Source of the DNA: Treponema sp.
GTDB lineage: Bacteria; Spirochaetota; Spirochaetia; Treponematales; Treponemataceae
Direction of reading: 5' to 3'
NCBI GenBank assembly: GCA_017534445.1
Contig: JAFXWC010000071.1
Span: 124,001 to 188,000, forward strand
DNA length: 64,000 nt
Positions 1 to 64,000 of this stretch are shown here, piece by piece (the stretch's first letter is position 1; each line of letters opens with the position of its first letter). The position numbers and the translations under genes were made by a program. The notes under the pieces were generated by a model. The model did not search any database. It had not been told where the DNA came from and saw only the letters and a list, made by a program, of their open reading frames with translations.

Positions 1-193
1 CCATGTAGGCCATTTCGCCGCCTTTTACAGAAACAATCTCAACGTCCTCATGGTAATGCGGCACCCTCTCCCACCCGCAACCGGCAACTAAATACCCGTC
101 GAAAATGTAAGAGGGAAAAGACGGATCATCGTACTTTACAATTTCAGAACCGTCTTTACGCTTTACGATTATGCCTTTGCGCCTTTCCGCCAT
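1..193 (-). CDS. AraC-type regulator, N-terminal part (cut by window edge)
   Basis: Only the first 64 codons are inside the window; the gene continues past base 1. The start is ATG at 193 with AAGGAGG about 5 bases upstream. The visible part has the cupin-like sensor segment typical of AraC regulators (WERVPHYHEDVE, then GGEMAYM), where His and Glu/Asp residues line the small-molecule pocket. The DNA-binding domain would lie outside the window. It is transcribed away from the cupin/ProC/GNAT run that starts at 336, so it may regulate that run. The family call rests on a short stretch and could instead be a free-standing cupin. Confidence 0.6.
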   Translation of the reverse strand, partial: MAERRKGIIVKRKDGSEIVKYDDPSFPSYIFDGYLVAGCGWERVPHYHEDVEIVSVKGGEMAYM

Positions 194-293
194 ATTTCCT
201 CCTTGCAAAAAAACATAACAAAATTACATTTTCCATACAGAATAGTTATTAAATAATGTAAAAATTATAATTTTCTTACAACATTTAATCAAG

Positions 294-330
294 TATAATA
301 ACAATAATCATAAAAAATCAATAACGGAGG
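294..330 (+). promoter_or_regulatory. Probable -10 and ribosome site for the cupin gene
   Basis: A perfect TATAAT lies at 294-299, with only a weak -35 at the right distance. GGAGG at 326-330 sits 5 bases before ATG 336, and this decides the start against the GTG at 330. A weak -35 fits a promoter that needs an activator, possibly the divergent AraC protein. Confidence 0.45.
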
Positions 331-335
331 TGCGT

Positions 336-701
336 ATGGAATTTATTGCAGCAACAGAAATTAAAGAATTGGCAAACCCGGGCGTTGTTTCGCGCCAGCT
401 TTTGAATCCAGAGAATTCAACAAGCAAAAGGGTTACTATTACAGAAGTTCACCTTGTTCCAGGTGCCAGCCAGCCCCGCCACACTCATGACGCGTCCGAG
501 CAAATTTGGTATGCCACAAAGGGCAAGGGAAAACTCCTTCTTGCCGATAACAAAGAAAAAGAATTCAAGGCAGGAGACGTTGCCCGTTTTGCAGACAAAG
601 ATGTTCACGGACTTTTGAACGACGGCGATGGAGAATTTATTTACGTTTCCGTAACCGCCCCTCCAATCAACTTTGGATATGCTTACAAGGAGAAAAAATG
701 A
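336..701 (+). CDS. Small cupin-domain protein
   Basis: This 121-residue protein is a single cupin barrel. The first metal-binding motif is seen as HTHDASEQ with a later Glu/Tyr strand (around residues 48-58), followed by GKGKLLL and the second motif FADKDVHGLLN. Such proteins bind a metal and act as small dioxygenases, isomerases or ligand sensors; nothing here identifies the substrate. It is first in a plus-strand run, and its stop overlaps the next start by 4 bases (ATGA), so translation is likely coupled to the ProC-like reductase. The start is ATG 336 because of the GGAGG in front of it. Confidence 0.8.
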   Translation: MEFIAATEIKELANPGVVSRQLLNPENSTSKRVTITEVHLVPGASQPRHTHDASEQIWYATKGKGKLLLADNKEKEFKAGDVARFADKDVHGLLNDGDGEFIYVSVTAPPINFGYAYKEKK

Positions 702-1516
702 ACATAGGAATCATCGGCTACGGCAGCATGGGAAAAATGCTTGCTCAAAAATTTTTGGAATCAGGGCGCACAAGCAAAAACACTTTGTTTGTATCCAATA
801 GAACAAAAGAGCGCCTGAACGAAATTGCAACCAAAGCGACTGTTTGCAACACAAATTCCGAGGCTGCCAAAAACGCCGATATTCTTTTTGTATGCGTCCG
901 CCCCTGCGACTTAAAGAATGTTGTAACGGAAATTAACGGCTCGCTAAAAAAAGACGCACTTCTTGTTTCGCTGAACGGAAGCGTCACTTTTGAAATGCTT
1001 GAAAAAATCGCGCCGCGCAAAATAGCCAAAGTGATTCCCAGCGTTACGGCAGAGATAAACCGCTCGCAAACCTTGGTTTCCTACAACAACTTTGTTCGTA
1101 CCGAAGACAAAATAAGCCTGGAAGAAATTCTTTCCTGCATGGGAAACGTAATTGTTCTTCCAGAAAATGAAATAGGAATGGGCTCAGAACTGGTCAGCTG
1201 CATGCCTGGTTTTATAGCATCAATGTTCGACGTTGTTTGCAAGTCAGCAAAGAAGCACACGTCTTTGCCGGATGAACAGATTATAAAAATGGTTTTGAAC
1301 ACGGTAAGCGCAACAGGAGATTTGATGATTCAAAAGGGACTTTCCTTTGAAGAAGTTGTGGCAAGGGTTGCAACAAAAGGTGGCATAACGGAAGAAGGTT
1401 CAAAAATAATCTACAGCCAATTCCCAGCAACAGCAGATGCAATGTTCCAAAAGACACTGGACAAGAGAAAGCAAACCGCAGAAAACGCGGCAAAAGCTTT
1501 TAGCACAGGAGATTAA
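698..1516 (+). CDS. ProC-like NAD(P)-dependent reductase (pyrroline-5-carboxylate reductase family)
   Basis: This 272-residue protein opens with a Rossmann nucleotide-binding motif (G7-Y-G9-S-M-G12). The rest follows the pyrroline-5-carboxylate reductase fold, including the VIPSV segment near residue 112 and a helical C-terminal part with the glycine-rich TKGGITEEG. Enzymes of this family reduce pyrroline-5-carboxylate to proline, but ComER-like relatives have no proven activity. The setting, between a cupin and a GNAT and without other proline genes, favours an accessory role, so no symbol is given. It overlaps the cupin by 4 bases and is followed 4 bases later by a GNAT gene. Confidence 0.8.
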   Translation: MNIGIIGYGSMGKMLAQKFLESGRTSKNTLFVSNRTKERLNEIATKATVCNTNSEAAKNADILFVCVRPCDLKNVVTEINGSLKKDALLVSLNGSVTFEMLEKIAPRKIAKVIPSVTAEINRSQTLVSYNNFVRTEDKISLEEILSCMGNVIVLPENEIGMGSELVSCMPGFIASMFDVVCKSAKKHTSLPDEQIIKMVLNTVSATGDLMIQKGLSFEEVVARVATKGGITEEGSKIIYSQFPATADAMFQKTLDKRKQTAENAAKAFSTGD

Positions 1517-1520
1517 AACC

Positions 1521-1946
1521 ATGGACTACGAAATCACAAACCAGATTAGCGCAGAAGAATACAACGAAATGAGAAAAATCGTTGGCTGGCAGGCATTATC
1601 CAACGAACAGGCAGCAGACGGTCTAAAGCACACAAGCCATTTATGCTGTTTTAGAAAAGACGGAAAGGCAATCGCATTCTGCCGTGTGCTATGGGATCAA
1701 CTGTATGTTGCTTATATTGCGGATGTAATAGTCCGCCCGGAATTCCAGGGCAAGGGTCTTGGACGGGAACTGATGAACAACGCAATGGAGTTTATTAAAA
1801 GCCAGCTAAAGCCCGGATACAAAATCATGGTCAACCTTATGGCCGCAAAAGGAAAAGAAGACTTTTACAAAAAGTTCGGATTCATTTCGCGTCCAAACGA
1901 AACCTTCGGTTGCGGAATGTGCCAGTGGATAGGAGAAAATAAATGA
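1521..1946 (+). CDS. GNAT family N-acetyltransferase
   Basis: This 141-residue protein is a single GNAT domain. The acetyl-CoA pyrophosphate loop is visible as RPEFQGKGLG (about residues 72-81), followed by helix RELMNNAMEF and the late F-Y-K-K-F-G-F segment that is common at the end of GNAT folds. It would transfer acetyl from acetyl-CoA to an unknown amine. The start is ATG 1521 because AGGAG lies about 10 bases upstream; longer in-frame reading exists but lies inside the ProC gene. It resembles the GNAT at 5330 in the loop (RPEYQGKGVG) and the IADVIV/IKDVVV strand. It overlaps the next gene by 4 bases. Confidence 0.85.
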   Translation: MDYEITNQISAEEYNEMRKIVGWQALSNEQAADGLKHTSHLCCFRKDGKAIAFCRVLWDQLYVAYIADVIVRPEFQGKGLGRELMNNAMEFIKSQLKPGYKIMVNLMAAKGKEDFYKKFGFISRPNETFGCGMCQWIGENK

Positions 1947-2722
1947 AGCACGGAATCATTGACTACGAAACAATCGGCCAAGGAATTCCAGTTCTTATAA
2001 TCCACGGATGGGGAATAAGCAAAGTCACAATGAAAGCTGCCTTTGAACCCATATTTGAAAAGCTTTGCGGCTACAAAAGGTATTACATCGATTTGCCCGG
2101 AATGGGACAATCCGAGCGCGGAGACGTAAAAAATTCCGATGATATTCTTGCCTTGCTTTATGATTTTGCAGTCAATGTCATCAAAGAAAAATTCATAATC
2201 GTTGGTCAGTCTTACGGCGGGCTCCTTGTGCGCGGATTCGTGAACAAGCATCAGGACTTGCTTTTAAAAATAATTCTTTTGGTTCCCTGCGTTATTCCCG
2301 GAGTAAAGAAAGGCAGAGTTGAACCTTTGGTTACCGTGGAAAAAGATGAAGGGCTTTTGTCGTCGCTAACAAAAAGTGAATACGATAGCTTTACCATGAT
2401 GAACGTAATGCTTACCCGAGAAGTGTGGGAGCGATACAAAAAATTCCTTATGCCAGCGCTTGCAAGCGCCGACTGGGATTTTTTGAATCACAAGCTTAAT
2501 GGAAAATTTTCATTCGACCCGGACAAAATGGATTTCCCCTGCAAACTTCCCTGCCTAATAATTGCGGGCAAACAGGATTCTGTAGTGGGTTACAAAGATC
2601 AGTTTGACCTTATGAAAATTTACACCAATTCAACTTACTGCGCGGTCAACAATGCGGGGCACAACATTCAGATTGAACAGCCTAAAATTTTTGAAGACTT
2701 GGTAACTGCCTGGCTAAATTAA
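1943..2722 (+). CDS. Alpha/beta hydrolase
   Basis: This 259-residue protein has a complete catalytic set: oxyanion HGWG at 21-24, nucleophile elbow GQSYGG with Ser90, the acid in GKQDSV and the histidine in NAGHNIQ near the C-terminus. It is probably a small esterase or lactonase of the cytoplasm; the substrate is unknown. It overlaps the upstream GNAT by 4 bases (ATGA). A second, broken copy of its last 149 codons lies at 22538-22983, at high nucleotide identity, so this intact copy is the reference for that pseudogene. Confidence 0.88.
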   Translation: MKHGIIDYETIGQGIPVLIIHGWGISKVTMKAAFEPIFEKLCGYKRYYIDLPGMGQSERGDVKNSDDILALLYDFAVNVIKEKFIIVGQSYGGLLVRGFVNKHQDLLLKIILLVPCVIPGVKKGRVEPLVTVEKDEGLLSSLTKSEYDSFTMMNVMLTREVWERYKKFLMPALASADWDFLNHKLNGKFSFDPDKMDFPCKLPCLIIAGKQDSVVGYKDQFDLMKIYTNSTYCAVNNAGHNIQIEQPKIFEDLVTAWLN

Positions 2723-2732
2723 AGGAAAGAAC

Positions 2733-3416
2733 ATGAAAAAAGCCATTATATTTGACCTTGACGGGACTCTTTGGGATGCAACAGGATGTTCCGTGGATAT
2801 TTGGAACCGCGTTTTTGACAAGCATAAAAAAACGAGTATGCGAATGACACAGGAAATTTCTTCCAGTCTTATGGGAAAAACCATGCCGGAGATTGGCGCG
2901 GCCTTGTTCCCGAACATGACGGAAGAAGAGCGTATGAGCATAGTCAATGATTTTGGAGACGAAGAAGTTAAATATCTGTCAGAACATGGAGCGAATGTTT
3001 TCGATGGCGTTGAGGAGACTCTTTCGGCACTTGAAAAGGACTATAATTTATACATTGTAAGCAATTGTCAGGATGGATACGTTCCCGCCTTTTTGCATGC
3101 GCATAATATGGGGCATCATTTTAAAGACATAGAAATGTCAGGCCGCACCGGCATGGAAAAAGGCGAAAACATCAAGCTGATAATGAAGCGGAACGGTATT
3201 GACAATGCTGTTTATGTAGGCGACACTGCCGGGGATGAAAGTGCGGCAAGATATGCGGGCATCCCATTTGTCTGGGCAGCTTATGGATTTGGCAAAGCAA
3301 AGGCACCGGATGGGGTAATTCAGACCATTGGAGACTTGGCAAACTTGTTATTGCATAGAAAAGATGGTAAAATAAGGTATGACAACAATTTATTTTGTAA
3401 GACACTGCAAGCCTGA
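2733..3416 (+). CDS. HAD superfamily phosphatase
   Basis: This 227-residue protein carries the HAD motifs in order: motif I FDLDGTLWD at the N-terminus (Asp nucleophile), motif II in IVSNC, a conserved Lys in MEKGENI and motif IV GDTAGDE. The cap is helical and inserted after motif I, as in phosphoglycolate phosphatase-like subclass I enzymes. It likely dephosphorylates a small phosphomonoester. It has AAAGGAAAG upstream and follows the hydrolase by 10 bases. Its last 38 bases are overlapped out of frame by the histidine phosphatase gene, an unusually long overlap. Confidence 0.88.
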   Translation: MKKAIIFDLDGTLWDATGCSVDIWNRVFDKHKKTSMRMTQEISSSLMGKTMPEIGAALFPNMTEEERMSIVNDFGDEEVKYLSEHGANVFDGVEETLSALEKDYNLYIVSNCQDGYVPAFLHAHNMGHHFKDIEMSGRTGMEKGENIKLIMKRNGIDNAVYVGDTAGDESAARYAGIPFVWAAYGFGKAKAPDGVIQTIGDLANLLLHRKDGKIRYDNNLFCKTLQA

Positions 3417-3954
3417 CGGAAAAATACAGGATGACAGGAACAGACCTCTGACAGAAGAAGGTCTTGAGGATTCAAATAAGGTGGCAGAAATTCTAAAGGA
3501 CAAGAAGATTGTCGTCTTTATTTCAAGCCCTTACAAGAGAAGCCATGATTCAATAAAAAAAGCCGCAGACTCTTACGGCATGGCAATCCAGACAGACGAA
3601 CGCCTTCGTGAACGCAAGGCAGGAAAAGGCAGCAACAACCATGAAATGTTCAAGAAGCGTTGGACCGACTTATCCTTTGCGGAAGATGACGGAGAATCCA
3701 TTGGAGCCGTGCAGAAAAGAAACATAGAAGCCTTGAAGGAGATTCTAAAAAAATACCAGGACAAAAACATTGTTATTGGAACTCACGGAACCGCTCTTTC
3801 AAGCATAATAAATTTCTTTGACAAAAGTTTTAACGGCGAAAGCTTTATGAAAATCATAGACTTTATGCCATGGATTCTAAAGATGGAATTTGACGGAGAA
3901 AAATTTCTTTCCAAAGAAGATGTCTTTCACATACAAAAAGAGTACAAAGAATAG
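3379..3954 (+). CDS. Histidine phosphatase (phosphoglycerate mutase-like)
   Basis: This 191-residue protein starts with the catalytic VRHCKPDG motif (the usual RHG, here RHC), in which the His becomes phosphorylated. A second catalytic stretch, GTHGTAL, is near residue 135. It belongs to the branch-1 histidine phosphatases; the substrate is not evident. The start at 3379 is fixed by the N-terminal RHC motif even though it lies 38 bases inside the HAD gene. Only a weak AAGG precedes it, so it probably depends on translation of the upstream gene. Pairing with a HAD phosphatase suggests phosphometabolite clean-up. Confidence 0.85.
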   Translation: MTTIYFVRHCKPDGKIQDDRNRPLTEEGLEDSNKVAEILKDKKIVVFISSPYKRSHDSIKKAADSYGMAIQTDERLRERKAGKGSNNHEMFKKRWTDLSFAEDDGESIGAVQKRNIEALKEILKKYQDKNIVIGTHGTALSSIINFFDKSFNGESFMKIIDFMPWILKMEFDGEKFLSKEDVFHIQKEYKE

Positions 3955-3965
3955 AATAAAAAATC

Positions 3966-4745
3966 ATGACGTTTCCAGAATTCATGTTCAGCAAAAAAAA
4001 CAAGATTCCCGCCTCCCAGCAGAACACGCCGGACATTGAAGGCTATTACTACACCGCAAATGACGGAAGCCAAATGGCCTTTTGGACCTACAAGGCCGAC
4101 CGCGTTTCAAAGGAACACAAGCACGACTACGACGAATGGATGCTTTGCGTAGAGGGTGAATACATCGTTACGATTGACGGCACCGAACATACCTTGCACG
4201 CAGGAGACGAGCTTTTCATTCCAAAAGGCAGCTTGCAGGGCGGAAGGGTAAAAGCCGGAACCCGCTCAATCCACGCTTTTGGAGGAATGAGAGTTTGCCC
4301 TTTTGAAATAGTCAGCTACAGTGACGAAATGAAAGAAGAAGTCCTTTGTTTTTTGTCGGAAGAATTTGCCCAAGCAGGAAAAACCTTTGAACCTAACTCC
4401 CGACACAAACTTTACCAAGACATAAGGAACAACTTTGTGCTTTTCCTTTGCATGAAGGACGGGGACCGCATAATCGGAACAGTCGCCCTTAAAAGGCTGG
4501 ATGAAAACAACTGCGAACTAAAGGCCATGTACCTGAACCAAAATTATCAGGGAAAGAAACTTGGCTACAAACTTGCAGTCTCCGCTATTGACTTTGCGAA
4601 AAAGAAGGACTTCAAAAAAATCTACCTTGATTCAATGAAGCAATACGACAAGGCTCTCCGTTTGTACCGCGCACTTGGATTCAAGGAGACCGGTCGCTAC
4701 AACGACAACGAAAAGGCAGATGTCTTTATGATTCTGGATTTGTAA
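3966..4745 (+). CDS. Cupin-GNAT fusion protein
   Basis: This 259-residue protein joins two domains. Residues 1 to about 110 form a cupin, with HKHDYDEW and GDELFIPKGSLQGG. Residues about 112 to 259 form a GNAT acetyltransferase, with LNQNYQGKKLGYKLA as the acetyl-CoA loop and LYRALGFKETGRY at the end. In the loop the usual final G-x-G/A is K-K-L-G. The domain order suggests that the cupin senses or holds a ligand for the acetyltransferase, or that both work in one pathway; this is inference. It lies 11 bases after the histidine phosphatase and 12 before the next GNAT, in the same direction. Confidence 0.83.
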   Translation: MTFPEFMFSKKNKIPASQQNTPDIEGYYYTANDGSQMAFWTYKADRVSKEHKHDYDEWMLCVEGEYIVTIDGTEHTLHAGDELFIPKGSLQGGRVKAGTRSIHAFGGMRVCPFEIVSYSDEMKEEVLCFLSEEFAQAGKTFEPNSRHKLYQDIRNNFVLFLCMKDGDRIIGTVALKRLDENNCELKAMYLNQNYQGKKLGYKLAVSAIDFAKKKDFKKIYLDSMKQYDKALRLYRALGFKETGRYNDNEKADVFMILDL

Positions 4746-4757
4746 AACGGAGGAAAA

Positions 4758-5330
4758 ATGATAAATCACATTGGAACGCAAACGATTGAGACGGAGCGGT
4801 TGATTCTGCGCCGCTTTGAATACTCGGACATTGATTCAATGCTTAGGAATTGGATTTCCGACGAAAAGACGCAATATGATTACGGAGAGCCGTTCTATCC
4901 AACCCCAGAGGCGGTGCGGAATTTGCTTGACACAAAGTATATCGTTTCCTATTCAAAGGATGATTATTACCGCTGGGCGGTTATAGAAAAAGAATCGGGC
5001 GAGTGCATAGGGCAAATCGCTTATTTTACAATGGATACAAACAATCAGCATGGTGAAATTGAGTATGTTGTCGGCCCAGCCTTTCAGGGAAAAGGATACG
5101 CCACCGAAATGGCAAAAGCTGTCATTGCCTTTGGCTTTGAAAAAATCAACTTGCATAGAGTTGAAATCGATTGCCGCACGAAAAATGAGGCATCGAGAAG
5201 AGTCATCGAAAAATGCGGCCTGACTTATGAAGGAACCTTCCGCGATTTTTTCTGGCGCAAAGACCACTATGAAGGAAGAATGGTGTTCTCTATATTGAAA
5301 GAAGAGTATGAGGAAAAGAGGAGAAAATGA
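4758..5330 (+). CDS. RimJ/RimL-type GNAT acetyltransferase
   Basis: This 190-residue protein begins with ETERLILRRFEYSD, the signature start of the RimJ/RimL branch. The acetyl-CoA loop is GPAFQGKGYATEMA (about residues 107-120), followed by INLHRVEIDCRTKNEASRRVIEKCG, a segment typical of enzymes that modify N-terminal or free alpha-amines, including ribosomal proteins. The true target is unknown. A strong CGGAGG precedes ATG 4758. It overlaps the next GNAT by 1 or 4 bases, depending on which of two adjacent ATGs is used there. Confidence 0.87.
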   Translation: MINHIGTQTIETERLILRRFEYSDIDSMLRNWISDEKTQYDYGEPFYPTPEAVRNLLDTKYIVSYSKDDYYRWAVIEKESGECIGQIAYFTMDTNNQHGEIEYVVGPAFQGKGYATEMAKAVIAFGFEKINLHRVEIDCRTKNEASRRVIEKCGLTYEGTFRDFFWRKDHYEGRMVFSILKEEYEEKRRK

Positions 5331-5749
5331 TGGAAGGACTTACTGTAAAATACAACGAGCTTACGGCTGAGCAATTCATTGAGCTTTGGCAGGCAGTACA
5401 CTGGGGAGAAGGACCGACACTGGAGCAGACACGGCTTGCTATGGCACACACATTGTTCAGGGTTTCGATATTCGACGGTGAGAAAATAATTGCAATGGCC
5501 CGCGTAAACGGAGACATGGGACTTGATTATTACATAAAGGATGTCGTTGTGCGCCCGGAATATCAGGGTAAGGGAGTCGGACGGATGCTCATAAACGAGA
5601 TTTTGAAATTCATCAACGACAATGGAATAAAAGGTACGGAAATTTTTGTTGAGCTTTGCGCCATGCCGGATAAAATTCCCTTCTACAAAAAATTCGGCTT
5701 TGACTCCAACGAGGCACAGAGGCTAAGGCAATTCCTGAAGGTAAAATGA
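5330..5749 (+). CDS. GNAT family N-acetyltransferase
   Basis: This 139-residue protein is a single GNAT domain with loop RPEYQGKGVGRML and an ending PFYKKFGF. It shares the VKDVVVRPEYQGKG region with the GNAT at 1521 and is probably an ancient paralog. Two ATG codons occur side by side (5327 and 5330) behind GAGGAG; the second has the better spacing, but either is possible. The substrate is not known. It is one of five GNAT domains in a row in this run. Confidence 0.83.
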   Translation: MEGLTVKYNELTAEQFIELWQAVHWGEGPTLEQTRLAMAHTLFRVSIFDGEKIIAMARVNGDMGLDYYIKDVVVRPEYQGKGVGRMLINEILKFINDNGIKGTEIFVELCAMPDKIPFYKKFGFDSNEAQRLRQFLKVK

Positions 5750-5774
5750 CAAATCATGCGGAAGGGATGAAAAA

Positions 5775-6224
5775 ATGCAGATACGGAAAACGAATCAGAA
5801 TGACATTGAATTATTGATGCAAATCCGCCTTGAGATGTTGAGGATTGTAAACGGTCTGGATGAAAACGCTGTCTTTGACAAAACCCTTGTCGAATGCAGC
5901 CGCGAATATTTTTTGAATGGCGATCAGACAACAGTCTTTGCAATGGACAAAGATAAAATCGCGGGCTGTGCAAGCCTGAGCTACATCAATGTCATGCCAA
6001 CTTTTGACCATCCAACAGGAAAGAGGGCGCATCTTATGAACGTCTACACAAGGGCTCAATTCCGCAGGTGTGGAGTTGGAAAAATGATGGTTGAGTTTTT
6101 GATTGAAGAAGCAAAAAGCCGTGGCGTAACGGAAATTAGTTTGGACGCAACTCAAATGGGCCATCCGCTTTACAAGAGCCTGGGATTCAATGATAATGGA
6201 GAAGGAATGAATCTTTCTATTTGA
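5775..6224 (+). CDS. GNAT family N-acetyltransferase
   Basis: This 149-residue protein has the GNAT core with loop RAQFRRCGVGKMM, a strand ending in GAxS-like ISLDATQMG, and HPLYKSLGF. The sequence NVYTRAQFRRCGVG is characteristic of a cytoplasmic GNAT group often annotated only as acetyltransferase. GGAAGGGATG precedes the start. It overlaps the following open frame only if that frame is read from TTG 6221; the better start of the next gene is further on. Confidence 0.83.
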   Translation: MQIRKTNQNDIELLMQIRLEMLRIVNGLDENAVFDKTLVECSREYFLNGDQTTVFAMDKDKIAGCASLSYINVMPTFDHPTGKRAHLMNVYTRAQFRRCGVGKMMVEFLIEEAKSRGVTEISLDATQMGHPLYKSLGFNDNGEGMNLSI

Positions 6225-6256
6225 AATTAAAAGTCAAAATTAAAAGGATTATTATT

Positions 6257-6799
6257 TTGGAACAGTTAAAAAATTGGAATGAAACCCGCATAAAAACAGA
6301 AAGTCTTGAATTGTTGCCTCAGGGCATGGCGTTTTTTGACACGACCCACGCGTATGCAAGTGACAGGGAAAACATGCGCTTTATGATCAACCTGCCAAAT
6401 GAGTCAGAAGATGCAACAAAAGAATTTCTAAAAGGCGCAGAAGCTGAATGGAAAAAAGAAAACCCCAGCTTCTTTGAATTTGCGATTTTAGAAGAAGGAA
6501 AACACATCGGCGGAATCAGCATATATTTAGACGAGTCCAAAACAAGCGGCGAGCTTGGCTGGTGCCTTATTAAAAGCGCACAGGGAAAAGGATATGCGGC
6601 AGAAGCGGCAAAGGCCCTTATAGCATGGGCAAAGGAGGAACTCTCCATTAACAAATTTATTGCCCATTGCGACAGTGAAAACATAGCCTCTTGGAAAACC
6701 ATGGAAAAGCTCGGCATGAAACGCATTTCTTGCACAGGCGGCCGGTTCAATAAAATTGCCCCAACGGAAGAGCGCAAAGAATTTTTATACGAGCTGTAA
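6257..6799 (+). CDS. RimJ/RimL-type GNAT acetyltransferase
   Basis: This 180-residue protein carries KTESLELLPQG at its N-terminus, loop LIKSAQGKGYAAEA in the middle and NIASWKTMEKLGM, which are features of the RimJ/RimL branch. The start TTG 6257 is chosen because AAAAGGA lies 9 bases upstream; the longer reading from TTG 6221 adds a lysine-rich stretch without support. The C-terminal GGRFNKIAPTEERKEFLYEL is matched by the end of the gene at 23142-23729, which holds an internally deleted copy of this domain. Confidence 0.8.
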   Translation: MEQLKNWNETRIKTESLELLPQGMAFFDTTHAYASDRENMRFMINLPNESEDATKEFLKGAEAEWKKENPSFFEFAILEEGKHIGGISIYLDESKTSGELGWCLIKSAQGKGYAAEAAKALIAWAKEELSINKFIAHCDSENIASWKTMEKLGMKRISCTGGRFNKIAPTEERKEFLYEL

Positions 6800-6813
6800 C
6801 AAAGGAGGAAGAA

Positions 6814-7578
6814 GTGCAGCCTAATTTTTTGTTTGACCTGGACCAGACCCTGCTGAATTTTCACGCTTCGGAAGAAAGGGCATTGGAAATCATTTCAAAA
6901 AAATACGGTCTTGATTATTCAAAAGACAAATATGCGCATTTCAAAGCATACAACAAGTCGCTTTGGCTGGAACTGGAAAAAGGAAGCATATCACGAAAGG
7001 AACTATTTGCCCTTAGGTTTACAGATTTTATTGCCCAGTGCAAGGGCGAATCACTGGGGCTTAATCCTCTTATGATAAACGAGGAATTCATCGTAACGAT
7101 GTCGCAGAACGGCGTGCTAATGGACGGAGCAAAGGAATTTGTAAAACGGCTAAAAGAAACAATAGAAGGATGCCGCATTTACATAGTTTCAAACGGAGCA
7201 ACCGTAAATGCAAATGGAAGAATAAAATCCACCGGATTGGACAAATACCTGGACGGAATTTTTGTAAGCGAAGCAATGGGCGTTGCAAAGCCTTCCAAAA
7301 AATTCTTTGACATAGTATTAGACACAATCGGGGCAGAAAAAGAATCATGCATTGTGATTGGCGACTCACTTACTTCCGACATGGCCGGAGCACAAAACGC
7401 ATCCATTGATTCCCTTTGGTTCATGCCGCAAGCAGAAAGCACTTCAAGCATAGAAAGTGAAATGAAAAAATATGATGTCGATTACTGCGCATCATCATTT
7501 AATGAAACATACGACATCCTAAAAAAATGGTCAGGAGAAAAAAATGGAATTAACTTACAAAATCCTTACTGCATCTGA
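6814..7578 (+). CDS. HAD hydrolase, YjjG-like
   Basis: This 254-residue protein has HAD motif I as FDLDQTLLNF, motif II IVSNGATV, motif III Lys in VAKPSKKFF and motif IV VIGDSLTSDMAGA. The FDLDQTLLNF and GDSLTSDM forms resemble YjjG-type nucleotidases, which remove phosphate from non-canonical pyrimidine nucleotides; that specificity is only suggested. The start is GTG 6814 with AAAGGAGGAAG in front. The last 35 bases are overlapped by the following GNAT gene in another frame. Confidence 0.85.
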   Translation: MQPNFLFDLDQTLLNFHASEERALEIISKKYGLDYSKDKYAHFKAYNKSLWLELEKGSISRKELFALRFTDFIAQCKGESLGLNPLMINEEFIVTMSQNGVLMDGAKEFVKRLKETIEGCRIYIVSNGATVNANGRIKSTGLDKYLDGIFVSEAMGVAKPSKKFFDIVLDTIGAEKESCIVIGDSLTSDMAGAQNASIDSLWFMPQAESTSSIESEMKKYDVDYCASSFNETYDILKKWSGEKNGINLQNPYCI

Positions 7579-7996
7579 TTACGACGAACTATTTGCCCTT
7601 TGGAATAAGGTTGAGCAAAGCAAACGTGCACTAAACCCAGTTGACGACAGCCGAGAAGGAATAACGCGCTATATCCAGAGAAACCCAAACACTTGCTTTG
7701 GGGCAGTCAGCGAAGGAAAAATTGTGGGTGCAATTCTTACAGGGCATGATGGACGGCGGGCAATAATCCACCACCTTTGCGTACACCCAGACTTTCAGCA
7801 CAGGGGAATAGCCACAACCCTCGTGGAAAAAGCAGAAGCGGCAATAAAAAACGAGGGCATACAAAAGATATTCGGCCTTGTTTTTAAAGACAATGACAAG
7901 GCAAACGCTTTCTGGGAACGCATGGGCTACAGCATACGGACAAACCTTAACTACAGGAACAAAAGCCTGAACGATGCAGTGCCGACCGGAGAATAA
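7544..7996 (+). CDS. GNAT family N-acetyltransferase (paralog of 23752-24213)
   Basis: This 150-residue protein is a compact GNAT with HLCVHPDFQHRGIATTLV as the acetyl-CoA loop and NAFWERMGY at the end. It is strikingly similar over its full length to the protein at 23752-24213 (shared stretches include TGHDGRRAIIHHL and NEGIQKIFGLVF), so the pair arose by duplication. CAGGAGA precedes ATG 7544, which lies 35 bases inside the HAD gene. It is the last gene of the plus-strand run that begins at 336. Confidence 0.87.
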   Translation: MELTYKILTASDYDELFALWNKVEQSKRALNPVDDSREGITRYIQRNPNTCFGAVSEGKIVGAILTGHDGRRAIIHHLCVHPDFQHRGIATTLVEKAEAAIKNEGIQKIFGLVFKDNDKANAFWERMGYSIRTNLNYRNKSLNDAVPTGE

Positions 7997-8065
7997 AAAG
8001 CACAAAGCCACAGGCCATCCCTAACAAAGGCAACTAAAAGTAGCAGAAAGTCAACCGCAGCTTGG

Positions 8066-8094
8066 TTTTACACAAAGGTCTTTTGCGCTATCCT
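8066..8094 (+). promoter_or_regulatory. Promoter of XRE/DUF5680 gene
   Basis: TTTTAC at 8066-8071 and TATCCT at 8089-8094 are 17 bases apart. The paralogous gene at 26434 has the same arrangement (TTATAC, 17 bases, TATCAT), and the bases around both are alike (GCAG, TTGGTT, GCTATC). This shared pattern supports both sites. Confidence 0.6.
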
Positions 8095-8112
8095 TTTTCT
8101 TGGAGGACAAGA

Positions 8113-8784
8113 ATGATATTTTCAGAAAAACTTTCAATTCTAAGAAAAAACAAGGGACTAACTCAGGAAGGCCTTGCGGAAAAAATCAATGTTTCAAGGC
8201 AGGCGGTTGCAAAATGGGAATCGGGACAGGCCTACCCGGACATTTCCAACCTTATTCTGATAAGCGACTTGATGAACGTTACGGTGGACTATCTTGTGCG
8301 CGACGGCGAGTGCATGATGAATGTTCTTCCCGGAGAAAACCCCGATCTTGACCAGCTTATTCAATTCAGGCTTGAAGCTAACGTTAACACCTATGCCGCC
8401 TTTATGAACGAGGTGGCTTCAACAAGGCTTGATTCCCACGACTTCCGCTACCAAAACGGTGATTATGTTTACCACGACACTTATGTTGGCGGAGAGCAGT
8501 TTGCAGGCGAAGAGGCTGTTTGGAAAAGCGGAAAATCCGTCTACGCCATGAATTATCTTGGAAGGGTCCTTTCAAAAGAGTTCAGCGGGAATTTTCTGAA
8601 GGACGCACTCCGGCACGCAGACAAAAAAATGCCCTACCGTGGCCCTGAGTATTACGAGGACGGAGAGTACATTTACAAATGCAGCGTTAACGGAAACTTT
8701 GAATGGTTCCAAGGCTACGAGGAAATTTTCTGGCGCGAAAAAAAAGTTTACGAATGTTACTTTCACGGAGGCCTGACCAGATAA
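8113..8784 (+). CDS. XRE-type HTH regulator with DUF5680 domain
   Basis: This 223-residue protein has an N-terminal helix-turn-helix (residues about 1-60: LRKNKGLTQEGLAEKINVSRQAVAKWE is the Cro/CI fold, followed by the PDISNL turn). The C-terminal DUF5680-type domain contains the string LDSHDFRYQNGDYVYHDTY and GGEQFAGEEAVW. In this domain family the second half is thought to sense something, but the ligand is not known. The start ATG 8113 has GGAGG in front. A near-identical paralog lies at 26434-27105. The gene stands alone with its own promoter, and the preceding GNAT also has a paralog near the second copy. Confidence 0.88.
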   Translation: MIFSEKLSILRKNKGLTQEGLAEKINVSRQAVAKWESGQAYPDISNLILISDLMNVTVDYLVRDGECMMNVLPGENPDLDQLIQFRLEANVNTYAAFMNEVASTRLDSHDFRYQNGDYVYHDTYVGGEQFAGEEAVWKSGKSVYAMNYLGRVLSKEFSGNFLKDALRHADKKMPYRGPEYYEDGEYIYKCSVNGNFEWFQGYEEIFWREKKVYECYFHGGLTR

Positions 8785-8865
8785 AAAGGTCAAGTTAGCA
8801 AACAAACAGCAGAAGTAACAAGACTAACGCAAAAAAAATCAAAAAGACAAATCAAAAATATTTGC

Positions 8866-8894
8866 TTGCTGAATTTTAAACTAGGCTTTATAAT
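8866..8894 (+). promoter_or_regulatory. Promoter of the adenylate cyclase gene
   Basis: TTGCTG at 8866-8871 and TATAAT at 8889-8894 are 17 bases apart. The expected first transcribed base is 8901, which is exactly the A of an ATG in frame with the cyclase. GGAGG at 8903-8907 would then serve a second in-frame ATG at 8916. Confidence 0.75.
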
Positions 8895-8915
8895 TTCATC
8901 ATGGAGGAAAAGTTG

Positions 8916-10718
8916 ATGAAAATAAAGTACCCTATCAGCCTCAAGCAGATACTTCTTTTTTCTTTTCTGATTATTCTGGTGCTTGGAGTTTCTACGGCCC
9001 TTGTTTCCACACTTGTGCGCGCAGATGACAAAATCAAGGCAGAGGAAAACAACCTTGCCTTGAACGGACGTACTGCGCAAACTGTGAGGACTTCTTTTGA
9101 CAACATTCAGGGAAACTCCTACGTTCTCTTTGAGGCATTTGCGGCTGTTAGCGCCCCCTCACAAAAAGAGGCTCTTGGACAGTCATTTTTCCTCTCCAAC
9201 CCGGACGTACTCTTCCTTTCGAGCGAAGAGACAGGTCTTCTTGTTAATCCAGCCCGCAAGGAATTGGAGGCCAAGATAAGTGACTACCTTGCTTCCGGGG
9301 ATGCGGCATTTGCCCTTTCAAACACCCAGGATGTAAAGACCAGATACTTTAACACATCCAAGGCTTTTAATTCCCCATCGCTTGTTTTTATCTATAAATA
9401 CGGGCCCTACGACAATTTTAAAAGTGGGGCTGTAGGATTGGACACTGCTTCCTTTGCAGAGCTTATGTCTACCGGTTCCAACAACACGACAATTCTTGTT
9501 GACGAAAGCGCAGCGGTTCTTGTAAACCCGGACTTTGGTTCAACCAAGGAGTCGCGGAAAGATTTGCTTGGTCTTATAAATGAGCTTATCAGGAACCCGG
9601 AGGTGGATAACACCCAGCAGGTTGTAGACGGAGTCTTCACGGCGGTTCACCAGATTAAGGATGACCTTTTTGTAATTACGAGCATTTCGGAAAAATCTGT
9701 TTATGCTGTCATCAACAGGACCACTTACAGAATCATTCTTTTTTCTCTGGCGGTATTTTTTGCGGCAATAATCCTTATAAGGCTTTTTAGCAACGGCATT
9801 ACCAATCCAATTAAGGACTTGGTTGTGGCATCATCAAAAATTGAGCGCGGCGAATTTGAGCTGGACATTGAACCAAAGACCCAGGACGAAATTGGTCTTT
9901 TGACTTCTTCTTTCGTGCAGATGGGCAAAGGGCTTTCTGAGCGCGAAAAACTTATGGTGTCCTTTAGCAAATTCACCAACAAGACTATAGCGCAAAAGGC
10001 GGCAAGCGGAGAGCTTTCTCTTGGCGGCGAAAACAGGGAAGCGACAATCTTCTTCTCTGACATTCGTTCTTTTACAGCCATGTCGGAAAAAATGACTCCG
10101 CATGAGGTTGTTGAATTCCTTAACGCCTACATGACGCGAATGGTCGAGTGCGTAAATAAGACAGGCGGTGTTGTTGATAAATACATTGGCGACGCAATCA
10201 TGGCTGTTTGGGGTGCACCAGAATCTGGAGGCAGTCCTGCAAAAGATGCCCTTAATGCGGTTACTGCGGCTCTTATGATGAGGGACTCACTTGCAAAATT
10301 CAACAGGGAGCGGGCCGGCAGGGGGCTTCCTCCTGTTAAAATTGGATGCGGCATCAATTCGGGTCCTGTTGTTGCGGGACAGATTGGTTCGGAAGAGCGT
10401 ATGGAGTATACGGTAATTGGAGATGCGGTTAACCTTGCAAGCCGTACAGAAGCACTCAACAAGCCGTTTGCAACAGACATTCTTATTACGGAAAACACCT
10501 ACTCGCTTATACGAACAAGCATTGTGGCAGAGGAAATGCCAGGCGTTCACGTAAAGGGAAAGACCGATGCCATAAAGATGTTTGCCGTAATCAATCTTGT
10601 TGGAAGGGAAGGCGCAAAGACTCTTGATGAGGTGCGTTCTATAATTGGAACATTCGCTCCGGATTTATCCAAGGTAAATACTGATGATGAAGAAAAGAAG
10701 TACAACATACAGGCTTAA
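8916..10718 (+). CDS. Membrane class III adenylate cyclase with sensor and HAMP domains
   Basis: This 600-residue protein has a first membrane segment near residues 8-30, an extracytoplasmic sensor region of about 240 residues, a second membrane segment (FSLAVFFAAIILIRLF), a HAMP linker (NPIKDLVVASSKIERGEFEL) and a C-terminal class III cyclase domain. In the catalytic part the metal-binding Asp residues are in FSDIRSF and GDAIMAVW, and the Lys in DKYIGD favours ATP over GTP. It should make cAMP in response to an external signal. ATG 8916 is chosen for its GGAGG at 8903-8907; ATG 8901 is possible. The FecR-domain gene overlaps its last 35 bases, so the two are likely coupled. Confidence 0.92.
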   Translation: MKIKYPISLKQILLFSFLIILVLGVSTALVSTLVRADDKIKAEENNLALNGRTAQTVRTSFDNIQGNSYVLFEAFAAVSAPSQKEALGQSFFLSNPDVLFLSSEETGLLVNPARKELEAKISDYLASGDAAFALSNTQDVKTRYFNTSKAFNSPSLVFIYKYGPYDNFKSGAVGLDTASFAELMSTGSNNTTILVDESAAVLVNPDFGSTKESRKDLLGLINELIRNPEVDNTQQVVDGVFTAVHQIKDDLFVITSISEKSVYAVINRTTYRIILFSLAVFFAAIILIRLFSNGITNPIKDLVVASSKIERGEFELDIEPKTQDEIGLLTSSFVQMGKGLSEREKLMVSFSKFTNKTIAQKAASGELSLGGENREATIFFSDIRSFTAMSEKMTPHEVVEFLNAYMTRMVECVNKTGGVVDKYIGDAIMAVWGAPESGGSPAKDALNAVTAALMMRDSLAKFNRERAGRGLPPVKIGCGINSGPVVAGQIGSEERMEYTVIGDAVNLASRTEALNKPFATDILITENTYSLIRTSIVAEEMPGVHVKGKTDAIKMFAVINLVGREGAKTLDEVRSIIGTFAPDLSKVNTDDEEKKYNIQA

Positions 10719-12636
10719 CAAAGTCGATTATTCAATTTTCATAATCTGCTCAATTGCCGCTGCGGCCATGTTCTTTCTGTTTTACCGCGACTTGAATTCC
10801 TTCACGATAAAACAAACCGAAGAGCCGATTGCGAAGATCTATTTCAAGAGGAATACTGCGCAGAGAAAATTCCTAGACAGCGACGTGTGGGAAGTTCTTG
10901 CAAATTCAAGCAATGTTTACGACGGAGACAGAATCAGAACTTCTACGGATTCTGAAGCATACACGGAATTTTCTGACACCCAGATTCAGATTCAGCTCAA
11001 TGAAAAATCCATGATTCAGATTTTTAAGAGCAAGGATAAGAAAGACGTTAATTTTATAGGCGGAGAAATCCGCGTTGCAAACAAATCTGGCAGTGACGAT
11101 AGCCTTACAATCCATTCTGGCAACAAGGACATTTCCATTTTAGGCTCATCAGAAGCGAAGCTTTCCCTACCCGACATATCGGATGCGGCTGCAGCTGGCG
11201 AAGAAGAAGCCGGTGACAGTGCAGTGGTGGTAGAAGTTGTAAGCGGACGTGTTGAAGTAAAAAATCAGGATGACAAAAAGAATTCTGACACAGAAAGCGT
11301 ACTTGTTAAAGCGGGAGAAGCACTTAAATTTGGAAGCGGAAGGTCTGCGCCGGAAAAAATTGCAACAGTCCAGGAAATAGAAGCAGAACTTGCCGCTCAG
11401 AAGGAAGCCGAAGAAAGGGCCGCCCAGGAAGAAGCAAAGCGTCTTTTGGAACTGGAAGAGGCCGCAAAAAAAGAAGCGGAAGAATTAGCCGCAAAAGCAG
11501 AAGCTGCAAGAAAAGAAGCAGAACAATTGGCCAAAAAGAAAGCTGCCCAGAGAAAAGCCGCCCAACAGGCCGCAACAAAAAAACGCGCACAGCAAGCGGC
11601 CGCCAAAAAGAAAGCAGCAGAAGAAAATGCGGCAAAGAAAAAATCAGAAAGTACAGTCACAACAGTTGCAAAAGAAAAGCCAACTGTACAGGCAGAACCC
11701 AAAGGCCCCAAGCTACCAACAGAAGTTGCAGCATCCGGTGTGGAAAAAACACTGACACGCAAGTCAATAAATTTACTGCACCATGATTTCATTGACGAAA
11801 AAACAAAAGCCCAAAAGTACAACTACGAATATTATTTTTGCATAGCAGAACTAACGGACAAATTCAAAATCATTCCAAAGGGCTCAATCCTTCAGCTGGA
11901 AATAAACGGAACTGCAAACAGGAACATAGCCTACCTTGCCATACAAATAGGAACAGGAGAAGAACCATGGCAAAGGGCACACGCATTCACAAGGACAAGT
12001 CCAAATGATGGAGCCGGAGTAATAAAAGATGTTCCCTTTACAATAAAAAAGAATATTCTAATCGACAAAGACATTGTGAATACAGACACAGCCTACATGG
12101 GAATTGCATACGACCCCGAAGTCCTGGACGAACCAGTTAATATGTCCGATTTTAAAATTTCAGTAAACCTTGTTTCTCCTTCAGCCACAAGCGATACAAA
12201 AGAAGCAAAAAAAGGCTTAACAAAAACATTCGAATACAAGTCTGTCTTGCTCAGACCAAACACTACAGACTACATTCTACCTATTGCGGCGGATAGCATT
12301 TTCGGAGAAAACGCATCTATTCCAAAAGGCAAAAAGATAAGGGTCACAGTAAGCGGCACAAGCGACACACCTATCAAATTCATGTTCGCTAAACTAATAG
12401 ACAATAAAAATGATGACTGGGATGTTGTCTGGCTTAGAAACAATGACTATAGCGCACTTGGTTTTTCACAGAACCCGATACCTGCAAACAAGGCTTTCTC
12501 TTACAAGCACACCTATAAATTAAGCAGGCCTGTGACCAACACTTACTATTCCATGTTCGAGCTTGTGGTTCCCAAGGATCAAGTACCATCTGCGCCAACC
12601 TTCACCGACTTAAAGATTACCATTGAGCTTTTGTAG
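10684..12636 (+). CDS. Membrane-anchored FecR-domain protein with Ala/Lys/Glu-rich helix
   Basis: This 650-residue protein has a short N-terminal cytoplasmic part, one membrane segment (FIICSIAAAAMFFLF) and then an extracytoplasmic FecR-like domain (residues about 60-215: VYDGDRIRTSTDSEAYTEF and the GGEIRVANKSG turn). A long Ala/Lys/Glu-rich stretch (about 225-320) is probably a coiled coil. The C-terminal region has two related beta-rich modules (PKGSILQLEINGTANRNIAY and SIPKGKKIRVTVSGTSDTPI), an internal duplication. FecR domains usually sense or relay signals at the envelope. Overlap with the cyclase suggests that the two act together. No clear ribosome site precedes it; ATG 10684 or 10687 is used. 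Confidence 0.82.
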   Translation: MMKKRSTTYRLNKVDYSIFIICSIAAAAMFFLFYRDLNSFTIKQTEEPIAKIYFKRNTAQRKFLDSDVWEVLANSSNVYDGDRIRTSTDSEAYTEFSDTQIQIQLNEKSMIQIFKSKDKKDVNFIGGEIRVANKSGSDDSLTIHSGNKDISILGSSEAKLSLPDISDAAAAGEEEAGDSAVVVEVVSGRVEVKNQDDKKNSDTESVLVKAGEALKFGSGRSAPEKIATVQEIEAELAAQKEAEERAAQEEAKRLLELEEAAKKEAEELAAKAEAARKEAEQLAKKKAAQRKAAQQAATKKRAQQAAAKKKAAEENAAKKKSESTVTTVAKEKPTVQAEPKGPKLPTEVAASGVEKTLTRKSINLLHHDFIDEKTKAQKYNYEYYFCIAELTDKFKIIPKGSILQLEINGTANRNIAYLAIQIGTGEEPWQRAHAFTRTSPNDGAGVIKDVPFTIKKNILIDKDIVNTDTAYMGIAYDPEVLDEPVNMSDFKISVNLVSPSATSDTKEAKKGLTKTFEYKSVLLRPNTTDYILPIAADSIFGENASIPKGKKIRVTVSGTSDTPIKFMFAKLIDNKNDDWDVVWLRNNDYSALGFSQNPIPANKAFSYKHTYKLSRPVTNTYYSMFELVVPKDQVPSAPTFTDLKITIELL

Positions 12637-12654
12637 CAGGATGATATTAAGGCG

Positions 12655-13815
12655 GTGTTGAAGAACGTTAGCATAAGCGAAGCAAAGAGATTCATTCTCC
12701 ACAAACAGGGTTTGCTCGGAAAGCATAAATTTACCGGAAAAAGCGGCGTGCTTGATTTTATCCGTCAGGCAGGCTGCATTCAGTTTGACCCGATTGATGT
12801 TTGCGGCAAAAACGCAGAGCTTGTCTTGCAGTCCAGGGTAAGTGGCTTTTCAAAGCAGATGCTATGCGAGCTTTTGTATGAAGACCGAATGCTTTTGGAC
12901 AACTGGAACAAAAATCTTTCGATAATCCCTGTTGAGAACTGGAAGTATTTTAGGCGCGACCGGGAATGGCATCTTAAAAACGAGCGCAGCTTCGAAGAGA
13001 TTCAATCTGTTTGTAACAAAATCAAGAAGCACATTTCGGAGCACGGGCCACAGTGCTCGGCAGACCTAAAAATGCCCGAGAAGGTTGACTGGTATTGGAC
13101 AAAAACAAAGCTTTCGCGCGCGGCACTGGAACACCTTTATTTCCGTGGCGAACTTGCAATCCACCATAAAAAAGGAAATCTTAAATACTACGACTTGATT
13201 GAAAACTGCATCCCAAACAATATACTGAACGAAGCCGAACCATGGCCAGATGATTTTGACCACAAAAAATGGCGCGTACTTGAAAGAATTGGATCCGTCG
13301 GCTTACTTTGGAACCGTCCTTCTGACGCATGGCTTGGAATTGGCGACTTAAAAGCCGACACACGGAATAAAATTTTTGACTCGCTTTTGGACCAAGGAAA
13401 AATCATTCCAATAAATGTAGAAGGAATCAAACACACATTATATTGCCGCTCGGAGGATGAAAGAATCTTTGGGCTTATAAGAAAAAAAGAACTTGACCCC
13501 GCAAAAAACCGCTGCGAATTCATAGCCCCGCTTGACAACATGATGTGGGACAGGAATCTAATAAAAGCTATTTGGAATTTTGACTACAAATGGGAAATCT
13601 ACACGCCACAAGCAGAACGCAAATTTGGCTACTACGTGTTGCCCCTTCTTTACGGAGAAAACTTCATTGGCAGAATCGAACCTGCCTTTGACAAAAAAAC
13701 AAAGAAACTCGAAGTCAAAAATCTGTGGTATGAAGAGGGCATAAAAAGAACAAAGGACATCAAAGAAAAAGTGGAAACTGCAGTAAAAAAATTTGAAGCT
13801 TTTTGCAAATCATAA
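12655..13815 (+). CDS. YcaQ-like winged-helix protein (crosslink repair glycosylase family)
   Basis: This 386-residue protein matches the HTH_42/YcaQ family from its first motif (SEAKRFILHKQGL), through the FIRQAGCIQFDPIDVC segment with the QFDPID signature, to the C-terminal WDRNLIKAIWNFDYKWEIY region. Characterised members unhook DNA interstrand crosslinks. The length fits the family. The start is GTG 12655 or TTG 12658; the ribosome site is weak. It lies 18 bases downstream of the FecR gene and ends 78 bases before the next start, with an independent promoter in that gap. Confidence 0.85.
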   Translation: MLKNVSISEAKRFILHKQGLLGKHKFTGKSGVLDFIRQAGCIQFDPIDVCGKNAELVLQSRVSGFSKQMLCELLYEDRMLLDNWNKNLSIIPVENWKYFRRDREWHLKNERSFEEIQSVCNKIKKHISEHGPQCSADLKMPEKVDWYWTKTKLSRAALEHLYFRGELAIHHKKGNLKYYDLIENCIPNNILNEAEPWPDDFDHKKWRVLERIGSVGLLWNRPSDAWLGIGDLKADTRNKIFDSLLDQGKIIPINVEGIKHTLYCRSEDERIFGLIRKKELDPAKNRCEFIAPLDNMMWDRNLIKAIWNFDYKWEIYTPQAERKFGYYVLPLLYGENFIGRIEPAFDKKTKKLEVKNLWYEEGIKRTKDIKEKVETAVKKFEAFCKS

Positions 13816-13833
13816 ATATTAGTGATGCATTGC

Positions 13834-13876
13834 TTGACAAATAACCGCTTTAAATATATAGTTTGCATACAAACTA
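13834..13876 (+). promoter_or_regulatory. Promoter with dyad operator for the flavin protein/MarR pair
   Basis: A consensus TTGACA at 13834-13839 is followed 17 bases later by TATAGT at 13857-13862. A 7-base inverted repeat, TAGTTTG at 13859-13865 and CAAACTA at 13870-13876, overlaps the -10 and the expected transcription start. This is where a MarR repressor would block RNA polymerase, and the second gene of the operon encodes such a protein. Confidence 0.8.
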
Positions 13877-13893
13877 ATTTACAGGAGCGGAAA

Positions 13894-14382
13894 ATGAATA
13901 TTAAAGATGTTGTTAAAGTGATTCAAGCCTCGGAATGCGCACAAATTGCCACCTTTGGAAAGGATGAGACGGAAGGTTTTCCAGAAATCAGGGCGCTTTT
14001 AAATCTTGCAAATCCAAAGAAATATCCCAAGCTCAAAGACAAGGCAATCAGTGTAGATGGAGAAAAGCTTACAATTTATTTTACAACAAACACATCTTCC
14101 CGCAAAATCAGGCAGATTCGGGAGAATAAGAATGTGTGCCTTTATTTTGTCCTTCCCCAAAAATTCAAAGGCATTTCAGCCATAGGAACAATAGAAGAAG
14201 TTACCGACATGGATATGAAAAAAGATTTTTGGCAGACCGGCTGGCTTATGTACTATCACAAGGGGGCAACCGATCCTGATTACACGCTGATGAAGTTCAC
14301 CTCAAGATACATGCACTGCTGGGGAAATTTGGGAATCCATAATTTTGGCCAGCCTGTAAATTCCGGCAAAGAGGAAGACTGA
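13894..14382 (+). CDS. Pyridoxamine 5'-phosphate oxidase-like flavin-binding protein
   Basis: This 162-residue protein has the split-barrel fold of the PNPOx-like family: EIRALLNL, then LTIYFTTNTSSRKIRQI (phosphate-contact strand and turn) and VCLYFV. Such small members usually bind FMN, F420 or haem and reduce unknown substrates rather than making pyridoxal phosphate. The start is ATG 13894 with AGGAGCG in front. It is the first gene of a two-gene operon with a MarR regulator (1-base overlap, TGATG) and is probably repressed by it until an inducing compound appears. Confidence 0.83.
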   Translation: MNIKDVVKVIQASECAQIATFGKDETEGFPEIRALLNLANPKKYPKLKDKAISVDGEKLTIYFTTNTSSRKIRQIRENKNVCLYFVLPQKFKGISAIGTIEEVTDMDMKKDFWQTGWLMYYHKGATDPDYTLMKFTSRYMHCWGNLGIHNFGQPVNSGKEED

Positions 14383-14855
14383 TGAAAAAGGGGCGGACAG
14401 ACGGGGGAACTCTTATCTCGCAGATCCACCAAGTGTGCCAGCGGATCTGGCATGCGGTTTTAAGCCGCAACGGACTTGAAGACTTGGCGGGTGCCCGCGG
14501 AAGAGTTATTTTTGCCCTGTGGAACGAGGACAATATTCCCATTAAAAATCTGGTGGAAAAAACAAGCCTTGACAAAGCAACCCTAACAGGCATCATTGAC
14601 CGGCTTGAACGCGACGGATATGTTAAGCGCATTCCAAGTCCAGGAGACAAACGCTCTACCCTAATTTCCAGAACCGGCAAGGATGAAATTTTCAAATCCA
14701 AAATCCCCGAAGTTTCCGACCAGCAGAACAAACTTTTTTACAAAGGTTTTTCCGTCAAAGAAATCAAGGACTTTGAAAACTACCTAAAACGCATTCTGCA
14801 AAACTGCAAGGAAGCGGAGGCTGAACTGGAGGACATGCAATCTACAGCTTCATGA
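14382..14855 (+). CDS. MarR family transcriptional regulator
   Basis: This 157-residue protein is a MarR winged-helix protein. The recognition helix is in KNLVEKTSLDKATLTGIIDRLERDGYVKR (residues about 56-84) and the wing contains the conserved D-K-R of PGDKRSTL. It likely represses its own operon through the inverted repeat at 13859-13876; the ligand is unknown. It overlaps the upstream gene by 1 base, and its last 14 bases overlap the end of the DUF4956 gene on the other strand. Confidence 0.88.
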   Translation: MKKGRTDGGTLISQIHQVCQRIWHAVLSRNGLEDLAGARGRVIFALWNEDNIPIKNLVEKTSLDKATLTGIIDRLERDGYVKRIPSPGDKRSTLISRTGKDEIFKSKIPEVSDQQNKLFYKGFSVKEIKDFENYLKRILQNCKEAEAELEDMQSTAS

Positions 14856-15513
14856 AATTCTGTATGTCCATCTGGATGGCAATGCTAAGGTTTCCGTTAC
14901 GAGTTCTAAGCTCGTCTATCATCTCCTTTGCCTTGGAAGAATCTTTTAGGTGTATGCTGTAGTCAAGCAAAAAAAGAGTTCCCATGTTTGAAGTCTTAAC
15001 ATCCTGAAGCTCCACCTTGGAAAGATATTTTTCAAATATGTCGTCAAAGGCACCGTTATAGTTCATATCCTCTGGAATCGTTATGCGAAGAATCTGGTCG
15101 TCCGAAAGCCTAAGGCAGCGGCTAATCACAAAGAAGATTATCGAAACAAGAAAAAGCAGGGCAAAGGCCACTACATAATAGCTAAGCGCAATTGCAACTC
15201 CTGTCGTAAGGGTAAAGAAAATGTAGAAAATATCCTTTGAATCGCCTGGAATGGAACGAAAGCGTACCAAGGCAAAAATGCCGGCAAGGGACAGGGCTTT
15301 TTTTAAATCCGTTGCGATGAGCGGAATTACGACCACGACCACTATGGGCAAAAGAAACACTGTCGCCATGAAATTTTTTGAGCAGCCTTTTTTCTTTTGC
15401 GAAAGGTAATATCCCAGTGTGATTAAAAAGCCCGCAGCCAAAGCCAGCAACATGTTGAACAAAATAAGGGCATCCTTCGCTGCAAAAAAAGTCAAATCCT
15501 TAATGCTGTTCAT
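14842..15513 (-). CDS. DUF4956 membrane protein
   Basis: This 223-residue protein has about four membrane segments in its first 130 residues, with the conserved LSLAGIFALVRFRSIPGDSKDIFYIFF segment that marks DUF4956 (AGxxALVRFR motif). It ends in a cytoplasmic domain of about 90 residues. The family has no proven function but commonly sits beside VTC-type polyphosphate polymerases and CotH kinases, as here. It overlaps the VTC gene by 14 bases (downstream of it), which argues for one operon and coupled translation. Confidence 0.88.
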   Translation of the reverse strand: MNSIKDLTFFAAKDALILFNMLLALAAGFLITLGYYLSQKKKGCSKNFMATVFLLPIVVVVVIPLIATDLKKALSLAGIFALVRFRSIPGDSKDIFYIFFTLTTGVAIALSYYVVAFALLFLVSIIFFVISRCLRLSDDQILRITIPEDMNYNGAFDDIFEKYLSKVELQDVKTSNMGTLFLLDYSIHLKDSSKAKEMIDELRTRNGNLSIAIQMDIQNFMKL

Positions 15514-16222
15514 CTTTATTCCTCCTGTTCAAATTGTATTCGGTTCCGTATTTTGAGAAAGACCGGCTGTATATTTTACGCGATGACAAAAACTTTGCAA
15601 ACCAAAGGGGAAAGCTTTTGAATGCCTTTGCTTCCATGAGCCAAGTACCCTCTGGCAAGAGCGGCTTTCCGTAAACCTCAGAATCAAGCTTTAGGTCTTC
15701 CCTTCTGGAAAGAATGTTCCTGTCCAGGGTAAGCCTAAAATCCGAATCATCCTTTTCAAAAAAAGCAAGCCTTTCGTAGGAAATAAAAACCCGGGGGACA
15801 AGTTCGTACCTTTTCTGCAAATCCATTATTTCCTTAAGAACCTGCCAGTTGGTGTTTTCGTTTTGCGGAAGCTCAGATACAGTCAAAAAAGACACAGCAC
15901 TTTTGTAGGCAAAGGGTGTGCGCCTCTTGTAAACCACGCCGTCAAACTTTTTCTTGATTTCAAGATAGACAGTCTGTCCCGGATCCGTAACGCGGCCATA
16001 GCTACGCAAACGAAGCTTCTCTTTGTAGACAGGTTTCTCCAGGCTTTTTATGGCAAGCTCATCCTGTGGGGTGTCAAAATAAATATTTGAAATTGAATAG
16101 GTCTTGCCGCCAAAATTGTAGGGGTCAGAATTCATGTATTGCCCCAAAAGCGGCATGAGAGCATTCAAATCTTCGTCGCAGAGCTGGTACTTAAGCTCTA
16201 CCCTGCTGAATATTTCTATCGC
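15500..16222 (-). CDS. VTC-domain (polyphosphate polymerase-like) protein
   Basis: This protein of about 240 residues has the tunnel-fold signatures of VTC/TTM proteins: RVELKYQL at the N-terminus, IYFDT, KEKLRLRSYG, VYLEIKKK with VYKRRT, PRVFISYERLAF, LTLDRNI, LMEAKA and SKYGTEY at the end. The paired basic residues line a tunnel that binds triphosphate, and the acidic ones bind metal. Yeast Vtc4 makes polyphosphate from ATP; bacterial relatives are less studied. The start is uncertain: TTG 16222 follows GGGG, while TTG 16270 gives 16 more residues of hydrophobic sequence. It is transcribed away from CotH. Confidence 0.85.
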   Translation of the reverse strand, partial: AIEIFSRVELKYQLCDEDLNALMPLLGQYMNSDPYNFGGKTYSISNIYFDTPQDELAIKSLEKPVYKEKLRLRSYGRVTDPGQTVYLEIKKKFDGVVYKRRTPFAYKSAVSFLTVSELPQNENTNWQVLKEIMDLQKRYELVPRVFISYERLAFFEKDDSDFRLTLDRNILSRREDLKLDSEVYGKPLLPEGTWLMEAKAFKSFPLWFAKFLSSRKIYSRSFSKYGTEYNLNRRNKDEQH

Positions 16223-16276
16223 CAAAAAAAACCCCAAAAAAAATTTGACAAACCGCAAATATTGAATCAAACTGTA

Positions 16277-16288
16277 AGGTATATACCT
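16277..16288. promoter_or_regulatory. Perfect 12-base palindrome between VTC and CotH
   Basis: AGGTATATACCT is a perfect palindrome in the divergent gap between the VTC and CotH genes. It is placed where one dimeric regulator could control both directions. A TATATT that could serve as -10 for CotH follows about 9 bases later. No protein is assigned to it. Confidence 0.4.
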
Positions 16289-16318
16289 ACAACTTTATAT
16301 TATTACAGGAGAATGATT

Positions 16319-17824
16319 ATGAAGCAAGTAGTTTTTGGAATTTTTTTATCCCTGACCTTTGCGCTCTCTGTTTTTGCAAAACCGGGGGAAATCAGAAAGC
16401 CTAACATCAATTTTGAAGCATCAACAACAAAGAAGATGGCGGTAATAAAAATCAACACAAAGACAGGCTCCAACGACTTTGCAACAAAGCCAGTTGCATC
16501 GGTTGTAACAGAAGCAAGAAAGACCTGGGGCGACGTACGCGATGACCCTGCCCCCTGGTACGAAGACTGCACCGTAACCGTAACAGACGGCAACAAGAAG
16601 GAAGTCTTAACAAAAACAGCCGCAAAAGTAAAAGTGCGCGGAAACTGGACAACCTCCTACGACAAAAAGCCATTCAGAATCCGCTTTGCAGAAAAACAGC
16701 CCATGCTGGGAATGAACAAGGGCCAGAAAAACAGGGACTGGGTTCTGCTTGCACCATACAAGGACTGGTCCTACCTGCGCGACGCAACGGGCCTCTACCT
16801 TGGCAACATGATGGCACCAGGTTACACAAGCGACTTTAGGCTTGCGGAACTCTACCTGAACGGAGAATACTGGGGTGTTTACATCGTAGCGGAACAGCAG
16901 GAAGTATGCGATGACAGGGTAAACATCACAGAACCAAAGAAGGGCTACAAGGGAACGGACATAGGCTACTTCTTTGAATACGACGCATACAGTCCGGCAG
17001 AAAAAAACAGCTTCAAGATTAACTACAAGGCAAAGCTCAAGGACATCAACGGTACAGAAATAAAGAACCTTCAGGAAGGCTACACAATCAAAAGCACAAT
17101 CACCGACAAGTCCCAGAAAAAATTCATTGAATCCTACATGAACAATGCATGGAAGATTTGCTACGATGCCGCATACAACAACACTTTCCAGGAATTCAAG
17201 GCCGACTACAAAGACATTGTAAAGTCAAAGGCAAAGAACTCATACGACTGCGTCTCAAAAATAATCGACATAGACTCAATGGTTGCAGCCTACATCATTT
17301 CGGAAATAGCCTGCGACCCTGACCTCTACTACTCAAGCTTCTACATGTCTGTTGACTTTGGCGCAACAGGAGACAAAAAAATCCGCTTCGAGGCACCATG
17401 GGACTTTGACTCAACAATGGGCAACAAGAAGCACTGCAAGGACGCACAGGGACTTTATGCAGCAGCATGGCAGAGGGACGTAAACTACAATGATACAGAG
17501 ACTTTTGCAAACCCATGGATGATGGTATTTGTAAACTGCGACTGGTTCCAGAAACTCGTAAGGGAAAAATGGAACTCCATGCAGAAAGACAAGATTCTCT
17601 CAAAGCTTGTAGCCAACATTGACTTTGCAACAAAGAACTACAAGTCAAACTTTAAGGCAGACAACAAGCGCTGGGGTCACGTCGGAATAAACAACCCGGA
17701 AGTTTCCCACGAATACTGCGAAGAATCCCTGGCATGCAAGAACCAGGCAGATGCAGCAAAGCGCCTTAAGAAGTGGCTAACGACACGCTTCAAGTACCTG
17801 GATTCAGTCTGGGCAAAAAAATAA
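16319..17824 (+). CDS. Exported CotH-type protein kinase
   Basis: This 501-residue protein has a signal peptide (first about 20 residues, with cleavage after SVFA). The CotH fold follows: VKVRGNWTTSYDKKPFRIRF (the RGN-x-S/T-x4-KKPF motif with the ATP-binding Lys), DWVLLAPYKDWSYLRD, then the catalytic acidic part (DIDSMVAAYIISEIACDPD and FEAPWDFDSTMG). CotH phosphorylates spore coat proteins in Bacillus, but many non-sporulating bacteria carry secreted versions. The start ATG 16319 is chosen because AGGAG lies 7 bases before it; ATG 16313 is too close. It stands divergent to VTC/DUF4956 and ends before a hairpin-rich gap. Confidence 0.9.
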   Translation: MKQVVFGIFLSLTFALSVFAKPGEIRKPNINFEASTTKKMAVIKINTKTGSNDFATKPVASVVTEARKTWGDVRDDPAPWYEDCTVTVTDGNKKEVLTKTAAKVKVRGNWTTSYDKKPFRIRFAEKQPMLGMNKGQKNRDWVLLAPYKDWSYLRDATGLYLGNMMAPGYTSDFRLAELYLNGEYWGVYIVAEQQEVCDDRVNITEPKKGYKGTDIGYFFEYDAYSPAEKNSFKINYKAKLKDINGTEIKNLQEGYTIKSTITDKSQKKFIESYMNNAWKICYDAAYNNTFQEFKADYKDIVKSKAKNSYDCVSKIIDIDSMVAAYIISEIACDPDLYYSSFYMSVDFGATGDKKIRFEAPWDFDSTMGNKKHCKDAQGLYAAAWQRDVNYNDTETFANPWMMVFVNCDWFQKLVREKWNSMQKDKILSKLVANIDFATKNYKSNFKADNKRWGHVGINNPEVSHEYCEESLACKNQADAAKRLKKWLTTRFKYLDSVWAKK

Positions 17825-17853
17825 TCCTTTAGGCGGCAGGCCTTTTCAAACTG

Positions 17854-17972
17854 GGGGCTGTCTAAAAAGTAAGAAATGCGGTGATTAAGCCTGTCGAAAC
17901 CACCGCATACAGCGTAACAGGTCATTTCGACAAGCTCAATGACCGCAGGTGCCGACCTTACTGGACAGCTCC
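17854..17972. repeat. Hairpin-rich element with inverted ends (MITE/REP-like)
   Basis: A segment of about 119 bases lies in the convergent gap after CotH. Its ends are inverted copies: GGGGCTGTC at 17854-17862 against GACAGCTCC at 17964-17972, followed or preceded by AGTAAG/CTTACT. Inside are two further stem-loops, GCGGTG with CACCGC (around 17879-17906) and GGTCATT with AATGACC (around 17920-17944). It resembles a small non-coding mobile element or a pair of REP units and has no open frame of note. It may also act as a bidirectional terminator. Confidence 0.5.
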
Positions 17973-17987
17973 GATTTTTTTACAATT

Positions 17988-18884
17988 TTACAGGCAGGAT
18001 CTTAGCCAACCAATTATTCCATTTGGAAGCTCTTTGTACATGGGTCTTCCATCGTCGTAGGTCAGGTTGCAGTGCATGGGGTTCACAAGACAATGCTGCC
18101 CCATCTCAAAGCCAAAGTTAATGGATGCAATTCCCCCGTCACCGTTGTAAATCCATTCGGGAGTAAAGACATAACATTTCTTCATCCTATTCAGCCGCTC
18201 AAGCCGGGGTGCAACTTCCTTGTCAAAGTCGGCAAGCTCGTCATGCTTTGCTATTGCAAAGAAGAAATTCAAGCCGTTCCTTTCGTAGCGGTCCAAAACA
18301 GAATCATCAGGCAAATTTGAAGAACCAATCGTCACCATTATGTCAAAAAATTCTGGATCTGTGTCCTCCAGCCTAAAGCACATGTTGGCTCCGCTTGAAC
18401 TTCCAATCACCGCCTTTTTTGAGATGCGTCCAAGCGCATGCTTTTGCTCAAATTCCTTTGCAAGGGCAAGGACAGGCTCAAGGTAAGAGTCGTCCCATCC
18501 GCCAAGACACTTACCTTCTCCGTCACGATGCTCATTGGCAAGGGGAACAAGAAGGTAGGCACCACCAAGGGCTTTCTGGTATTCCTCCTTGGAATAGAAT
18601 TCTGCCCCGGTGTAATTTATGCAGACTTCGCCTTCAAGCGCATTTGTGAACCCATGCATAAAAAGAATCAGTGGATACTTCTTGTCCTTGTCCCAGCCGT
18701 GCTCCGTGGGGTCGTAAAAATAATAGTCCATGCCGGAAAATTTTTCTTGGCCAAAAGGAGAGCACTCAAAATGGTCCTTGTGAAAGTTCTTAAAATATTC
18801 ACCAACTTTGTATGTCGGCTCCCAGGAAATAAAGGCACCCTCTGGCATTTTGTCTGCCCAAGGTGGCAAGGGTTTATCGCTCAT
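17988..18884 (-). CDS. Alpha/beta hydrolase, esterase-like
   Basis: This 298-residue protein has oxyanion-region sequence LILFMHGFTN near residue 75, the nucleophile elbow GSSSGA with its central Ser near residue 162, an Asp-containing KHDELADF stretch and a late His (VNPMHCNL). It resembles prolyl-oligopeptidase-like esterases used on plant polymers or xenobiotics; there is no signal peptide, so it is cytoplasmic. A clear AGGAGG precedes ATG 18884. It lies 30 bases downstream of the ABC-2 permease genes on the same strand and may be the last gene of that operon. Confidence 0.82.
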   Translation of the reverse strand: MSDKPLPPWADKMPEGAFISWEPTYKVGEYFKNFHKDHFECSPFGQEKFSGMDYYFYDPTEHGWDKDKKYPLILFMHGFTNALEGEVCINYTGAEFYSKEEYQKALGGAYLLVPLANEHRDGEGKCLGGWDDSYLEPVLALAKEFEQKHALGRISKKAVIGSSSGANMCFRLEDTDPEFFDIMVTIGSSNLPDDSVLDRYERNGLNFFFAIAKHDELADFDKEVAPRLERLNRMKKCYVFTPEWIYNGDGGIASINFGFEMGQHCLVNPMHCNLTYDDGRPMYKELPNGIIGWLRSCL

Positions 18885-18914
18885 GTTAATCCTCCTATTA
18901 TAATCATGAAAAAA

Positions 18915-19727
18915 TCAAGCTCCAGCACTCCCATAATGTTTTAAACCGAAGCGCCAAAAAGAGCAAGAGGCAATTCCCGCAAGAAGAGCAATACAGGGAG
19001 AAGCAAAGCGCAAGGAAGGAAAGGGAACACTCTTTCCCAGCAAAAGCGCAACCGGGTAATAGCCTGTAAAAGCGTAAGGAATCACAAAGGTAAGCAAAGC
19101 CTGCATTCCCTTGGAATAAATCGGAATAGGATAGTCTGTGTAATTCTTAAGACCATAATTGTTGTTGGTCAAAAGTGAAACTATTTCCTCGCTCTTGATT
19201 GCCCAAAAACTTATTGCTCCGGTAATAATCGTAATAGACGAAAAAATCACGAATGCCGAAAGCATGTTAAGCAGGTAAAAAGCAAGAGACGCAAGGGTCC
19301 AGTTAATTCCAAGCCTTCCCATACTGTCCAGCAAAAAGAAAGCAGCCAATCCCAAGCGCGGAAGAAATGTGTACTCAAACTGCTGCAGAACCATGTACAA
19401 GAGAGGATTAATAGGTCTGGTCAAATACAGGTCAAACTTTCCTGTCCTAACAAGCTCACCCATATCCTTCATTGGCCGCCAAAAGAAGAAGCCGCTAAGA
19501 CTGTAGGGAAGCCAGCTTGTGGTGAACATAAAAAGAACCTCGTCCCTACTCCACCCCGCTATTCCGTCAAAGTTGTGGAATATTACCATAAAGCCCGCAA
19601 AGTATACGCCAATAAGAATTGTGTTTGCAACCAACTCAAAGACAAGCGCACCATGATAGGCCATCTTTCCCTTAACGTATATCGCGACAAAGTGCCTGTA
19701 CATTCTGAACAAATTCTTTGCTCCCAT
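18915..19727 (-). CDS. ABC-2 type transporter permease
   Basis: This 270-residue integral membrane protein has about six hydrophobic segments and matches the ABC-2 permease group that pairs with a second, unlike permease and a COG4586-type ATPase. Recognisable parts are the N-terminal RMYRHFVAIYVKGKMAYHGA and FFFWRPMKDMGELVRTGKFD with the TRPINPL motif. It would form half of an exporter for an unknown substrate. CAAGGAGG precedes ATG 19727, and only one base separates it from the previous permease gene. Confidence 0.86.
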   Translation of the reverse strand: MGAKNLFRMYRHFVAIYVKGKMAYHGALVFELVANTILIGVYFAGFMVIFHNFDGIAGWSRDEVLFMFTTSWLPYSLSGFFFWRPMKDMGELVRTGKFDLYLTRPINPLLYMVLQQFEYTFLPRLGLAAFFLLDSMGRLGINWTLASLAFYLLNMLSAFVIFSSITIITGAISFWAIKSEEIVSLLTNNNYGLKNYTDYPIPIYSKGMQALLTFVIPYAFTGYYPVALLLGKSVPFPSLRFASPCIALLAGIASCSFWRFGLKHYGSAGA

Positions 19728-19728
19728 A

Positions 19729-20535
19729 TCAGCCTCCTTGAACTACAAGCTTCTTTGTTCCAACCTTCCATGTTATTTTCATCAGGCAGAACAAAAACAA
19801 AAGCCAGAAAAATTGAACCGCAAGTTTTGAAAGAATCAGCCTTTCATCCATCGGACTTGTTAGTATCGTAACCGGAATTTCATACATAGCCCTAAATGGA
19901 AGAAAAGCATTCAGCTTCTTAAGGAAATCAGGAAACATTGCGCAGGGAATCCACGTGCCGGACAAAAGCTTGTATATGGCCCCCAAAAGCATGTTAAGCG
20001 GCCAAGTGACAATCAGCCAGAAGGCCATCAAACCGATTATGAGTGAATACAAGAAGGTTATCGCATAAGCAAGCAGAACCGAGGCAAGACCAAATCCAAT
20101 CTGCGGAAAGCAGACAAGCGGCATTCTAAAGAAAAGCACCGACACAATTCCAAGCGGCAGGCAGCAAGTAAAAAACTTTACCGCACTTTCTCCCGCGTGC
20201 TTGGAAAAAACCATGGCGCTAAAATTTATAGGCCGTATAATCTGCAGGGCTATATTTCCGCTCTGAATCTGGCTGTTTATCCACTGAATGGCATTGCATT
20301 CCATAAAGCTGGAAATTACTGTTGCCACAATCACATAGCGCAAGGTCCCGTCCTTTGTCATGGAAAGTGCTGTCTTTGCCTGCGACATAAAGAGCGCATT
20401 CCACAAGCAGAACTGCATGTAAAGGTATACGACTTTTGCAAGGAAAGAAGCCCACATTGAACTTTTGTATGCAAAGCCTTCCTTTATGCCAATAATCATG
20501 TAGTCAATATACTTTCTTATAAAACTATTGTGCAT
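19729..20535 (-). CDS. ABC-2 type transporter permease
   Basis: This 268-residue protein has about six membrane segments. The amphipathic N-terminus (KYIDYMIIGIKEGFAYKSS) and the middle IQSGNIALQIIRPINFSAMVF segment, with the RPIN motif also found in its partner (TRPINPL), mark the sister permease of the heterodimer. It overlaps the ATPase gene by 11 bases upstream and abuts the second permease downstream, so the three form one transcription unit driven from the gap opposite the LysR gene. Confidence 0.86.
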   Translation of the reverse strand: MHNSFIRKYIDYMIIGIKEGFAYKSSMWASFLAKVVYLYMQFCLWNALFMSQAKTALSMTKDGTLRYVIVATVISSFMECNAIQWINSQIQSGNIALQIIRPINFSAMVFSKHAGESAVKFFTCCLPLGIVSVLFFRMPLVCFPQIGFGLASVLLAYAITFLYSLIIGLMAFWLIVTWPLNMLLGAIYKLLSGTWIPCAMFPDFLKKLNAFLPFRAMYEIPVTILTSPMDERLILSKLAVQFFWLLFLFCLMKITWKVGTKKLVVQGG

Positions 20536-21301
20536 AGGCCAAAGCCTCCCGGCTAATCATGCCGTTCAAATAAATCCTCTTGATTATTTCCTCAAGATCA
20601 GAAGTATTGTACATGGACTTAAGCTCGCTTACGTTTCCGTCGTAAAGCAAAAGCCCCTTGTCTATGACCAGCATCTTTTCGCACAAAGTCTCAATGTCAG
20701 ATACATCGTGCGTGGTAAGGATGACTGTTGTCTTTCTTTCCCTGTTGATTTGCAGGATAAAGTTCCTGATTCTCTCTTTTGAAAGAACATCGATTCCGAT
20801 TGTAGGCTCATCCAAAAAGAGAATGTCCGGGTTGTGAAGAAGCGAGGCTGCAAGGTCAGCCTTCATCCTTTGCCCCAGGCTCAAAAGTCTTGGCGGCTGG
20901 TTGATGAATTCATCCAAAGCAAGGATATCCGAAAAAAGTGCCATGTTCTCTTTGTAAACAGAGTCGGGAACATTGTACATGTCCTTAAAGAGCTTGAGGG
21001 TATCCAAAACAGGTATGTCCCAACAGAGGACACTCTTTTGTCCAAACACTATTCCAATTTTGAGCATTATCTTCTTGCGGTCCCTGGGATAGCTAAGGCC
21101 GTTTATGCTAACGCTTCCTCCATCAGGGGTGAGTATGCCTGTAAGCATTTTTATTGTTGTTGACTTACCCGCACCGTTTGGCCCAACAAAAGCTGTAATT
21201 TCTCCGGCCGGAATTTCAAAAGAAACTCTGTCTACAGCGGTCTTAAAGGACTTTCTGTTTATCCTGTAAATCTTTGTCAAATTGTTAGCAATTACGCTCA
21301 T
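20525..21301 (-). CDS. ABC transporter ATP-binding protein
   Basis: This 258-residue ATPase has Walker A GPNGAGKST (about residues 39-47), a Q-loop in GIVFGQKS, signature LSLGQRMKADLA (the LSLGQ form of this export family), Walker B ILFLDEPTIGID and H-loop LTTHDVSD. It energises the two downstream permeases. A strong GGAGG precedes ATG 21301. A likely -10 TATTAT with TTTACT 17 bases upstream sits in the gap shared with the LysR gene, so LysR may control this exporter. Confidence 0.92.
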   Translation of the reverse strand: MSVIANNLTKIYRINRKSFKTAVDRVSFEIPAGEITAFVGPNGAGKSTTIKMLTGILTPDGGSVSINGLSYPRDRKKIMLKIGIVFGQKSVLCWDIPVLDTLKLFKDMYNVPDSVYKENMALFSDILALDEFINQPPRLLSLGQRMKADLAASLLHNPDILFLDEPTIGIDVLSKERIRNFILQINRERKTTVILTTHDVSDIETLCEKMLVIDKGLLLYDGNVSELKSMYNTSDLEEIIKRIYLNGMISREALAYAQ

Positions 21302-21378
21302 AGTACTAGAACCTCCGTTCCTTTTTCTATATAATAGCGTAAAAGGAATAATTAGTAAAATGAATTATTTTGAATAAA

Positions 21379-21399
21379 ACAATCGAAATAATTGATTGT
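21379..21399. promoter_or_regulatory. Candidate LysR operator
   Basis: ACAATC at 21379-21384 and GATTGT at 21394-21399 are inverted copies with a 9-base spacer. The inner bases fit the T-N11-A rule for LysR proteins (T383 to A395). The site lies 16 bases upstream of the LysR start and in front of the divergent exporter, as expected for autoregulation plus control of the neighbour. Confidence 0.5.
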
Positions 21400-21415
21400 A
21401 ATAAGAGGAGGCCTT

Positions 21416-22303
21416 ATGAACATATTTCAACTGGAAACTTTTCTGAAAATTGCAGAGACAAAGAATTTTACCACGGCTGGAAACATTTTGGGCTATGCGC
21501 AGTCAACGGTAACAGCCCAGATAAAAGGCCTGGAGGATGAACTTGGTTGCCTCCTCTTTGAGCGATTGGGAAAGTCTATCGTACTTACCGCGGAAGGGGA
21601 AAAACTTTGCGTCTATGCAGAAAAAATGCTTCAGCTAAAACGGGAAATCTTCCTTGAAGTTCCACCTTCAAAAGAGCCGGCTGGAATCATAAAACTTGGA
21701 ATCTCAGAATCACTTTGCTACGACAAATTCCCCAAGGTGCTTTTAAAGTACCGGAAGAAATATCCTAAGGTTGACATTCAAATTCAATTCATAAACCACG
21801 ACACTTTTCCACTCATGCTAAAGAACGGTGCGCTTGATTTGGTCTACACCCTGAACCCAATAATAGAAGAAGAGGGGCTTTTGCTTTTGGAGAAGCACAG
21901 GGAAGAACTGGCATTCTTTGCTTCCCCAAGCCACCCCCTTGCAAAAAAAACGGCTATCACAGAAAATGACCTGCAGGACCTTCCACTTTTGCTGACGGGA
22001 CACAACTGCAACTTTAGGCACATGCTCTTGGAGGATTTAAAGAAACATTCCATTGCCCCCCGCGTGGCTTTGGAAACAAGCAGCAAGGAAATCCTCAAGC
22101 AGTTTGCCATAAACCAACTAGGAGTCGCCTTCATGCCGGAGATGGCAGGACGGGCAGAAGTAAAGGCGAAAAAACTAAAGCGCCTTGACTGGAAAGGAGA
22201 AGATTTTCCTATATTCTCCCAGCTGCTTGTATACAAGGACAAACGCATCTCCAGCCCCATAGAGGCACTGGAAAAGATGCTGATTCAAGAGGATGCGGAA
22301 TAA
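21416..22303 (+). CDS. LysR family transcriptional regulator
   Basis: This 295-residue protein has the typical winged helix at the N-terminus (FQLETFLKIAETKNFTTAG and LGYAQSTVTAQIKGLEDELG) and a two-lobed ligand domain starting near residue 88 (GIIKLGISESLCYD). The start is ATG 21416 with GAGGAGG in front; longer reading to 21392 is unsupported. It is divergent from the ABC-2 exporter and likely regulates it. The ligand is unknown. The sequence downstream is not a gene but the decayed ABC-transporter fragment. Confidence 0.9.
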   Translation: MNIFQLETFLKIAETKNFTTAGNILGYAQSTVTAQIKGLEDELGCLLFERLGKSIVLTAEGEKLCVYAEKMLQLKREIFLEVPPSKEPAGIIKLGISESLCYDKFPKVLLKYRKKYPKVDIQIQFINHDTFPLMLKNGALDLVYTLNPIIEEEGLLLLEKHREELAFFASPSHPLAKKTAITENDLQDLPLLLTGHNCNFRHMLLEDLKKHSIAPRVALETSSKEILKQFAINQLGVAFMPEMAGRAEVKAKKLKRLDWKGEDFPIFSQLLVYKDKRISSPIEALEKMLIQEDAE

Positions 22304-22311
22304 GATTCAAA

Positions 22312-22537
22312 GGGTCTGGCTCTTCCACAAGTCTGCATATTTTTTACCCAAGGAAAGAAGCTCCTGATGGCTTCTGCATTCAGTTATGTTCTTGCCTTCC
22401 ACCACGGCAATCTTGTCCGCATTTTTTATTCATGAATTTCCGCGCGTTTCGCGGCAGTCATTATTTCCTGCTCAGTGGCATTTGGCTTTCCGTAGGCAAT
22501 GTTTTCCCTTATCGTTCCCACAAACAAAAAAAACATC
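22312..22537 (-). pseudogene. ABC-transporter ATPase remnant
   Basis: This stretch aligns base by base with two separate parts of the intact ABC exporter gene at 28590-30323. The part near 22316-22434 matches the 3' end of that gene (about 28600-28716), and 22434-22537 matches about 28955-29058. About 240 bases in between are missing, and they hold the signature and Walker B regions. Everything upstream of the second part is also lost. The remaining pieces cannot make an ATPase. It is fused at about 22538 to a fragment of the hydrolase gene on the opposite strand. Confidence 0.85.
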
Positions 22538-22983
22538 CTTTTGGTTCCCTGCGTTATTCCAGGCGTAAAGAAGGGCGAGTTGAACCTTTGGTTACAGTGG
22601 AAAAAGATGAAAGGCTCTTGTCATCGCTAACAAAAAGTGAATACGATAGCTTCACCATGATGAACGTAATGTTTACCCGAGAAGTGTGGGAGCGATATAA
22701 AAAATTCCTTATGCCTGCTCTTGCAAGCGCCGACTGGGATTTTTTGAATCACAAGCTTAACGGAAAATTTTCATTCGACCCGGACAAAATGAATTCCCCA
22801 TGCGAACTTCCCTGCCTAATAATTACCGGCAAGCAGGATTCTGTGGTGGGTTACAAAGATCAGTTTGACCTTATGAAAATTTACACGAACTCCACTTACT
22901 GCGCAGTCAACAATGCTGGGCACAACATTCAGATTGAACAGCCTAAAATTTTTGAAGACTTGGTAACTGCCTGGCTAAATTAA
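22538..22983 (+). pseudogene. Alpha/beta hydrolase fragment with frameshift
   Basis: This is a copy of bases 2276-2722, the last 149 codons of the intact hydrolase at 1943-2722, at high identity. The catalytic Ser region (residues 1-111) is absent. One base is missing where the intact gene reads AAAGGCAGAGTTG and the copy reads AAGGGCGAGTTG, so the frame changes there. An open frame running from 22432 through this region is a chimera of the antisense ABC remnant and this fragment and is not a real gene. The acid and His regions (GKQDSVVGY, NAGHNIQ) are intact after the frameshift. Confidence 0.9.
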
Positions 22984-23141
22984 AGTGCATGGTGATAACA
23001 TAAAAATATTGGGTCTCTTCAAAATTCACACCACAAGCAAAACCTTCAGACAAAGATTGTACCCGTATATAAAATCAAAGATTGAAACGACTTGAAAAAC
23101 TTTTTGCAAAGCCTTAAACTCATGCACGAAGGAAAAACTTT
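22984..23141. other. Spacer between hydrolase fragment and GNAT, no gene
   Basis: This gap holds no convincing gene. A short TTG-started frame near 23008-23094 reads LFKIHTTSKTFRQRL; its first residues recall the SLFKI ending of the GNAT domain at 23142, so it could be another scrap of duplicated coding sequence. No promoter with good spacing was found. Confidence 0.35.
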
Positions 23142-23729
23142 ATGGAACAGTTTATAAATCTTGACGAAAGCTATTTTTTGGAAGCAGCAGAATTATACAA
23201 AGACTCATTTGCAGGCGAGCCATGGAATGATGACTGGAGCAACAAAGAACAACTTCACCAATACATACGAGAAGTTTCCGGTGCCTACAATGCGCTAAAC
23301 TACGGCCTTTTGGTAGACGGAAAATTGGTTGCCATTTCTCTGGGAGGAATCCGCCACTGGTGGGAAGGTGCAAATTATAACATAGATGAATTCTGCGTTT
23401 CAAAAAGCATGCGGGGAAAAGGCATTGGATCCAGGTTCATGTCCATGATAGAAAAAGACCTTCAGACAAAGGGCATCCCCGGAATCATTCTCCAGACAGA
23501 CATAGACAAACCATCATTCCGCTTTTATACAAAGAACGGATTTACAAATTTGGAAAAACATGTGAGCCTCTTCAAAATTGCAGGACTTCACATAAAAACA
23601 GAAAGGCTTGAACTTGTTCCCCAAGGGCTGCGATTTTTTAAGACCACTCACGAATACTCAGGCGGAAGATTCAACAAGATAGCGCCAAAAGAAGAACGGA
23701 AAGAGTTTTTGTACGAAATGAAAATATAA
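23142..23729 (+). CDS. GNAT acetyltransferase carrying a remnant of a second GNAT
   Basis: This 195-residue protein has a complete GNAT domain in residues 1 to about 150 (EPWNDDW, loop SKSMRGKGIGSRFM, SFRFYTKNGF). The last 45 residues (KTERLELVPQG, then TTHEYS joined directly to GGRFNKIAPKEERKEFLYE) are the two ends of a second domain like the GNAT at 6257, with about 120 residues of its core deleted in frame. The first domain could still work; the tail has no acetyl-CoA loop. The start is ATG 23142, with AAGGAAAA in front. Confidence 0.8.
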   Translation: MEQFINLDESYFLEAAELYKDSFAGEPWNDDWSNKEQLHQYIREVSGAYNALNYGLLVDGKLVAISLGGIRHWWEGANYNIDEFCVSKSMRGKGIGSRFMSMIEKDLQTKGIPGIILQTDIDKPSFRFYTKNGFTNLEKHVSLFKIAGLHIKTERLELVPQGLRFFKTTHEYSGGRFNKIAPKEERKEFLYEMKI

Positions 23730-23751
23730 CCGCAAAAGAACAGGGGTAAAA

Positions 23752-24213
23752 ATGGAAAGAACAAACATCACTTACAAGACACTAACCGCCGCTGACTATG
23801 ACGAACTGTATTCCCTTTGGAATCAAGTTGAACAAACAAAGCGTGCCTTGAATCCTGTTGACGACACCCTCGAAGGAATCACGCGCTACATAAAGAGAAA
23901 CCCCACAACCTGTTTTGCCGCAATCAAGGACAAAAAAATTGTAGGTGCAATCTTAACCGGACACGATGGAAGGCGGGCAATCATACACCACCTTTGCGTA
24001 CATCCAAATTTTCAGCGGTTGGGAATTGCACGCACCCTTGTTGAAATGGCAGAAGCCGCATTAAAAAACGAGGGAATACAAAAGATATTTGGGCTTGTAT
24101 TCAAAGACAACGAAACTGCAAACTCTTTCTGGGAACGGATGGGCTACAGCCTACGCACAAACTTAAACTACCGCAACAAAAGCCTAAACGACGCAATCCC
24201 AACAGGTGAATAA
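23752..24213 (+). CDS. GNAT family N-acetyltransferase (paralog of 7544-7996)
   Basis: This 153-residue protein is a GNAT with loop HPNFQRLGIARTLV and ending NSFWERMGYSL. It is nearly the same as the protein at 7544-7996 along its whole length and keeps all motifs, so both copies are probably functional. AGGGG lies about 7 bases before ATG 23752. It follows the partial GNAT gene by 22 bases and is followed 1 base later by a two-domain GNAT, so it is likely part of one transcription unit. Confidence 0.87.
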   Translation: MERTNITYKTLTAADYDELYSLWNQVEQTKRALNPVDDTLEGITRYIKRNPTTCFAAIKDKKIVGAILTGHDGRRAIIHHLCVHPNFQRLGIARTLVEMAEAALKNEGIQKIFGLVFKDNETANSFWERMGYSLRTNLNYRNKSLNDAIPTGE

Positions 24214-24214
24214 A

Positions 24215-25225
24215 ATGACGATAGAAACACAAAGACTAATATTAAGAAATTACACGCTGGATGATTTTGACGCCCTCTACGAAATAATGTCGGACGCAGA
24301 AACAATGCAGCACTACCCCGCTCCATTTGACCAGGCACGAACACGCGGTTGGATTGAATGGAATTTAGACAACTACAAAAAATACGGTTGGGGACTTTGG
24401 GCAGTAGTCCTAAAAGAAAGTGGAGAATTTATCGGCGACTGTGGAATCACCCTGCAAAATATAGACGGCGAAGAGCTTCCAGAAATTGGCTACCACATTA
24501 ACAAAAAATACTGGAGGCAGGGCTTTGCAAAGGAAGCTGCCCGAGCAGTCAGGGACTGGGTATTCGAAAACACAAAATACGATGCAATTTATTCCTACAT
24601 GAAATACACAAACATCGGTTCATACTCAACTGCAATTGCAAACGGAATGAAAAAAGTAAAGGAATATCCAGATCCAAAAAACGAAATATCCTATGCTTAT
24701 GCCATTACCCGGGAAGAATGGAATTCGCTTTTAAAATTTTCAAAAGCAAAAAAAGAAGATCTTGAAGAAATCTTCATGCTCTACAGAAATGCGATTGCAA
24801 AAATGGACGAACAGAAAATTCCCCAGTGGGACGAAATCTACCCGGACAAAAAAACTCTTTCTGATGACATAGAAAAAAATCAGATGTATGTTGGAAAAAA
24901 GAATGGAAAGATTGCCCTTTGCTTTGTGCTTAATGAAGAATGTGACGAAGAATACAAAAAGGCAAAATGGATTTGCCCCAATGCAAGGTTCTGCGTAATA
25001 CACAGGCTTTGCGTAAACCCAGACTTCCAGCACCAAGGACTCGCAAGCCAAGCAATGAATCATATAGAAGAATTTTGCAAGAAGGCAAAATATGATTCCA
25101 TCCGCCTGGACTGCTTTACCCAAAATCCCTATTCAAGAAAGCTCTACGACAAGAAACACTATGCCATCACAGGCTATGCTGACTGGCGCAAGGGCCGCTT
25201 TGAACTAAGAGAAAAAAAGCTATAG
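24215..25225 (+). CDS. Two-domain GNAT acetyltransferase
   Basis: This 336-residue protein has two GNAT domains. Residues 1 to about 167 are a RimJ/RimL-type domain (ETQRLILRNYTLDDF, loop NKKYWRQGFAKEAA). Residues about 168-336 form a second GNAT (loop NPDFQHQGLASQAM, RLDCFTQNPYSRKLY). The two loops are different, which argues for a fusion of unlike domains rather than a recent tandem copy. The start ATG 24215 is chosen because the GTG at 24206 lies inside the previous gene. No partner or substrate is evident. Confidence 0.85.
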   Translation: MTIETQRLILRNYTLDDFDALYEIMSDAETMQHYPAPFDQARTRGWIEWNLDNYKKYGWGLWAVVLKESGEFIGDCGITLQNIDGEELPEIGYHINKKYWRQGFAKEAARAVRDWVFENTKYDAIYSYMKYTNIGSYSTAIANGMKKVKEYPDPKNEISYAYAITREEWNSLLKFSKAKKEDLEEIFMLYRNAIAKMDEQKIPQWDEIYPDKKTLSDDIEKNQMYVGKKNGKIALCFVLNEECDEEYKKAKWICPNARFCVIHRLCVNPDFQHQGLASQAMNHIEEFCKKAKYDSIRLDCFTQNPYSRKLYDKKHYAITGYADWRKGRFELREKKL

Positions 25226-25231
25226 GTGTCC

Positions 25232-25855
25232 ATGAACGAAATTACTTACTGCAAAGAGAATGACGAGATTGAATGCATCCGCTACAAGAACTGGACAAAA
25301 TCCTATCCTCCGCATACGCATACCAGTCACCTTACGATTGGCTATGTTGAAGAGGGAAAACTTTGCATTGTTTTTGACGGCAAAGAAAAAATTTACGGGC
25401 CTGGCGACGAATTCAAAATTCCCCCGAACATTGTGCACGAACTAAAGCCTGCCAGCAAAGGCGGCTATTCCATGGTTGTAACCTGCATAAAAATAAAAGA
25501 TCAGGATAAAGAAAATTTTTCTTCCATTAGCGAAGCAAACCTTTCCGCACTTAGGGATTCCATTCTTGACCGTCCGGAAAACCTCTATCTTATAGAAGAG
25601 ATGGCCCACGATTCAAACATCAGCCCTTTTTACATGATCCGGCAATTCAAAAAGGCTTTCGGCCTTACTCCCCATCAGTTTCAAATTCAATGCAAGGTTA
25701 GAAAGGCACAAAAACTTTTGGAAAAAGAAAAAGACATCAGTGGGGTAACTTACGAGTCTGGCTTTTGCGACCAAAGTCACCTCAACCGATGCTTTCACAA
25801 AATAGTTGGACTTACCCCAAAGGATTATCAAAAATCAATTGAGGACGAAAACTAG
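25232..25855 (+). CDS. AraC family regulator, cupin sensor plus HTH
   Basis: This 207-residue protein has an N-terminal cupin (SYPPHTHTSHLTIGYVEEGK, then IPPNIVHELKP) and a C-terminal AraC DNA-binding domain with the two helix-turn-helix elements (LYLIEEMAHDSNISPFYMIRQFKKAFG and DISGVTYESGFCDQSHLNRCFHKIVG). It is short for the class because the linker is brief. The ATG at 25232 follows a weak AGGTG; GTG 25226 is possible. The stop overlaps the end of the cupin gene on the other strand by 4 bases, and it follows the double GNAT by 6 bases. Confidence 0.87.
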   Translation: MNEITYCKENDEIECIRYKNWTKSYPPHTHTSHLTIGYVEEGKLCIVFDGKEKIYGPGDEFKIPPNIVHELKPASKGGYSMVVTCIKIKDQDKENFSSISEANLSALRDSILDRPENLYLIEEMAHDSNISPFYMIRQFKKAFGLTPHQFQIQCKVRKAQKLLEKEKDISGVTYESGFCDQSHLNRCFHKIVGLTPKDYQKSIEDEN

Positions 25856-26241
25856 CACAGAGCAGGGAAAAACTTTGCAAACATAAAAAGCCCTTCTTCC
25901 CCGGCATTCACTTCATGAGGAACTTTTGCAGGCATGATGGAAATTGTTCCGCTCTCATAGGCAATCTCTTTTCCGTCATTTATGCAAATTCCCTTTCCAG
26001 AAATAACTTCGTGGGTTTCCAGCTGAGTTTCATGGATGTGATTTTTGATGCTCTTGTTTGGCGCAATTCTTACAAGATGAAAGCTGAACATTCCGCCGGT
26101 TTCACTCCCCTTGATGATATGCTTTAATTCAACACCTTCAAAGACAGGATGTTTTGACCATTCAATTTCATCAAAGGCAATTGTTTTTCCCGGAAGCTTA
26201 AGCATTCCGCAGTTGAATTTTTCAAAAACTTCATTTTTCAT
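25852..26241 (-). CDS. Small cupin-domain protein
   Basis: This 129-residue protein is a single cupin: NHIHETQLETHEVISGKG carries the first metal-binding motif (two His and a Glu), and MPAKVPHEVNAGEEG carries the second. The start is ATG 26241, since AAGGAGCG precedes it; longer reading up to 26373 covers a non-coding-looking leader. It lies tail to tail with the AraC gene. Function beyond metal or ligand binding is not evident. Confidence 0.8.
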   Translation of the reverse strand: MKNEVFEKFNCGMLKLPGKTIAFDEIEWSKHPVFEGVELKHIIKGSETGGMFSFHLVRIAPNKSIKNHIHETQLETHEVISGKGICINDGKEIAYESGTISIMPAKVPHEVNAGEEGLFMFAKFFPALC

Positions 26242-26384
26242 ACGACGCTCCTTTTTCCCGATTTTCTCAGGCTTTTCTTTTATTAAATACATGGTACAAA
26301 AGACAGCAAAAAAAATATTGGATAAAATTGCTCTTTTTAGTTTTTTCCGCAACCAAAAGTAACAAAAAAGCAAGTGGCAGTTGG

Positions 26385-26413
26385 TTATACAAAATGGGCT
26401 GATGTGCTATCAT
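26385..26413 (+). promoter_or_regulatory. Promoter of second XRE/DUF5680 gene
   Basis: TTATAC at 26385-26390 and TATCAT at 26408-26413 are 17 bases apart, matching the layout before the paralog at 8113. The flanks GCAG-TTGGTT and GCTATC are shared, so the duplication included the promoter. Confidence 0.6.
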
Positions 26414-26433
26414 GAACTTATCTGGAGGTAAAA

Positions 26434-27105
26434 ATGATTTTCTCTGAAAAACTTGTAGTATTAAGAAAGAATAAGGGAATGACGCAGGATGCCCTTGCAG
26501 AAAAACTGAACGTGTCCAGGCAGGCCGTAGCAAAATGGGAATCGGGACAGGCTTACCCGGACATTTCAAACCTGATACAAATCAGCGACCTTATGAATGT
26601 AACCGTGGACTACCTTGTGCGCGACGGTGAATGCATGATGAATATTGACTCGGGAAAAGGTGCAGACCTTAATGAGCTTATAGAATTCAGGCTAGAAGCC
26701 AACGTGAACACTTACGCCGCCTTTATGAACGAAGTGCAGTCCACCCGGCTTGACTCCCACGATTTCCGCTACCAAAACGGTGATTATGTTTACCACGACA
26801 CTTATGTCGGCGGTGAGCAGTTTGCGGGGGAAGAAGCTGTTTGGAAAGGAGGAAAATCTCTCTACGCCATGAATTACATGGGGCGCGTTCTTGGCAAGGA
26901 TTTTAGCGGAAACTTCCTAAAAGATGCCCTAAGGCACGCAGACAAAAAGATGCCCTACCGTGGGCCAGAATTCTATCAGGACGGAGAGTACCTTTATAAG
27001 AGCAGCGTTAACGGAAACTTTTCCTGGTTCCAGGGCTACGAAGAAATATTCTGCCGTGGAGAAAAAGTTTACGAATGCTACTTCCACGGCGGACTCACAA
27101 AATAA
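26434..27105 (+). CDS. XRE-type HTH regulator with DUF5680 domain (paralog of 8113-8784)
   Basis: This 223-residue protein has the same length and domain order as the one at 8113-8784: HTH (GMTQDALAEKLNVSRQAVAKWE) then DUF5680 with LDSHDFRYQNGDYVYHDTY. Most differences are in the linker near residues 80-90 (DSGKGADLNEL). The recognition helix is the same in both copies, so the two should bind the same or very similar operators. CTGGAGG precedes ATG 26434. The gene is monocistronic, ending just before the OhrR promoter. Confidence 0.9.
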   Translation: MIFSEKLVVLRKNKGMTQDALAEKLNVSRQAVAKWESGQAYPDISNLIQISDLMNVTVDYLVRDGECMMNIDSGKGADLNELIEFRLEANVNTYAAFMNEVQSTRLDSHDFRYQNGDYVYHDTYVGGEQFAGEEAVWKGGKSLYAMNYMGRVLGKDFSGNFLKDALRHADKKMPYRGPEFYQDGEYLYKSSVNGNFSWFQGYEEIFCRGEKVYECYFHGGLTK

Positions 27106-27116
27106 AAAAAAATATG

Positions 27117-27177
27117 TTGACAAATTATATTTGACCAGATATAATGTAGTAAAATACATACAAGGGGTCAAATATAA
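27117..27177 (+). promoter_or_regulatory. Consensus promoter with large dyad (OhrR operon)
   Basis: A perfect TTGACA at 27117-27122 and a perfect TATAAT at 27140-27145 are 17 bases apart. A 12-base inverted repeat, TTATATTTGACC at 27125-27136 and GGTCAAATATAA at 27166-27177, brackets the -10 and runs into the ATG. An inner ATGTA/TACAT pair (27144-27148, 27155-27159) has nearly the same centre. The left arm sits between the -35 and -10, so a repressor bound here would shut off a very strong promoter. Confidence 0.85.
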
Positions 27178-27617
27178 TGGCACAGGAATACGAACAGCTA
27201 CTGCTCAAAAACCAATTGTGTTTTCCGCTCTATGCCTGCGGACGCAAAATTGTAAACGCCTACACTCCATATTTAAAACCTCTGGGGCTAACCTATACGC
27301 AATACGTAGTGCTTATGGTCCTCTGGGAAAAAGAGAGCGTCAACGTAGGACAGCTAGGCTCAACACTTCACCTGGATGCAGGAACACTCACTCCCCTATT
27401 AAAGCGTTTTGAAAAGGACGGATACATTACAAGGGAACGCTCAAAAGAAGATGAGCGCATCACAGTCTTAAACATCACTGCAAAGGGAAATGCCCTCAAA
27501 AAAAAGTGCAAGGACATTCCTTCAAAGATAGCAAAAACAATCAAGTCTCTCAGCAAAGAAGATGCCACTAAACTCTACGAGCTGCTGTACAAATTTCTTG
27601 AAGAAAAAAACGAATAG
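27177..27617 (+). CDS. ohrR: OhrR-type MarR regulator, organic peroxide sensor
   Basis: This 146-residue MarR protein has Cys15 in KNQLCFPLYA, the same residue number as the peroxide-sensing Cys of Bacillus OhrR, with Tyr19 and Tyr29 also in the matching positions. Two further Cys (21 and 111) could form a disulfide with it. The winged helix is in LGSTLHLDAGTLTPLLKRFEKDGY, with EDER in the wing. Oxidation of Cys15 releases DNA. The start codon lies inside the right arm of the operator, so binding also covers the start. The next genes, flavodoxin and glutathione peroxidase, fit the regulon. Confidence 0.88.
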   Translation: MAQEYEQLLLKNQLCFPLYACGRKIVNAYTPYLKPLGLTYTQYVVLMVLWEKESVNVGQLGSTLHLDAGTLTPLLKRFEKDGYITRERSKEDERITVLNITAKGNALKKKCKDIPSKIAKTIKSLSKEDATKLYELLYKFLEEKNE

Positions 27618-27626
27618 GAGGTTAAA

Positions 27627-28034
27627 GTGAAATTCGCAGTTAGATTCTACACAAAGACGGGAAACACAAAAAAACTTGCAGAAGCTATTGCCCAAGAACT
27701 GGGTGTTGAGGCCTTGCCTTTAAGCGAGCCAGTAACAGAAGCCACGGACATTCTCTTCCTTGGAAATTCTTACTATGCTTTTGACATTGACCCGGAAGTA
27801 AAGGCATTCATAAAATCGCTGGACAAAAGCAAGGTTGGAAAAATCGTGAACTTTGGCTCAGCGGCAATGCTAAATTCAACCTACAAAAAGGTTAAGGCAG
27901 AAGCAAGCAAAGTTGGAATCCCTATGGACGAAAAGGAATTCCACTGCAAGGGAGAATTCAAATGGCTCCACAAAGGAAGGCCAAATGAAGATGACTTAAA
28001 AGCAATTGCCGAATTTGCAAGGCAATACAAATAG
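27627..28034 (+). CDS. Flavodoxin-like protein
   Basis: This 135-residue protein has the FMN phosphate-loop of flavodoxins (YTKTGNTKKLAEAIA, residues 8-22), followed by LFLGNSYYAFDIDPEVKAFI and the VNFGSAAMLNST stretch near the isoalloxazine ring. It probably carries electrons for a reductase or peroxidase. The start is GTG 27627 with AGGAGG in front. It sits between OhrR and glutathione peroxidase, 9 bases after the first, so it likely responds to peroxide. Confidence 0.87.
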   Translation: MKFAVRFYTKTGNTKKLAEAIAQELGVEALPLSEPVTEATDILFLGNSYYAFDIDPEVKAFIKSLDKSKVGKIVNFGSAAMLNSTYKKVKAEASKVGIPMDEKEFHCKGEFKWLHKGRPNEDDLKAIAEFARQYK

Positions 28035-28042
28035 GAGGAAAA

Positions 28043-28582
28043 ATGATTTACGATTACGAATTGACTACAGGAAAGGGTCAAACAGTTAAACTTTCCCAGT
28101 ACAAAGGCAAGGTTATCCTTATTGTTAACACAGCAACAGGATGCGGCTTTACACCACAATACGCGCCAATAGAAAAGCTCTACAAGGACTATCACGAAAA
28201 GGGACTTGAAATTCTGGACATTCCATGCAACCAGTTTGGAGGACAGGCACCAGGTACCAATGATGAAATCCACGAGTTTTGTTCTATTCATTACAACACA
28301 ACTTTTGAGCAGATGAAAAAATCAGACGTAAACGGAGCAAACGAACTCCCCCTTTACACTTACCTAAAGTCACAAAAGGGTTTTGAAGGTTTTGATGAAC
28401 ACCAGTACAAGCCCCTGCTTGAAAAAATGTTTTCCGAAGCAGATCCTGACTGGGCAAAAAAGCCGGACATCAAATGGAACTTTACAAAGTTCATAGTTGA
28501 CCGTTCCGGGAATGTTGTTGCAAGGTTTGAGCCAACGGCAGACATCAGCAAAGTTGAGGAATGCATCAAATCATTGCTGTAA
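28043..28582 (+). CDS. Glutathione peroxidase-family thiol peroxidase
   Basis: This 179-residue protein has the peroxidase active site NTATGCGFTPQY with the catalytic Cys34 (codon TGC, not a selenocysteine TGA), the IPCNQFGGQ motif with its Gln and second Cys, and KWNFTKFIVDRSG with the conserved Trp and Asn. Bacterial forms usually take electrons from thioredoxin and reduce lipid or organic hydroperoxides. It is the last gene of the OhrR operon (GGAGG, ATG 28043) and ends 7 bases from the convergent ABC exporter gene. Confidence 0.93.
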   Translation: MIYDYELTTGKGQTVKLSQYKGKVILIVNTATGCGFTPQYAPIEKLYKDYHEKGLEILDIPCNQFGGQAPGTNDEIHEFCSIHYNTTFEQMKKSDVNGANELPLYTYLKSQKGFEGFDEHQYKPLLEKMFSEADPDWAKKPDIKWNFTKFIVDRSGNVVARFEPTADISKVEECIKSLL

Positions 28583-28589
28583 AAAAGGA

Positions 28590-30323
28590 CTAGACACTTT
28601 GGTTCTTCCACAGGGATGCATATTTTCCTCCCAAAGAAATAAGCTCCTGGTGGCTTCCACATTCAGTGATGTTCTTACCTTCAACCACCGCAATCTTGTC
28701 GGCATTTTTTATTGTGGAAAGCCTGTGCGCAATCACAAGTGTTGTCCTTCCCTTTGAAAGCTCATCAAAAGCGTTTTGGATTTTAATCTCTGTAGCCGAA
28801 TCCAAGGCGCTTGTAGCTTCGTCAAGAATCAGAATTGGAGGATTCTTTAGGAAGCAGCGGGCAATTGAAATTCTTTGCTTCTGACCGCCAGAAAGCTTTA
28901 GCCCCCGCTCTCCCACAAGGCTATTGTAACCTTCGGGCATTTTCATTATGCCTTCGTGAATCTCCGCGCGTTTTGCAGCAGTAATTATTTCATCATCAGT
29001 GGCATTGGGTTTTCCGTAAGCAATATTTTCTTTTATTGTCCCTGCAAACAAAAACACATCCTGTTGGACAAGGCCAATCTGCCTGCGCAAATTTTCAAGC
29101 TTTATTCTTTTTAGATCAATTCCGTCAAGAGAAATAGAACCGCCCGTAACTTCGTAAAAGCGGGGAATCAAGTTGCAAATGGTAGTCTTGCCGCCACCGC
29201 TTTCGCCAACAAAGGCAAAATGTTCACCAGCCTTTATTTCCAGATTGATGTTTTCCAGGACACTTGTTTTTTCATTGTAAGAAAAGCATACGTTCTTAAA
29301 GCTTATGTTTCCCCTGGCACTCAAAAGTTCCACAGCATCATCAGCCTCTTTTATGGAAGTGTCTGTCCTCATGATTTCCAGGAAGCGGTTAAAGCCAGCC
29401 ATTCCGGTAGAAAATTGCTCAACGTTAAAATTAACAAGTTTTCTTACTGGATTTGTAAAAGTTGCAACAAAGAGATTTGCAGCAATCAAATCGGGAAGAG
29501 TCATTTTTTTCTGCATAATAAAATATCCGCCCAGTGCAACTACCAAAAGCGAAAGCAGAGCCATAAAAAAATCTACGTTTGCATGAAAAGTAGACATTAC
29601 CTTGTAAAAGTCTTTTTTGCTTTCCTTATAAGTTATATTGCTTTGGGCAAATTTTTCCACTTCAAGTGATTCCGCCGTAAAGCCCTGCGTAACACGAATT
29701 CCCGTAAGCGAATTTTCCAAGGCTCCATTTATGACTGCGGTTTTGTCTTTTACAAGCCTTGAACTTTCCGAAAGCTTTTTTCTGTTTCTAATAGCAATAA
29801 AAATAACAAGGGGCAAAAAGGCAAAGACAACAATTGCCAGTTCCCAGCGGATTCTAAGAAGAATGAAAAAGCTTCCCAAAAGGGTAAGCAAAGAAGTCAT
29901 TATGTCTTCCGGGCCGTGATGGGCAAGTTCGGTAACTTCAAAAAGATCGGTTGTAACCCGGCTCATCAGGTGGCCGGTAAGATGGGTGTCAAAAAAAGAA
30001 AAGCTCTGCTCCTCAAGCTTGGCAAAAATATCGCGGCGCATGTCAGTCTCAACCTCAACGCCAAAAAAGTGCCCCCAGTAATTTACAAACCAAACGCAAA
30101 CCCAGCGTATGCAATATACAGCAAGCATAAAGGCTATCATGCAAAAGAAAAGCCTCATGGCGCCCTTAGGGATGAGAGTATTTAAAAGATGCCTTGTTAC
30201 GAAGGGGAAGGAGACATCGATTACGGCAATAAAAAAAGCACATATCATGTCGGCAACAAAAAGATCCAGGTGTGGTCTGTAATAGCTAAAAAAAACCTTA
30301 AGTGGCTTGTCATTGTAATTCAT
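28590..30323 (-). CDS. ABC exporter, fused membrane and ATPase domains
   Basis: This 577-residue half-transporter has an N-terminal six-helix membrane domain (residues about 1-310) and an ATPase with Walker A GESGGGKTT, Q-loop VQQDVF, signature LSGGQKQR, Walker B ILILDEATSALD and H-loop VIAHR. It likely works as a homodimer that exports drugs or lipids. No ribosome site precedes ATG 30323, while TATATT lies exactly 6 bases before it, so its mRNA may be leaderless. Part of a second copy is the remnant at 22312-22537. Confidence 0.92.
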   Translation of the reverse strand: MNYNDKPLKVFFSYYRPHLDLFVADMICAFFIAVIDVSFPFVTRHLLNTLIPKGAMRLFFCMIAFMLAVYCIRWVCVWFVNYWGHFFGVEVETDMRRDIFAKLEEQSFSFFDTHLTGHLMSRVTTDLFEVTELAHHGPEDIMTSLLTLLGSFFILLRIRWELAIVVFAFLPLVIFIAIRNRKKLSESSRLVKDKTAVINGALENSLTGIRVTQGFTAESLEVEKFAQSNITYKESKKDFYKVMSTFHANVDFFMALLSLLVVALGGYFIMQKKMTLPDLIAANLFVATFTNPVRKLVNFNVEQFSTGMAGFNRFLEIMRTDTSIKEADDAVELLSARGNISFKNVCFSYNEKTSVLENINLEIKAGEHFAFVGESGGGKTTICNLIPRFYEVTGGSISLDGIDLKRIKLENLRRQIGLVQQDVFLFAGTIKENIAYGKPNATDDEIITAAKRAEIHEGIMKMPEGYNSLVGERGLKLSGGQKQRISIARCFLKNPPILILDEATSALDSATEIKIQNAFDELSKGRTTLVIAHRLSTIKNADKIAVVEGKNITECGSHQELISLGGKYASLWKNQSV

Positions 30324-30371
30324 TATTCAAATATATCAAACTTTTTTTTCAAAAACTACCCTTTTTTGTAG

Positions 30372-30399
30372 TTGCTTTTCCAGAATGTTATAGTACAAT
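30372..30399 (+). promoter_or_regulatory. Promoter of the chemotaxis receptor gene
   Basis: TTGCTT at 30372-30377 and TACAAT at 30394-30399 are 16 bases apart, giving a transcript with a leader of about 35 bases. An inverted repeat (AACTAC at 30354-30359, GTAGTT at 30368-30373) touches the -35 and lies between this gene and the divergent ABC exporter. Confidence 0.5.
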
Positions 30400-30439
30400 A
30401 GAAACATGTAGCCTTAATTTGCAAAAATGGAGACAAAAT

Positions 30440-32518
30440 ATGAGAATTCGCCGCCAACTCATGCTAAGCCAAGCAGCCCTCACGCTCTTTGCAATACTTG
30501 TACTGATTATTCCTATTTTTATTTCCCATAAGGCATCCCTCAAAAAACAGATAAGCGAAGTCACCGAGCTGCAAGTCGAAAACGTAAACGGACAGATAGC
30601 GAATTTTCTTGAAAAACCCCAGAGAACAATAGAAACCGTCATATCCTACATGGAAAATTTGGATGAATATTCAAGGGAACCTGTGGAAGAATTCCTTATT
30701 GCACAGGCAGCAGGCATCCCCGAATACTCCATGATTTATGTCTCCAGCGCAACCCCAACTTGCAAGGGAGGATTCACCTACACAAACATACACTGGATAG
30801 CGCCATCCGATTTTGATGAATCCAGCCGCTCCTGGTACATAAACGCAAAGAACAACATGGGCAGGACAGTATTTTCAAACCCCTACATAGACGAGCAGTC
30901 AAAAGGCATAGTCGTAACCCTTTCAAGAACCTTCAAGAACAAGAAGGGAGAATTTGCAGGACTTGTTGGCGTTGACCTTATTTTGGATGAAGTCGTATCA
31001 CTTGTAGAGGGAGTACAGCTTACGCTAAGCGGACAGGCATTCATGGTAGATGAAAACGGAGTATACGTTACCAATCCCGACACTGCAAAAGTTGCAAAGG
31101 ACAATTTCTATACTGAATACGGATTTTCAGACCTGGCAGCAGAAATACCGGACAACGCACCATACCTGAATCTAAAAAATTCCGACCAGTACTTTGCCGC
31201 AAGAAAAATGCCCAACCTTTGCGGGTGGACCTTGGTAACAATTGGCCCCCTCAAGGAACTCTACACAGAAATCAACCACAACATGAACATGCTAATCCTA
31301 CTTTCACTCGGAGTTCTTGTGGTAGCCCTGGCGAGCTCCTTCTTTGTTGCAATAAGAATTTCCCATCCGCTAAAGAAAATTGCCACTGCCATGACAGAAA
31401 TTTCAAGCGGAAACGCAGACCTGTCCAACCGCCTAGACTACAACATGAATGATGAGATAGGTGAAATCTCCAACGGATTCAACCGCTTTACCGAAAAGCT
31501 AAGAGACATAATGGTTGAGCTAAAAAGATCCAAGGACGTGCTTTCTATTGCGGGAGAAGATCTTGGAGCAAGCACGGAAGATACCTCCAATGCCATAGGA
31601 CAAATTCTAAACGACATCTCAAGCGTAACGTCACAAATTGTAAACCAGGGAAATGGCGTTGAAGAAACAGCGGGAGCCGTAAACCAAATTGCCTCCAACA
31701 TAAAGTCCCTGGAAAAAATGATAGAAGGACAGGCAGCAGGAGTTTCAGAAGCCAGTGCCGCCGTAGAAGAGATGATTGGAAACATAACATCTGTAACGTC
31801 AAGCGTGGAAAAAATGGCCCAATCATTCGAGTCCCTTCAAAAAGACACACAGACAGGTGCGGAAAAGCAACAGGCCGTAAACGACCGCATCACCCAGATT
31901 GAAACCCAGTCCCAGCTATTGCAGGAAGCAAACTCAGCAATTTCAGCCATAGCAGAACAGACGAACCTTCTTGCCATGAATGCCGCAATCGAAGCAGCCC
32001 ATGCAGGAGAAGCAGGAAAGGGATTCAGCGTTGTTGCAGATGAAATCCGAAAGCTTAGCGAAACCTCAAGTGAGCAGTCAAAGACTATCGGAAATCAGCT
32101 CATAAACATACAGGAATCAATAGAAGAAGTCGTAGCCGCATCCCTTGAATCAAGCGATGCATTCAACTCCGTATCGTCAAAAATCAAGGAGACGGATCAG
32201 CTGGTACGCCAAATAAAGTCAGCAATGGAAGAACAAAAGATTGGCTCCAAGCAGATAATCGAATCCCTTCACGACATGAACGACACGACAAGTGAAGTAA
32301 AAAGTTCATCTGCCGAAATGCGCGACGGAAACCAGATGATTCTCCAGGCCGTACACCAATTGCAGGAATCATCCGTAAACATGAACCGCAGCATGGACAA
32401 CATGGCAAACGGTGCACGCAAAATAAACGAAACTGGAAGCGAACTCGTAACCATCTCGTCTAAGCTAAAAAATGCAATCGACGGAATAGGCGACCAGATA
32501 AACCAGTTCCAGGTGTAA
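30440..32518 (+). CDS. Methyl-accepting chemotaxis receptor
   Basis: This 692-residue protein has a membrane segment near residues 8-30, a periplasmic double-Cache type sensor of about 250 residues (including [20 protein letters not shown] and [12 protein letters not shown]), a second membrane segment ([20 protein letters not shown]), a HAMP domain ([19 protein letters not shown]) and a signalling domain with the conserved hairpin tip [34 protein letters not shown] in residues about 510-545. It relays a ligand signal to CheA. The start ATG 30440 follows GGAGA. It is transcribed alone. Confidence 0.95.
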
Positions 32519-32547
32519 GAAAGGAAATTGCAAGCATCCCGATTTTC

Positions 32548-33042
32548 TTACGACATGTAGTCCTTTAGGCTTTTTACCTCGCAGCCTTTTTTCTCATAGT
32601 AAGAAAGCATTTTATCCAGCTTCTTAAGATTGTAACTTGTAATGCAATCAGAAATAACATGAACAGCATAAGCAGATTTTTTCATGTTAACGCAAGTGGC
32701 CTTTACGCAGGCTGTGGCATCTCCCCCGGCTACATAAAATTCTTTTATGTCTTTATCTTTAACGAATGCGGCAAAGTCTTTGCTTGTAAGGGCATTACCC
32801 TTTTCTTTTACAAAAATATTATCCGAAATGATTTTCATTTCCGGGACAAGTTCTGCACCTTTTGTTCCGGCTATAAAGGCTCGTATGAAGGGAATCTTGT
32901 TGTGGTGCTTAATATACACAACCTGCATTCCTTCTGCCTTAGCCCAATCTATTGCTGTGTTAACATTGGCAATTATATCCTTGTAGTGCTTTGTTATGTC
33001 GTTTTGCAAGTCTATGACTACAAGGGCTTTTTTGCTTTCCAT
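32548..33042 (-). CDS. Isochorismatase-family cysteine hydrolase
   Basis: This 164-residue protein has the catalytic Asp in VVIDLQND, a Lys in KEKGNAL and the Cys in AGGDATACV (the family triad Asp-Lys-Cys). It is related to nicotinamidases and other amide hydrolases; the substrate is not clear. CTTAAGGAGAATG precedes ATG 33042. It is convergent with the chemotaxis receptor and is transcribed alone. Confidence 0.85.
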   Translation of the reverse strand: MESKKALVVIDLQNDITKHYKDIIANVNTAIDWAKAEGMQVVYIKHHNKIPFIRAFIAGTKGAELVPEMKIISDNIFVKEKGNALTSKDFAAFVKDKDIKEFYVAGGDATACVKATCVNMKKSAYAVHVISDCITSYNLKKLDKMLSYYEKKGCEVKSLKDYMS

Positions 33043-33164
33043 ACATTCTCCTTAAGTTTTTTTTAGAATACTCTAAATATAAAAAAGATGAAAGCCTTTT
33101 ATAAAGAAGGATTTTTAAAGAAGCAAACCCAAAGCCCTTATATGCTTCGAGTTTGCCCTCTTTT

Positions 33165-34490
33165 TTACAAGACCTTAGCTTCTTCTATTTTGTCTTCACC
33201 ATTATCTTCATCACTTTCTGAATACTTGTATTTTTTCAGATTGGCCCATGAGACAAGGCAATAGCTTGTACCTGCAAGGCCAAGAATGAACATCATCAAA
33301 GCCGCACCGGATCCTTTTCCGCTTCCAAAAAGCAGCGAAAGAATTCTATTGGAAGCATTTGCGCTCATAAAGGGTTCGCAAACTTTATCCACCATGAATC
33401 CGCCAAGAGCAAGACCTATTGGAATTGTAAAGAACTGCAAGGTGTTTCTGCAAGCGTAGACCCGCCCCTGCAATTCCACGGGAATCACATTGCGCATGAT
33501 AACGTTTTGGTTTGCCCCCATTACAGGAACAAAAATCCAGCCCAAAATTTGAGCGGCACACCAGACAATGGGACTTCGCGAAAAGGCAAGCAGGAAATTT
33601 TCTGTTCCAAGAGAAAATAGCATGGCCAGAAAAATAACCCTTACCCTGTCTTTTGGCTTAGGCATAACAGTCGCAATAAGGCTTCCCACTGCCATTGCAA
33701 TTCCTGAGCATGAAGTTACAAGCCCCAGCACCGCATTACCAGCACGTGGAATAACTTCCCCAGGCAAGGTTGCATTAAAAGCTGATGCAATCAGATTCAC
33801 CCCGGACATAAAAAGAATTATGTGAAGGGGAATTGGATTTTCTTTTAAGAAACGCAAGCCCTCTTTTGCAAGCTTAAGCACATTTTCTTCCGAGTTTGAC
33901 TTTGAAGAAAATTTTTCAAGCCTTACAAAAAATGCCAGTGCCGTGAATGCAATTGCAAACGAAAGCAAGTCCACCGCAATAACAAGATCCAGTCCTGCAA
34001 GCCCATACAAGGCAGATGCAAGCAAAGGGTTCCCAATAGAAACGATTGAACGCGACAAAGACTGAAGTCCACTTGTTTTCTGATAGAACTTTTTTGGAGT
34101 TATGAGCGTGTAGGCAACTTCCGATGCCGGCTGCTGAACAGTATTCATAAGTCCAGAAAGCGCATTTACCGCATACAAATGCCACATGGAAAGCAGCTTT
34201 GTCTTGTATAACACAAAGACAATAACAGTGCAGAGTGCGGCAAAAGCATCGCAGGTGAGCATGGTTTTCTTTTTGTCGAATTTGTCGGAAATGGCTCCTG
34301 CAAAAATGCTCATAAGAACATAGGGAGCATAGGTGCAGATTGTTAAAGCCGCTGTGCTAAGCGCAGAACCTGTCTTTTCATACAGCCAAAGCGTCAGGGC
34401 AAATGCCGTCATGGCACTTCCGAGTTGGGACATACTTTGAGTGCTCCAAAGTATGTAGAAGTTTTTTAAGTCTTTTTCTAAGAATTTCAT
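33165..34490 (-). CDS. MFS efflux transporter, macrolide-efflux-like
   Basis: This 441-residue protein has about 12 membrane segments and the MFS loop GAISDKFDKKKTMLTCD between helices 2 and 3. The sequence QSMSQLGSAMTAFALTLWLYE near the N-terminus and PASEVAYTLITPKKFYQKTSGLQSL in the middle are typical of the Mef/antibiotic efflux branch of MFS proteins. The ribosome site GAGGAG lies 8 bases before ATG 34490 and is partly paired in a predicted hairpin. A leader peptide and competing stem-loops upstream suggest induction by a ribosome-binding drug. The upstream GNAT has the same direction. Confidence 0.88.
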   Translation of the reverse strand: MKFLEKDLKNFYILWSTQSMSQLGSAMTAFALTLWLYEKTGSALSTAALTICTYAPYVLMSIFAGAISDKFDKKKTMLTCDAFAALCTVIVFVLYKTKLLSMWHLYAVNALSGLMNTVQQPASEVAYTLITPKKFYQKTSGLQSLSRSIVSIGNPLLASALYGLAGLDLVIAVDLLSFAIAFTALAFFVRLEKFSSKSNSEENVLKLAKEGLRFLKENPIPLHIILFMSGVNLIASAFNATLPGEVIPRAGNAVLGLVTSCSGIAMAVGSLIATVMPKPKDRVRVIFLAMLFSLGTENFLLAFSRSPIVWCAAQILGWIFVPVMGANQNVIMRNVIPVELQGRVYACRNTLQFFTIPIGLALGGFMVDKVCEPFMSANASNRILSLLFGSGKGSGAALMMFILGLAGTSYCLVSWANLKKYKYSESDEDNGEDKIEEAKVL

Positions 34491-34493
34491 TTT

Positions 34494-34583
34494 CTTTGCT
34501 CCTCTTTATTTTTCTAAAAACAAAAGAGCAAAGCCTGAGGAATTTATTTTCCTCCATGCAGAGTCCTCAAGCCTTGCATGGAG
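34494..34583 (-). promoter_or_regulatory. Leader with competing hairpins (translation attenuator)
   Basis: In the leader RNA of the MFS gene four pairings are possible. Stem 1 pairs 34575-34583 with 34552-34560 (9 perfect bases). Stem 2 pairs 34549-34554 with 34537-34542 (6 bases) and shares bases with stem 1, so both cannot form together. A third pairing, 34564-34569 with 34536-34541, competes with both. Stem 4 pairs 34526-34533 with 34494-34501 (8 perfect bases) and covers the end of the ribosome site. Stem 1 includes the last codons of the leader peptide, so a stalled ribosome there would rearrange the set. Confidence 0.7.
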
Positions 34584-34605
34584 ACACATCTCTACAGATA
34601 ATCAT
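34567..34605 (-). CDS. Leader peptide MIICRDVSPCKA upstream of MFS pump
   Basis: This 12-codon frame (ATG 34605 to TGA 34567-34569) has a very strong site, AAGGAGG, 6 bases upstream. The peptide is hydrophobic at its start and has Arg-Asp-Val in the middle. Its last four sense codons lie inside a stable stem that must be unfolded by the translating ribosome. It is the regulatory peptide expected for attenuation control, not a stable protein. It was too short to be recognised by size; the call rests on the ribosome site, the hairpins and the gene that follows. Confidence 0.75.
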   Translation of the reverse strand: MIICRDVSPCKA

Positions 34606-34633
34606 AGCAACCTCCTTTTTCAAGAATAAGCTA

Positions 34634-34662
34634 ATTGTAACCTGTCTACAAAACTTTAGCAA
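34634..34662 (-). promoter_or_regulatory. Promoter of the leader/MFS transcript
   Basis: On the minus strand TTGCTA (34662-34657) and TACAAT (34639-34634) are 17 bases apart. The -35 lies within the last codons of the GNAT gene, so the pump has its own promoter although it follows that gene in the same direction. The transcript would begin about 22 bases before the leader ATG. Confidence 0.7.
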
Positions 34663-35194
34663 GTGGCAAGGGATTTTTGGGAGCTTCTTCCATCTTTCCG
34701 ATTTGCTTCGTCATCCAAACAATTCCCCGCCAAGAGCCAAGCTTGAATCCTGCGTTGTCAAAGTGTCCCACTTCCACAAAACCAAGGCTCTTGTGAAGTT
34801 CAATGCTGGGCTGGTTTGTGTCTACCAAGACACCGTAGATGTAACGGTAGCCCTGCTTTTCCAGAATTCTGGAAAATTCTTTGTAAAGGCTTGTGGCAAT
34901 TCCCTGCCGTCTTGGTGCATCGGGAGCAAGAACAATCGTCCATTCAACATTCCACTGGTAGGCATCGTGGGGTCTAAGTGGAGAGCCGCACGCATAGCCA
35001 AGAATTTTTCCATCATCCGCTTGGGCAACAAGAAAGGGATATTTTTGGAGCGTAGATAAAATTTTCTTGCGGTATGATTCAACATCAGGATTTTCTACGG
35101 TAAAGGTTACATAATCCAATGGTACGTAAAATCCGTAAATGTCGTGAACCGCTTGGGCATCATCTTCTGTTGCCATTCTGATTTTATAATTCAT
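34646..35194 (-). CDS. PAT-like GNAT acetyltransferase
   Basis: This 182-residue protein resembles the phosphinothricin acetyltransferase group: IRMATEDDAQAVHDIY at the start, APRRQGIATSLYKEF as the acetyl-CoA loop, VDTNQPSIELHKSLGFVEVGHF and FKLGSWRGIVWMTKQI at the end. Members acetylate amino-acid-like toxins, methionine sulfoximine or unknown amines. The start is ATG 35194 because AAGGTGG lies just upstream; the GTG at 35203 overlaps that site. It overlaps the AraC gene by 11 bases, so the two form an operon. Confidence 0.86.
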   Translation of the reverse strand: MNYKIRMATEDDAQAVHDIYGFYVPLDYVTFTVENPDVESYRKKILSTLQKYPFLVAQADDGKILGYACGSPLRPHDAYQWNVEWTIVLAPDAPRRQGIATSLYKEFSRILEKQGYRYIYGVLVDTNQPSIELHKSLGFVEVGHFDNAGFKLGSWRGIVWMTKQIGKMEEAPKNPLPLAKVL

Positions 35195-36056
35195 ATTTGC
35201 CACCTTTTTCTTCTTTATTTTGTGAATGAAGCTTTCTGTATTCCCTGGGGCTGCATCCTATCTGCTCATGAAAGAGCTTGTTAAAGGTTGTTGTTGACTG
35301 GAAGCCAGATTCATAGGCGCAGTCCGTAATGGAAAGCCTTTCGTTTTCCAAAAGGTTTATTGCATTCTGGACCCTTATGCTTGCAAGGTAGGAAGGAAAG
35401 CTCATCTTTGTGTATTCATTGAAAAGCTTTGAAAAATAATACTGACTCAAGCCAATTTTGTCTGCAACCTCAGACTGGCTTATATCTTCCTTTGAATGTT
35501 CTGCAATGTAGCTGCAAGCAAAGCGGATGTATTCCCAAGACTTGTCAGAAAAATATTCTGGTCCAAGACTTTGCCTGCGTTCCTTCAAAATAAATTCTCC
35601 CACCAGCAAAAGAATCTCATAGACCAGAATTTTGCAGCGGCTTTCTGCAAAGAAAAGTTCCCGGTCGCGGGTTTCTTTTATTTTGTAAACCAAGTCCCTA
35701 ATTTTTTCTGCCAGCTCAGGATTTTCTTTCTGCCTGATTAAATGGCAATCACTCATAAAATGCAAGGCAGCAGACAAATCCGAATTGCTTTCGATTAAAT
35801 ACGAAGAAAACTGAATAAAGACAACCCCATCCGGTGGAACGCAAAGAAGCTCATGCAATTCCCTTGGCCAAACCAACACCACGTCTCCAGCCTTTGGCTC
35901 ATAAATATTTCCGTCTATTTTGTATTTGCATCCATTTTTTAAAGCAACAATAAATTCTGCTTCGTTGTGCCAATGAGGGGGAAATTCTTTTGGTATGCCA
36001 TTTTCCGCAAAAGCCAAGCCATGAAAGTGGCGGTATTTTATAATTTCTCTTTCCAT
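35184..36056 (-). CDS. AraC family regulator with cupin sensor
   Basis: This 290-residue protein has a cupin (PPHWHNEAEFIVALKNG, EPKAGDVVLVWPRELHELL), a helical linker and an AraC-type HTH pair (DISQSEVADKIGLSQYYFSKLFNEYTKMSFPSYL and LSITDCAYESGFQSTTTFNKLFHEQIGCSPREYR). The start is ATG 36056 with TAGGA in front. It is divergent from the iron alcohol dehydrogenase at 36170, which it may regulate, and overlaps the GNAT gene downstream of it. Confidence 0.9.
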   Translation of the reverse strand: MEREIIKYRHFHGLAFAENGIPKEFPPHWHNEAEFIVALKNGCKYKIDGNIYEPKAGDVVLVWPRELHELLCVPPDGVVFIQFSSYLIESNSDLSAALHFMSDCHLIRQKENPELAEKIRDLVYKIKETRDRELFFAESRCKILVYEILLLVGEFILKERRQSLGPEYFSDKSWEYIRFACSYIAEHSKEDISQSEVADKIGLSQYYFSKLFNEYTKMSFPSYLASIRVQNAINLLENERLSITDCAYESGFQSTTTFNKLFHEQIGCSPREYRKLHSQNKEEKGGKYEL

Positions 36057-36169
36057 ATTCCTATCTATATAATAGCAAAAAATGGGCAATTTTCAATAAA
36101 ATTCTTCTTTTCTTTTTTAAATTTATGCTTCATTATAATATTAAGATTTTTTATTCAGGAGTTTTGCAG

Positions 36170-37345
36170 ATGGAGAATTTTACATTTTATTCACCCACCT
36201 TTTTTGTTTTTGGAAAAGATACTGAAAATCAGGCCGGAGAATACGTCAAGAAATTTGGAGGAAGCAAGGTTTTGATTCACTTTGGCGGAAAAAGCGCAAA
36301 AAGCTCCGGTCTTTTGGACAGGGTTGAAGCTTCCCTAAAAAAAGAAGGTATTCCTTTTGTTTCGCTTGGTGGTGTAAAGCCAAACCCAAGAAGCGGACTT
36401 GTATACGAAGGAATTGAACTTTGCAGAAAGGAAAATGTTGACTTTGTTCTTGCAGTTGGCGGAGGAAGCACAATCGACTCTGCAAAGGCAATAGCGGCAG
36501 GTGTTTTGTACGACGGAGACTTCTGGGACTTCTATTCTGGAAAAATGATAGAAAAGGCACTTCCGGTTGGAACAGTCCTTACAATTGCAGCAGCAGGAAG
36601 CGAAGGAAGCCCCGACTCTGTAATTACAAAAGAAGAAGGAATGTTTAAGAGAGGAACAGGAAGCAACGCAATCCGCCCAAAGTTCAGCATTTTGAACCCT
36701 GCCCTTACCCAGACTTTGCCGCCGCATCAAACCGCAGCCGGAATCACGGACATTATGGCTCACCTTTACGAACGCTACCTTACAAACACAAAAGAGGTTG
36801 AAGTAACCGACAGACTAATAGAAGCACTTCTTCTTACGATGAAGCACGAAGGCCCAAGGGTTATTGCAGACCCAAACAACTACGAGGCCCGCGCAAACAT
36901 TATGTGGGCAGGAATGATGGCACACAACAATTCTTGCGGTGTGGGAAGAAGCCAGGACTGGAACAGCCACAACATAGAGCACGAACTTTCTGCTCTTTAC
37001 GATTGCGCCCATGGTGCTGGACTTGCAGTAACAATGCCGGCTGTTTTTAAATACGTAATGAAGCACGACGTAATGCGTTTTGCAAAGGTTGCAACACGGG
37101 TCTGGGGCTGCCAGATGGACTTTGATCATCCTGAAGTTACCGCTCTTGAAGGAATAAATGCCTTCCAGAATTTTCTTGTTTCTCTTGGAATGCCAAAAAA
37201 TTTTGCGGAACTCGGAGCAAAGGAAGAAGACATTCCAAAGCTGGTGCAGGTGCTTTGCCGTGGCGACGGAAGAACAGGAAGCATTTCCGGCTTTGTAACA
37301 CTTAACGAAGATGACTGTGCCAAAATCTACAAGATGATGGTATAA
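36170..37345 (+). CDS. Iron-containing alcohol dehydrogenase (BdhA/YqhD type)
   Basis: This 391-residue protein has the NAD(P) site GGGSTIDSAKA near residue 97, and the metal ligands are seen as Asp/His in TAAGITDIMAHLYER and two His in IEHELSALYDCAHGAGLA. The family reduces short aldehydes to alcohols, usually with NADPH. CAGGAG precedes ATG 36170. It leads a plus-strand series with an SDR, a Gfo/Idh-type oxidoreductase, a D-hydroxyacid dehydrogenase and an SMP-30 protein. A paralog lies at 45858-47039. Confidence 0.93.
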   Translation: MENFTFYSPTFFVFGKDTENQAGEYVKKFGGSKVLIHFGGKSAKSSGLLDRVEASLKKEGIPFVSLGGVKPNPRSGLVYEGIELCRKENVDFVLAVGGGSTIDSAKAIAAGVLYDGDFWDFYSGKMIEKALPVGTVLTIAAAGSEGSPDSVITKEEGMFKRGTGSNAIRPKFSILNPALTQTLPPHQTAAGITDIMAHLYERYLTNTKEVEVTDRLIEALLLTMKHEGPRVIADPNNYEARANIMWAGMMAHNNSCGVGRSQDWNSHNIEHELSALYDCAHGAGLAVTMPAVFKYVMKHDVMRFAKVATRVWGCQMDFDHPEVTALEGINAFQNFLVSLGMPKNFAELGAKEEDIPKLVQVLCRGDGRTGSISGFVTLNEDDCAKIYKMMV

Positions 37346-37371
37346 AGTTGAATGGCAGGAAGAGGAATTTT

Positions 37372-38403
37372 ATGGCAAAAGCAAAGGCATTGTTTATAGG
37401 CGGAACAGGAACAATAAGTTCTGCAATTGTAGAGGAACTTTCAAAAAAAGCTGAGTGGGAACTCTGGCTCTTAAACCGAGGAAACCGTGCGGCAGAAGTA
37501 CCTTCCAACGTGCATCAAATTCTTTGCGACATTTCAAACGAAGAAGATGCAAAGAAAAAACTTTCCGGCATGGAATTTGATGTTGTTAGCGAATTCATTG
37601 GCTTTACCCCGGAACAGGTTGAGCGCGACTACCGGCTCTTTAAGGGAAAGACCAAGCAATACATTTTTATTAGTTCCGCATCCGCCTATAACAAACCTGC
37701 CGCAAGCTACGTGATTACGGAAGGAACCACGCTTTCAAATCCTCACTGGGAATACTCAAGGAATAAAATTGCCTGCGAAGAATTCCTCTTAAAAAAATAC
37801 CGCGAAGAAAATTTTCCTGTGACAATCGTTCGCCCAAGCCACACCTACGACAAGAGAAACGTTCCCCTTGGAGTGCATGGGAAAAAAGGTTTTTATCAGG
37901 TCATAAAAAGAATGAAGGAAGGAAAACCGGTAATCATTCAGGGTGATGGGACAAGCCTTTGGCATTTAACATTCAACAAGGATTTTGCAACAGGCTTCAT
38001 TGGCCTTATGCTGAACCGCCACGCAATTGGGGAAGCATTCCAAATTACAGGAGACGAAGTTCTTTCCTGGAACCAGATCTACCAAACCATTGCGGATGCA
38101 CTGGGAGTTGAACTAAAGGCTTACCACGTTGCCTCTGATTACTTGAGTGCGGTCGGAGACAAGTACGGCTTTGACTTTGAAGGAAGCCTTACCGGAGACA
38201 AGTCTGTTTCCGTAGTATTTGACAACTCAAAGCTAAAGAGACTTGTTCCGCAAATGCAAACCACAGTTCCTTTCAACCAGGGAGTAAGGATTGCCCTGGA
38301 CTATGTTTTTTCGCACCCGGAATGCCAACTTGAAGACCCGGAATTTGATGCCTGGTGTGACAAAGTAATTTCAGCCCTGGAAGAAAGCAAAAAAGCAATA
38401 TGA
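37372..38403 (+). CDS. NAD-dependent epimerase/dehydratase (extended SDR)
   Basis: This 343-residue protein has a Rossmann motif GGTGTIS near its start, the catalytic Tyr and Lys in YSRNK, and the typical ELSWNQIYQTIADALGV helix in the C-terminal half. It probably acts on a sugar nucleotide or a free sugar. The start is ATG 37372 with AGAGGAA upstream. It stands 26 bases after the alcohol dehydrogenase and 16 before the Gfo/Idh gene. Confidence 0.87.
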   Translation: MAKAKALFIGGTGTISSAIVEELSKKAEWELWLLNRGNRAAEVPSNVHQILCDISNEEDAKKKLSGMEFDVVSEFIGFTPEQVERDYRLFKGKTKQYIFISSASAYNKPAASYVITEGTTLSNPHWEYSRNKIACEEFLLKKYREENFPVTIVRPSHTYDKRNVPLGVHGKKGFYQVIKRMKEGKPVIIQGDGTSLWHLTFNKDFATGFIGLMLNRHAIGEAFQITGDEVLSWNQIYQTIADALGVELKAYHVASDYLSAVGDKYGFDFEGSLTGDKSVSVVFDNSKLKRLVPQMQTTVPFNQGVRIALDYVFSHPECQLEDPEFDAWCDKVISALEESKKAI

Positions 38404-38419
38404 GGCAAGGAGAAAAATT

Positions 38420-39394
38420 ATGGATAAGATAAAATGGGGAATTCTTGGCACAGCAAACATCGCGCGTTGGGCTACAATCCCCGGAATAAAGCTAGCAAAG
38501 AACGCAGAGCTTTACGCCATTGCAGGAAGGTCCTTGGAAAAGGCAAAGAGTTTTGCAGGTGAATACGGCTTTGAAAAATATTACGGAAGCTACGAAGAAA
38601 TTTTACAGGACAAGGATGTGCAGGCAATTTACATTCCTCTTCCCAACGGCCTTCACAAGAAATGGGTCATAGAAGCACTCAAGGCAAAGAAGCATGTCCT
38701 TTGCGAAAAACCGCTCGCACTTAACGCGGCAGATGCAGAAGAAATGTTCAAGTGTGCAAAAGAAAACGGTGTAAACCTTATGGAAGCCTACGCATATCTC
38801 CACAGCCCATACATCAAGAGCCTAAAGGATGACGTGAATAGCGGAATAATTGGCCCCGTTGATTTTATAGACACGGCATTTGTAACACAAGGCTACAAGG
38901 AAGACATTCGCCTTTACAAGGATCTTGGCGGCGGTGCATTCTACGACTTGGGCTGCTATTGTTCCACAATGATTCTTTCTTTAATAGACTCTGATGTTGT
39001 AAGCGTAAAAGCTACAGCAGAATTTACGGACAAGGGCGTTGATGAAATGACGACAGGCTTTGCCCGCTTTGCAAACGGAGCCAGGGCATCGTTCAACGTG
39101 GGTATGATTTTTGGTCAGGAAAGTAATTCACGCTTTGACAGGCTCTACATCCACGGGACAAAGGGTTGCATCAAGTCTGATGTGGAATACAATCAAGCAG
39201 GAGATTTAAGCTACACTATTTTTACCGGCGGAAAAAGCATTGAACGCAAGATTCAAGTTCCCCAGAACTACTCTCTTGAAATTGAACAGCTGGGAAGATG
39301 CATTCTCTCTGGAGAAAAGCCTTTTGTAAGCCCAGAATTCTCAATCAAGAACTCAAAATTTCTGGATGCAGTTTTTAAGGAAATAGGCTACTAG
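38420..39394 (+). CDS. Gfo/Idh/MocA oxidoreductase, xylose dehydrogenase-like
   Basis: This 324-residue protein has a Rossmann motif GILGTANIA at residues 8-16, the catalytic CEKPLALN and the GGGAFYDLGCYC motif near residue 170, which is characteristic of the D-xylose/dihydrodiol dehydrogenase subgroup. It probably oxidises a sugar to a lactone with NAD(P). AAGGAG precedes ATG 38420. With the SMP-30 lactonase further on, the two would convert a sugar into an aldonic acid. Confidence 0.88.
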   Translation: MDKIKWGILGTANIARWATIPGIKLAKNAELYAIAGRSLEKAKSFAGEYGFEKYYGSYEEILQDKDVQAIYIPLPNGLHKKWVIEALKAKKHVLCEKPLALNAADAEEMFKCAKENGVNLMEAYAYLHSPYIKSLKDDVNSGIIGPVDFIDTAFVTQGYKEDIRLYKDLGGGAFYDLGCYCSTMILSLIDSDVVSVKATAEFTDKGVDEMTTGFARFANGARASFNVGMIFGQESNSRFDRLYIHGTKGCIKSDVEYNQAGDLSYTIFTGGKSIERKIQVPQNYSLEIEQLGRCILSGEKPFVSPEFSIKNSKFLDAVFKEIGY

Positions 39395-39398
39395 CTTT

Positions 39399-39427
39399 TT
39401 GAAAAAAGAATATAATTGTGGTATAAT
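39399..39427 (+). promoter_or_regulatory. Strong promoter whose start coincides with ATG 39434
   Basis: TTGAAA at 39399-39404 and a perfect TATAAT at 39422-39427 are 17 bases apart, with TGG before the -10. The expected +1 is base 39434, which is the A of the ATG of the next gene. No ribosome site lies before that ATG. The transcript is probably leaderless. Confidence 0.8.
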
Positions 39428-39433
39428 ATTGCC

Positions 39434-40393
39434 ATGAAAATTTTAGTTGTAAATGAACTCTTTGAAGAAAAGCATTTGAATCTTATAAAAACTGCCGCTT
39501 CTTCTTATGGTGCACAAGTTTCTTTTTTCAAGAAAGAAGCAGAGATTCCGCAAAGCGATTACGATGCAGATATCATTTATGGTTTTGCACCAAGCATCGT
39601 AAACACAAGCAAAAAATTAAAGTGGCTTTGCGTTCCATGGGCAGGTGTTGATTCAATAATGAAGCCCAATTACTTTGCCAACGAAAAATGCCTTCTCACA
39701 AATTCTGCTGGAGCTTATGGTGTTTCCATTGCAGAACACATGATAGCAGTCTCGCTTATGATGATGAGAAGGCTGAATGAATTCTTTGCGGAAACCATGA
39801 ATGGAAAGTGGCTTTACCCCAGACCGCAAAAATCCTTAAAGGATTGCAGAATAACCGTTTTGGGAACAGGCGACATAGGAACAAATTTTGCAAAGAGGGC
39901 AAAGGCTTTTGAACCAAAAATCATTACTGGAGTTTGCAGAAGCGGAAAATCAAAAGAAACAGTTTACGACAAAGTCCTAGGCATAGGCGACTTGGATAAA
40001 ATCCTCCCTGAAACAGATTTACTTGCAATGAGTCTTCCTGGCACACCAGAAACAAAAGGAATTCTTTCCCGCCAAAGAATTTCATTGCTTCCAAACGGTG
40101 CCTACATTGTGAATGTTGGCAGGGGATCTGCAATAGACGAAGATGCCTTGGCAGACAATCTTGAAAGCGGACACTTGGCAGGAGCCGCATTGGATGTTTT
40201 CCAGACAGAACCTTTGCCGACAGGAAACAGACTCTGGAAAACAAAAAACCTTTTAATTACACCCCACGTAGCAGGAAACCTGACCCTTGCCTACACCAAA
40301 GACAAAAATGTCCAAATGTTTTTGGAGGACTTAAAAAACTTCATGGAAGAAAAGCCTCTTAAATATCTTGTTGACAAAAAACTTGGATACTGA
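39434..40393 (+). CDS. D-2-hydroxyacid dehydrogenase
   Basis: This 319-residue protein has a lid domain, a nucleotide-binding GTGDIGTNFAKRA motif near residue 145 and the catalytic Arg, Glu and His in NVGRGSAID, FQTEPLP and ITPHVAGN. Members reduce glyoxylate, hydroxypyruvate or other 2-keto acids. The start ATG 39434 has no ribosome site and coincides with the predicted first transcribed base; earlier codons would be untranscribed from this promoter. It sits in the sugar/hydroxyacid group. Confidence 0.9.
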   Translation: MKILVVNELFEEKHLNLIKTAASSYGAQVSFFKKEAEIPQSDYDADIIYGFAPSIVNTSKKLKWLCVPWAGVDSIMKPNYFANEKCLLTNSAGAYGVSIAEHMIAVSLMMMRRLNEFFAETMNGKWLYPRPQKSLKDCRITVLGTGDIGTNFAKRAKAFEPKIITGVCRSGKSKETVYDKVLGIGDLDKILPETDLLAMSLPGTPETKGILSRQRISLLPNGAYIVNVGRGSAIDEDALADNLESGHLAGAALDVFQTEPLPTGNRLWKTKNLLITPHVAGNLTLAYTKDKNVQMFLEDLKNFMEEKPLKYLVDKKLGY

Positions 40394-40420
40394 CAAACAA
40401 GTTTTCCGCAAGGAGTTTCT

Positions 40421-41281
40421 ATGAAGGAATACACGGCACAAGTTTTTTCAAAAGAAAAATATTCTCTTGGAGAGTCACCATTTTATGACTCACGCACAAA
40501 GGCAATAAGCTGGGTGGACATTCCAAAGGGAATCATTTACACGCAGACAATTAACGGAAGAAAAGATTCCTTTTGCTTGGGACAGGCAATTGGTTCTGCA
40601 ATTCCAGCAGAAAAAGAAGGAAGCTACATACTTGCGGCAAGGGATGGACTTTATCTTTTGGAAAAGGGAAATGCCACACTTATAAAAAGCCTAAAAGAGT
40701 TTTACAAAACCTACCAGCGGTCAAATGATGCAAAGGCAGATTCACTTGGCCGCCTGTGGTTTGGCTCTTCTGTTGATGACGACATTCACGAGGCAAGCGG
40801 AAACCTCTTTTTACTTGACGGAAAAAATGTTATCTGCAAAGAAGCCAACACAAAAATTTCCAACGGGATGGCATGGAGAAGCGACAATAAAAAATTTTAT
40901 TTTTCCGACACACTGCAGCACGCAGTTTTTTCCTATGACTTTGATTTGGCCAGCGCAGAAATTTCAAACAAAAAAGTTCTGTTCAGTCCTACAGAAGGAA
41001 ATGGTCTTACAGACGGAATGTGCATTGACGCAGAGGACAATCTTTGGGTTGCCTTTTGGGGCGGAAGCAGAATCGAAAAGAGAAGCGGAAAAGACGGCTC
41101 TCTCTTGGCCACTGTGCATGTAGACGCAAAGAATGTAACCTCATGCTGCTTTATGGGAGAAGATCTGGACACCCTCTTCATCACAACATCAGGAAATGGT
41201 TTAGCGGGTGAACATGACGGATGTCTTTTTACCTGCAAACTTGAAGAGCACGGAAAAGAATGCGACTACGTAAAGCTTTAG
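40421..41281 (+). CDS. SMP-30/gluconolactonase family protein
   Basis: This 286-residue protein is a six-bladed propeller of the SMP-30 family: LGESPFYD at the N-terminus carries the first metal-binding Glu, NDAKADSLGRLWFG contains an Asn/Asp pair, and GLTDGMCIDAEDNLWVAFWGGSRIE is the typical late blade with the metal Asp. It probably opens a sugar lactone to the acid. GCAAGGAG precedes ATG 40421. It likely acts on the product of the Gfo/Idh-type dehydrogenase. Confidence 0.9.
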   Translation: MKEYTAQVFSKEKYSLGESPFYDSRTKAISWVDIPKGIIYTQTINGRKDSFCLGQAIGSAIPAEKEGSYILAARDGLYLLEKGNATLIKSLKEFYKTYQRSNDAKADSLGRLWFGSSVDDDIHEASGNLFLLDGKNVICKEANTKISNGMAWRSDNKKFYFSDTLQHAVFSYDFDLASAEISNKKVLFSPTEGNGLTDGMCIDAEDNLWVAFWGGSRIEKRSGKDGSLLATVHVDAKNVTSCCFMGEDLDTLFITTSGNGLAGEHDGCLFTCKLEEHGKECDYVKL

Positions 41282-41322
41282 CAAATGCCTTCCTGCATCT
41301 GTAAAAAAATCTGCAAGTATGT

Positions 41323-41334
41323 TATACTTAACGC
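41323..41334 (+). promoter_or_regulatory. -10 element directly before ATG 41335
   Basis: TATACT at 41323-41328 would give +1 at 41335, the A of the next start codon. A poor -35 (TGTAAA, 41300-41305) lies 17 bases upstream. There is no ribosome site in front of ATG 41335. Confidence 0.5.
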
Positions 41335-42984
41335 ATGGTTTTAAACATACTAGGACAGATAATTGGTTTTGTTGGTTCATTGTGCCTCCTGCTTTTTGGA
41401 ATGAATATGCTTTCCGACGGTATCCAAAAGGGTGCAGGAAGCGGGCTGCAAAAGCTTGTCTCAAAGATTACCAAGAACAGGCTTTTTGCCATTCTGACAG
41501 GAATTGGTGTTACTGCTTTAATACAAAGCTCCGGTGCTACAACGGTTATGGTCGTGAGCTTTGTAAACGCAGAAATTCTTTCACTTGAACAGGCAATCGG
41601 TGTAATCTTTGGTGCAAACATAGGTACAACAGTTACCGCATGGGTTGTGTCCACGTTCGGATTCAACTTTTCCGTATCGGCAGCAGCCATTCCAATCTTT
41701 GGATTTGGATTTGTCTTGAAGTACTTCAAGAAATTCAAGATTCATAACTTTGCAGAGTGCTTCATGGGATTTGCCCTGCTCTTTATGGGACTAGGCCTTT
41801 TAAAAGAAAGCCTTACCCTTGGCCCTGCGGCAACAAAAGCCTTCACCATGATTTCCGAACTTGGAATATGGGGAATTGTCATCGGAGTTTTAATCGGAGC
41901 AATAATCACAGCGCTCATCCACTCAAGCTCGGCAATGACCGCAATCGTCCTTACAATGGCTGCAAACGGCTCTTTAAGTTGGGCTCTTAGCGCGGCAATA
42001 GTTCTTGGAAGCAACATAGGCTCAACAATTGATGCTGTAATGTCAAGCTTTGGCGCAACAACAAACGCTAAGCGTACGGCATTTGTTCACGTTGCATTCA
42101 ATGTAACAGGAACGCTGCTTGCACTCATAGTATTCAAGCCCTTCCTGGTTCTTGTTGACCTAATCATACCAGGCGCACCGGCAGACAACATCACAACACA
42201 CATAGCAATGCTCCACACGATTTTTAACCTTTGTGCAACCCTGGTCTTTATTCCCTTTACAAACCAAATTGCAAGGCTTGCAAAAAAACTGGTTCCTGAA
42301 TCACAAAAGGAAAAGGACGAGCATTACCACATGCCGGCTATCATTCCCCATTCAAGAATGAGCTCAGACTTGTACACCGTTCAGATTCAAGTGGAAATTT
42401 CAAAGATGGCCGCAAAAGTCATGGAGATGTACGACGAGATATGCAGTTGCTTTAACAATAGTGATAAAATTGAAGAATCAAACGAAACCATAAACAGACT
42501 GGAAAATTATATAGATGAAATGTGCGTTGCAATAAATGATTTCCTGCAGAAATGTTCCAGACTTCCAAATGCAAACGCCAACGACAGGCTGCATTTTTCA
42601 AAGCTCATCCACATTACTGATTCACTGGAAAACCTTAGCGACGAAACATGGTCAATAATGCATACGATAAAAAAGTTTATTGCCAACGAGGCCTACAATC
42701 AAGACGACGAAAGGACAAAAGAGATTACGGATTACCTTGAACTGATTCGTGTATTCTTTGAACAGGTCTGCATGTATTTTACAGTCGGCATAACAAAAGA
42801 GCAAAGGGATTCGGGAGAAAAATTCAGAGAGAAAAATGACGAGATAAAGCACAATCTTAACCAAGCCAGCCGCAAGCGCATTGAAGCAGGAATTGAAGTA
42901 AACAAGGAACTGCTCTACGTTGACATAATCAGGAAGATAGAACGCGCCGGATACAGCATCTGGTCAATCACCCAATCAATGTAA
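41335..42984 (+). CDS. Na/Pi cotransporter with PhoU-like C-terminal domain
   Basis: This 549-residue protein has two inverted Na/Pi-cotransporter repeats: LLFGMNMLSDGIQKGAGSGL, then ALIQSSGATTVMVVSFVNAE and later ALIHSSSAMTAIVLTMAANG, whose QSS motifs form the transport site. The C-terminal region from about residue 345 is helical and PhoU-like (EISKMAAKVMEMYDEI, KIERAGYSIW). It imports phosphate with sodium, and the tail probably regulates it. It has no ribosome site and may be translated from a leaderless mRNA. It lies 23 bases before a GNAT gene. Confidence 0.92.
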   Translation: MVLNILGQIIGFVGSLCLLLFGMNMLSDGIQKGAGSGLQKLVSKITKNRLFAILTGIGVTALIQSSGATTVMVVSFVNAEILSLEQAIGVIFGANIGTTVTAWVVSTFGFNFSVSAAAIPIFGFGFVLKYFKKFKIHNFAECFMGFALLFMGLGLLKESLTLGPAATKAFTMISELGIWGIVIGVLIGAIITALIHSSSAMTAIVLTMAANGSLSWALSAAIVLGSNIGSTIDAVMSSFGATTNAKRTAFVHVAFNVTGTLLALIVFKPFLVLVDLIIPGAPADNITTHIAMLHTIFNLCATLVFIPFTNQIARLAKKLVPESQKEKDEHYHMPAIIPHSRMSSDLYTVQIQVEISKMAAKVMEMYDEICSCFNNSDKIEESNETINRLENYIDEMCVAINDFLQKCSRLPNANANDRLHFSKLIHITDSLENLSDETWSIMHTIKKFIANEAYNQDDERTKEITDYLELIRVFFEQVCMYFTVGITKEQRDSGEKFREKNDEIKHNLNQASRKRIEAGIEVNKELLYVDIIRKIERAGYSIWSITQSM

Positions 42985-43007
42985 TAGAAAAAGTCACAGG
43001 GGTAAAA

Positions 43008-43616
43008 ATGGAAGCAAAGAATTCAAAGCTAGAATATTTTGACATAAAAAACCTTCCGCTTGTAGTAGACGTGGTTGTGCCGCTGTGGAGCCCGCCAATA
43101 GGAGACAAAGAATTTAAGCGCTTCAACGTTGAGTACATTGTAAGGATGAACATGTTTGACAACGACTTGAATTATCAGCTTGTTGATGCAGACAATGGGA
43201 CTCTTCTTTCCTCCGCATTCCTGGCAAAAAAAGGAGATGCAAGCAAGGCCGAAGAGTGGTTTGCTGAAGCGTCAAAAAAATATCCCGACAATTTAAAAAT
43301 TGCATCAAAGATGAGCCACGATTACATTGAACTTATGGACAAGCGGACTTTTTCCCTGATGAATGATGACGACATAAAACTTTCTCTTTTTGTAAGCAGA
43401 AAGCCCGGCTGCGGTTCTCTTATAATTGACCGGCTTTTACCCATGCTTCACAAGGAAGGATTTAAAAACCTTTACCTTTATACAGACTGCGACTGCAACT
43501 GGCAATGGTACGTAAAGCGGGGATTCACGCTTGTTCAAGAAGACATCTACAAGCCCTTTTGCGATGAGCATGAAAATTACAAGACATATATTTTCAAGAA
43601 AGAAATTCAAGGATAA
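43008..43616 (+). CDS. GNAT-like acetyltransferase
   Basis: This 202-residue protein has a loop RKPGCGSLIIDRLLPML that fits the acetyl-CoA pyrophosphate turn, followed by LYLYTDCDCNWQWYVKRGF, a typical end of the fold. The part before it (residues 1-110) is longer than in the small GNATs and is not recognised. AGGGG lies before ATG 43008. It follows the phosphate transporter by 23 bases and is likely in the same unit. Confidence 0.75.
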   Translation: MEAKNSKLEYFDIKNLPLVVDVVVPLWSPPIGDKEFKRFNVEYIVRMNMFDNDLNYQLVDADNGTLLSSAFLAKKGDASKAEEWFAEASKKYPDNLKIASKMSHDYIELMDKRTFSLMNDDDIKLSLFVSRKPGCGSLIIDRLLPMLHKEGFKNLYLYTDCDCNWQWYVKRGFTLVQEDIYKPFCDEHENYKTYIFKKEIQG

Positions 43617-43634
43617 CAATAAAAAGGTACAGTT

Positions 43635-44144
43635 ATGAGATTAAGAACTTTTTTACAGGATGATTTTCAGACAATCAAAAATTGGATTACAGATGAACGG
43701 ACACACGCTATGTGGTGCGCAAACCTTATAAAATTCCCCTTGGAAAAAGAAAACTTTTTTAGCGTAATAAAGGATTTCGGCAGCAGGTTCGGTGACTCTC
43801 CCTTTCTGGTAACAGAAGACAACGGAAATGCAGTAGGTTTCTTCTTTTATTCACTGAACCTTGAAACAAACGAAGGAATGCTAAAATTTGTAATGGTAAA
43901 TCCAGCAATGCGTGGAAAAGGTATTGGCGCAAAAGTTCTTTCTCTGGCAGCAAAATACGCATTTGACCTTACAAAGGCAGGCTCCCTCCAGCTGAACGTT
44001 TTTCCAGAAAACATTCCGGCTGTAAAATGCTACAAGCGTGCAGGCTTCATTGAGCGCAGCACCACTCCAGAGGCATTTTCCTTTAAAGATGAAAAATGGG
44101 GACGCTGCAATATGGTCAAAGTAAAAGAGGAAGTGAAAATTTGA
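43635..44144 (+). CDS. GNAT family N-acetyltransferase
   Basis: This 169-residue protein has the GNAT core with MRLRTFLQDDFQTIKNWITDERT at the start, loop NPAMRGKGIGAKVLSLA, and LNVFPENIPAVKCYKRAGF near the end. It resembles RimJ-type and ribosomal-protein acetylating enzymes; no target can be assigned. Its stop overlaps the TTG start of the next gene by 4 bases, so an exported protein is coupled to it. Confidence 0.86.
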   Translation: MRLRTFLQDDFQTIKNWITDERTHAMWCANLIKFPLEKENFFSVIKDFGSRFGDSPFLVTEDNGNAVGFFFYSLNLETNEGMLKFVMVNPAMRGKGIGAKVLSLAAKYAFDLTKAGSLQLNVFPENIPAVKCYKRAGFIERSTTPEAFSFKDEKWGRCNMVKVKEEVKI

Positions 44145-44695
44145 AAAAACTAATATCTCTTTTTCTTCTTTGTATTATTTTTCTAACATCTCTTTGCGCC
44201 CAGGAATCAGAAGGCAAAAAAAATATTGTATCTATTTTTGACGCAGGCGGACTTTGCTTTGACGTAAATTTTACAAAACCAATTGTAGCAGAAAATCTTG
44301 ACAAGGCTTACAATGGGCTTTCGTTACAAGCAGGATTTTTTTCTTCTTTCTACGGAGTAAAACTAGCCCTTGACTGGCAGTACATCAATGACACAAACTA
44401 TTTGCCACTTGAGCTTGCTTTTAACCTTCATTTGCCTATATCATTTTTTAACGGAGCATTCCATTTTGACCCTTACGCCGGCATAGGTATAAATGAATGC
44501 TTGTGGAACGACAATCCCATATACGGCTTTTCGTGGACGGGAGGCCTAAGGATTTTAGTTCCAAACTACATACTGGGGGTAAATGCATTTTACAAACATT
44601 CCTATTATTTTCCAATAAGAAAAACAGACAGCAAGGTAGACGTAGGGAAAATAGGAATAGGTGCAACATTATTTATTGATAGCAGTGGGTTTTAA
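44141..44695 (+). CDS. Exported protein, predicted small outer-membrane barrel
   Basis: This 184-residue protein has an N-terminal signal peptide (LKKLISLFLLCIIFLTSLCA, cleavage before QESEG; a lipoprotein form at the Cys is possible). The rest is rich in alternating hydrophobic residues and aromatic ends, including FDPYAGIGINECLW and KHSYYFPIRK, which fit a small beta barrel. The start is TTG 44141 because AGAGGAAG lies upstream and the start overlaps the GNAT stop. Its C-terminus resembles that of the next protein. No named family was recognised. Confidence 0.65.
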   Translation: MKKLISLFLLCIIFLTSLCAQESEGKKNIVSIFDAGGLCFDVNFTKPIVAENLDKAYNGLSLQAGFFSSFYGVKLALDWQYINDTNYLPLELAFNLHLPISFFNGAFHFDPYAGIGINECLWNDNPIYGFSWTGGLRILVPNYILGVNAFYKHSYYFPIRKTDSKVDVGKIGIGATLFIDSSGF

Positions 44696-44698
44696 TAT

Positions 44699-45736
44699 AT
44701 GAAAAAAAACAGCAAGAAATTTTTATTGGCTTTAATTATTTTAATGATGGCTCGGATGCTTTTTGCAGGAGAAATGAGAAGTGACGACCCTTCTAAAAAA
44801 GATGTCAGAATAAAAAAGACAGAAGAAGTTTGCAAAATATATAGAAACCTAAAAGGGACTGTTACAAAGGAAAGTGCCCTAAAATTTAAGGAATACCTTT
44901 CCGATGAATTTGCCAATAGCATTACGGCCACCCAATACAAGAACATCATAAAAATGTTTTCCTTGGATACGCCTCCCATTGATGAAAGCTCCTCCCTTGA
45001 AGAAAAGAAAGCTATTCTTTCATATTATCTTCTTGAAAAATACATGCCAAGAGATTTTAATTCTATATGGACAAAAAGTTCCCTTTCTGAAGGTAACGGC
45101 ACCACCCCGCCCAGAACCGGAATTACAGATATGCAAGATGCAAATAACTTTTTCATAAGCTGGAAAAAAGAGAACGACGACTGGTACATTTTGGGGATGG
45201 AATATGACGAAGACTCTCCTTTACACATAAGGGAAAAGAAATATGATTTTAACAAAGACAAAGCAGCGAATGTTTTTATTGCTCAAAGGCACGAAGAACT
45301 TTTTCTATTGTGCGCAACTTTCCCCCTGCCACTTACCAAAGAAAATTTTGAACGTTACTATCCCGGCGGATATTTAAGATTTAGGGATGGACGGAATATT
45401 TATTTTACTGCAGGATGCAGCTGGCAGTTAACAGACATTGCGAATTATTTCTTTTTTGACGCAGGAGTAGAAGGCCGCTTTAACATTTTCTTTGGCGAGC
45501 ATTTTTCCATATCTCCAGAATTAGCCGCAATCGGAAAATTGAATCTGGTTACAAGCGACCCTTCAGCAGGCATAGCAGGAGAAGGCAGCCTAACCTTTCA
45601 CTTTATAAACAATTCCGGATGTGACTCGCTTGCAATAAAAACTTTTTATCAGCATTCCTTTATTTTTCCATTCAGAAAAGAGTCTGACCGCTTTGACATA
45701 GGAACAATTGGAGTGGGTTTCTATATTAATTTTTGA
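44699..45736 (+). CDS. Exported protein with barrel-like C-terminus (paralogous to previous)
   Basis: This 345-residue protein has a signal peptide ending near LMMARMLFAG. The N-terminal half (residues about 25-190) is charged, and the C-terminal part is beta rich. Its end, YQHSFIFPFRKESDRFDIGTIGVGF, matches KHSYYFPIRKTDSKVDVGKIGIG at the end of the protein at 44141, suggesting a shared module. It starts 3 bases after the previous stop. The function is unknown. Confidence 0.65.
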   Translation: MKKNSKKFLLALIILMMARMLFAGEMRSDDPSKKDVRIKKTEEVCKIYRNLKGTVTKESALKFKEYLSDEFANSITATQYKNIIKMFSLDTPPIDESSSLEEKKAILSYYLLEKYMPRDFNSIWTKSSLSEGNGTTPPRTGITDMQDANNFFISWKKENDDWYILGMEYDEDSPLHIREKKYDFNKDKAANVFIAQRHEELFLLCATFPLPLTKENFERYYPGGYLRFRDGRNIYFTAGCSWQLTDIANYFFFDAGVEGRFNIFFGEHFSISPELAAIGKLNLVTSDPSAGIAGEGSLTFHFINNSGCDSLAIKTFYQHSFIFPFRKESDRFDIGTIGVGFYINF

Positions 45737-45776
45737 CGGTATTTTTAAAAGGCCAAAGTCGAGTTTTTCACAAAAT

Positions 45777-45831
45777 ATGTCATTCCCGGGTTGTGCTTCG
45801 GCTACGATAACCAACAGCCTGGGAATGACAT
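45777..45831. repeat. Stable hairpin between convergent genes (REP-like)
   Basis: ATGTCATTCCC at 45777-45787 and GGGAATGACAT at 45821-45831 form 11 perfect pairs, and the stem continues inwards by 7 more with two G-T pairs (GGGTTGT against ACAGCCT). The loop contains GC-TTCG-GC at about 45795-45802, an extra stable tetraloop. Length and symmetry fit a repetitive palindromic element. Its place between the 3' ends of two convergent genes allows a terminator role in both directions. Confidence 0.6.
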
Positions 45832-45857
45832 GTATTTGTAAAAACCTAAAATGAAGG

Positions 45858-47039
45858 CTATTTGCTCATCTTATAAATTTCCAGCATGTCTTCTTCTTTT
45901 AGGAATTTGGCAGAACCCTTTCCGCCGTTCACACCGACAGCGCATTTGTGGGCCATAAGCTTAAGGTCTTCTTCCGTTGCGGTAACACCCAACTCGCGGA
46001 GGTTTGTAGGCATCTTTATTTCGTGATAGAAGCTTTCCATGGCTTCAATTCCCTTGAGAGCAATTTCTTCATCACTTCCTGCATCTGGAGAAACTCCCAT
46101 TACATTGATTGCAAACTTTTTAAAACGCGGCAGGCAGTTTTTATAAACATAGCGTGCCCAGCTTCCCCAAAGGGCGGCAAGTCCTGCACCGTGGGCAACG
46201 TCATAAAGGCCACCAAGCTCATGCTCCAGCTTGTGAGTCATCCAGTCTCCACCGTCGTTACCGCAGCCTGTAAGTCCGTTGTGAGCCAAGCTTCCTGCCC
46301 ACATAACTTCTGCGCGTGCATCATAGTTCTTCGGGTCTTTTACAAGAATCTTTGCATTCTCTTTGACGGTTCTTAGAAGCGCCTCTGCCATTGAATCTGT
46401 AATTTCCATGTTTCCGCCGTTTGTAAAATAGCGTTCCATTGTGTGCATCATAATGTCTGTGCAACCACATGCAGTTTGATAGTCCGGCAGAGTCATGGTC
46501 AGTTCTGGATTCATAATAGCAAAACGTGGACGGCCAAAATCACTTGAATATCCGCGCTTAACAAGACCTTCCTCTTTTGTAATTACGGAGGAGTCACTCA
46601 TTTCGCTTCCTGTAGCGGCAATTGTAAGAATTACGCCAAGAGGAAGACAGCCCTGCACCTTTCTTTTGTAATCATAGAAATCCCAGACGTCACCGCTGTT
46701 AACGACACCGTAGCCTATAGCCTTTGCCGAGTCAATGGCACTTCCTCCGCCAACAACAAGCAGAAAATCCACGCCTTCTTTTTTGCAGAGTTCGATTCCT
46801 TCGTAAACAAGACCAAGATGAGGATTTGGAACTGCCCCTCCAAGCTTAATGTAATTGATTCCAGCTTTGTCCAGGATGTCTGTTACGCGCTGCAGCAAGC
46901 CAGAGCGGACAACGCTTCCTCCGCCATAATGAATCAATACTTTTTTTCCGCCGAATTCCTTAATCAGGTCGGCAACTTTTGTTTCTGTGTTTTTTCCAAA
47001 CACAACTTTTGTGGGTGTATAATAATTGAAGTCGAACAT
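45858..47039 (-). CDS. Iron-containing alcohol dehydrogenase (BdhA type)
   Basis: This 393-residue protein has the NAD(P) motif GGGSAIDSAKA, the metal-binding region CGCTDIMMHTMER and KLEHELGGLYDVAHGAGLA with two His. It resembles butanol/alcohol dehydrogenases and is a paralog of the one at 36170 (shared LGLVYEGIELC, ITKEEG). The start is ATG 47039, with AGGAGG just before. Its promoter lies in the divergent gap together with an operator. Confidence 0.93.
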   Translation of the reverse strand: MFDFNYYTPTKVVFGKNTETKVADLIKEFGGKKVLIHYGGGSVVRSGLLQRVTDILDKAGINYIKLGGAVPNPHLGLVYEGIELCKKEGVDFLLVVGGGSAIDSAKAIGYGVVNSGDVWDFYDYKRKVQGCLPLGVILTIAATGSEMSDSSVITKEEGLVKRGYSSDFGRPRFAIMNPELTMTLPDYQTACGCTDIMMHTMERYFTNGGNMEITDSMAEALLRTVKENAKILVKDPKNYDARAEVMWAGSLAHNGLTGCGNDGGDWMTHKLEHELGGLYDVAHGAGLAALWGSWARYVYKNCLPRFKKFAINVMGVSPDAGSDEEIALKGIEAMESFYHEIKMPTNLRELGVTATEEDLKLMAHKCAVGVNGGKGSAKFLKEEDMLEIYKMSK

Positions 47040-47082
47040 TTTTTCCTCCTGCATTTGGCGCATGGCCTAATATCTATATTCC

Positions 47083-47111
47083 ATTGTATAAGCAAAATTG
47101 TAGGTTTACAA
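47083..47111 (-). promoter_or_regulatory. Promoter of the iron alcohol dehydrogenase
   Basis: On the minus strand TTGTAA (47111-47106) and TACAAT (47088-47083) are 17 bases apart. The palindrome at 47126-47147 lies 15 bases upstream of the -35. Confidence 0.7.
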
Positions 47112-47125
47112 GAAAAATATTTTAT

Positions 47126-47147
47126 ATATGACACATCCATGTCATAT
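47126..47147. promoter_or_regulatory. Palindromic operator between divergent genes
   Basis: ATATGACA at 47126-47133 and TGTCATAT at 47140-47147 form a perfect 8-base inverted repeat with a 6-base spacer. It lies upstream of the alcohol dehydrogenase promoter and between the -35 region and the TATAAT (about 47155-47160) of the GyrI-like gene, so one regulator could act on both. The regulator is not identified. Confidence 0.65.
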
Positions 47148-47181
47148 TACTTCGCTATAATGAAATATAAGGAGAAGCAAA

Positions 47182-47820
47182 ATGGCTTTTGACTATAAAA
47201 AGGAATTCAAGGAATTTTATCTTCCACCAAGGAAACCTCAAATTGTGCATGTTCCAAAAATGAACTTTGTTGCAGTTCGCGGAAACGGAAACCCAAATGA
47301 TGAATGCGGCCAATACAAGGATGCCCTTGCCATCCAATATGCGCTTTCTTACACAATCAAAATGAGCAAAAAGGGTGAGCATAAAATTGACGGTTACTTT
47401 GATTTTGTTGTTCCCCCACTGGAAGGTTTCTGGTGGCAGGAGAAAGAGGGAAAAGTTCTTGCAGGTTTTGATTACGCAGACAAATCTTCATTCAACTGGA
47501 TTTCCGTAATTCGCCTGCCTGATTTTGTGGGCAAAAATGATTTTGAATGGGCAAAGGAAGAAGCATCAAAAAAGAAAGAAATAGATTGTTCCAAAGCCGA
47601 ACTGTTTACCTTGGAGGAAGGCGATTGTGTTCAAATCATGCATGTTGGAACTTACGACGAAGAGCCGGCAACAATAAAGCTGATGGATGACTATGCAGTT
47701 GCAAACGGCTACGTGCTTGATTTTTCTGCAGAACGGCTTCACCACGAAATATATCTGAGTGACCCGCGGAAAACCCCTGCTGAAAAACTAAAGACTGTAA
47801 TCAGACATCCCGTGAAATAA
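47182..47820 (+). CDS. GyrI-like small-molecule-binding protein
   Basis: This 212-residue protein has the GyrI-like fold (KPQIVHVPKMNFVAVRGNGNPN near the N-terminus, then WISVIRLPDFV and QIMHVGTYDEEPATIKLMDDYA). It binds small compounds and is common as a stand-alone protein or as a ligand domain of regulators. AAGGAG precedes ATG 47182, and TATAAT is at about 47155-47160. It has no DNA-binding domain, so it is probably a carrier or quencher. It is divergent to the alcohol dehydrogenase. Confidence 0.85.
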   Translation: MAFDYKKEFKEFYLPPRKPQIVHVPKMNFVAVRGNGNPNDECGQYKDALAIQYALSYTIKMSKKGEHKIDGYFDFVVPPLEGFWWQEKEGKVLAGFDYADKSSFNWISVIRLPDFVGKNDFEWAKEEASKKKEIDCSKAELFTLEEGDCVQIMHVGTYDEEPATIKLMDDYAVANGYVLDFSAERLHHEIYLSDPRKTPAEKLKTVIRHPVK

Positions 47821-47833
47821 TGCTTAGGGAATG

Positions 47834-48673
47834 TCAATTCAATATTTTTGTAATTTCTTGAATCACTTTGTCCGTTGAAAAATAATCCTCGTGCTTGATT
47901 CCATGAAATATCTTGCAGTCTACGGATGGGCATTGGTCACAAGAGCTTCTTGCACAGCTATAGCAATCTGCAAGTTTTTGCTGGACTTTGGCACTTAAAA
48001 CAGTGTCAGAGTCAGAAGCGAGGATTGTAACAGGACAAGTCGTAGTCTTTGCATATTGGTCAACACGGATATTGTTCTTGATGAAAACCTTGAGCGGCCC
48101 CCAAAATATGGGAAAAATCTTGTTGTACAAATCTGCGCAGGTCCTGTAGCCAGAGGCAAGTACAAGGTGCTTGCATTCCTTTACGCTTGCAAGGTAAGCC
48201 GCCATACCGCATCCGTAGCTGTGCCCTATAACATAGACATCTTTATTAGAATACCTATACCGGGTATAGGTATACAATTCTTCTGCCGACTGCTGCATTG
48301 TCGCCAAATTCATTTTTCCCTTGCTTTTCTGTGTTCCGTAGTAATCAACGCAAAGGAAAGGACAGTCAAACAAGCCGCCATACATTCCTACGCTATTGTA
48401 GGCAACATACATTGAACCACCAAAAAAGAGAATAACCTTGTCTGCTTGCGAATCCAAATTGTAACCGTAGCCAAAAAGGCCTTCTCCAATCTGGATTTCC
48501 TCAGGTTCGTATTTGACCGACTTAAACTGACGGTCACCTTTGTAGAAAGAATATGATATAAATTGCATGACAGCATCCGTTGCAAAGAATACCACCAATA
48601 CAATCATGAGTGTTTTTAGAATGATGTATGTAATGCCCATATTTTTCAACTTCATTGTGTCGACTATATCCAT
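47834..48673 (-). CDS. Membrane-anchored alpha/beta hydrolase
   Basis: This 279-residue protein has an N-terminal membrane helix (residues about 12-35: ITYIILKTLMIVLVVFFATD) and a hydrolase domain with nucleophile elbow GHSYGCG (near residue 150), an Asp in ASDSDTVL and a late His in GIKHEDYF. Several Cys (CYSCARSSCDQCP) form an unusual CxxC-type cluster near residues 240-250. The start may be ATG 48673 or 48655; TATAGT lies 7 bases before the second. It lies just after the ribosomal-operon terminator. Confidence 0.8.
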   Translation of the reverse strand: MDIVDTMKLKNMGITYIILKTLMIVLVVFFATDAVMQFISYSFYKGDRQFKSVKYEPEEIQIGEGLFGYGYNLDSQADKVILFFGGSMYVAYNSVGMYGGLFDCPFLCVDYYGTQKSKGKMNLATMQQSAEELYTYTRYRYSNKDVYVIGHSYGCGMAAYLASVKECKHLVLASGYRTCADLYNKIFPIFWGPLKVFIKNNIRVDQYAKTTTCPVTILASDSDTVLSAKVQQKLADCYSCARSSCDQCPSVDCKIFHGIKHEDYFSTDKVIQEITKILN

Positions 48674-48688
48674 TCACTTGCCTGCAAA

Positions 48689-48716
48689 CAAAAAAACCGC
48701 CCGGTTTAGGGGCGGT
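48689..48716 (-). terminator. Rho-independent terminator of the ribosomal operon
   Basis: On the minus strand ACCGCCC (48716-48710) pairs with GGGCGGT (48702-48696), followed by seven Ts (48695-48689). This is a strong intrinsic terminator placed 20 bases after the zinc-ribbon gene, so that gene is the last of the ribosomal operon. Confidence 0.92.
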
Positions 48717-48735
48717 CTTACAGAACAATTTTAGC

Positions 48736-48993
48736 TTAGGCTGAAGGTGCTTCTTCTGCAGCTGGAGCTTCTGCGGCTGGAGCGGCAGCAGCGGCGGCTT
48801 TCTTAGCAACCTTTGCTTCTGCACGGGCCTTGTTCTTCAAGTTAGCCTTACAGAATTTGCAAACCTTTACCTTCTTTCCGTCAACTTCCTGTTCGTAAAG
48901 AGTCTTGATCTGCTGTGCGCCGCAAATTGCGCAAACGCCACGGCCATGATTTGGTTCTTTACGGATACCTGTTCCACGATGTGCTTTAGACAT
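48736..48993 (-). CDS. Small zinc-ribbon protein at the end of the ribosomal operon
   Basis: This 85-residue protein has a basic N-terminus (KAHRGTGIRKEPNHGRG), two CxxC pairs (CAICG and CKFCK, about 20 residues apart) that should bind one zinc, and an Ala/Pro/Glu-rich flexible tail (AAAAAAPAAEAPAAEEAPS). It resembles no known ribosomal protein. Its start lies 3 bases after the rplQ stop and its ribosome site, AAGGAG, lies in the last codons of rplQ, so translation is coupled. The terminator follows it. A role on ribosomes or in RNA binding is inferred from context and charge only. Confidence 0.78.
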   Translation of the reverse strand: MSKAHRGTGIRKEPNHGRGVCAICGAQQIKTLYEQEVDGKKVKVCKFCKANLKNKARAEAKVAKKAAAAAAPAAEAPAAEEAPSA

Positions 48994-48996
48994 GGC

Positions 48997-49437
48997 TTAC
49001 TCCTTTGCAGCTTCAGCTTTTTCAGCCTTTGCTTTTTTTGTAGACTTTTTCTCGTTCTTGTCAGAATCTGTTTCTGGAAGCTTGTAATCTACCAGCTCAA
49101 GAATTACCATCTCGGCAGCATCACCCTGACGGAATCCCATCTTCAAAACGCGTGTGTAACCACCATTGCGTTCCTTCATGCGGGGACCAAGCTCTGTGAA
49201 CAACTTGTTCAAGACTCTTTCGTCTGCGATAAATTTAGCTGCAATTCTTCTGTTGTGAACTGTATCAACCTTTGCACGAGTAATTAATTTTTCGGCAGCT
49301 CTGCGGGCTTCAGCAGCCTTTGCCTTTGTAGTAGTAATGCGTTCATACTTAAACAAAGAAGCTACCATATTGCGTAACATTGCACGGCGGTGTGCAGATG
49401 TGCGTGAAAGCGGATTAAATCCAATTTTATGATTCAT
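48997..49437 (-). CDS. rplQ: Ribosomal protein L17
   Basis: This 146-residue protein has the L17 start [23 protein letters not shown] and the conserved [14 protein letters not shown]-like helix. The C-terminal tail ([17 protein letters not shown]) is a Lys/Ala/Glu-rich extension beyond the core of L17. The start ATG 49437 is chosen because longer reading lies inside rpoA. It overlaps rpoA by 11 bases. Confidence 0.97.
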
Positions 49438-50479
49438 TCGTTTCGTCCTTCTGTTTGCGTAACACAACATCCTTTACATGGCTGTAATCAGTCATGCCTA
49501 AAGACAAACCGCGCTCGGCCAATTTTTCCTTGATTTCCTCAAGGCTCTTTTTTCCAAAGTTACGGGTCTTTGTAATGTCGTCTTCCGTTTTCTTGGTTAA
49601 TTCACCCAATGTGTGAATATTTGCGTTCTTAAGACAGTTTGAACTACGCACAGACAGCTCAAGGTCTTCCACCTTTGTATCGAGCAACTGGCGGATTCTT
49701 GTGTCACCTTCTTCACCATCATCGCTTGAAGAATATTCGCTTTCGTTAAAGTTAACAAAAATTGCGAAATAATCTTTTGCAATCTTTGCAGCATCAGCAA
49801 GAGCATCTTCTGGGCTGATAGTTCCGTCGGTCCAAATCTCAAGAATTAACTTGTCATAATCGTTGCGCTGTCCAACACGGCACGGTTCAATAGAATATTT
49901 TACCTTTGGTACCGGAGTAAAGATACAGTCCATCGGAATTGTTCCAACAATTTCCAGATAGCGTTCGTTTACTTCAGCAGGCACATATCCTCTGCCGCAA
50001 TCAACCTGAATGTCAAATTCAAGATGTGCGCCTTCCATCATTGTAAAGAGCTCAAGTCCCTTTGTCATGATTTCAAGCTGGCCTTCTTTCTCAAGGTCTT
50101 CACTTTTTACGGTACCAGGGCCTTGAAATTCGTAATGAATCGTATCCTGTTCAACATCCCTAGGCAAACGCAAGCGTATTTGTTTTAAGCTGTTCAAGAC
50201 TTCCAGCGTATCTTCGGAAATATTCGGAATTGCTTCGAATTCACCGGAGATAAGGTGTGGAACTCCATCTGCGTCACGAGAGCTAATCTGGACTGCGGAA
50301 ATTGCGTATCCCTGAATAGAAGAGAGCAACACACGGCGCAAGGTATTACCTACCGTTGTACCGAAGCCCGGTTCAAAAGGATAAGCAGTAAACTTACCGT
50401 AGTTTGGATTCTGCTCCTGATGCTCAAATGTTATGCCTTTCGGTTTTTTAAACCCCTTAAGGAGATTTTTGCGAGCCAT
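49427..50479 (-). CDS. rpoA: RNA polymerase alpha subunit
   Basis: This 350-residue protein has the N-terminal assembly domain ([21 protein letters not shown]) and the C-terminal domain with helix-hairpin-helix motif ([40 protein letters not shown]) that binds UP elements and regulators. It starts at ATG 50479 with AAGGAG upstream. It follows rpsK with a 172-base gap where rpsD is found in many other bacteria but is absent here. Confidence 0.98.
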
Positions 50480-50651
50480 CTGAACTCCTTATTAATTGGG
50501 AAAGCTTTTGCCGGCCTTCCTTTTTTAAATCAGTGCTGCAATAAAGCCGGTTAAAGATTTACTGCATTCGCACTCATTAAGTTCATTCTGAATAACAGCA
50601 AGCTGAAAAGCAGCCGTTCTGCCGTATTCCCTAATTCAACACAAATCCTGA

Positions 50652-51044
50652 TTACATGCGGCGCGTCTTGCGCGGGCGGCATCCATTGTGAGGAATGGGA
50701 GTAGTATCAGAGATAGACTTTACCTTAAGGCCTAAAGTTCCAAGAACACGAATCGCATTTTCACGACCGATTCCAGGTCCCTTTACAAACACATGAACTT
50801 CACGCAAACCGTAACCGGCTGCGCGCTGAACTGCAGTTTCTGCAACAGACTGTGCTGCAAACGGAGTAGACTTCTTTGCCCCGCGGAATCCCAAGCCACC
50901 AGAAGAAGCCCAAGCAATTGCGTTTCCGCGAAGGTCTGTAATTGTCACAATTGTGTTGTTGAAGGTTGCCTGAATATAAACATTACCTTCAAATACACTC
51001 TTTTTCTCTTTTCTCTTTTTAGTAGTATTTGTTGCTGCTGGCAT
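50652..51044 (-). CDS. rpsK: Ribosomal protein S11
   Basis: This 130-residue protein has the S11 core ([21 protein letters not shown] and [13 protein letters not shown]) and ends in [12 protein letters not shown]. The N-terminus is Lys rich. It follows rpsM by 13 bases and makes part of the small-subunit platform. Confidence 0.98.
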
Positions 51045-51057
51045 TATTTACCTCCGC

Positions 51058-51426
51058 TTAAGCCTTCTTCTTGTTTGCAACTGTCTTCTTCTTACCCTTG
51101 CGAGTACGAGAATTTGTACGGGTACGCTGGCCGCGTACAGGAAGACCCTTGCGATGACGGCTGCCACGGTAGCTTCCGATGTCAATCAGGCGCTTAATGT
51201 TAAGACCAATCTCTGTGCGGAGACGACCTTCTGTCTTGTAATTGTCATCGATAGCCTTGCGGATTTTAGCCAGTTCGTCTTCTGACAAGTCGTTAATCAT
51301 TCTTCCGGGTTCTGTACCGGTAAGTTCGCAGATGTGCAATGCCGCAGAACGGCCAATTCCGTAGATATAAGTCAAAGCAATCTTTATTTGCTTGTTTGGG
51401 AGGTCAACTCCCGCAATACGTGCCAT
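51058..51426 (-). CDS. rpsM: Ribosomal protein S13
   Basis: This 122-residue protein begins with [18 protein letters not shown] and has the GIGRSAA and [17 protein letters not shown] motifs of S13, with a Lys-rich tail. It sits 10 bases after rpmJ and contacts 16S RNA and P-site tRNA at the head of the 30S subunit. Confidence 0.98.
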
Positions 51427-51436
51427 CAGTTACTCC

Positions 51437-51550
51437 TCAACCCTGTCTCTGCTTGTGTTTTGGGTTTGAACAGATAATGCGGATAATACCGTTTCTCTTG
51501 ATAACCTTACACTTGTCGCAAATGGGCTTTACACTGGTTCGTACTTTCAT
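51437..51550 (-). CDS. rpmJ: Ribosomal protein L36
   Basis: This 37-residue protein, too short for a length-based gene list, reads [19 protein letters not shown] and ends in [11 protein letters not shown]. The CxxC, a later Cys and a His bind zinc, as in the zinc-containing form of L36. It starts at ATG 51550 after CAGGGGGAC and is followed by rpsM. It opens the downstream half of the operon after a 207-base gap. Confidence 0.96.
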
Positions 51551-51559
51551 AAAAGTCCC

Positions 51560-51696
51560 CCTGGTAATAAAGTGATAGTTGTTTTATTGAATCATGGCAG
51601 TTCGAAGTAAAATTACTTCCTTTATAGAAGATTATTTACCATGAACTACAATCCAATACCACCGCTCCATTATAGAAGCGGTGTATTACTATAGCA
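51560..51696 (-). promoter_or_regulatory. Internal promoter and structured leader before rpmJ
   Basis: On the minus strand TGCTATAGT (51696-51688) is an extended -10. The predicted transcript begins near 51681, at the foot of a 7-base hairpin (CACCGCT 51660-51666 with AGCGGTG 51677-51683). Two more stems follow: CATGG/CCATG (51593-51597, 51639-51643) enclosing GAAGTA/TACTTC (51604-51609, 51614-51619). This may be a promoter plus a ribosomal-protein autoregulatory leader. No -35 is needed for an extended -10, and none was found. Confidence 0.5.
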
Positions 51697-51757
51697 TATA
51701 TTACCAAATTTAATCTAGTCCTAACCGCAGAATTCTTTAACTTTTTGCTAAAGTTTT

Positions 51758-53095
51758 CTATAAATTACGCGGTTTTAAGCCTTTCTTTGTAAATCCATCG
51801 TGATGATGCATCTTAAGCAAGGCTTCTACCTGGGCCATTGTATCAAGGTCAACGCCAACAATAATCAGCAACGAAGTACCACCCATAAGCATTGCAACTT
51901 CCTGGGGGAACTTGAACACAATCTGAATAATTGTAGGGATAACTGCAATCAATGCAAGATACAACGAACCGGGAAGTATCAGACGGTTCAACACCTTCTG
52001 AAGATATTCCTCAGTTTTGTCAGTTCTGATTCCTGGAATGGAACCACCGTTTTCGCGGATTTGCTTTGCGATTTCTGTGGGGTTCAGGGTTACCTGTGTG
52101 TAGAAGTATGCAAAGAAAATGATCAACAGAACTTCGATTACGTTATAAAGAATTCCGAGCGGATTGAGTGCAACAGAAACTTTGCTAAGCCATGTAGCCC
52201 TGCTTGCCATACCGGTTGCGAGCTGCAAAGGCAAAGTCAAGAATGCAGATGCAAAAATTATCGGAATTACTCCAGACGGATTGATTTTGAATGGTATATA
52301 TGTACTCTGTCCGCCATACATCTTACGGCCAACAACACGCTTGGCGTAGTGCACGGGAATCTTGCGCTCACCGGACTGCTCATAAACGATCAGACCAATA
52401 ATTGCAAGGTACATAAAGAAGGCAACAATTACGAATACGATGTTAACACCGTTTGTTTCTTCCCTAACCTGGTTAATCAAATCCCAAATTGCTCCAGGCA
52501 TACGAGCCACAATACCGGCAAGAATCAAAACGGAAATACCGTTTCCAATTCCATGTGCAGTAATCTGGTCGCCTATCCAAACAGTTATCATAGAACCCGT
52601 TGTAACCGTAAGGATTGCCAGAACATTGAAATGAACTTTGTCCAGCACTATCACTCCAGGAACCTGCTGGTTGATAGAATCAGCATAAACAGTGATTACC
52701 GCAGACTGGATGATACAAACGAAAATTGTACCAATTCTAGTCCAAGCGGCAACCTTCTGCTGACCGCCTTCTTCCTGCGCGATTCTTTTGAGTGACGGAA
52801 AAATGACAAGCGCGAGCTGAAGGATAATCTGTGTAGAGATGTAAGGCATAACACCCAACATGAACACAGAGAAACGCTCAAACGCGCCGCCTGCAAAAAA
52901 GTCCATATAATTGGCAAAAGCGCTTTCCGCGGTATTTCCCAAACTTTCAAAATAACGCAGAAGCAAGGATGCGTTAATGCCCGGAATAGTCAAAACGCTT
53001 CCCAGGCGGAATATAGCCAGAATGAACAAAGTAAAGAGAAGCTTTGAACGCAACTCTTTAACTCTGAAAACATTTACTACAGGATTGCTTGCCAT
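51758..53095 (-). CDS. secY: SecY, preprotein translocase channel
   Basis: This 445-residue protein has ten membrane segments and the SecY motifs IFRLGSVLTIPGI, FAGGAFERFSVFMLGVMPYIS and GIRTDKTEEYLQ. Cytoplasmic loops contain the ribosome-binding and SecA-binding residues, and the plug helix follows the first membrane segment. It follows rplO and is the last gene of the spc block. Confidence 0.97.
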   Translation of the reverse strand: MASNPVVNVFRVKELRSKLLFTLFILAIFRLGSVLTIPGINASLLLRYFESLGNTAESAFANYMDFFAGGAFERFSVFMLGVMPYISTQIILQLALVIFPSLKRIAQEEGGQQKVAAWTRIGTIFVCIIQSAVITVYADSINQQVPGVIVLDKVHFNVLAILTVTTGSMITVWIGDQITAHGIGNGISVLILAGIVARMPGAIWDLINQVREETNGVNIVFVIVAFFMYLAIIGLIVYEQSGERKIPVHYAKRVVGRKMYGGQSTYIPFKINPSGVIPIIFASAFLTLPLQLATGMASRATWLSKVSVALNPLGILYNVIEVLLIIFFAYFYTQVTLNPTEIAKQIRENGGSIPGIRTDKTEEYLQKVLNRLILPGSLYLALIAVIPTIIQIVFKFPQEVAMLMGGTSLLIIVGVDLDTMAQVEALLKMHHHDGFTKKGLKPRNL

Positions 53096-53110
53096 TTTTC
53101 ACTCCACGCC

Positions 53111-53593
53111 TTATTTTGTTTCAGCTTTTGCTGCAGTGGCTTCTTCAGCAACCTTTACGCTGCCGCCAGCCTTTTCAATCTTCTCTTTTGCAGAAGCAGA
53201 AACTTTATCAACGTCAATATTAAGCTTCTTGGTAATGTCTCCATCACCCAAGATCTTAATAAGAGTCTTGTTTTTAGAGAGCAATCCCTTAGCCTTAAGA
53301 GACTCACGGTTTACCGTTTCTCCGTCAGCATACTTTTCTTCCAACTGCTTCAAGTTGAAAATAGAGAATTCCTTCTTAAAGCGAGCGTTAGAAAAGCCTC
53401 TGCGGGCAATGCGGCGGTACAAAGGCATCTGTCCGCCTTCAAAGCCAACATACGGAACTGCGCTACCGCTTCTTGACTGCTGGCCCTTGTTACCCTTACC
53501 GGCAGTAGAACCGAGTCCTGATGAAGAACCGCGGCCAACTCTGCGCTTAGGTCTATTGGCACCCTGAGGTGCATGCAACATAAAATCTGACAT
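53111..53593 (-). CDS. rplO: Ribosomal protein L15
   Basis: This 160-residue protein has the Gly/Arg-rich N-terminus of L15 (RRVGRGSSSGLGSTAGKGNKGQ), the GFEGGQMPLYRRIARRGF motif and an extended C-terminus ending EEATAAKAETK. It overlaps rpmD by a single base. Confidence 0.97.
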   Translation of the reverse strand: MSDFMLHAPQGANRPKRRVGRGSSSGLGSTAGKGNKGQQSRSGSAVPYVGFEGGQMPLYRRIARRGFSNARFKKEFSIFNLKQLEEKYADGETVNRESLKAKGLLSKNKTLIKILGDGDITKKLNIDVDKVSASAKEKIEKAGGSVKVAEEATAAKAETK

Positions 53594-53778
53594 TAGTCAA
53601 TCTCCTCACATTTTACAAGGTGTGCAACAGCACTAACCATGCCCCTTACAGAAGGATTGTCTTCATGCTCTACAACAGAATTAATCTTCTTAAGACCAAG
53701 ACTGCGAACCGTGGCACGCTTATCAGGCTTCTGCCCGATAACGCTTCTAATCAATTCAATGCGTAATTTCTTTGCCAT
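53593..53778 (-). CDS. rpmD: Ribosomal protein L30
   Basis: This 61-residue protein has the L30 pattern LRIELIRSVIGQKPDKRATVRSLGL and the VVEHEDNPSVRGMVSAVAHLV ending. The start is ATG 53778, as the upstream GTG lies in a weaker site. It overlaps rplO by 1 base and follows rpsE by 2. Confidence 0.97.
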   Translation of the reverse strand: MAKKLRIELIRSVIGQKPDKRATVRSLGLKKINSVVEHEDNPSVRGMVSAVAHLVKCEEID

Positions 53779-53780
53779 GA

Positions 53781-54299
53781 TTAACCCCACATCTCTTTAA
53801 GAGTCTTTCCGCGGCTCTGGGCCACTTCACGGGCATTCATAAGCTTGCTTACTGCATCAAAAGTTGCACGGACAACGTTTACAGAAGTCCTTGATCCCTG
53901 TGACTTGGAGATAACATCAGTTACTCCTGCAGCATCCATTACGGCGCGAACTGCACCACCTGCGATAACTCCTGTACCAGGGCAAGCAGGCTTAAGCAAA
54001 ACAGATGAACTCTTGTATTTTCCGATAATCTCGTGCGGAATTGTTCCGTTCTTCAAAGGAACCTTAGAAAGATTTGCCTTTGCACGGTCAATGCTCTTTC
54101 TAATAGCTTCCGTAACATCGTTAGCCTTTCCGAATCCGTAGCCAATGCGTCCTTTCTGGTCGCCTACGACAGTAAGGGCAGAGAAAGCCATGCGGCGTCC
54201 ACCTTTTACGGTCTTTGAAGTGCGGTTCAACTTTACAAGTTTTTCAACGAATTCATCGGCCGGTTTTCTTTCAGCGCGTCTCTGGCGTTCGTTTTCCAT
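53781..54299 (-). CDS. rpsE: Ribosomal protein S5
   Basis: This 172-residue protein has the S5 RNA-binding domain (KTVKGGRRMAFSALTVVGD, GRIGYGFGKANDV) and the GTGVIAGGAVRAVMDAAGV segment. The first of these holds the loop where spectinomycin resistance mutations arise. The start ATG 54299 follows TTAGGAG; the alternative GTG two codons earlier overlaps that site. Confidence 0.97.
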   Translation of the reverse strand: MENERQRRAERKPADEFVEKLVKLNRTSKTVKGGRRMAFSALTVVGDQKGRIGYGFGKANDVTEAIRKSIDRAKANLSKVPLKNGTIPHEIIGKYKSSSVLLKPACPGTGVIAGGAVRAVMDAAGVTDVISKSQGSRTSVNVVRATFDAVSKLMNAREVAQSRGKTLKEMWG

Positions 54300-54307
54300 A
54301 ACCACTC

Positions 54308-54670
54308 CTAAAATTCAATCCCGGCTTTGCGGGTAGCGTCTGCAAGAGCTTTTACAACACCGTGATAGAGGTAACCATTGCGGTCGAACACAACTTTGCT
54401 TATGTTCTTATCCTTCAGGCGTGAACCAAAAGCTTCACCGAGTTTTGCTGCACTGTCGATGTTAGCCTTGAGTGCAATAAAATCCTTTTCCAATGTAGAG
54501 ATGGAAGCAAGGGTCTTGCCTTCATCATCATTAATAGCCTGGACATAGAGGTTGCGTCCGCTCTTGTAAACTGTCATGCGAGGGCGTTCTGCAGTACCGT
54601 AAATAGTCTTGCGGATGTGAATCTTTCTGTGAAGGCGTCTTCTTTGTTTATCGCTTAATTTCTTGAACAT
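54308..54670 (-). CDS. rplR: Ribosomal protein L18
   Basis: This 120-residue protein has L18 features: [25 protein letters not shown] and the ending [28 protein letters not shown]. It binds 5S rRNA. It follows rplF by 11 bases. Confidence 0.97.
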
Positions 54671-54681
54671 ATCAATTCACC

Positions 54682-55224
54682 TTATTTTACACCAGTCTTA
54701 CCGACTTTACGTCTGATAACTTCTGTTTCATAGCGAATACCCTTACCCTTGTAAGGCTCAGGTCCACGAAGCTTGCGTATATCAGCGCTGAACTGACCAA
54801 CGAGCTGCTTATCGATACCAGCGATAGTAACTTTTCCGTCCTTATCTGCTGTTACAGTAAGGCCTTCAGGAATGATTGCGATGAATTCATTGGAATATCC
54901 AAGGTTCATAACAAGTTCCTTGCCCTTAACTTCTGCACGATAACCAACACCAGTGATGATAAGTGTCTTTGAGAAACCGTTTGTTACGCCTGTTACCATG
55001 TTGGAAATGAGCCTCTGGTACAAACCGTGGGCTGCAGACGCATTCTTAGAGCCGTCAGAAGGATTAACAACAAGTTCAGAGCCTTTTACGTCAATCTTTA
55101 CAAGGTTGTTGAACTTCTGCTTAAGTTCGCCTTTCGGTCCTTTAACAGATATAACATCACCGTCTACTTTTACAGTAACACCGCCAGGGATAGCGACAGG
55201 AAGTTTACCAATTTTTGAAGCCAT
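54682..55224 (-). CDS. rplF: Ribosomal protein L6
   Basis: This 180-residue protein has the two-domain L6 fold: MASKIGKLPVAIPGGVTV at the start and RKLRGPEPYKGKGIRYETEVIRRKVGKTG at the end. It lies near the factor-binding site of the 50S subunit. It follows rpsH by 12 bases. Confidence 0.98.
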   Translation of the reverse strand: MASKIGKLPVAIPGGVTVKVDGDVISVKGPKGELKQKFNNLVKIDVKGSELVVNPSDGSKNASAAHGLYQRLISNMVTGVTNGFSKTLIITGVGYRAEVKGKELVMNLGYSNEFIAIIPEGLTVTADKDGKVTIAGIDKQLVGQFSADIRKLRGPEPYKGKGIRYETEVIRRKVGKTGVK

Positions 55225-55236
55225 TGTTTTCTCCTA

Positions 55237-55638
55237 TTACCATACCGTGCAAATCAACTCGCCGCCGACCATCTTTTCAGATGCCTTTTTGCCAGTTGTA
55301 ACACCAGTTGATGTTGAAATGATTAAAGTGCCGTAGCCGTTGTAAACACGGGGCAAATCCTTATAGCCTGAATACACGCGGCGACCAGGTGTAGAAATCT
55401 TCTTCATACCGTGGATTACCGGTGCATTTGAATCATCATATTTCAAGAATACGCGGATTACATTGCGGCCGTCATCATCCTGAACCTTCTTAAAGTTCTT
55501 GATGTATCCTTCTGTCTTAAGGATCTTGACGATCTCAAGTTTCATCTTTGAAGTCGGTACGTCAACCTTTTCGTGACCGGCTCTTGCCGCGTTCTGGACT
55601 TTAGAGAGCATATCTGCTACTGGGTCTGAAGCTGCCAT
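55237..55638 (-). CDS. rpsH: Ribosomal protein S8
   Basis: This 133-residue protein starts [39 protein letters not shown] and ends with the S8 motif [26 protein letters not shown]. The start is ATG 55638, since longer reading lies in the rpsN gene. Confidence 0.97.
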
Positions 55639-55654
55639 TTCTTTCCTCCTGCCA

Positions 55655-55840
55655 CTACCAAGATGACTTTGTGACGCCTGGTAAAAGGCCTTCACTTGCT
55701 AATTTGCGGAAACAGATACGACAAATCTTAAACTTCCGCAAATATCCGTGTGGACGACCGCAAATCTGACATCTATTATATTTTCTAGTGCTGTATTTCG
55801 GAGTCCGCTGACATTTGATAATCAATGATTTCTTAGCCAT
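55655..55840 (-). CDS. rpsN: Ribosomal protein S14, zinc type
   Basis: This 61-residue protein is the short S14 with two CxxC pairs (CQICG and CRICF), the zinc-binding C+ form. It has the [10 protein letters not shown] and [18 protein letters not shown] ends. It sits between rplE and rpsH, 14 bases before the S8 start. Confidence 0.97.
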
Positions 55841-55851
55841 GAGCTTGTTCC

Positions 55852-56403
55852 TTATTTCCTAAACGGCATGCCGAACTTGTCAAGAAGGGCACGAGCTTCG
55901 CTGTCTGTGCGAGCGCTTGTTACTATACTGACGTTCATACCAGAAATCTTGACGATTTTATCAAAGTCGATTTCCGGGAAGATAATCTGTTCAGTAATAC
56001 CAAGAGAGAAGTTTCCGTGTCCGTCAAAGCCTGTGGCCTTGATTCCGCGGAAGTCCTTAACGCGCGGGAGAGCTACGTTAATCAGGCGATCGAGGAATTC
56101 ATACATGATGTTTCCGCGAAGAGTAACCATTGCACCGATTTCCTGTCCTGCACGAAGTTTGAAATTTGCAATACTTTTCTTAGCTCTTGTCTTAACAGCT
56201 TTCTGGCCGGTAATCTGAGTGAGATCCGTAACTGCAGCATCAAGAAGTTTCTTATTCGTGAGAGCTTCGCCAACACCCATGCTAACAACAATCTTTTTGA
56301 TTGCCGGAATCTGCATAACTGATGTATAACCCAGTTCCTTAAACAGTTCGGGGGCGTACTTTTCCTTATAGACTTTCTTAAGCCGTGGTACGTAATTTTC
56401 CAT
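55852..56403 (-). CDS. rplE: Ribosomal protein L5
   Basis: This 183-residue protein has the L5 signatures [39 protein letters not shown] and ending [14 protein letters not shown]. It binds 5S RNA and contacts P-site tRNA. The start is ATG 56403, overlapping the rplX stop by 1 base. Confidence 0.97.
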
Positions 56404-56726
56404 TACAGTTTTTCTCCACACTTGCGGCATACACGAATTTTTGTATCGCCGTCAATTTTATATCCTGCTCTAACAGGCTTGCCGCACTTTTTGCAAACAA
56501 GCATCACGTTAGAAATATCCAACGGGGCTTCAACTTCAGCAATTCCACCGGCATCCTGCTGGCTTCTTCTTTTGATAGCCTTCTTTACAAGGTTTGCACC
56601 GCCAACAATAACGCGGCAGTGTTCGCCCTTTTCAAAGACACGCACGACTTCGCCGCGCTTGCCCTTGTCCTTTCCGGAAATGATTTCTACGTTGTCACCC
56701 TTATGAATCTTGCGGTTGATTTTCAT
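56403..56726 (-). CDS. rplX: Ribosomal protein L24
   Basis: This 107-residue protein has the KOW-motif start [23 protein letters not shown] of L24 and a C-terminal segment with two CxxC pairs (CKKCG, CRKCG). It helps start 50S assembly. It ends overlapping the rplE start by 1 base. Confidence 0.97.
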
Positions 56727-56740
56727 GATTCACAAACTCC

Positions 56741-57109
56741 TTACAATACTTCCGGAGCAAGGGATATGATCTTCATGAAATCCATATCACGCAACTCACG
56801 GGCTACAGGTCCAAAAATACGTTTTCCCTTAGGATTCTTGTCTGCATCAACGATAACACATGCGTTATCATCGAAGCGGATGTAAGTTCCGTCTGGGCGG
56901 CGGTATTCCTTCGCAACACGAACGATAACCGCTTTCTGTACTGTTCCTTCTTTTATTGTAGATGTAGGAATGGCTTCCTTAACAGCTACCACAACGATGT
57001 CGCCAATACCTGCATAACGGCGGTGTGTTCCACCAAGAACCTTTATGCACTGAACCAATTTGGCTCCGGAGTTATCGGCAACAGTTAACTTTGACTGCAT
57101 CTGAATCAT
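56741..57109 (-). CDS. rplN: Ribosomal protein L14
   Basis: This 122-residue protein has the L14 start [23 protein letters not shown] and the [29 protein letters not shown] ending. It forms part of the subunit interface. The start ATG 57109 has TAAGGAG upstream. Confidence 0.98.
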
Positions 57110-57129
57110 AATCCAATACTCCTTAAAGC

Positions 57130-57405
57130 TTATTTGGCTCTTTCAATAACTTCAGCAAGGCGCCAGCACTTGTCTTTGCTGATAGGTGCGCATTCAACGA
57201 TTCTTACTGTGTCGCCTTCGTGCGCATCATTCTTTTCATCGTGTGCCTTACATTTCTTTGTACGTGTAACGTACTTCTTGTAAAGGCTGTCCATTTTCTT
57301 TGTATCGATAGAAACAACGATGGTCTTATCCATTTTGTCACTAGTGACGATACCTACGAATGAACGTTTAGCACCTTTTGTCTTCTGTACTGTCTGTTCT
57401 TCCAC
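57130..57405 (-). CDS. rpsQ: Ribosomal protein S17
   Basis: This 91-residue protein has the S17 body ([53 protein letters not shown]). It has a slightly longer N-terminus than the usual S17 ([14 protein letters not shown]). Confidence 0.97.
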
Positions 57406-57415
57406 GGGTCAGCTC

Positions 57416-57658
57416 CTAGTTTTTTGCAGCAATTGATTCAAGAGCAGCCTTTCTGAATTTCTCCAGATCCTGCTGATGAATGAAAGTATTCAAGCGTGCG
57501 ATTTCGCGGCGCATTGTACGTTTCTGCACTGGATTTTCTACATGTCCAACAACCGCCTGGAAACGGAAGTCCATGTATTTTCTCTTAAGTTCATCCCGCT
57601 TAGCAACAAGTTCGTTGTAAGACAGTTCCTTGTCCTTCTTTTTTTCGGATTTAGCCAT
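57416..57658 (-). CDS. rpmC: Ribosomal protein L29
   Basis: This 80-residue protein has the L29 helix pair (LVAKRDELKRKYMDFRFQAVVGHVENPVQKRTMRREIARLNTFI) with a charged N-terminal extension (AKSEKKKDKELSY). It lies at the tunnel exit near L23. Confidence 0.96.
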   Translation of the reverse strand: MAKSEKKKDKELSYNELVAKRDELKRKYMDFRFQAVVGHVENPVQKRTMRREIARLNTFIHQQDLEKFRKAALESIAAKN

Positions 57659-57668
57659 ATCTTACTCC

Positions 57669-58085
57669 TTATTCCACTGTTGGGCGGAATGCAACTTTTG
57701 TCTTGATTGGCAGCTTGCTTGCTGCAAGGTGCATTGCCTTTTCAGCAAGTGTCTTTTCAATTCCACCAACTTCAAACAGAATCATACCTGGCTTAATAAC
57801 GGCAGCCCAGAACTCTGGAGCTCCCTTACCCTTACCCATACGGGTATCAGCAGGCTTCTTAGAAACAGGCTTGTCCGGGAAAATACGGGTCCAAACCTGT
57901 CCCTGGCGGTTGATGCAACGGTTGATTGCAACATGGGCAGCTTCAATGTGCTTTGCCTGAAGCCATACCGGTTCCATAGCAACAAGTGCTACATCACCAA
58001 AATCTACATAATTATCACGGGTCGCATTTCCCTTCGGACGACCGCGCTGAACCTTGCGGTGAGCAACTCTTTTAGGACTAAGCAT
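57669..58085 (-). CDS. rplP: Ribosomal protein L16
   Basis: This 138-residue protein has the L16 pattern [22 protein letters not shown], then [32 protein letters not shown]. It is near the A-site and 5S RNA. It overlaps the rpsC stop by 8 bases. Confidence 0.98.
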
Positions 58086-58833
58086 TTTCTACTTTTCCTC
58101 CATCAGATTTGGGAGCACGGCTTTTGCGTTCAGAAGCACCATTTGAGCGCTCGCGGCGTGGCTTCTTAACGATGTCGCCTGCATCTTCGTTCTGCTCATG
58201 ACCGTAGTTCATTCCGTTGTAAACCCATACCTTCACACCGATTTTACCGTATGAAGTAAGAGCTTCAAAGAAACCGTAGTCAATATCAGCACGGAGTGTG
58301 TGCAGCGGAACTCTTCCTTCCTTGTGCTCTTCAGAGCGTCTCATTTCTGCTCCGCCGAGACGTCCAGAAAGACGAATCTTAATTCCCTGTGCTCCGCCCT
58401 TCATTGCATTGGAAGTAGCCTGCTTAAGAGCCTTGCGGTATGAACCACGGCCTACAAGCTGGCGTGCAATGTTCTGAGCGATAAGAGAAGCGTTGATTTC
58501 GGCACGTTTTACTTCCTTAATCTTAATCTGTACCTTCTGTGTCAACTGCTTCTGGATATCAGCGCTAATCTTTTCGATTGTAGCACCCTTTACACCAATA
58601 ATAACACCCGGGCGTGCTGTGTGAATCACAATTGTAACACGCTGCGGATGACGAACAATTTCGATTTCGGCAATGTCTGCGTTCTTGCATTCAGGAAGAC
58701 TGTTTACCAACTTACGGATTTTGATGTCTTCAAGAAAGAGATCTGCATATTCCCTTGGATCTGCATACCAACGGGACTGCCATGTCTTGTTTACTCCAAG
58801 ACGTAAACCGATAGGACTAACTTTCTGACCCAT
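58078..58833 (-). CDS. rpsC: Ribosomal protein S3
   Basis: This 251-residue protein starts [23 protein letters not shown] and has the KH-type [19 protein letters not shown] motif. A basic tail of about 30 residues ([19 protein letters not shown]) extends beyond the S3 core. The start is ATG 58833, since longer reading lies in rplV. Confidence 0.97.
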
Positions 58834-58834
58834 G

Positions 58835-59254
58835 TTATTTACCCGCCTTTTCGTCAACGATTACAGTGATATGGCACATACGCCTAAGGAGCTGGTCTGC
58901 ACGGCCGCGGCCACGGAACCAAACCCTCTTAAGACGGGGACCTTCGTCGATGCGAATTTCCCTTACATACAACATATCTTCATCCAACTTCTTGTTTGCA
59001 TAAAGTGCATTTGCAACAGCAGACTTTAAAGTTCCGCTGATAAGACGTGCACCCTTCTGAGGCATAACATCAAGGATAGCAAGAGCTTCTGTTGTTGACT
59101 TGCTTCTTATTACATTGGCTACAGGACGAACCTTTGTAGGTGATGCAATAAGGAACTTGGTTGTAGCAACATAGCCGGGCTGTTCCGGTCTGTTAGCAGC
59201 GCGCACGCTTTTCTTAAGCCTGCGTTTTGTTTCTTTGTTCTCAGTTTCAGCCAT
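58835..59254 (-). CDS. rplV: Ribosomal protein L22
   Basis: This 139-residue protein has a basic N-terminal extension ([20 protein letters not shown]), then the L22 fold with [23 protein letters not shown] and the extended loop ([29 protein letters not shown]) that reaches the exit tunnel, where macrolide resistance arises. It ends 1 base before the rpsC start. Confidence 0.97.
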
Positions 59255-59265
59255 AATCTTGCTCC

Positions 59266-59550
59266 TTATTTACCTGCAGATTTGTCTGTACCGCCGTGGC
59301 CCTTGAATGTACGTGTAGCAGCAAACTCGCCGAGCTTGTGGCCAACAAGGTTTTCTGTTATGTACACAGGAATCCAGGACTTGCCGTTATGAACGGAAAT
59401 AGTGTTTCCAACCATTTCCGGGATAATTGTGGAGCAGCGGGAATATGTTTTAATCATCTTCTTGTCAGCTGCTGCCGCCTTATTCATTTCTGTTACCTTT
59501 TTGTAAAGTGATTTATCTACAAAAGGTCCTTTTTTTACAGATCTAGACAC
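59266..59550 (-). CDS. rpsS: Ribosomal protein S19
   Basis: This 94-residue protein starts [19 protein letters not shown] and has [45 protein letters not shown], the S19 signature. It forms a complex with S13 in the 30S head. Confidence 0.98.
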
Positions 59551-59565
59551 TTTCTACTCCTCGCT

Positions 59566-60390
59566 CTACTTCTTGCGGCGACTAATAATGAAGCGGTTGG
59601 AAGGCTTCCTCTTATTGCGCGTCTTGTAACCACGACAAGGCTGTCCCCAAGGAGTAACAGGCAAGTGTCCCTTACCTGCACCTTCACCACCACCAAGCGG
59701 ATGGTCAACAGGGTTCATAGCCATACCACGAACTGTCGGGCGGATGCCTCTCCAGCGGTTGCGGCCTGCTTTACCCAGTTTTGTGTTCATGCGTTCTTCG
59801 TTGCCTACGATACCGATTGTAGCATAGCACTTGCCATGGATGCGGCGAAGTTCTCCAGAAGGCAACTTAATTGTTACGTAATCACCTTCTTTTGCAGCAA
59901 TCAAAGCACCTGCACCGGCAGAGCGAACAAGCTGTCCACCACGTCCGAGCGTAAGTTCAATATTGTGTACTGTAAAACCAACAGGAATTACGGAAAGCGG
60001 AAGTGCGTTTCCTACTGTAGGTGTTGCATTCTCACCGGACATAATCTTCTGACCAACAGTCAAATTCTTTGGAGCGATGATGTAGCGCTTTTCACCGTCT
60101 GCATATGCAATCAAAGCAATGTTTGCACTGCGGAATGGATCGTATTCAATAGTTTTTACAGTTCCAGGAATACCGTGCTTGTCGCGCTTAAAGTCGATGT
60201 CACGATATCTTCTCTTGTGACCGCCACCCTGGTGACGAACAGAAATCCGTCCGCCTGCGCCACGGTCAGCATGAGCTTTAATACCGTGAGTAAGGCTTTT
60301 TTCGGGTTTATCGGCTGTCAGTTCTTCACGAACCAAATCAACACGGCCACGTGTACCTTTTGAATAAGGTTTGTATATCTTAAGAGCCAT
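59566..60390 (-). CDS. rplB: Ribosomal protein L2
   Basis: This 274-residue protein has the RNA-binding N-terminus ([33 protein letters not shown]), the [27 protein letters not shown] motif with the conserved His at the peptidyl transferase centre, and the basic tail. Ribosome site and spacing are normal. Confidence 0.98.
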
Positions 60391-60419
60391 ATGGTTCCCC
60401 TTAATTATCGTTCAAAGGC

Positions 60420-60704
60420 TTAAGCGCCTTCAAACACCTTGATTGTTTCGCCAGGAGCAAGCTTAACGATTGCTTTCTTCCAGCTAGCTGTTTTGCCAGG
60501 CTTACCACGAAGTCTTTTTGTCTTTCCCTTTACGTTGATTGTTGTGCAGTCCACAACCTTTACGTTAAAGAGTCTGCGTACAGCTTCCTTAATCTGAATC
60601 TTCGTAGAAGCAGGGTCTACTTTGAAAGTATACTTGTTTTCTTCACGAAGAAGTGTAGCTTTTTCAGAAAGAATAGGTTCAATAAGAACATCTTCGTATG
60701 TCAT
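60420..60704 (-). CDS. rplW: Ribosomal protein L23
   Basis: This 94-residue protein has the L23 pattern DVLIEPILSEKATLLREENKYTFKV and LFNVKVVDCTTINVKGKTKRLRGKPG. It is the docking site for trigger factor and the signal recognition particle. It overlaps rplD by 1 base. Confidence 0.97.
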   Translation of the reverse strand: MTYEDVLIEPILSEKATLLREENKYTFKVDPASTKIQIKEAVRRLFNVKVVDCTTINVKGKTKRLRGKPGKTASWKKAIVKLAPGETIKVFEGA

Positions 60705-61417
60705 TATTCAGCCTCCACTTTTTCAAAGAATTCTGAAAGATTCTTTGCAGCACCTTCAAGCATAACAATCTTTCTTGCGTAGAAGAGGTCATGTGCGCGA
60801 AGGCGGTTGAAAGAAAGGAATGAAACATAAGGAAGGTTCCTACCAGCCTGCTTAATAAGCTTGTCATCGTCTTTCAACAAGATGACTGTGCGGTAATCTT
60901 CTGCCTTGTCGCCTTTCTTCTGATGAGTCTTGCCAGCACCAGTTCTAAGAACAGGTTCAAACTTTACAGGTGCATTCTTTGCAAGAGAGTCAAGAACCTT
61001 TACGAGATCCTTTGTCTTTCCGCTTTCAATGCTGAAGTCTTCAACAACTGTAAGTCTGTCATTCTGAGCCTGAAGGCTAAGAATCGTCTTCATTGCAAGG
61101 CGCTTCTCTTTCTTAGGGATATAATAGCTGTAGTCGCGCGGCTTCGGTCCAAAAATTGTACCGCCACCAACAGTAATAGGGGACTTCTTGTCACCACGGC
61201 GGGCGTTTCCTGTTCCCTTCTGCTTGTATGGCTTGGCATTGCTGCCATGAACTTCTGCGCGTGTCTTTGTACAAGCTGTTCCAACACGTTTATTTGCTAA
61301 TTCGTTTGTGATGGCGTAATAGATAACGTCTTCGTTGACTGGGAGTCCGAAAATTTTATCGTCAAGATTAATAGTCCTGAGTTCTTTACCATCGGTTGAA
61401 TAGACTTTCTTTTCCAT
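60704..61417 (-). CDS. rplD: Ribosomal protein L4
   Basis: This 237-residue protein has the L4 extended loop ([33 protein letters not shown]) that reaches the exit tunnel, plus the [21 protein letters not shown] and [19 protein letters not shown] ends. Its N-terminal region is longer than in E. coli ([20 protein letters not shown]). Confidence 0.97.
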
Positions 61418-61431
61418 ACTATTCCTCGACC

Positions 61432-62052
61432 TTATTTCTTAACAGCAGCCTTAACAATAAGCGTGCTGTCTTTTGTCCCAGGAACTGCACCGCGTACCAT
61501 TAAAACTTTAAGCTCAGGGTCTACTTTTACAACCTTGAGATTCTGAACTGTAACACGATCACAACCCATGTGGCCAGGCATCTTAATATTCTTAAGTGTG
61601 TGTCCCGGAGTTGTACAGCATCCAGTGCCGCCGGCTTCCCTATGGAACTTAGAACCGTGAGTTGCTCTACCACCATGGAAACCCCATCTCTTCATTACGC
61701 CCTGGAAACCCTTACCCTTAGAGGTAGCGGTTACATCAATAAAGCGCACCTTGTCAAAAAGCTCAACGCCAATCTGGTCGCCGACTTTTACTTCGCCTTC
61801 AAAATCGCGGAATTCTTTCAAGTGCCGCTTAGGCGTAACGTTTTCAGGGAACTGCTTTGCATAAGGCTTTGTAACATTCTTGGCCTTCATGTCTTCAAAA
61901 CCAAGAACAACAGCGTTATAACCGCACTTTTCCTCTGTCTTTGTAGCAATGACCGTATTCGGTTCGACGCGGATCACGGTTACTGGTGTCAGATTTCCGT
62001 TTTCGTCAAAAACTTGGGTCATTCCCACTTTTTTTGCTATCAGACCTTTCAT
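61432..62052 (-). CDS. rplC: Ribosomal protein L3
   Basis: This 206-residue protein starts KGLIAKKVGMTQVFDENG and has GFQGVMKRWGFHGGRATHGSKFHREAGGTG, the L3 loop that approaches the catalytic centre. The start ATG 62052 is preceded by GAGGAG-like bases (TTAGGAG); longer reading to 62088 lies in the spacer. Confidence 0.97.
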   Translation of the reverse strand: MKGLIAKKVGMTQVFDENGNLTPVTVIRVEPNTVIATKTEEKCGYNAVVLGFEDMKAKNVTKPYAKQFPENVTPKRHLKEFRDFEGEVKVGDQIGVELFDKVRFIDVTATSKGKGFQGVMKRWGFHGGRATHGSKFHREAGGTGCCTTPGHTLKNIKMPGHMGCDRVTVQNLKVVKVDPELKVLMVRGAVPGTKDSTLIVKAAVKK

Positions 62053-62118
62053 CTGAATACTCCTAACTAGGCCGCCATCCCGATCCAAGGGACCGTACCC
62101 TTTATTTCAATAATTAAA

Positions 62119-62427
62119 TTATTGCTTGATTTCTACTGCAACACCTGCAGGAAGTTCCAACTTCATGAGTGAATCCATCACTTCTGAAGAAGGTTCGAAA
62201 ATATCAATAAGGCGCTTGTGTGTGCGCATCTCAAACTGTTCGCGTGATTTTTTGTTAACAAAAACTGAACGCAACACAGTTACCTTGTTGATTCTTGTTG
62301 GAAGCGGGATTGGTCCTGAAACCTTTGCTCCTGCCTTCTGAACCTGCTGAACGATGTCTTTTGCACTCTGATCGATAAGCGCTACGTCAAAAGCGCGAAG
62401 GCTTACACGAATCTTGCCGTTTGCCAT
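62119..62427 (-). CDS. rpsJ: Ribosomal protein S10
   Basis: This 102-residue protein has [22 protein letters not shown] and the [34 protein letters not shown] core of S10. It is also part of transcription antitermination complexes. A CAATAATTTAATTATTG palindrome covers the region of its stop codon. Confidence 0.98.
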
Positions 62428-62437
62428 AATTACTCCT

Positions 62438-62468
62438 AAAAGCGGAACAGGGGAAATCCCCTGCCCCG
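62438..62468 (-). terminator. Weak terminator or attenuator between tuf and rpsJ
   Basis: On the minus strand a GC-rich stem, CAGGGG/CCCCTG (62463-62458 and 62453-62448), extended by CGG/CCG pairs (62468-62466 and 62445-62443), is followed by only four Ts (62441-62438) and then the rpsJ ribosome site. This fits partial termination that lets tuf be made in excess over the ribosomal proteins. Confidence 0.5.
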
Positions 62469-62481
62469 TTTAATTCAAAAA

Positions 62482-63669
62482 CTATTCGAGAACTTTTGTA
62501 ACCTGGCCGGAAGCGATTGTGTGTCCGCCTTCACGGATAGCAAGCTTAAGACCTTCGTCCATAGCGATCGGGTGAATAAGTTCACCGATGATCTTTACGT
62601 TGTCGCCTGGTTTTACCATTTCTGTTCCGGCTTCAAGATTTACAGTACCTGTAATATCTGTTGTACGGAAGTAGAACTGTGGGCGGTAACCTGTAAAGAA
62701 TGGGCTGTGGCGTCCGCCTTCTTCCTTTGAAAGAACGTAAATCTGAGCTTCGAACTTTGTGTGTGGGTGGATGCTTCCAGGAGCAGCGAGAACCTGACCA
62801 CGGATAACGTCCTTCTTTTCAATACCACGGAGAAGGATACCAGCGTTGTCACCAGCCATACCTTCGTTCAAAGTCTTGTTGAACATTTCGATACCAGTAA
62901 CAGTTGAAGACTGTGTCGGGCGGATACCAACCAATTCAACTGGGTCACCCATGTGGATAACACCGCGTTCGATACGGCCAGTAACAACTGTACCACGACC
63001 AGAGATTGTGAAGATGTCTTCGATTGGCATCAAGAATGGCTTCTGATCATCGCGAACAGGATCTTCGAACCATGAGTCCATTGTAGAAAGGAGCTCTTCG
63101 ATGCACTTTGTGTTGTCTGGATTGTCAGATTCGTTGAGAGCCTTGAATGCAGAACCCTTTACGATTGGTGTTTCTTCAGAGAAACCGTAAGAGCTTACTG
63201 TATCCTTTACTTCTTCAACAACGAGTTCAAGAAGGTCTGGATCGTCAACAAGGTCAACCTTGTTAAGGAATACGATGATCTTCGGTACACCAACCTGGCG
63301 TGCCAAGAGCAAGTGTTCCTTTGTCTGAGGCATAACTGAGTCAGGAGCAGAAACAACGAGGATAGCACCGTCCATCTGTGCAGCACCAGTAATCATGTTC
63401 TTAACATAGTCTGCGTGTCCTGGGCAGTCAATGTGAGCGTAGTGACGCTTGTCTGACTGATACTCAAGGTGACGGCTGTTGATTGTGATACCACGTTCCT
63501 TTTCCTCTGGAGCATTGTCGATTTCGTCATACTTCAAGAGCTTATCACCATATTTCTTTGCACAATATGTTGTGATAGCTGCGGAAAGAGTGGTCTTACC
63601 ATGGTCTACGTGACCGATGGTTCCAACGTTCATGTGAGGTTTAGTTCTTTTGAACTCTTCCTTTGCCAT
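62482..63669 (-). CDS. tuf: Elongation factor Tu
   Basis: This 395-residue protein has G1 GHVDHGKT, switch I around ERGITIN, G3 DCPGH, G4 NKVD and G5 SAF, then domains 2 and 3 with [14 protein letters not shown] and [14 protein letters not shown]. It carries aminoacyl-tRNA to the ribosome. Here tuf starts the S10 block; rpsL, rpsG and fusA are not next to it. It has AAGGAGA before ATG 63669. Confidence 0.99.
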
Positions 63670-64000
63670 GATTTTCTCCTTGCCTTGCAGGTTTTACCTG
63701 TGGCATGTATAAAATTAATGTGCTGCACTTTAAGCCAGAAAAAGCTCCTTCCAAACAAGGAAAGGCATTTTCGCATACACACTTTAGAACCAAAATTGAG
63801 ATGAGTATAATAGAAGGAAAGGACAACTTGCCATAAACCTGTTTCATCAATTCGGAACAGTTGGCCTACACCACCTATCATCATCCAACCGAAAACATTG
63901 TCTTCGGAATGACTGGTCTGGCATTCAAAGGGATTCAACCCAAGCCTTTCTTTAAGTCGGGACTCCTTAAACGCTTTCCAGTCGGCACAAACGCAACGCG
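63670..64000. other. Region upstream of tuf, no supported gene
   Basis: No convincing gene is visible. The minus strand holds a TATACT/TATTAT-like -10 near 63803-63812 that could be the tuf promoter, which would give a long leader of about 125 bases. That leader contains CAGGT-AAA-ACCTG, a small hairpin close to the tuf ribosome site. An open minus frame runs through the region into tuf, but it overlaps the tuf leader and start and has no start of its own, so it is not called. Bases beyond about 63930 may belong to a gene cut by the window edge. Confidence 0.4.

Follow-up and report, generated by a model that had tools for sequence, protein, structure and literature searches.

The gene that closes the ribosomal operon in the window, the 64,000-nucleotide stretch of Treponema sp. 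DNA analysed here, encodes a small zinc-ribbon protein that is judged, with a probability of about 0.6, to be an unrecognised, class-specific and probably stoichiometric ribosomal protein of the Spirochaetia, for which we infer both the stoichiometry and the binding to rRNA. The gene itself, its conservation, its restriction to one class, its operon position, its codon usage and the existence of forms with (C+) and without (C-) the zinc-binding cysteines were observed directly, and data on abundance and co-expression were taken from the literature. Slightly favoured, too, is the fuller reading of an unnamed stoichiometric protein specific to the Spirochaetia, which includes TP0214 of the syphilis agent T. 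pallidum, represents an unknown zinc-ribbon family with zinc-free variants and occupies a position that is either vacant or differently filled in Borrelia ribosomes. A search of the open-access literature returned no paper in which the protein is called ribosomal. The features concerned are as follows.

48736-48993, minus strand: gene for a basic protein of 85 residues with a zinc ribbon, orthologous to TP0214 of T. pallidum and TDE0793 of T. denticola (open reading frame with ATG start; orthologues identified via gene order)
48937-48993, minus strand: basic head at the N-terminus, residues 1-19 (MSKAHRGTGIRKEPNHGRG), conserved from the first methionine onwards (family alignments; pI 11.7)
48850-48933, minus strand: zinc ribbon from C21 to C48 (CxxC-20-CxxC), with a beta-hairpin between the cysteine pairs (alignments; AlphaFold2 model, pLDDT 84)
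48739-48819, minus strand: Ala/Pro/Glu/Lys-rich C-terminal tail, residues 59-85, unconserved across the family (alignments; pI 5.0)
49000-49005, minus strand: Shine-Dalgarno sequence AAGGAG, formed by the final two rplQ codons AAG GAG (sequence; arranged alike in relatives)
48693-48719, minus strand: intrinsic terminator of the operon (10-pair stem, -15.8 kcal/mol, shuffle z -2.8)
48997-49437, minus strand: rplQ (bL17), the upstream partner, with an A/K/E tail of its own (PF01196, E 1.1e-38)
49427-50479, minus strand: rpoA, upstream of rplQ

The ATG lies 3 nt past the rplQ stop codon TAA (48997-48999), and the product of 48736-48993 on the minus strand reads MSKAHRGTGIRKEPNHGRGVCAICGAQQIKTLYEQEVDGKKVKVCKFCKANLKNKARAEAKVAKKAAAAAAPAAEAPAAEEAPSA. 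Upstream are found rplQ, rpoA and the remainder of the ribosomal operon; downstream, past the terminator, the next gene in the same orientation is a hydrolase-like open reading frame. The preliminary description had taken the gene to be the final one of the operon, 3 bases after rplQ and with the terminator stem behind it, and had placed its ribosome site within the end of rplQ; both statements hold. The single orthologue per genome found among relatives (56 of 59, and 41 of the 41 that are near-complete) rules out a chance open reading frame and identifies a real conserved gene. Absence from other treponemes had been named beforehand as a possible refutation, and T. pallidum and T. denticola both carry an orthologue.

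The conserved unit of the family is formed by residues 1-58, which comprise the head and the ribbon. The head has the consensus M-S-K-x-H-R-G-x-G-[ILV]...G-R-G and is followed by C-P-x-C, a hairpin with K30 and Y33-E34, the motif [IV]-C-K-x-C and a short basic helix. K3, R6, G7, C21, K30 and K46 are invariant in a profile alignment of 47 diverse members. The AlphaFold2 model (mean pLDDT 84) is that of a small ribbon with a hairpin at residues 33-44 and a helix at 46-64, and the zinc ribbon with two CxxC pairs that had been described earlier is confirmed as C21/C24 and C45/C48. The tail varies in length from none to about 60 residues across the family, even inside the order to which the window belongs, and tails of the A/P/E type occur in its own genus and some relatives. 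A comparison of this tail with the flexible hinges of stalk proteins is unsupported and was rejected, because the tail is unconserved and often absent and because rplQ of the same genome likewise ends in a low-complexity A/K/E tail.

All four cysteines are kept in 89 of 95 distinct members. The site has been lost in the other 6, of which three belong to the T. pallidum genus and the rest come singly from families f14, f17 and f22, the families with C- forms being f1, f14, f17 and f22. The C- members read CP[VI]T...[IV]SK.[GA] and retain the remainder of the protein. At least two losses, or one loss and one transfer, are needed to explain the taxonomy, and two changes suffice on a gene tree built without the trait columns, which is poorly resolved. 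A recurrent loss of zinc cysteines, giving just such a C+/C- pattern, is attributed to zinc-ribbon ribosomal proteins in the account of Makarova 2001 given in PMC3353972. That the cysteines are lost recurrently whilst the protein is kept argues for a structural role of the zinc, not a catalytic or redox one. The basic glycine-rich head and the basic residues around the ribbon would bind rRNA, with the ribbon acting as a rigid anchor in which zinc may be dispensed with and the protein still retained.

The profile of 47 members matches 210 of the 393 genomes sampled from the phylum, 207 of which fall within the class. Outside the class the matches amount to 3 genomes of about 138, with E values of 0.002-0.0055 that represent chance level. 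The class sample comprises about 255 genomes (207 with and 48 without a match, our own tally from the profile searches). The 48 are made up of the 36 genomes of family f7, taken to be the Borreliaceae on account of their small genomes and their bL38, a further 11 in f8, f9, f10, f12 and f13, and one congener (G411) in which the absence perhaps reflects an assembly gap. In all 36 Borreliaceae sampled the profile search finds no copy. The family is therefore essentially confined to the class Spirochaetia, with several losses. The earlier suggestion of a factor limited to some spirochaetes was correct as to the restriction and too narrow in the word "some", the gene being nearly class-wide. A scan for the head motif across 84,980 species returned 500 stretches, 483 of which encode relatives, and among the 80 matches listed nearly all come from Treponema or other spirochaetes. 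One relative, 77% identical, lies on a contig labelled as an Acetatifactor sp. MAG (L245), most likely a mis-binned Treponema contig.

The protein is evidently dispensable, as it is missing in the Borreliaceae and several other lineages, and this counts against a ribosomal protein. Absence from the Borreliaceae would be more readily understood if the protein were an accessory factor, namely a ribosome-associated but non-stoichiometric protein of assembly, hibernation, rescue or translation, bound to rRNA via its zinc ribbon. The evidence for a stoichiometric protein would fit a factor of this type equally well, but the near-universal single copy speaks against it and it is considered unlikely. 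Traits of lineage-specific ribosomal proteins are present, in that the protein is small, basic, encoded in single copy and conserved from Met1 and in that its zinc site alternates between C+ and C- forms (6 of 95 members). The ribosome-type character proposed at the outset is supported. Coding and expression together with ribosomal proteins apply within the window's order, with the expression taken from the literature, and not outside it.

Codon usage was determined for the window and for stretches of six genomes in which the gene is detached from rplQ. The window gene has a value of 0.158, which the 23 operon genes bracket (0.045-0.249), and all 51 background genes have negative values that lie below it; the neighbouring downstream gene is background-like. 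The detached gene falls in the ribosomal range in three genomes (G376, G341 and G370); its value in G361 is borderline, and in G064 and G403 its codon usage is not of ribosomal type. The test is of low power in G361 and G064, because the ribosomal genes there barely differ from the background. The bias in G064 and G403 counts against the ribosomal reading, and weak codon bias in some genomes would suit a non-stoichiometric factor.

The gene order in one relative (G107) is rpoA-rplQ-gene-grpE, the last of these being named by eye. TPANIC_0213 closes the ribosomal operon of T. pallidum and TPANIC_0215 is grpE (PMC8525777); the orthologue, which sits between them, is hence TP0214, an uncharacterised 7-kDa protein. 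TP0214 came first by spectral count in the proteome of Osbak et al. 2016, with an NSAF of 19.6, ahead of L34 and S18 (PMC5015957), although such counts carry much noise when a protein has a mass of only 7 kDa, and it is not among the highly abundant proteins of a deeper proteome from 2023 (PMC10600179). The expectation that the protein is made in amounts similar to ribosomal proteins is therefore supported by the first of these proteomes, but not by the second. The TP0214 transcript differs between culture and rabbits (310 to 830, log2 1.28) and follows the operon genes, all of which are higher in rabbits (PMC8525777). In T. denticola, TDE0793, which follows rplQ, changes by +2.22, with rplQ at +2.20 and rpoA at +2.40 (PMC3914990). 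Both the top spectral count and a transcript that tracks the ribosomal genes in the two species argue against a non-stoichiometric factor. In the window's order the gene has become the last member of the spc/alpha operon, so that the protein would be produced along with bL17 and in amounts typical of ribosomal proteins.

TP0214 has also been named as a candidate antimicrobial peptide (PMC10600179), with a ranking of small unknown proteins in PMC9200625, and it is indeed small and cationic. Small Lys/Arg-rich ribosomal proteins would presumably score alike, however, and such a role is scarcely credible for a protein that is conserved from Met1 throughout a class and whose gene closes a ribosomal operon.

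Within the window's order the gene is found immediately after rplQ in every genome examined, with anything from a 17-nt overlap to a 247-nt gap, and outside it rplQ adjacency was seen in none of the genomes examined. The detached gene has a good Shine-Dalgarno sequence and often its own terminator. Its neighbours are unrelated to translation and include, in several families, a following gene for a Mpl/MurC-like ligase, a Ste24/M48-like peptidase or a DJ-1/PfpI-like protein (names assigned by eye). The Ste24/M48-like gene, which by eye encodes a membrane peptidase, lies close behind on the same strand in three families (L096, L101, L102, L110, L114), and the ligase gene lies behind in other families (L076, L078, L099, L109). 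As the gene stands apart from rplQ outside that one order, the ribosomal-operon link is a trait of the order and not of the family. The proposal to look for the gene after rplQ throughout the spirochaetes accordingly succeeded in all genomes examined of the window's order, the operon position being special to it. Neighbours of this kind count against a ribosomal protein, and a position apart from ribosomal operons in most families is shared with many non-stoichiometric factors; small ribosomal genes such as that of bL38 are similarly scattered.

A search for an rRNA binding site gave two 23S columns, forming one base pair (E. coli 1012-1149), that separated genomes with and without the gene fully in a first set. 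This signature was rejected, as it is broken by two held-out genomes that lack the gene (G229 and G261). The 16S rRNA yielded one column only, which consists partly of gaps, and a repeat of the 23S search over 16 genomes found 23S in one.

If the ribosomal reading is true, the composition of the treponeme ribosome differs from that of the model ribosomes of Borrelia and E. coli, which matters for the evolution of ribosomes and for structural studies of drugs that target them in spirochaetes. TP0214, first in one T. pallidum proteome and listed as a candidate antimicrobial peptide, gains a concrete and testable identity. It would also follow that Pfam and NCBIfam still miss small zinc-ribbon ribosomal proteins.

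Among known families, Pfam, NCBIfam and PHROGs contain none that matches above its cut-off, the matches obtained being to generic zinc ribbons, and no relatives were found in phages. Foldseek gave no match at E 0.001, and the best VIA-align score (Z 3.7, to a FYVE domain) reflects a generic zinc-finger shape. Weak structural matches include ribosomal chains, and Borrelia bL38 is absent from the structure-search matches listed. That profile and fold matches to ribosomal proteins are only weak and generic counts against the ribosomal reading. Weak, scattered resemblance to the zinc ribbons of aMBF1, Elf1, NrdR and TFIIB, together with rpoA two genes upstream, would suit a zinc-ribbon factor that binds RNA polymerase or nucleic acid and merely shares the rpoA-rplQ transcript. 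These matches are generic, fall short of the cut-offs and vary between family members, and outside the order the gene keeps neither rpoA nor rplQ. The aMBF1 profile TIGR00270, matched by 7 of 47 family members, reaches a nominal E of 3e-5 but only 23.9 bits against a cut-off of 110, and unlike aMBF1 the 85-residue protein has no helix-turn-helix domain nor room for one. A factor of this sort is hence improbable.

The ribosomal proteins eS26/aS26 share with the family protein a GRG-type basic head, a zinc ribbon and an Ala/Pro tail. A weak VIA-align match (Z 2.6) was obtained to ribosomal chains that we take to be eS26, but no sequence match was found and eS26/aS26 are restricted to archaea and eukaryotes; the resemblance is a lead and not a test of kinship. 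bL28 is likewise a zinc-ribbon protein, whose C- forms swap their cysteines similarly (CxxT, then [IVL]Sxx[GA]), and the family protein superposes weakly (Z 2.0, 36 residues at an rmsd of 2.2 A) on 5v7q_X, presumably bL28. Unlike bL28, the family protein lacks the loop with KT.R..PNL. Identity with bL28 was rejected, with no PF00830 match, a separate bL28 gene in 14 of 14 genomes tested and no significance in hhalign. In the T. pallidum genus the family protein is zinc-free and bL28 retains its cysteines (L073, L098 and L100 with L087, L089 and L091), and in the f22 genome (G367) both proteins are zinc-free (L080 with L081).

The closest analogue is bL38, identified here through a match to PDB 8FMW chain Ai (Borrelia bb0162). 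The family protein is not bL38 under another name: in the window's genome the bL38 profile finds another locus outside the window (G000:C17:16141-16308, minus strand; L339 893-1066, reverse strand), and in hhalign the similarity of the two profiles does not rise above the reversed control. A complementary distribution was also rejected, since both genes co-occur; among the roughly 255 class genomes sampled, 254, that of the window included, have bL38 as a gene in its own right. bL38 is thus class-wide, and in treponemes and several other families it carries two cysteine pairs (CPDC...CQKC), from which it follows that Borrelia bL38, with no zinc cysteines, is a C- form. In two genomes (G171 and G367) it lies within about 0.5 kb of rpmB, the bL28 gene (L342; G367:C94:57489-58052), a layout that resembles the order rpmB-rpmG-bL38 of Bacteroidota. 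The family protein is therefore analogous to bL38 and not a member of its family. Borrelia bb0162 and Flavobacterium bL38, like the family protein, have a basic head and a small ribbon, in about 57 residues, with C+ and C- forms within the class, and bL38, since seen in the Borrelia 70S structure (PMC10618245), was itself overlooked in Borrelia annotation until cryo-EM.
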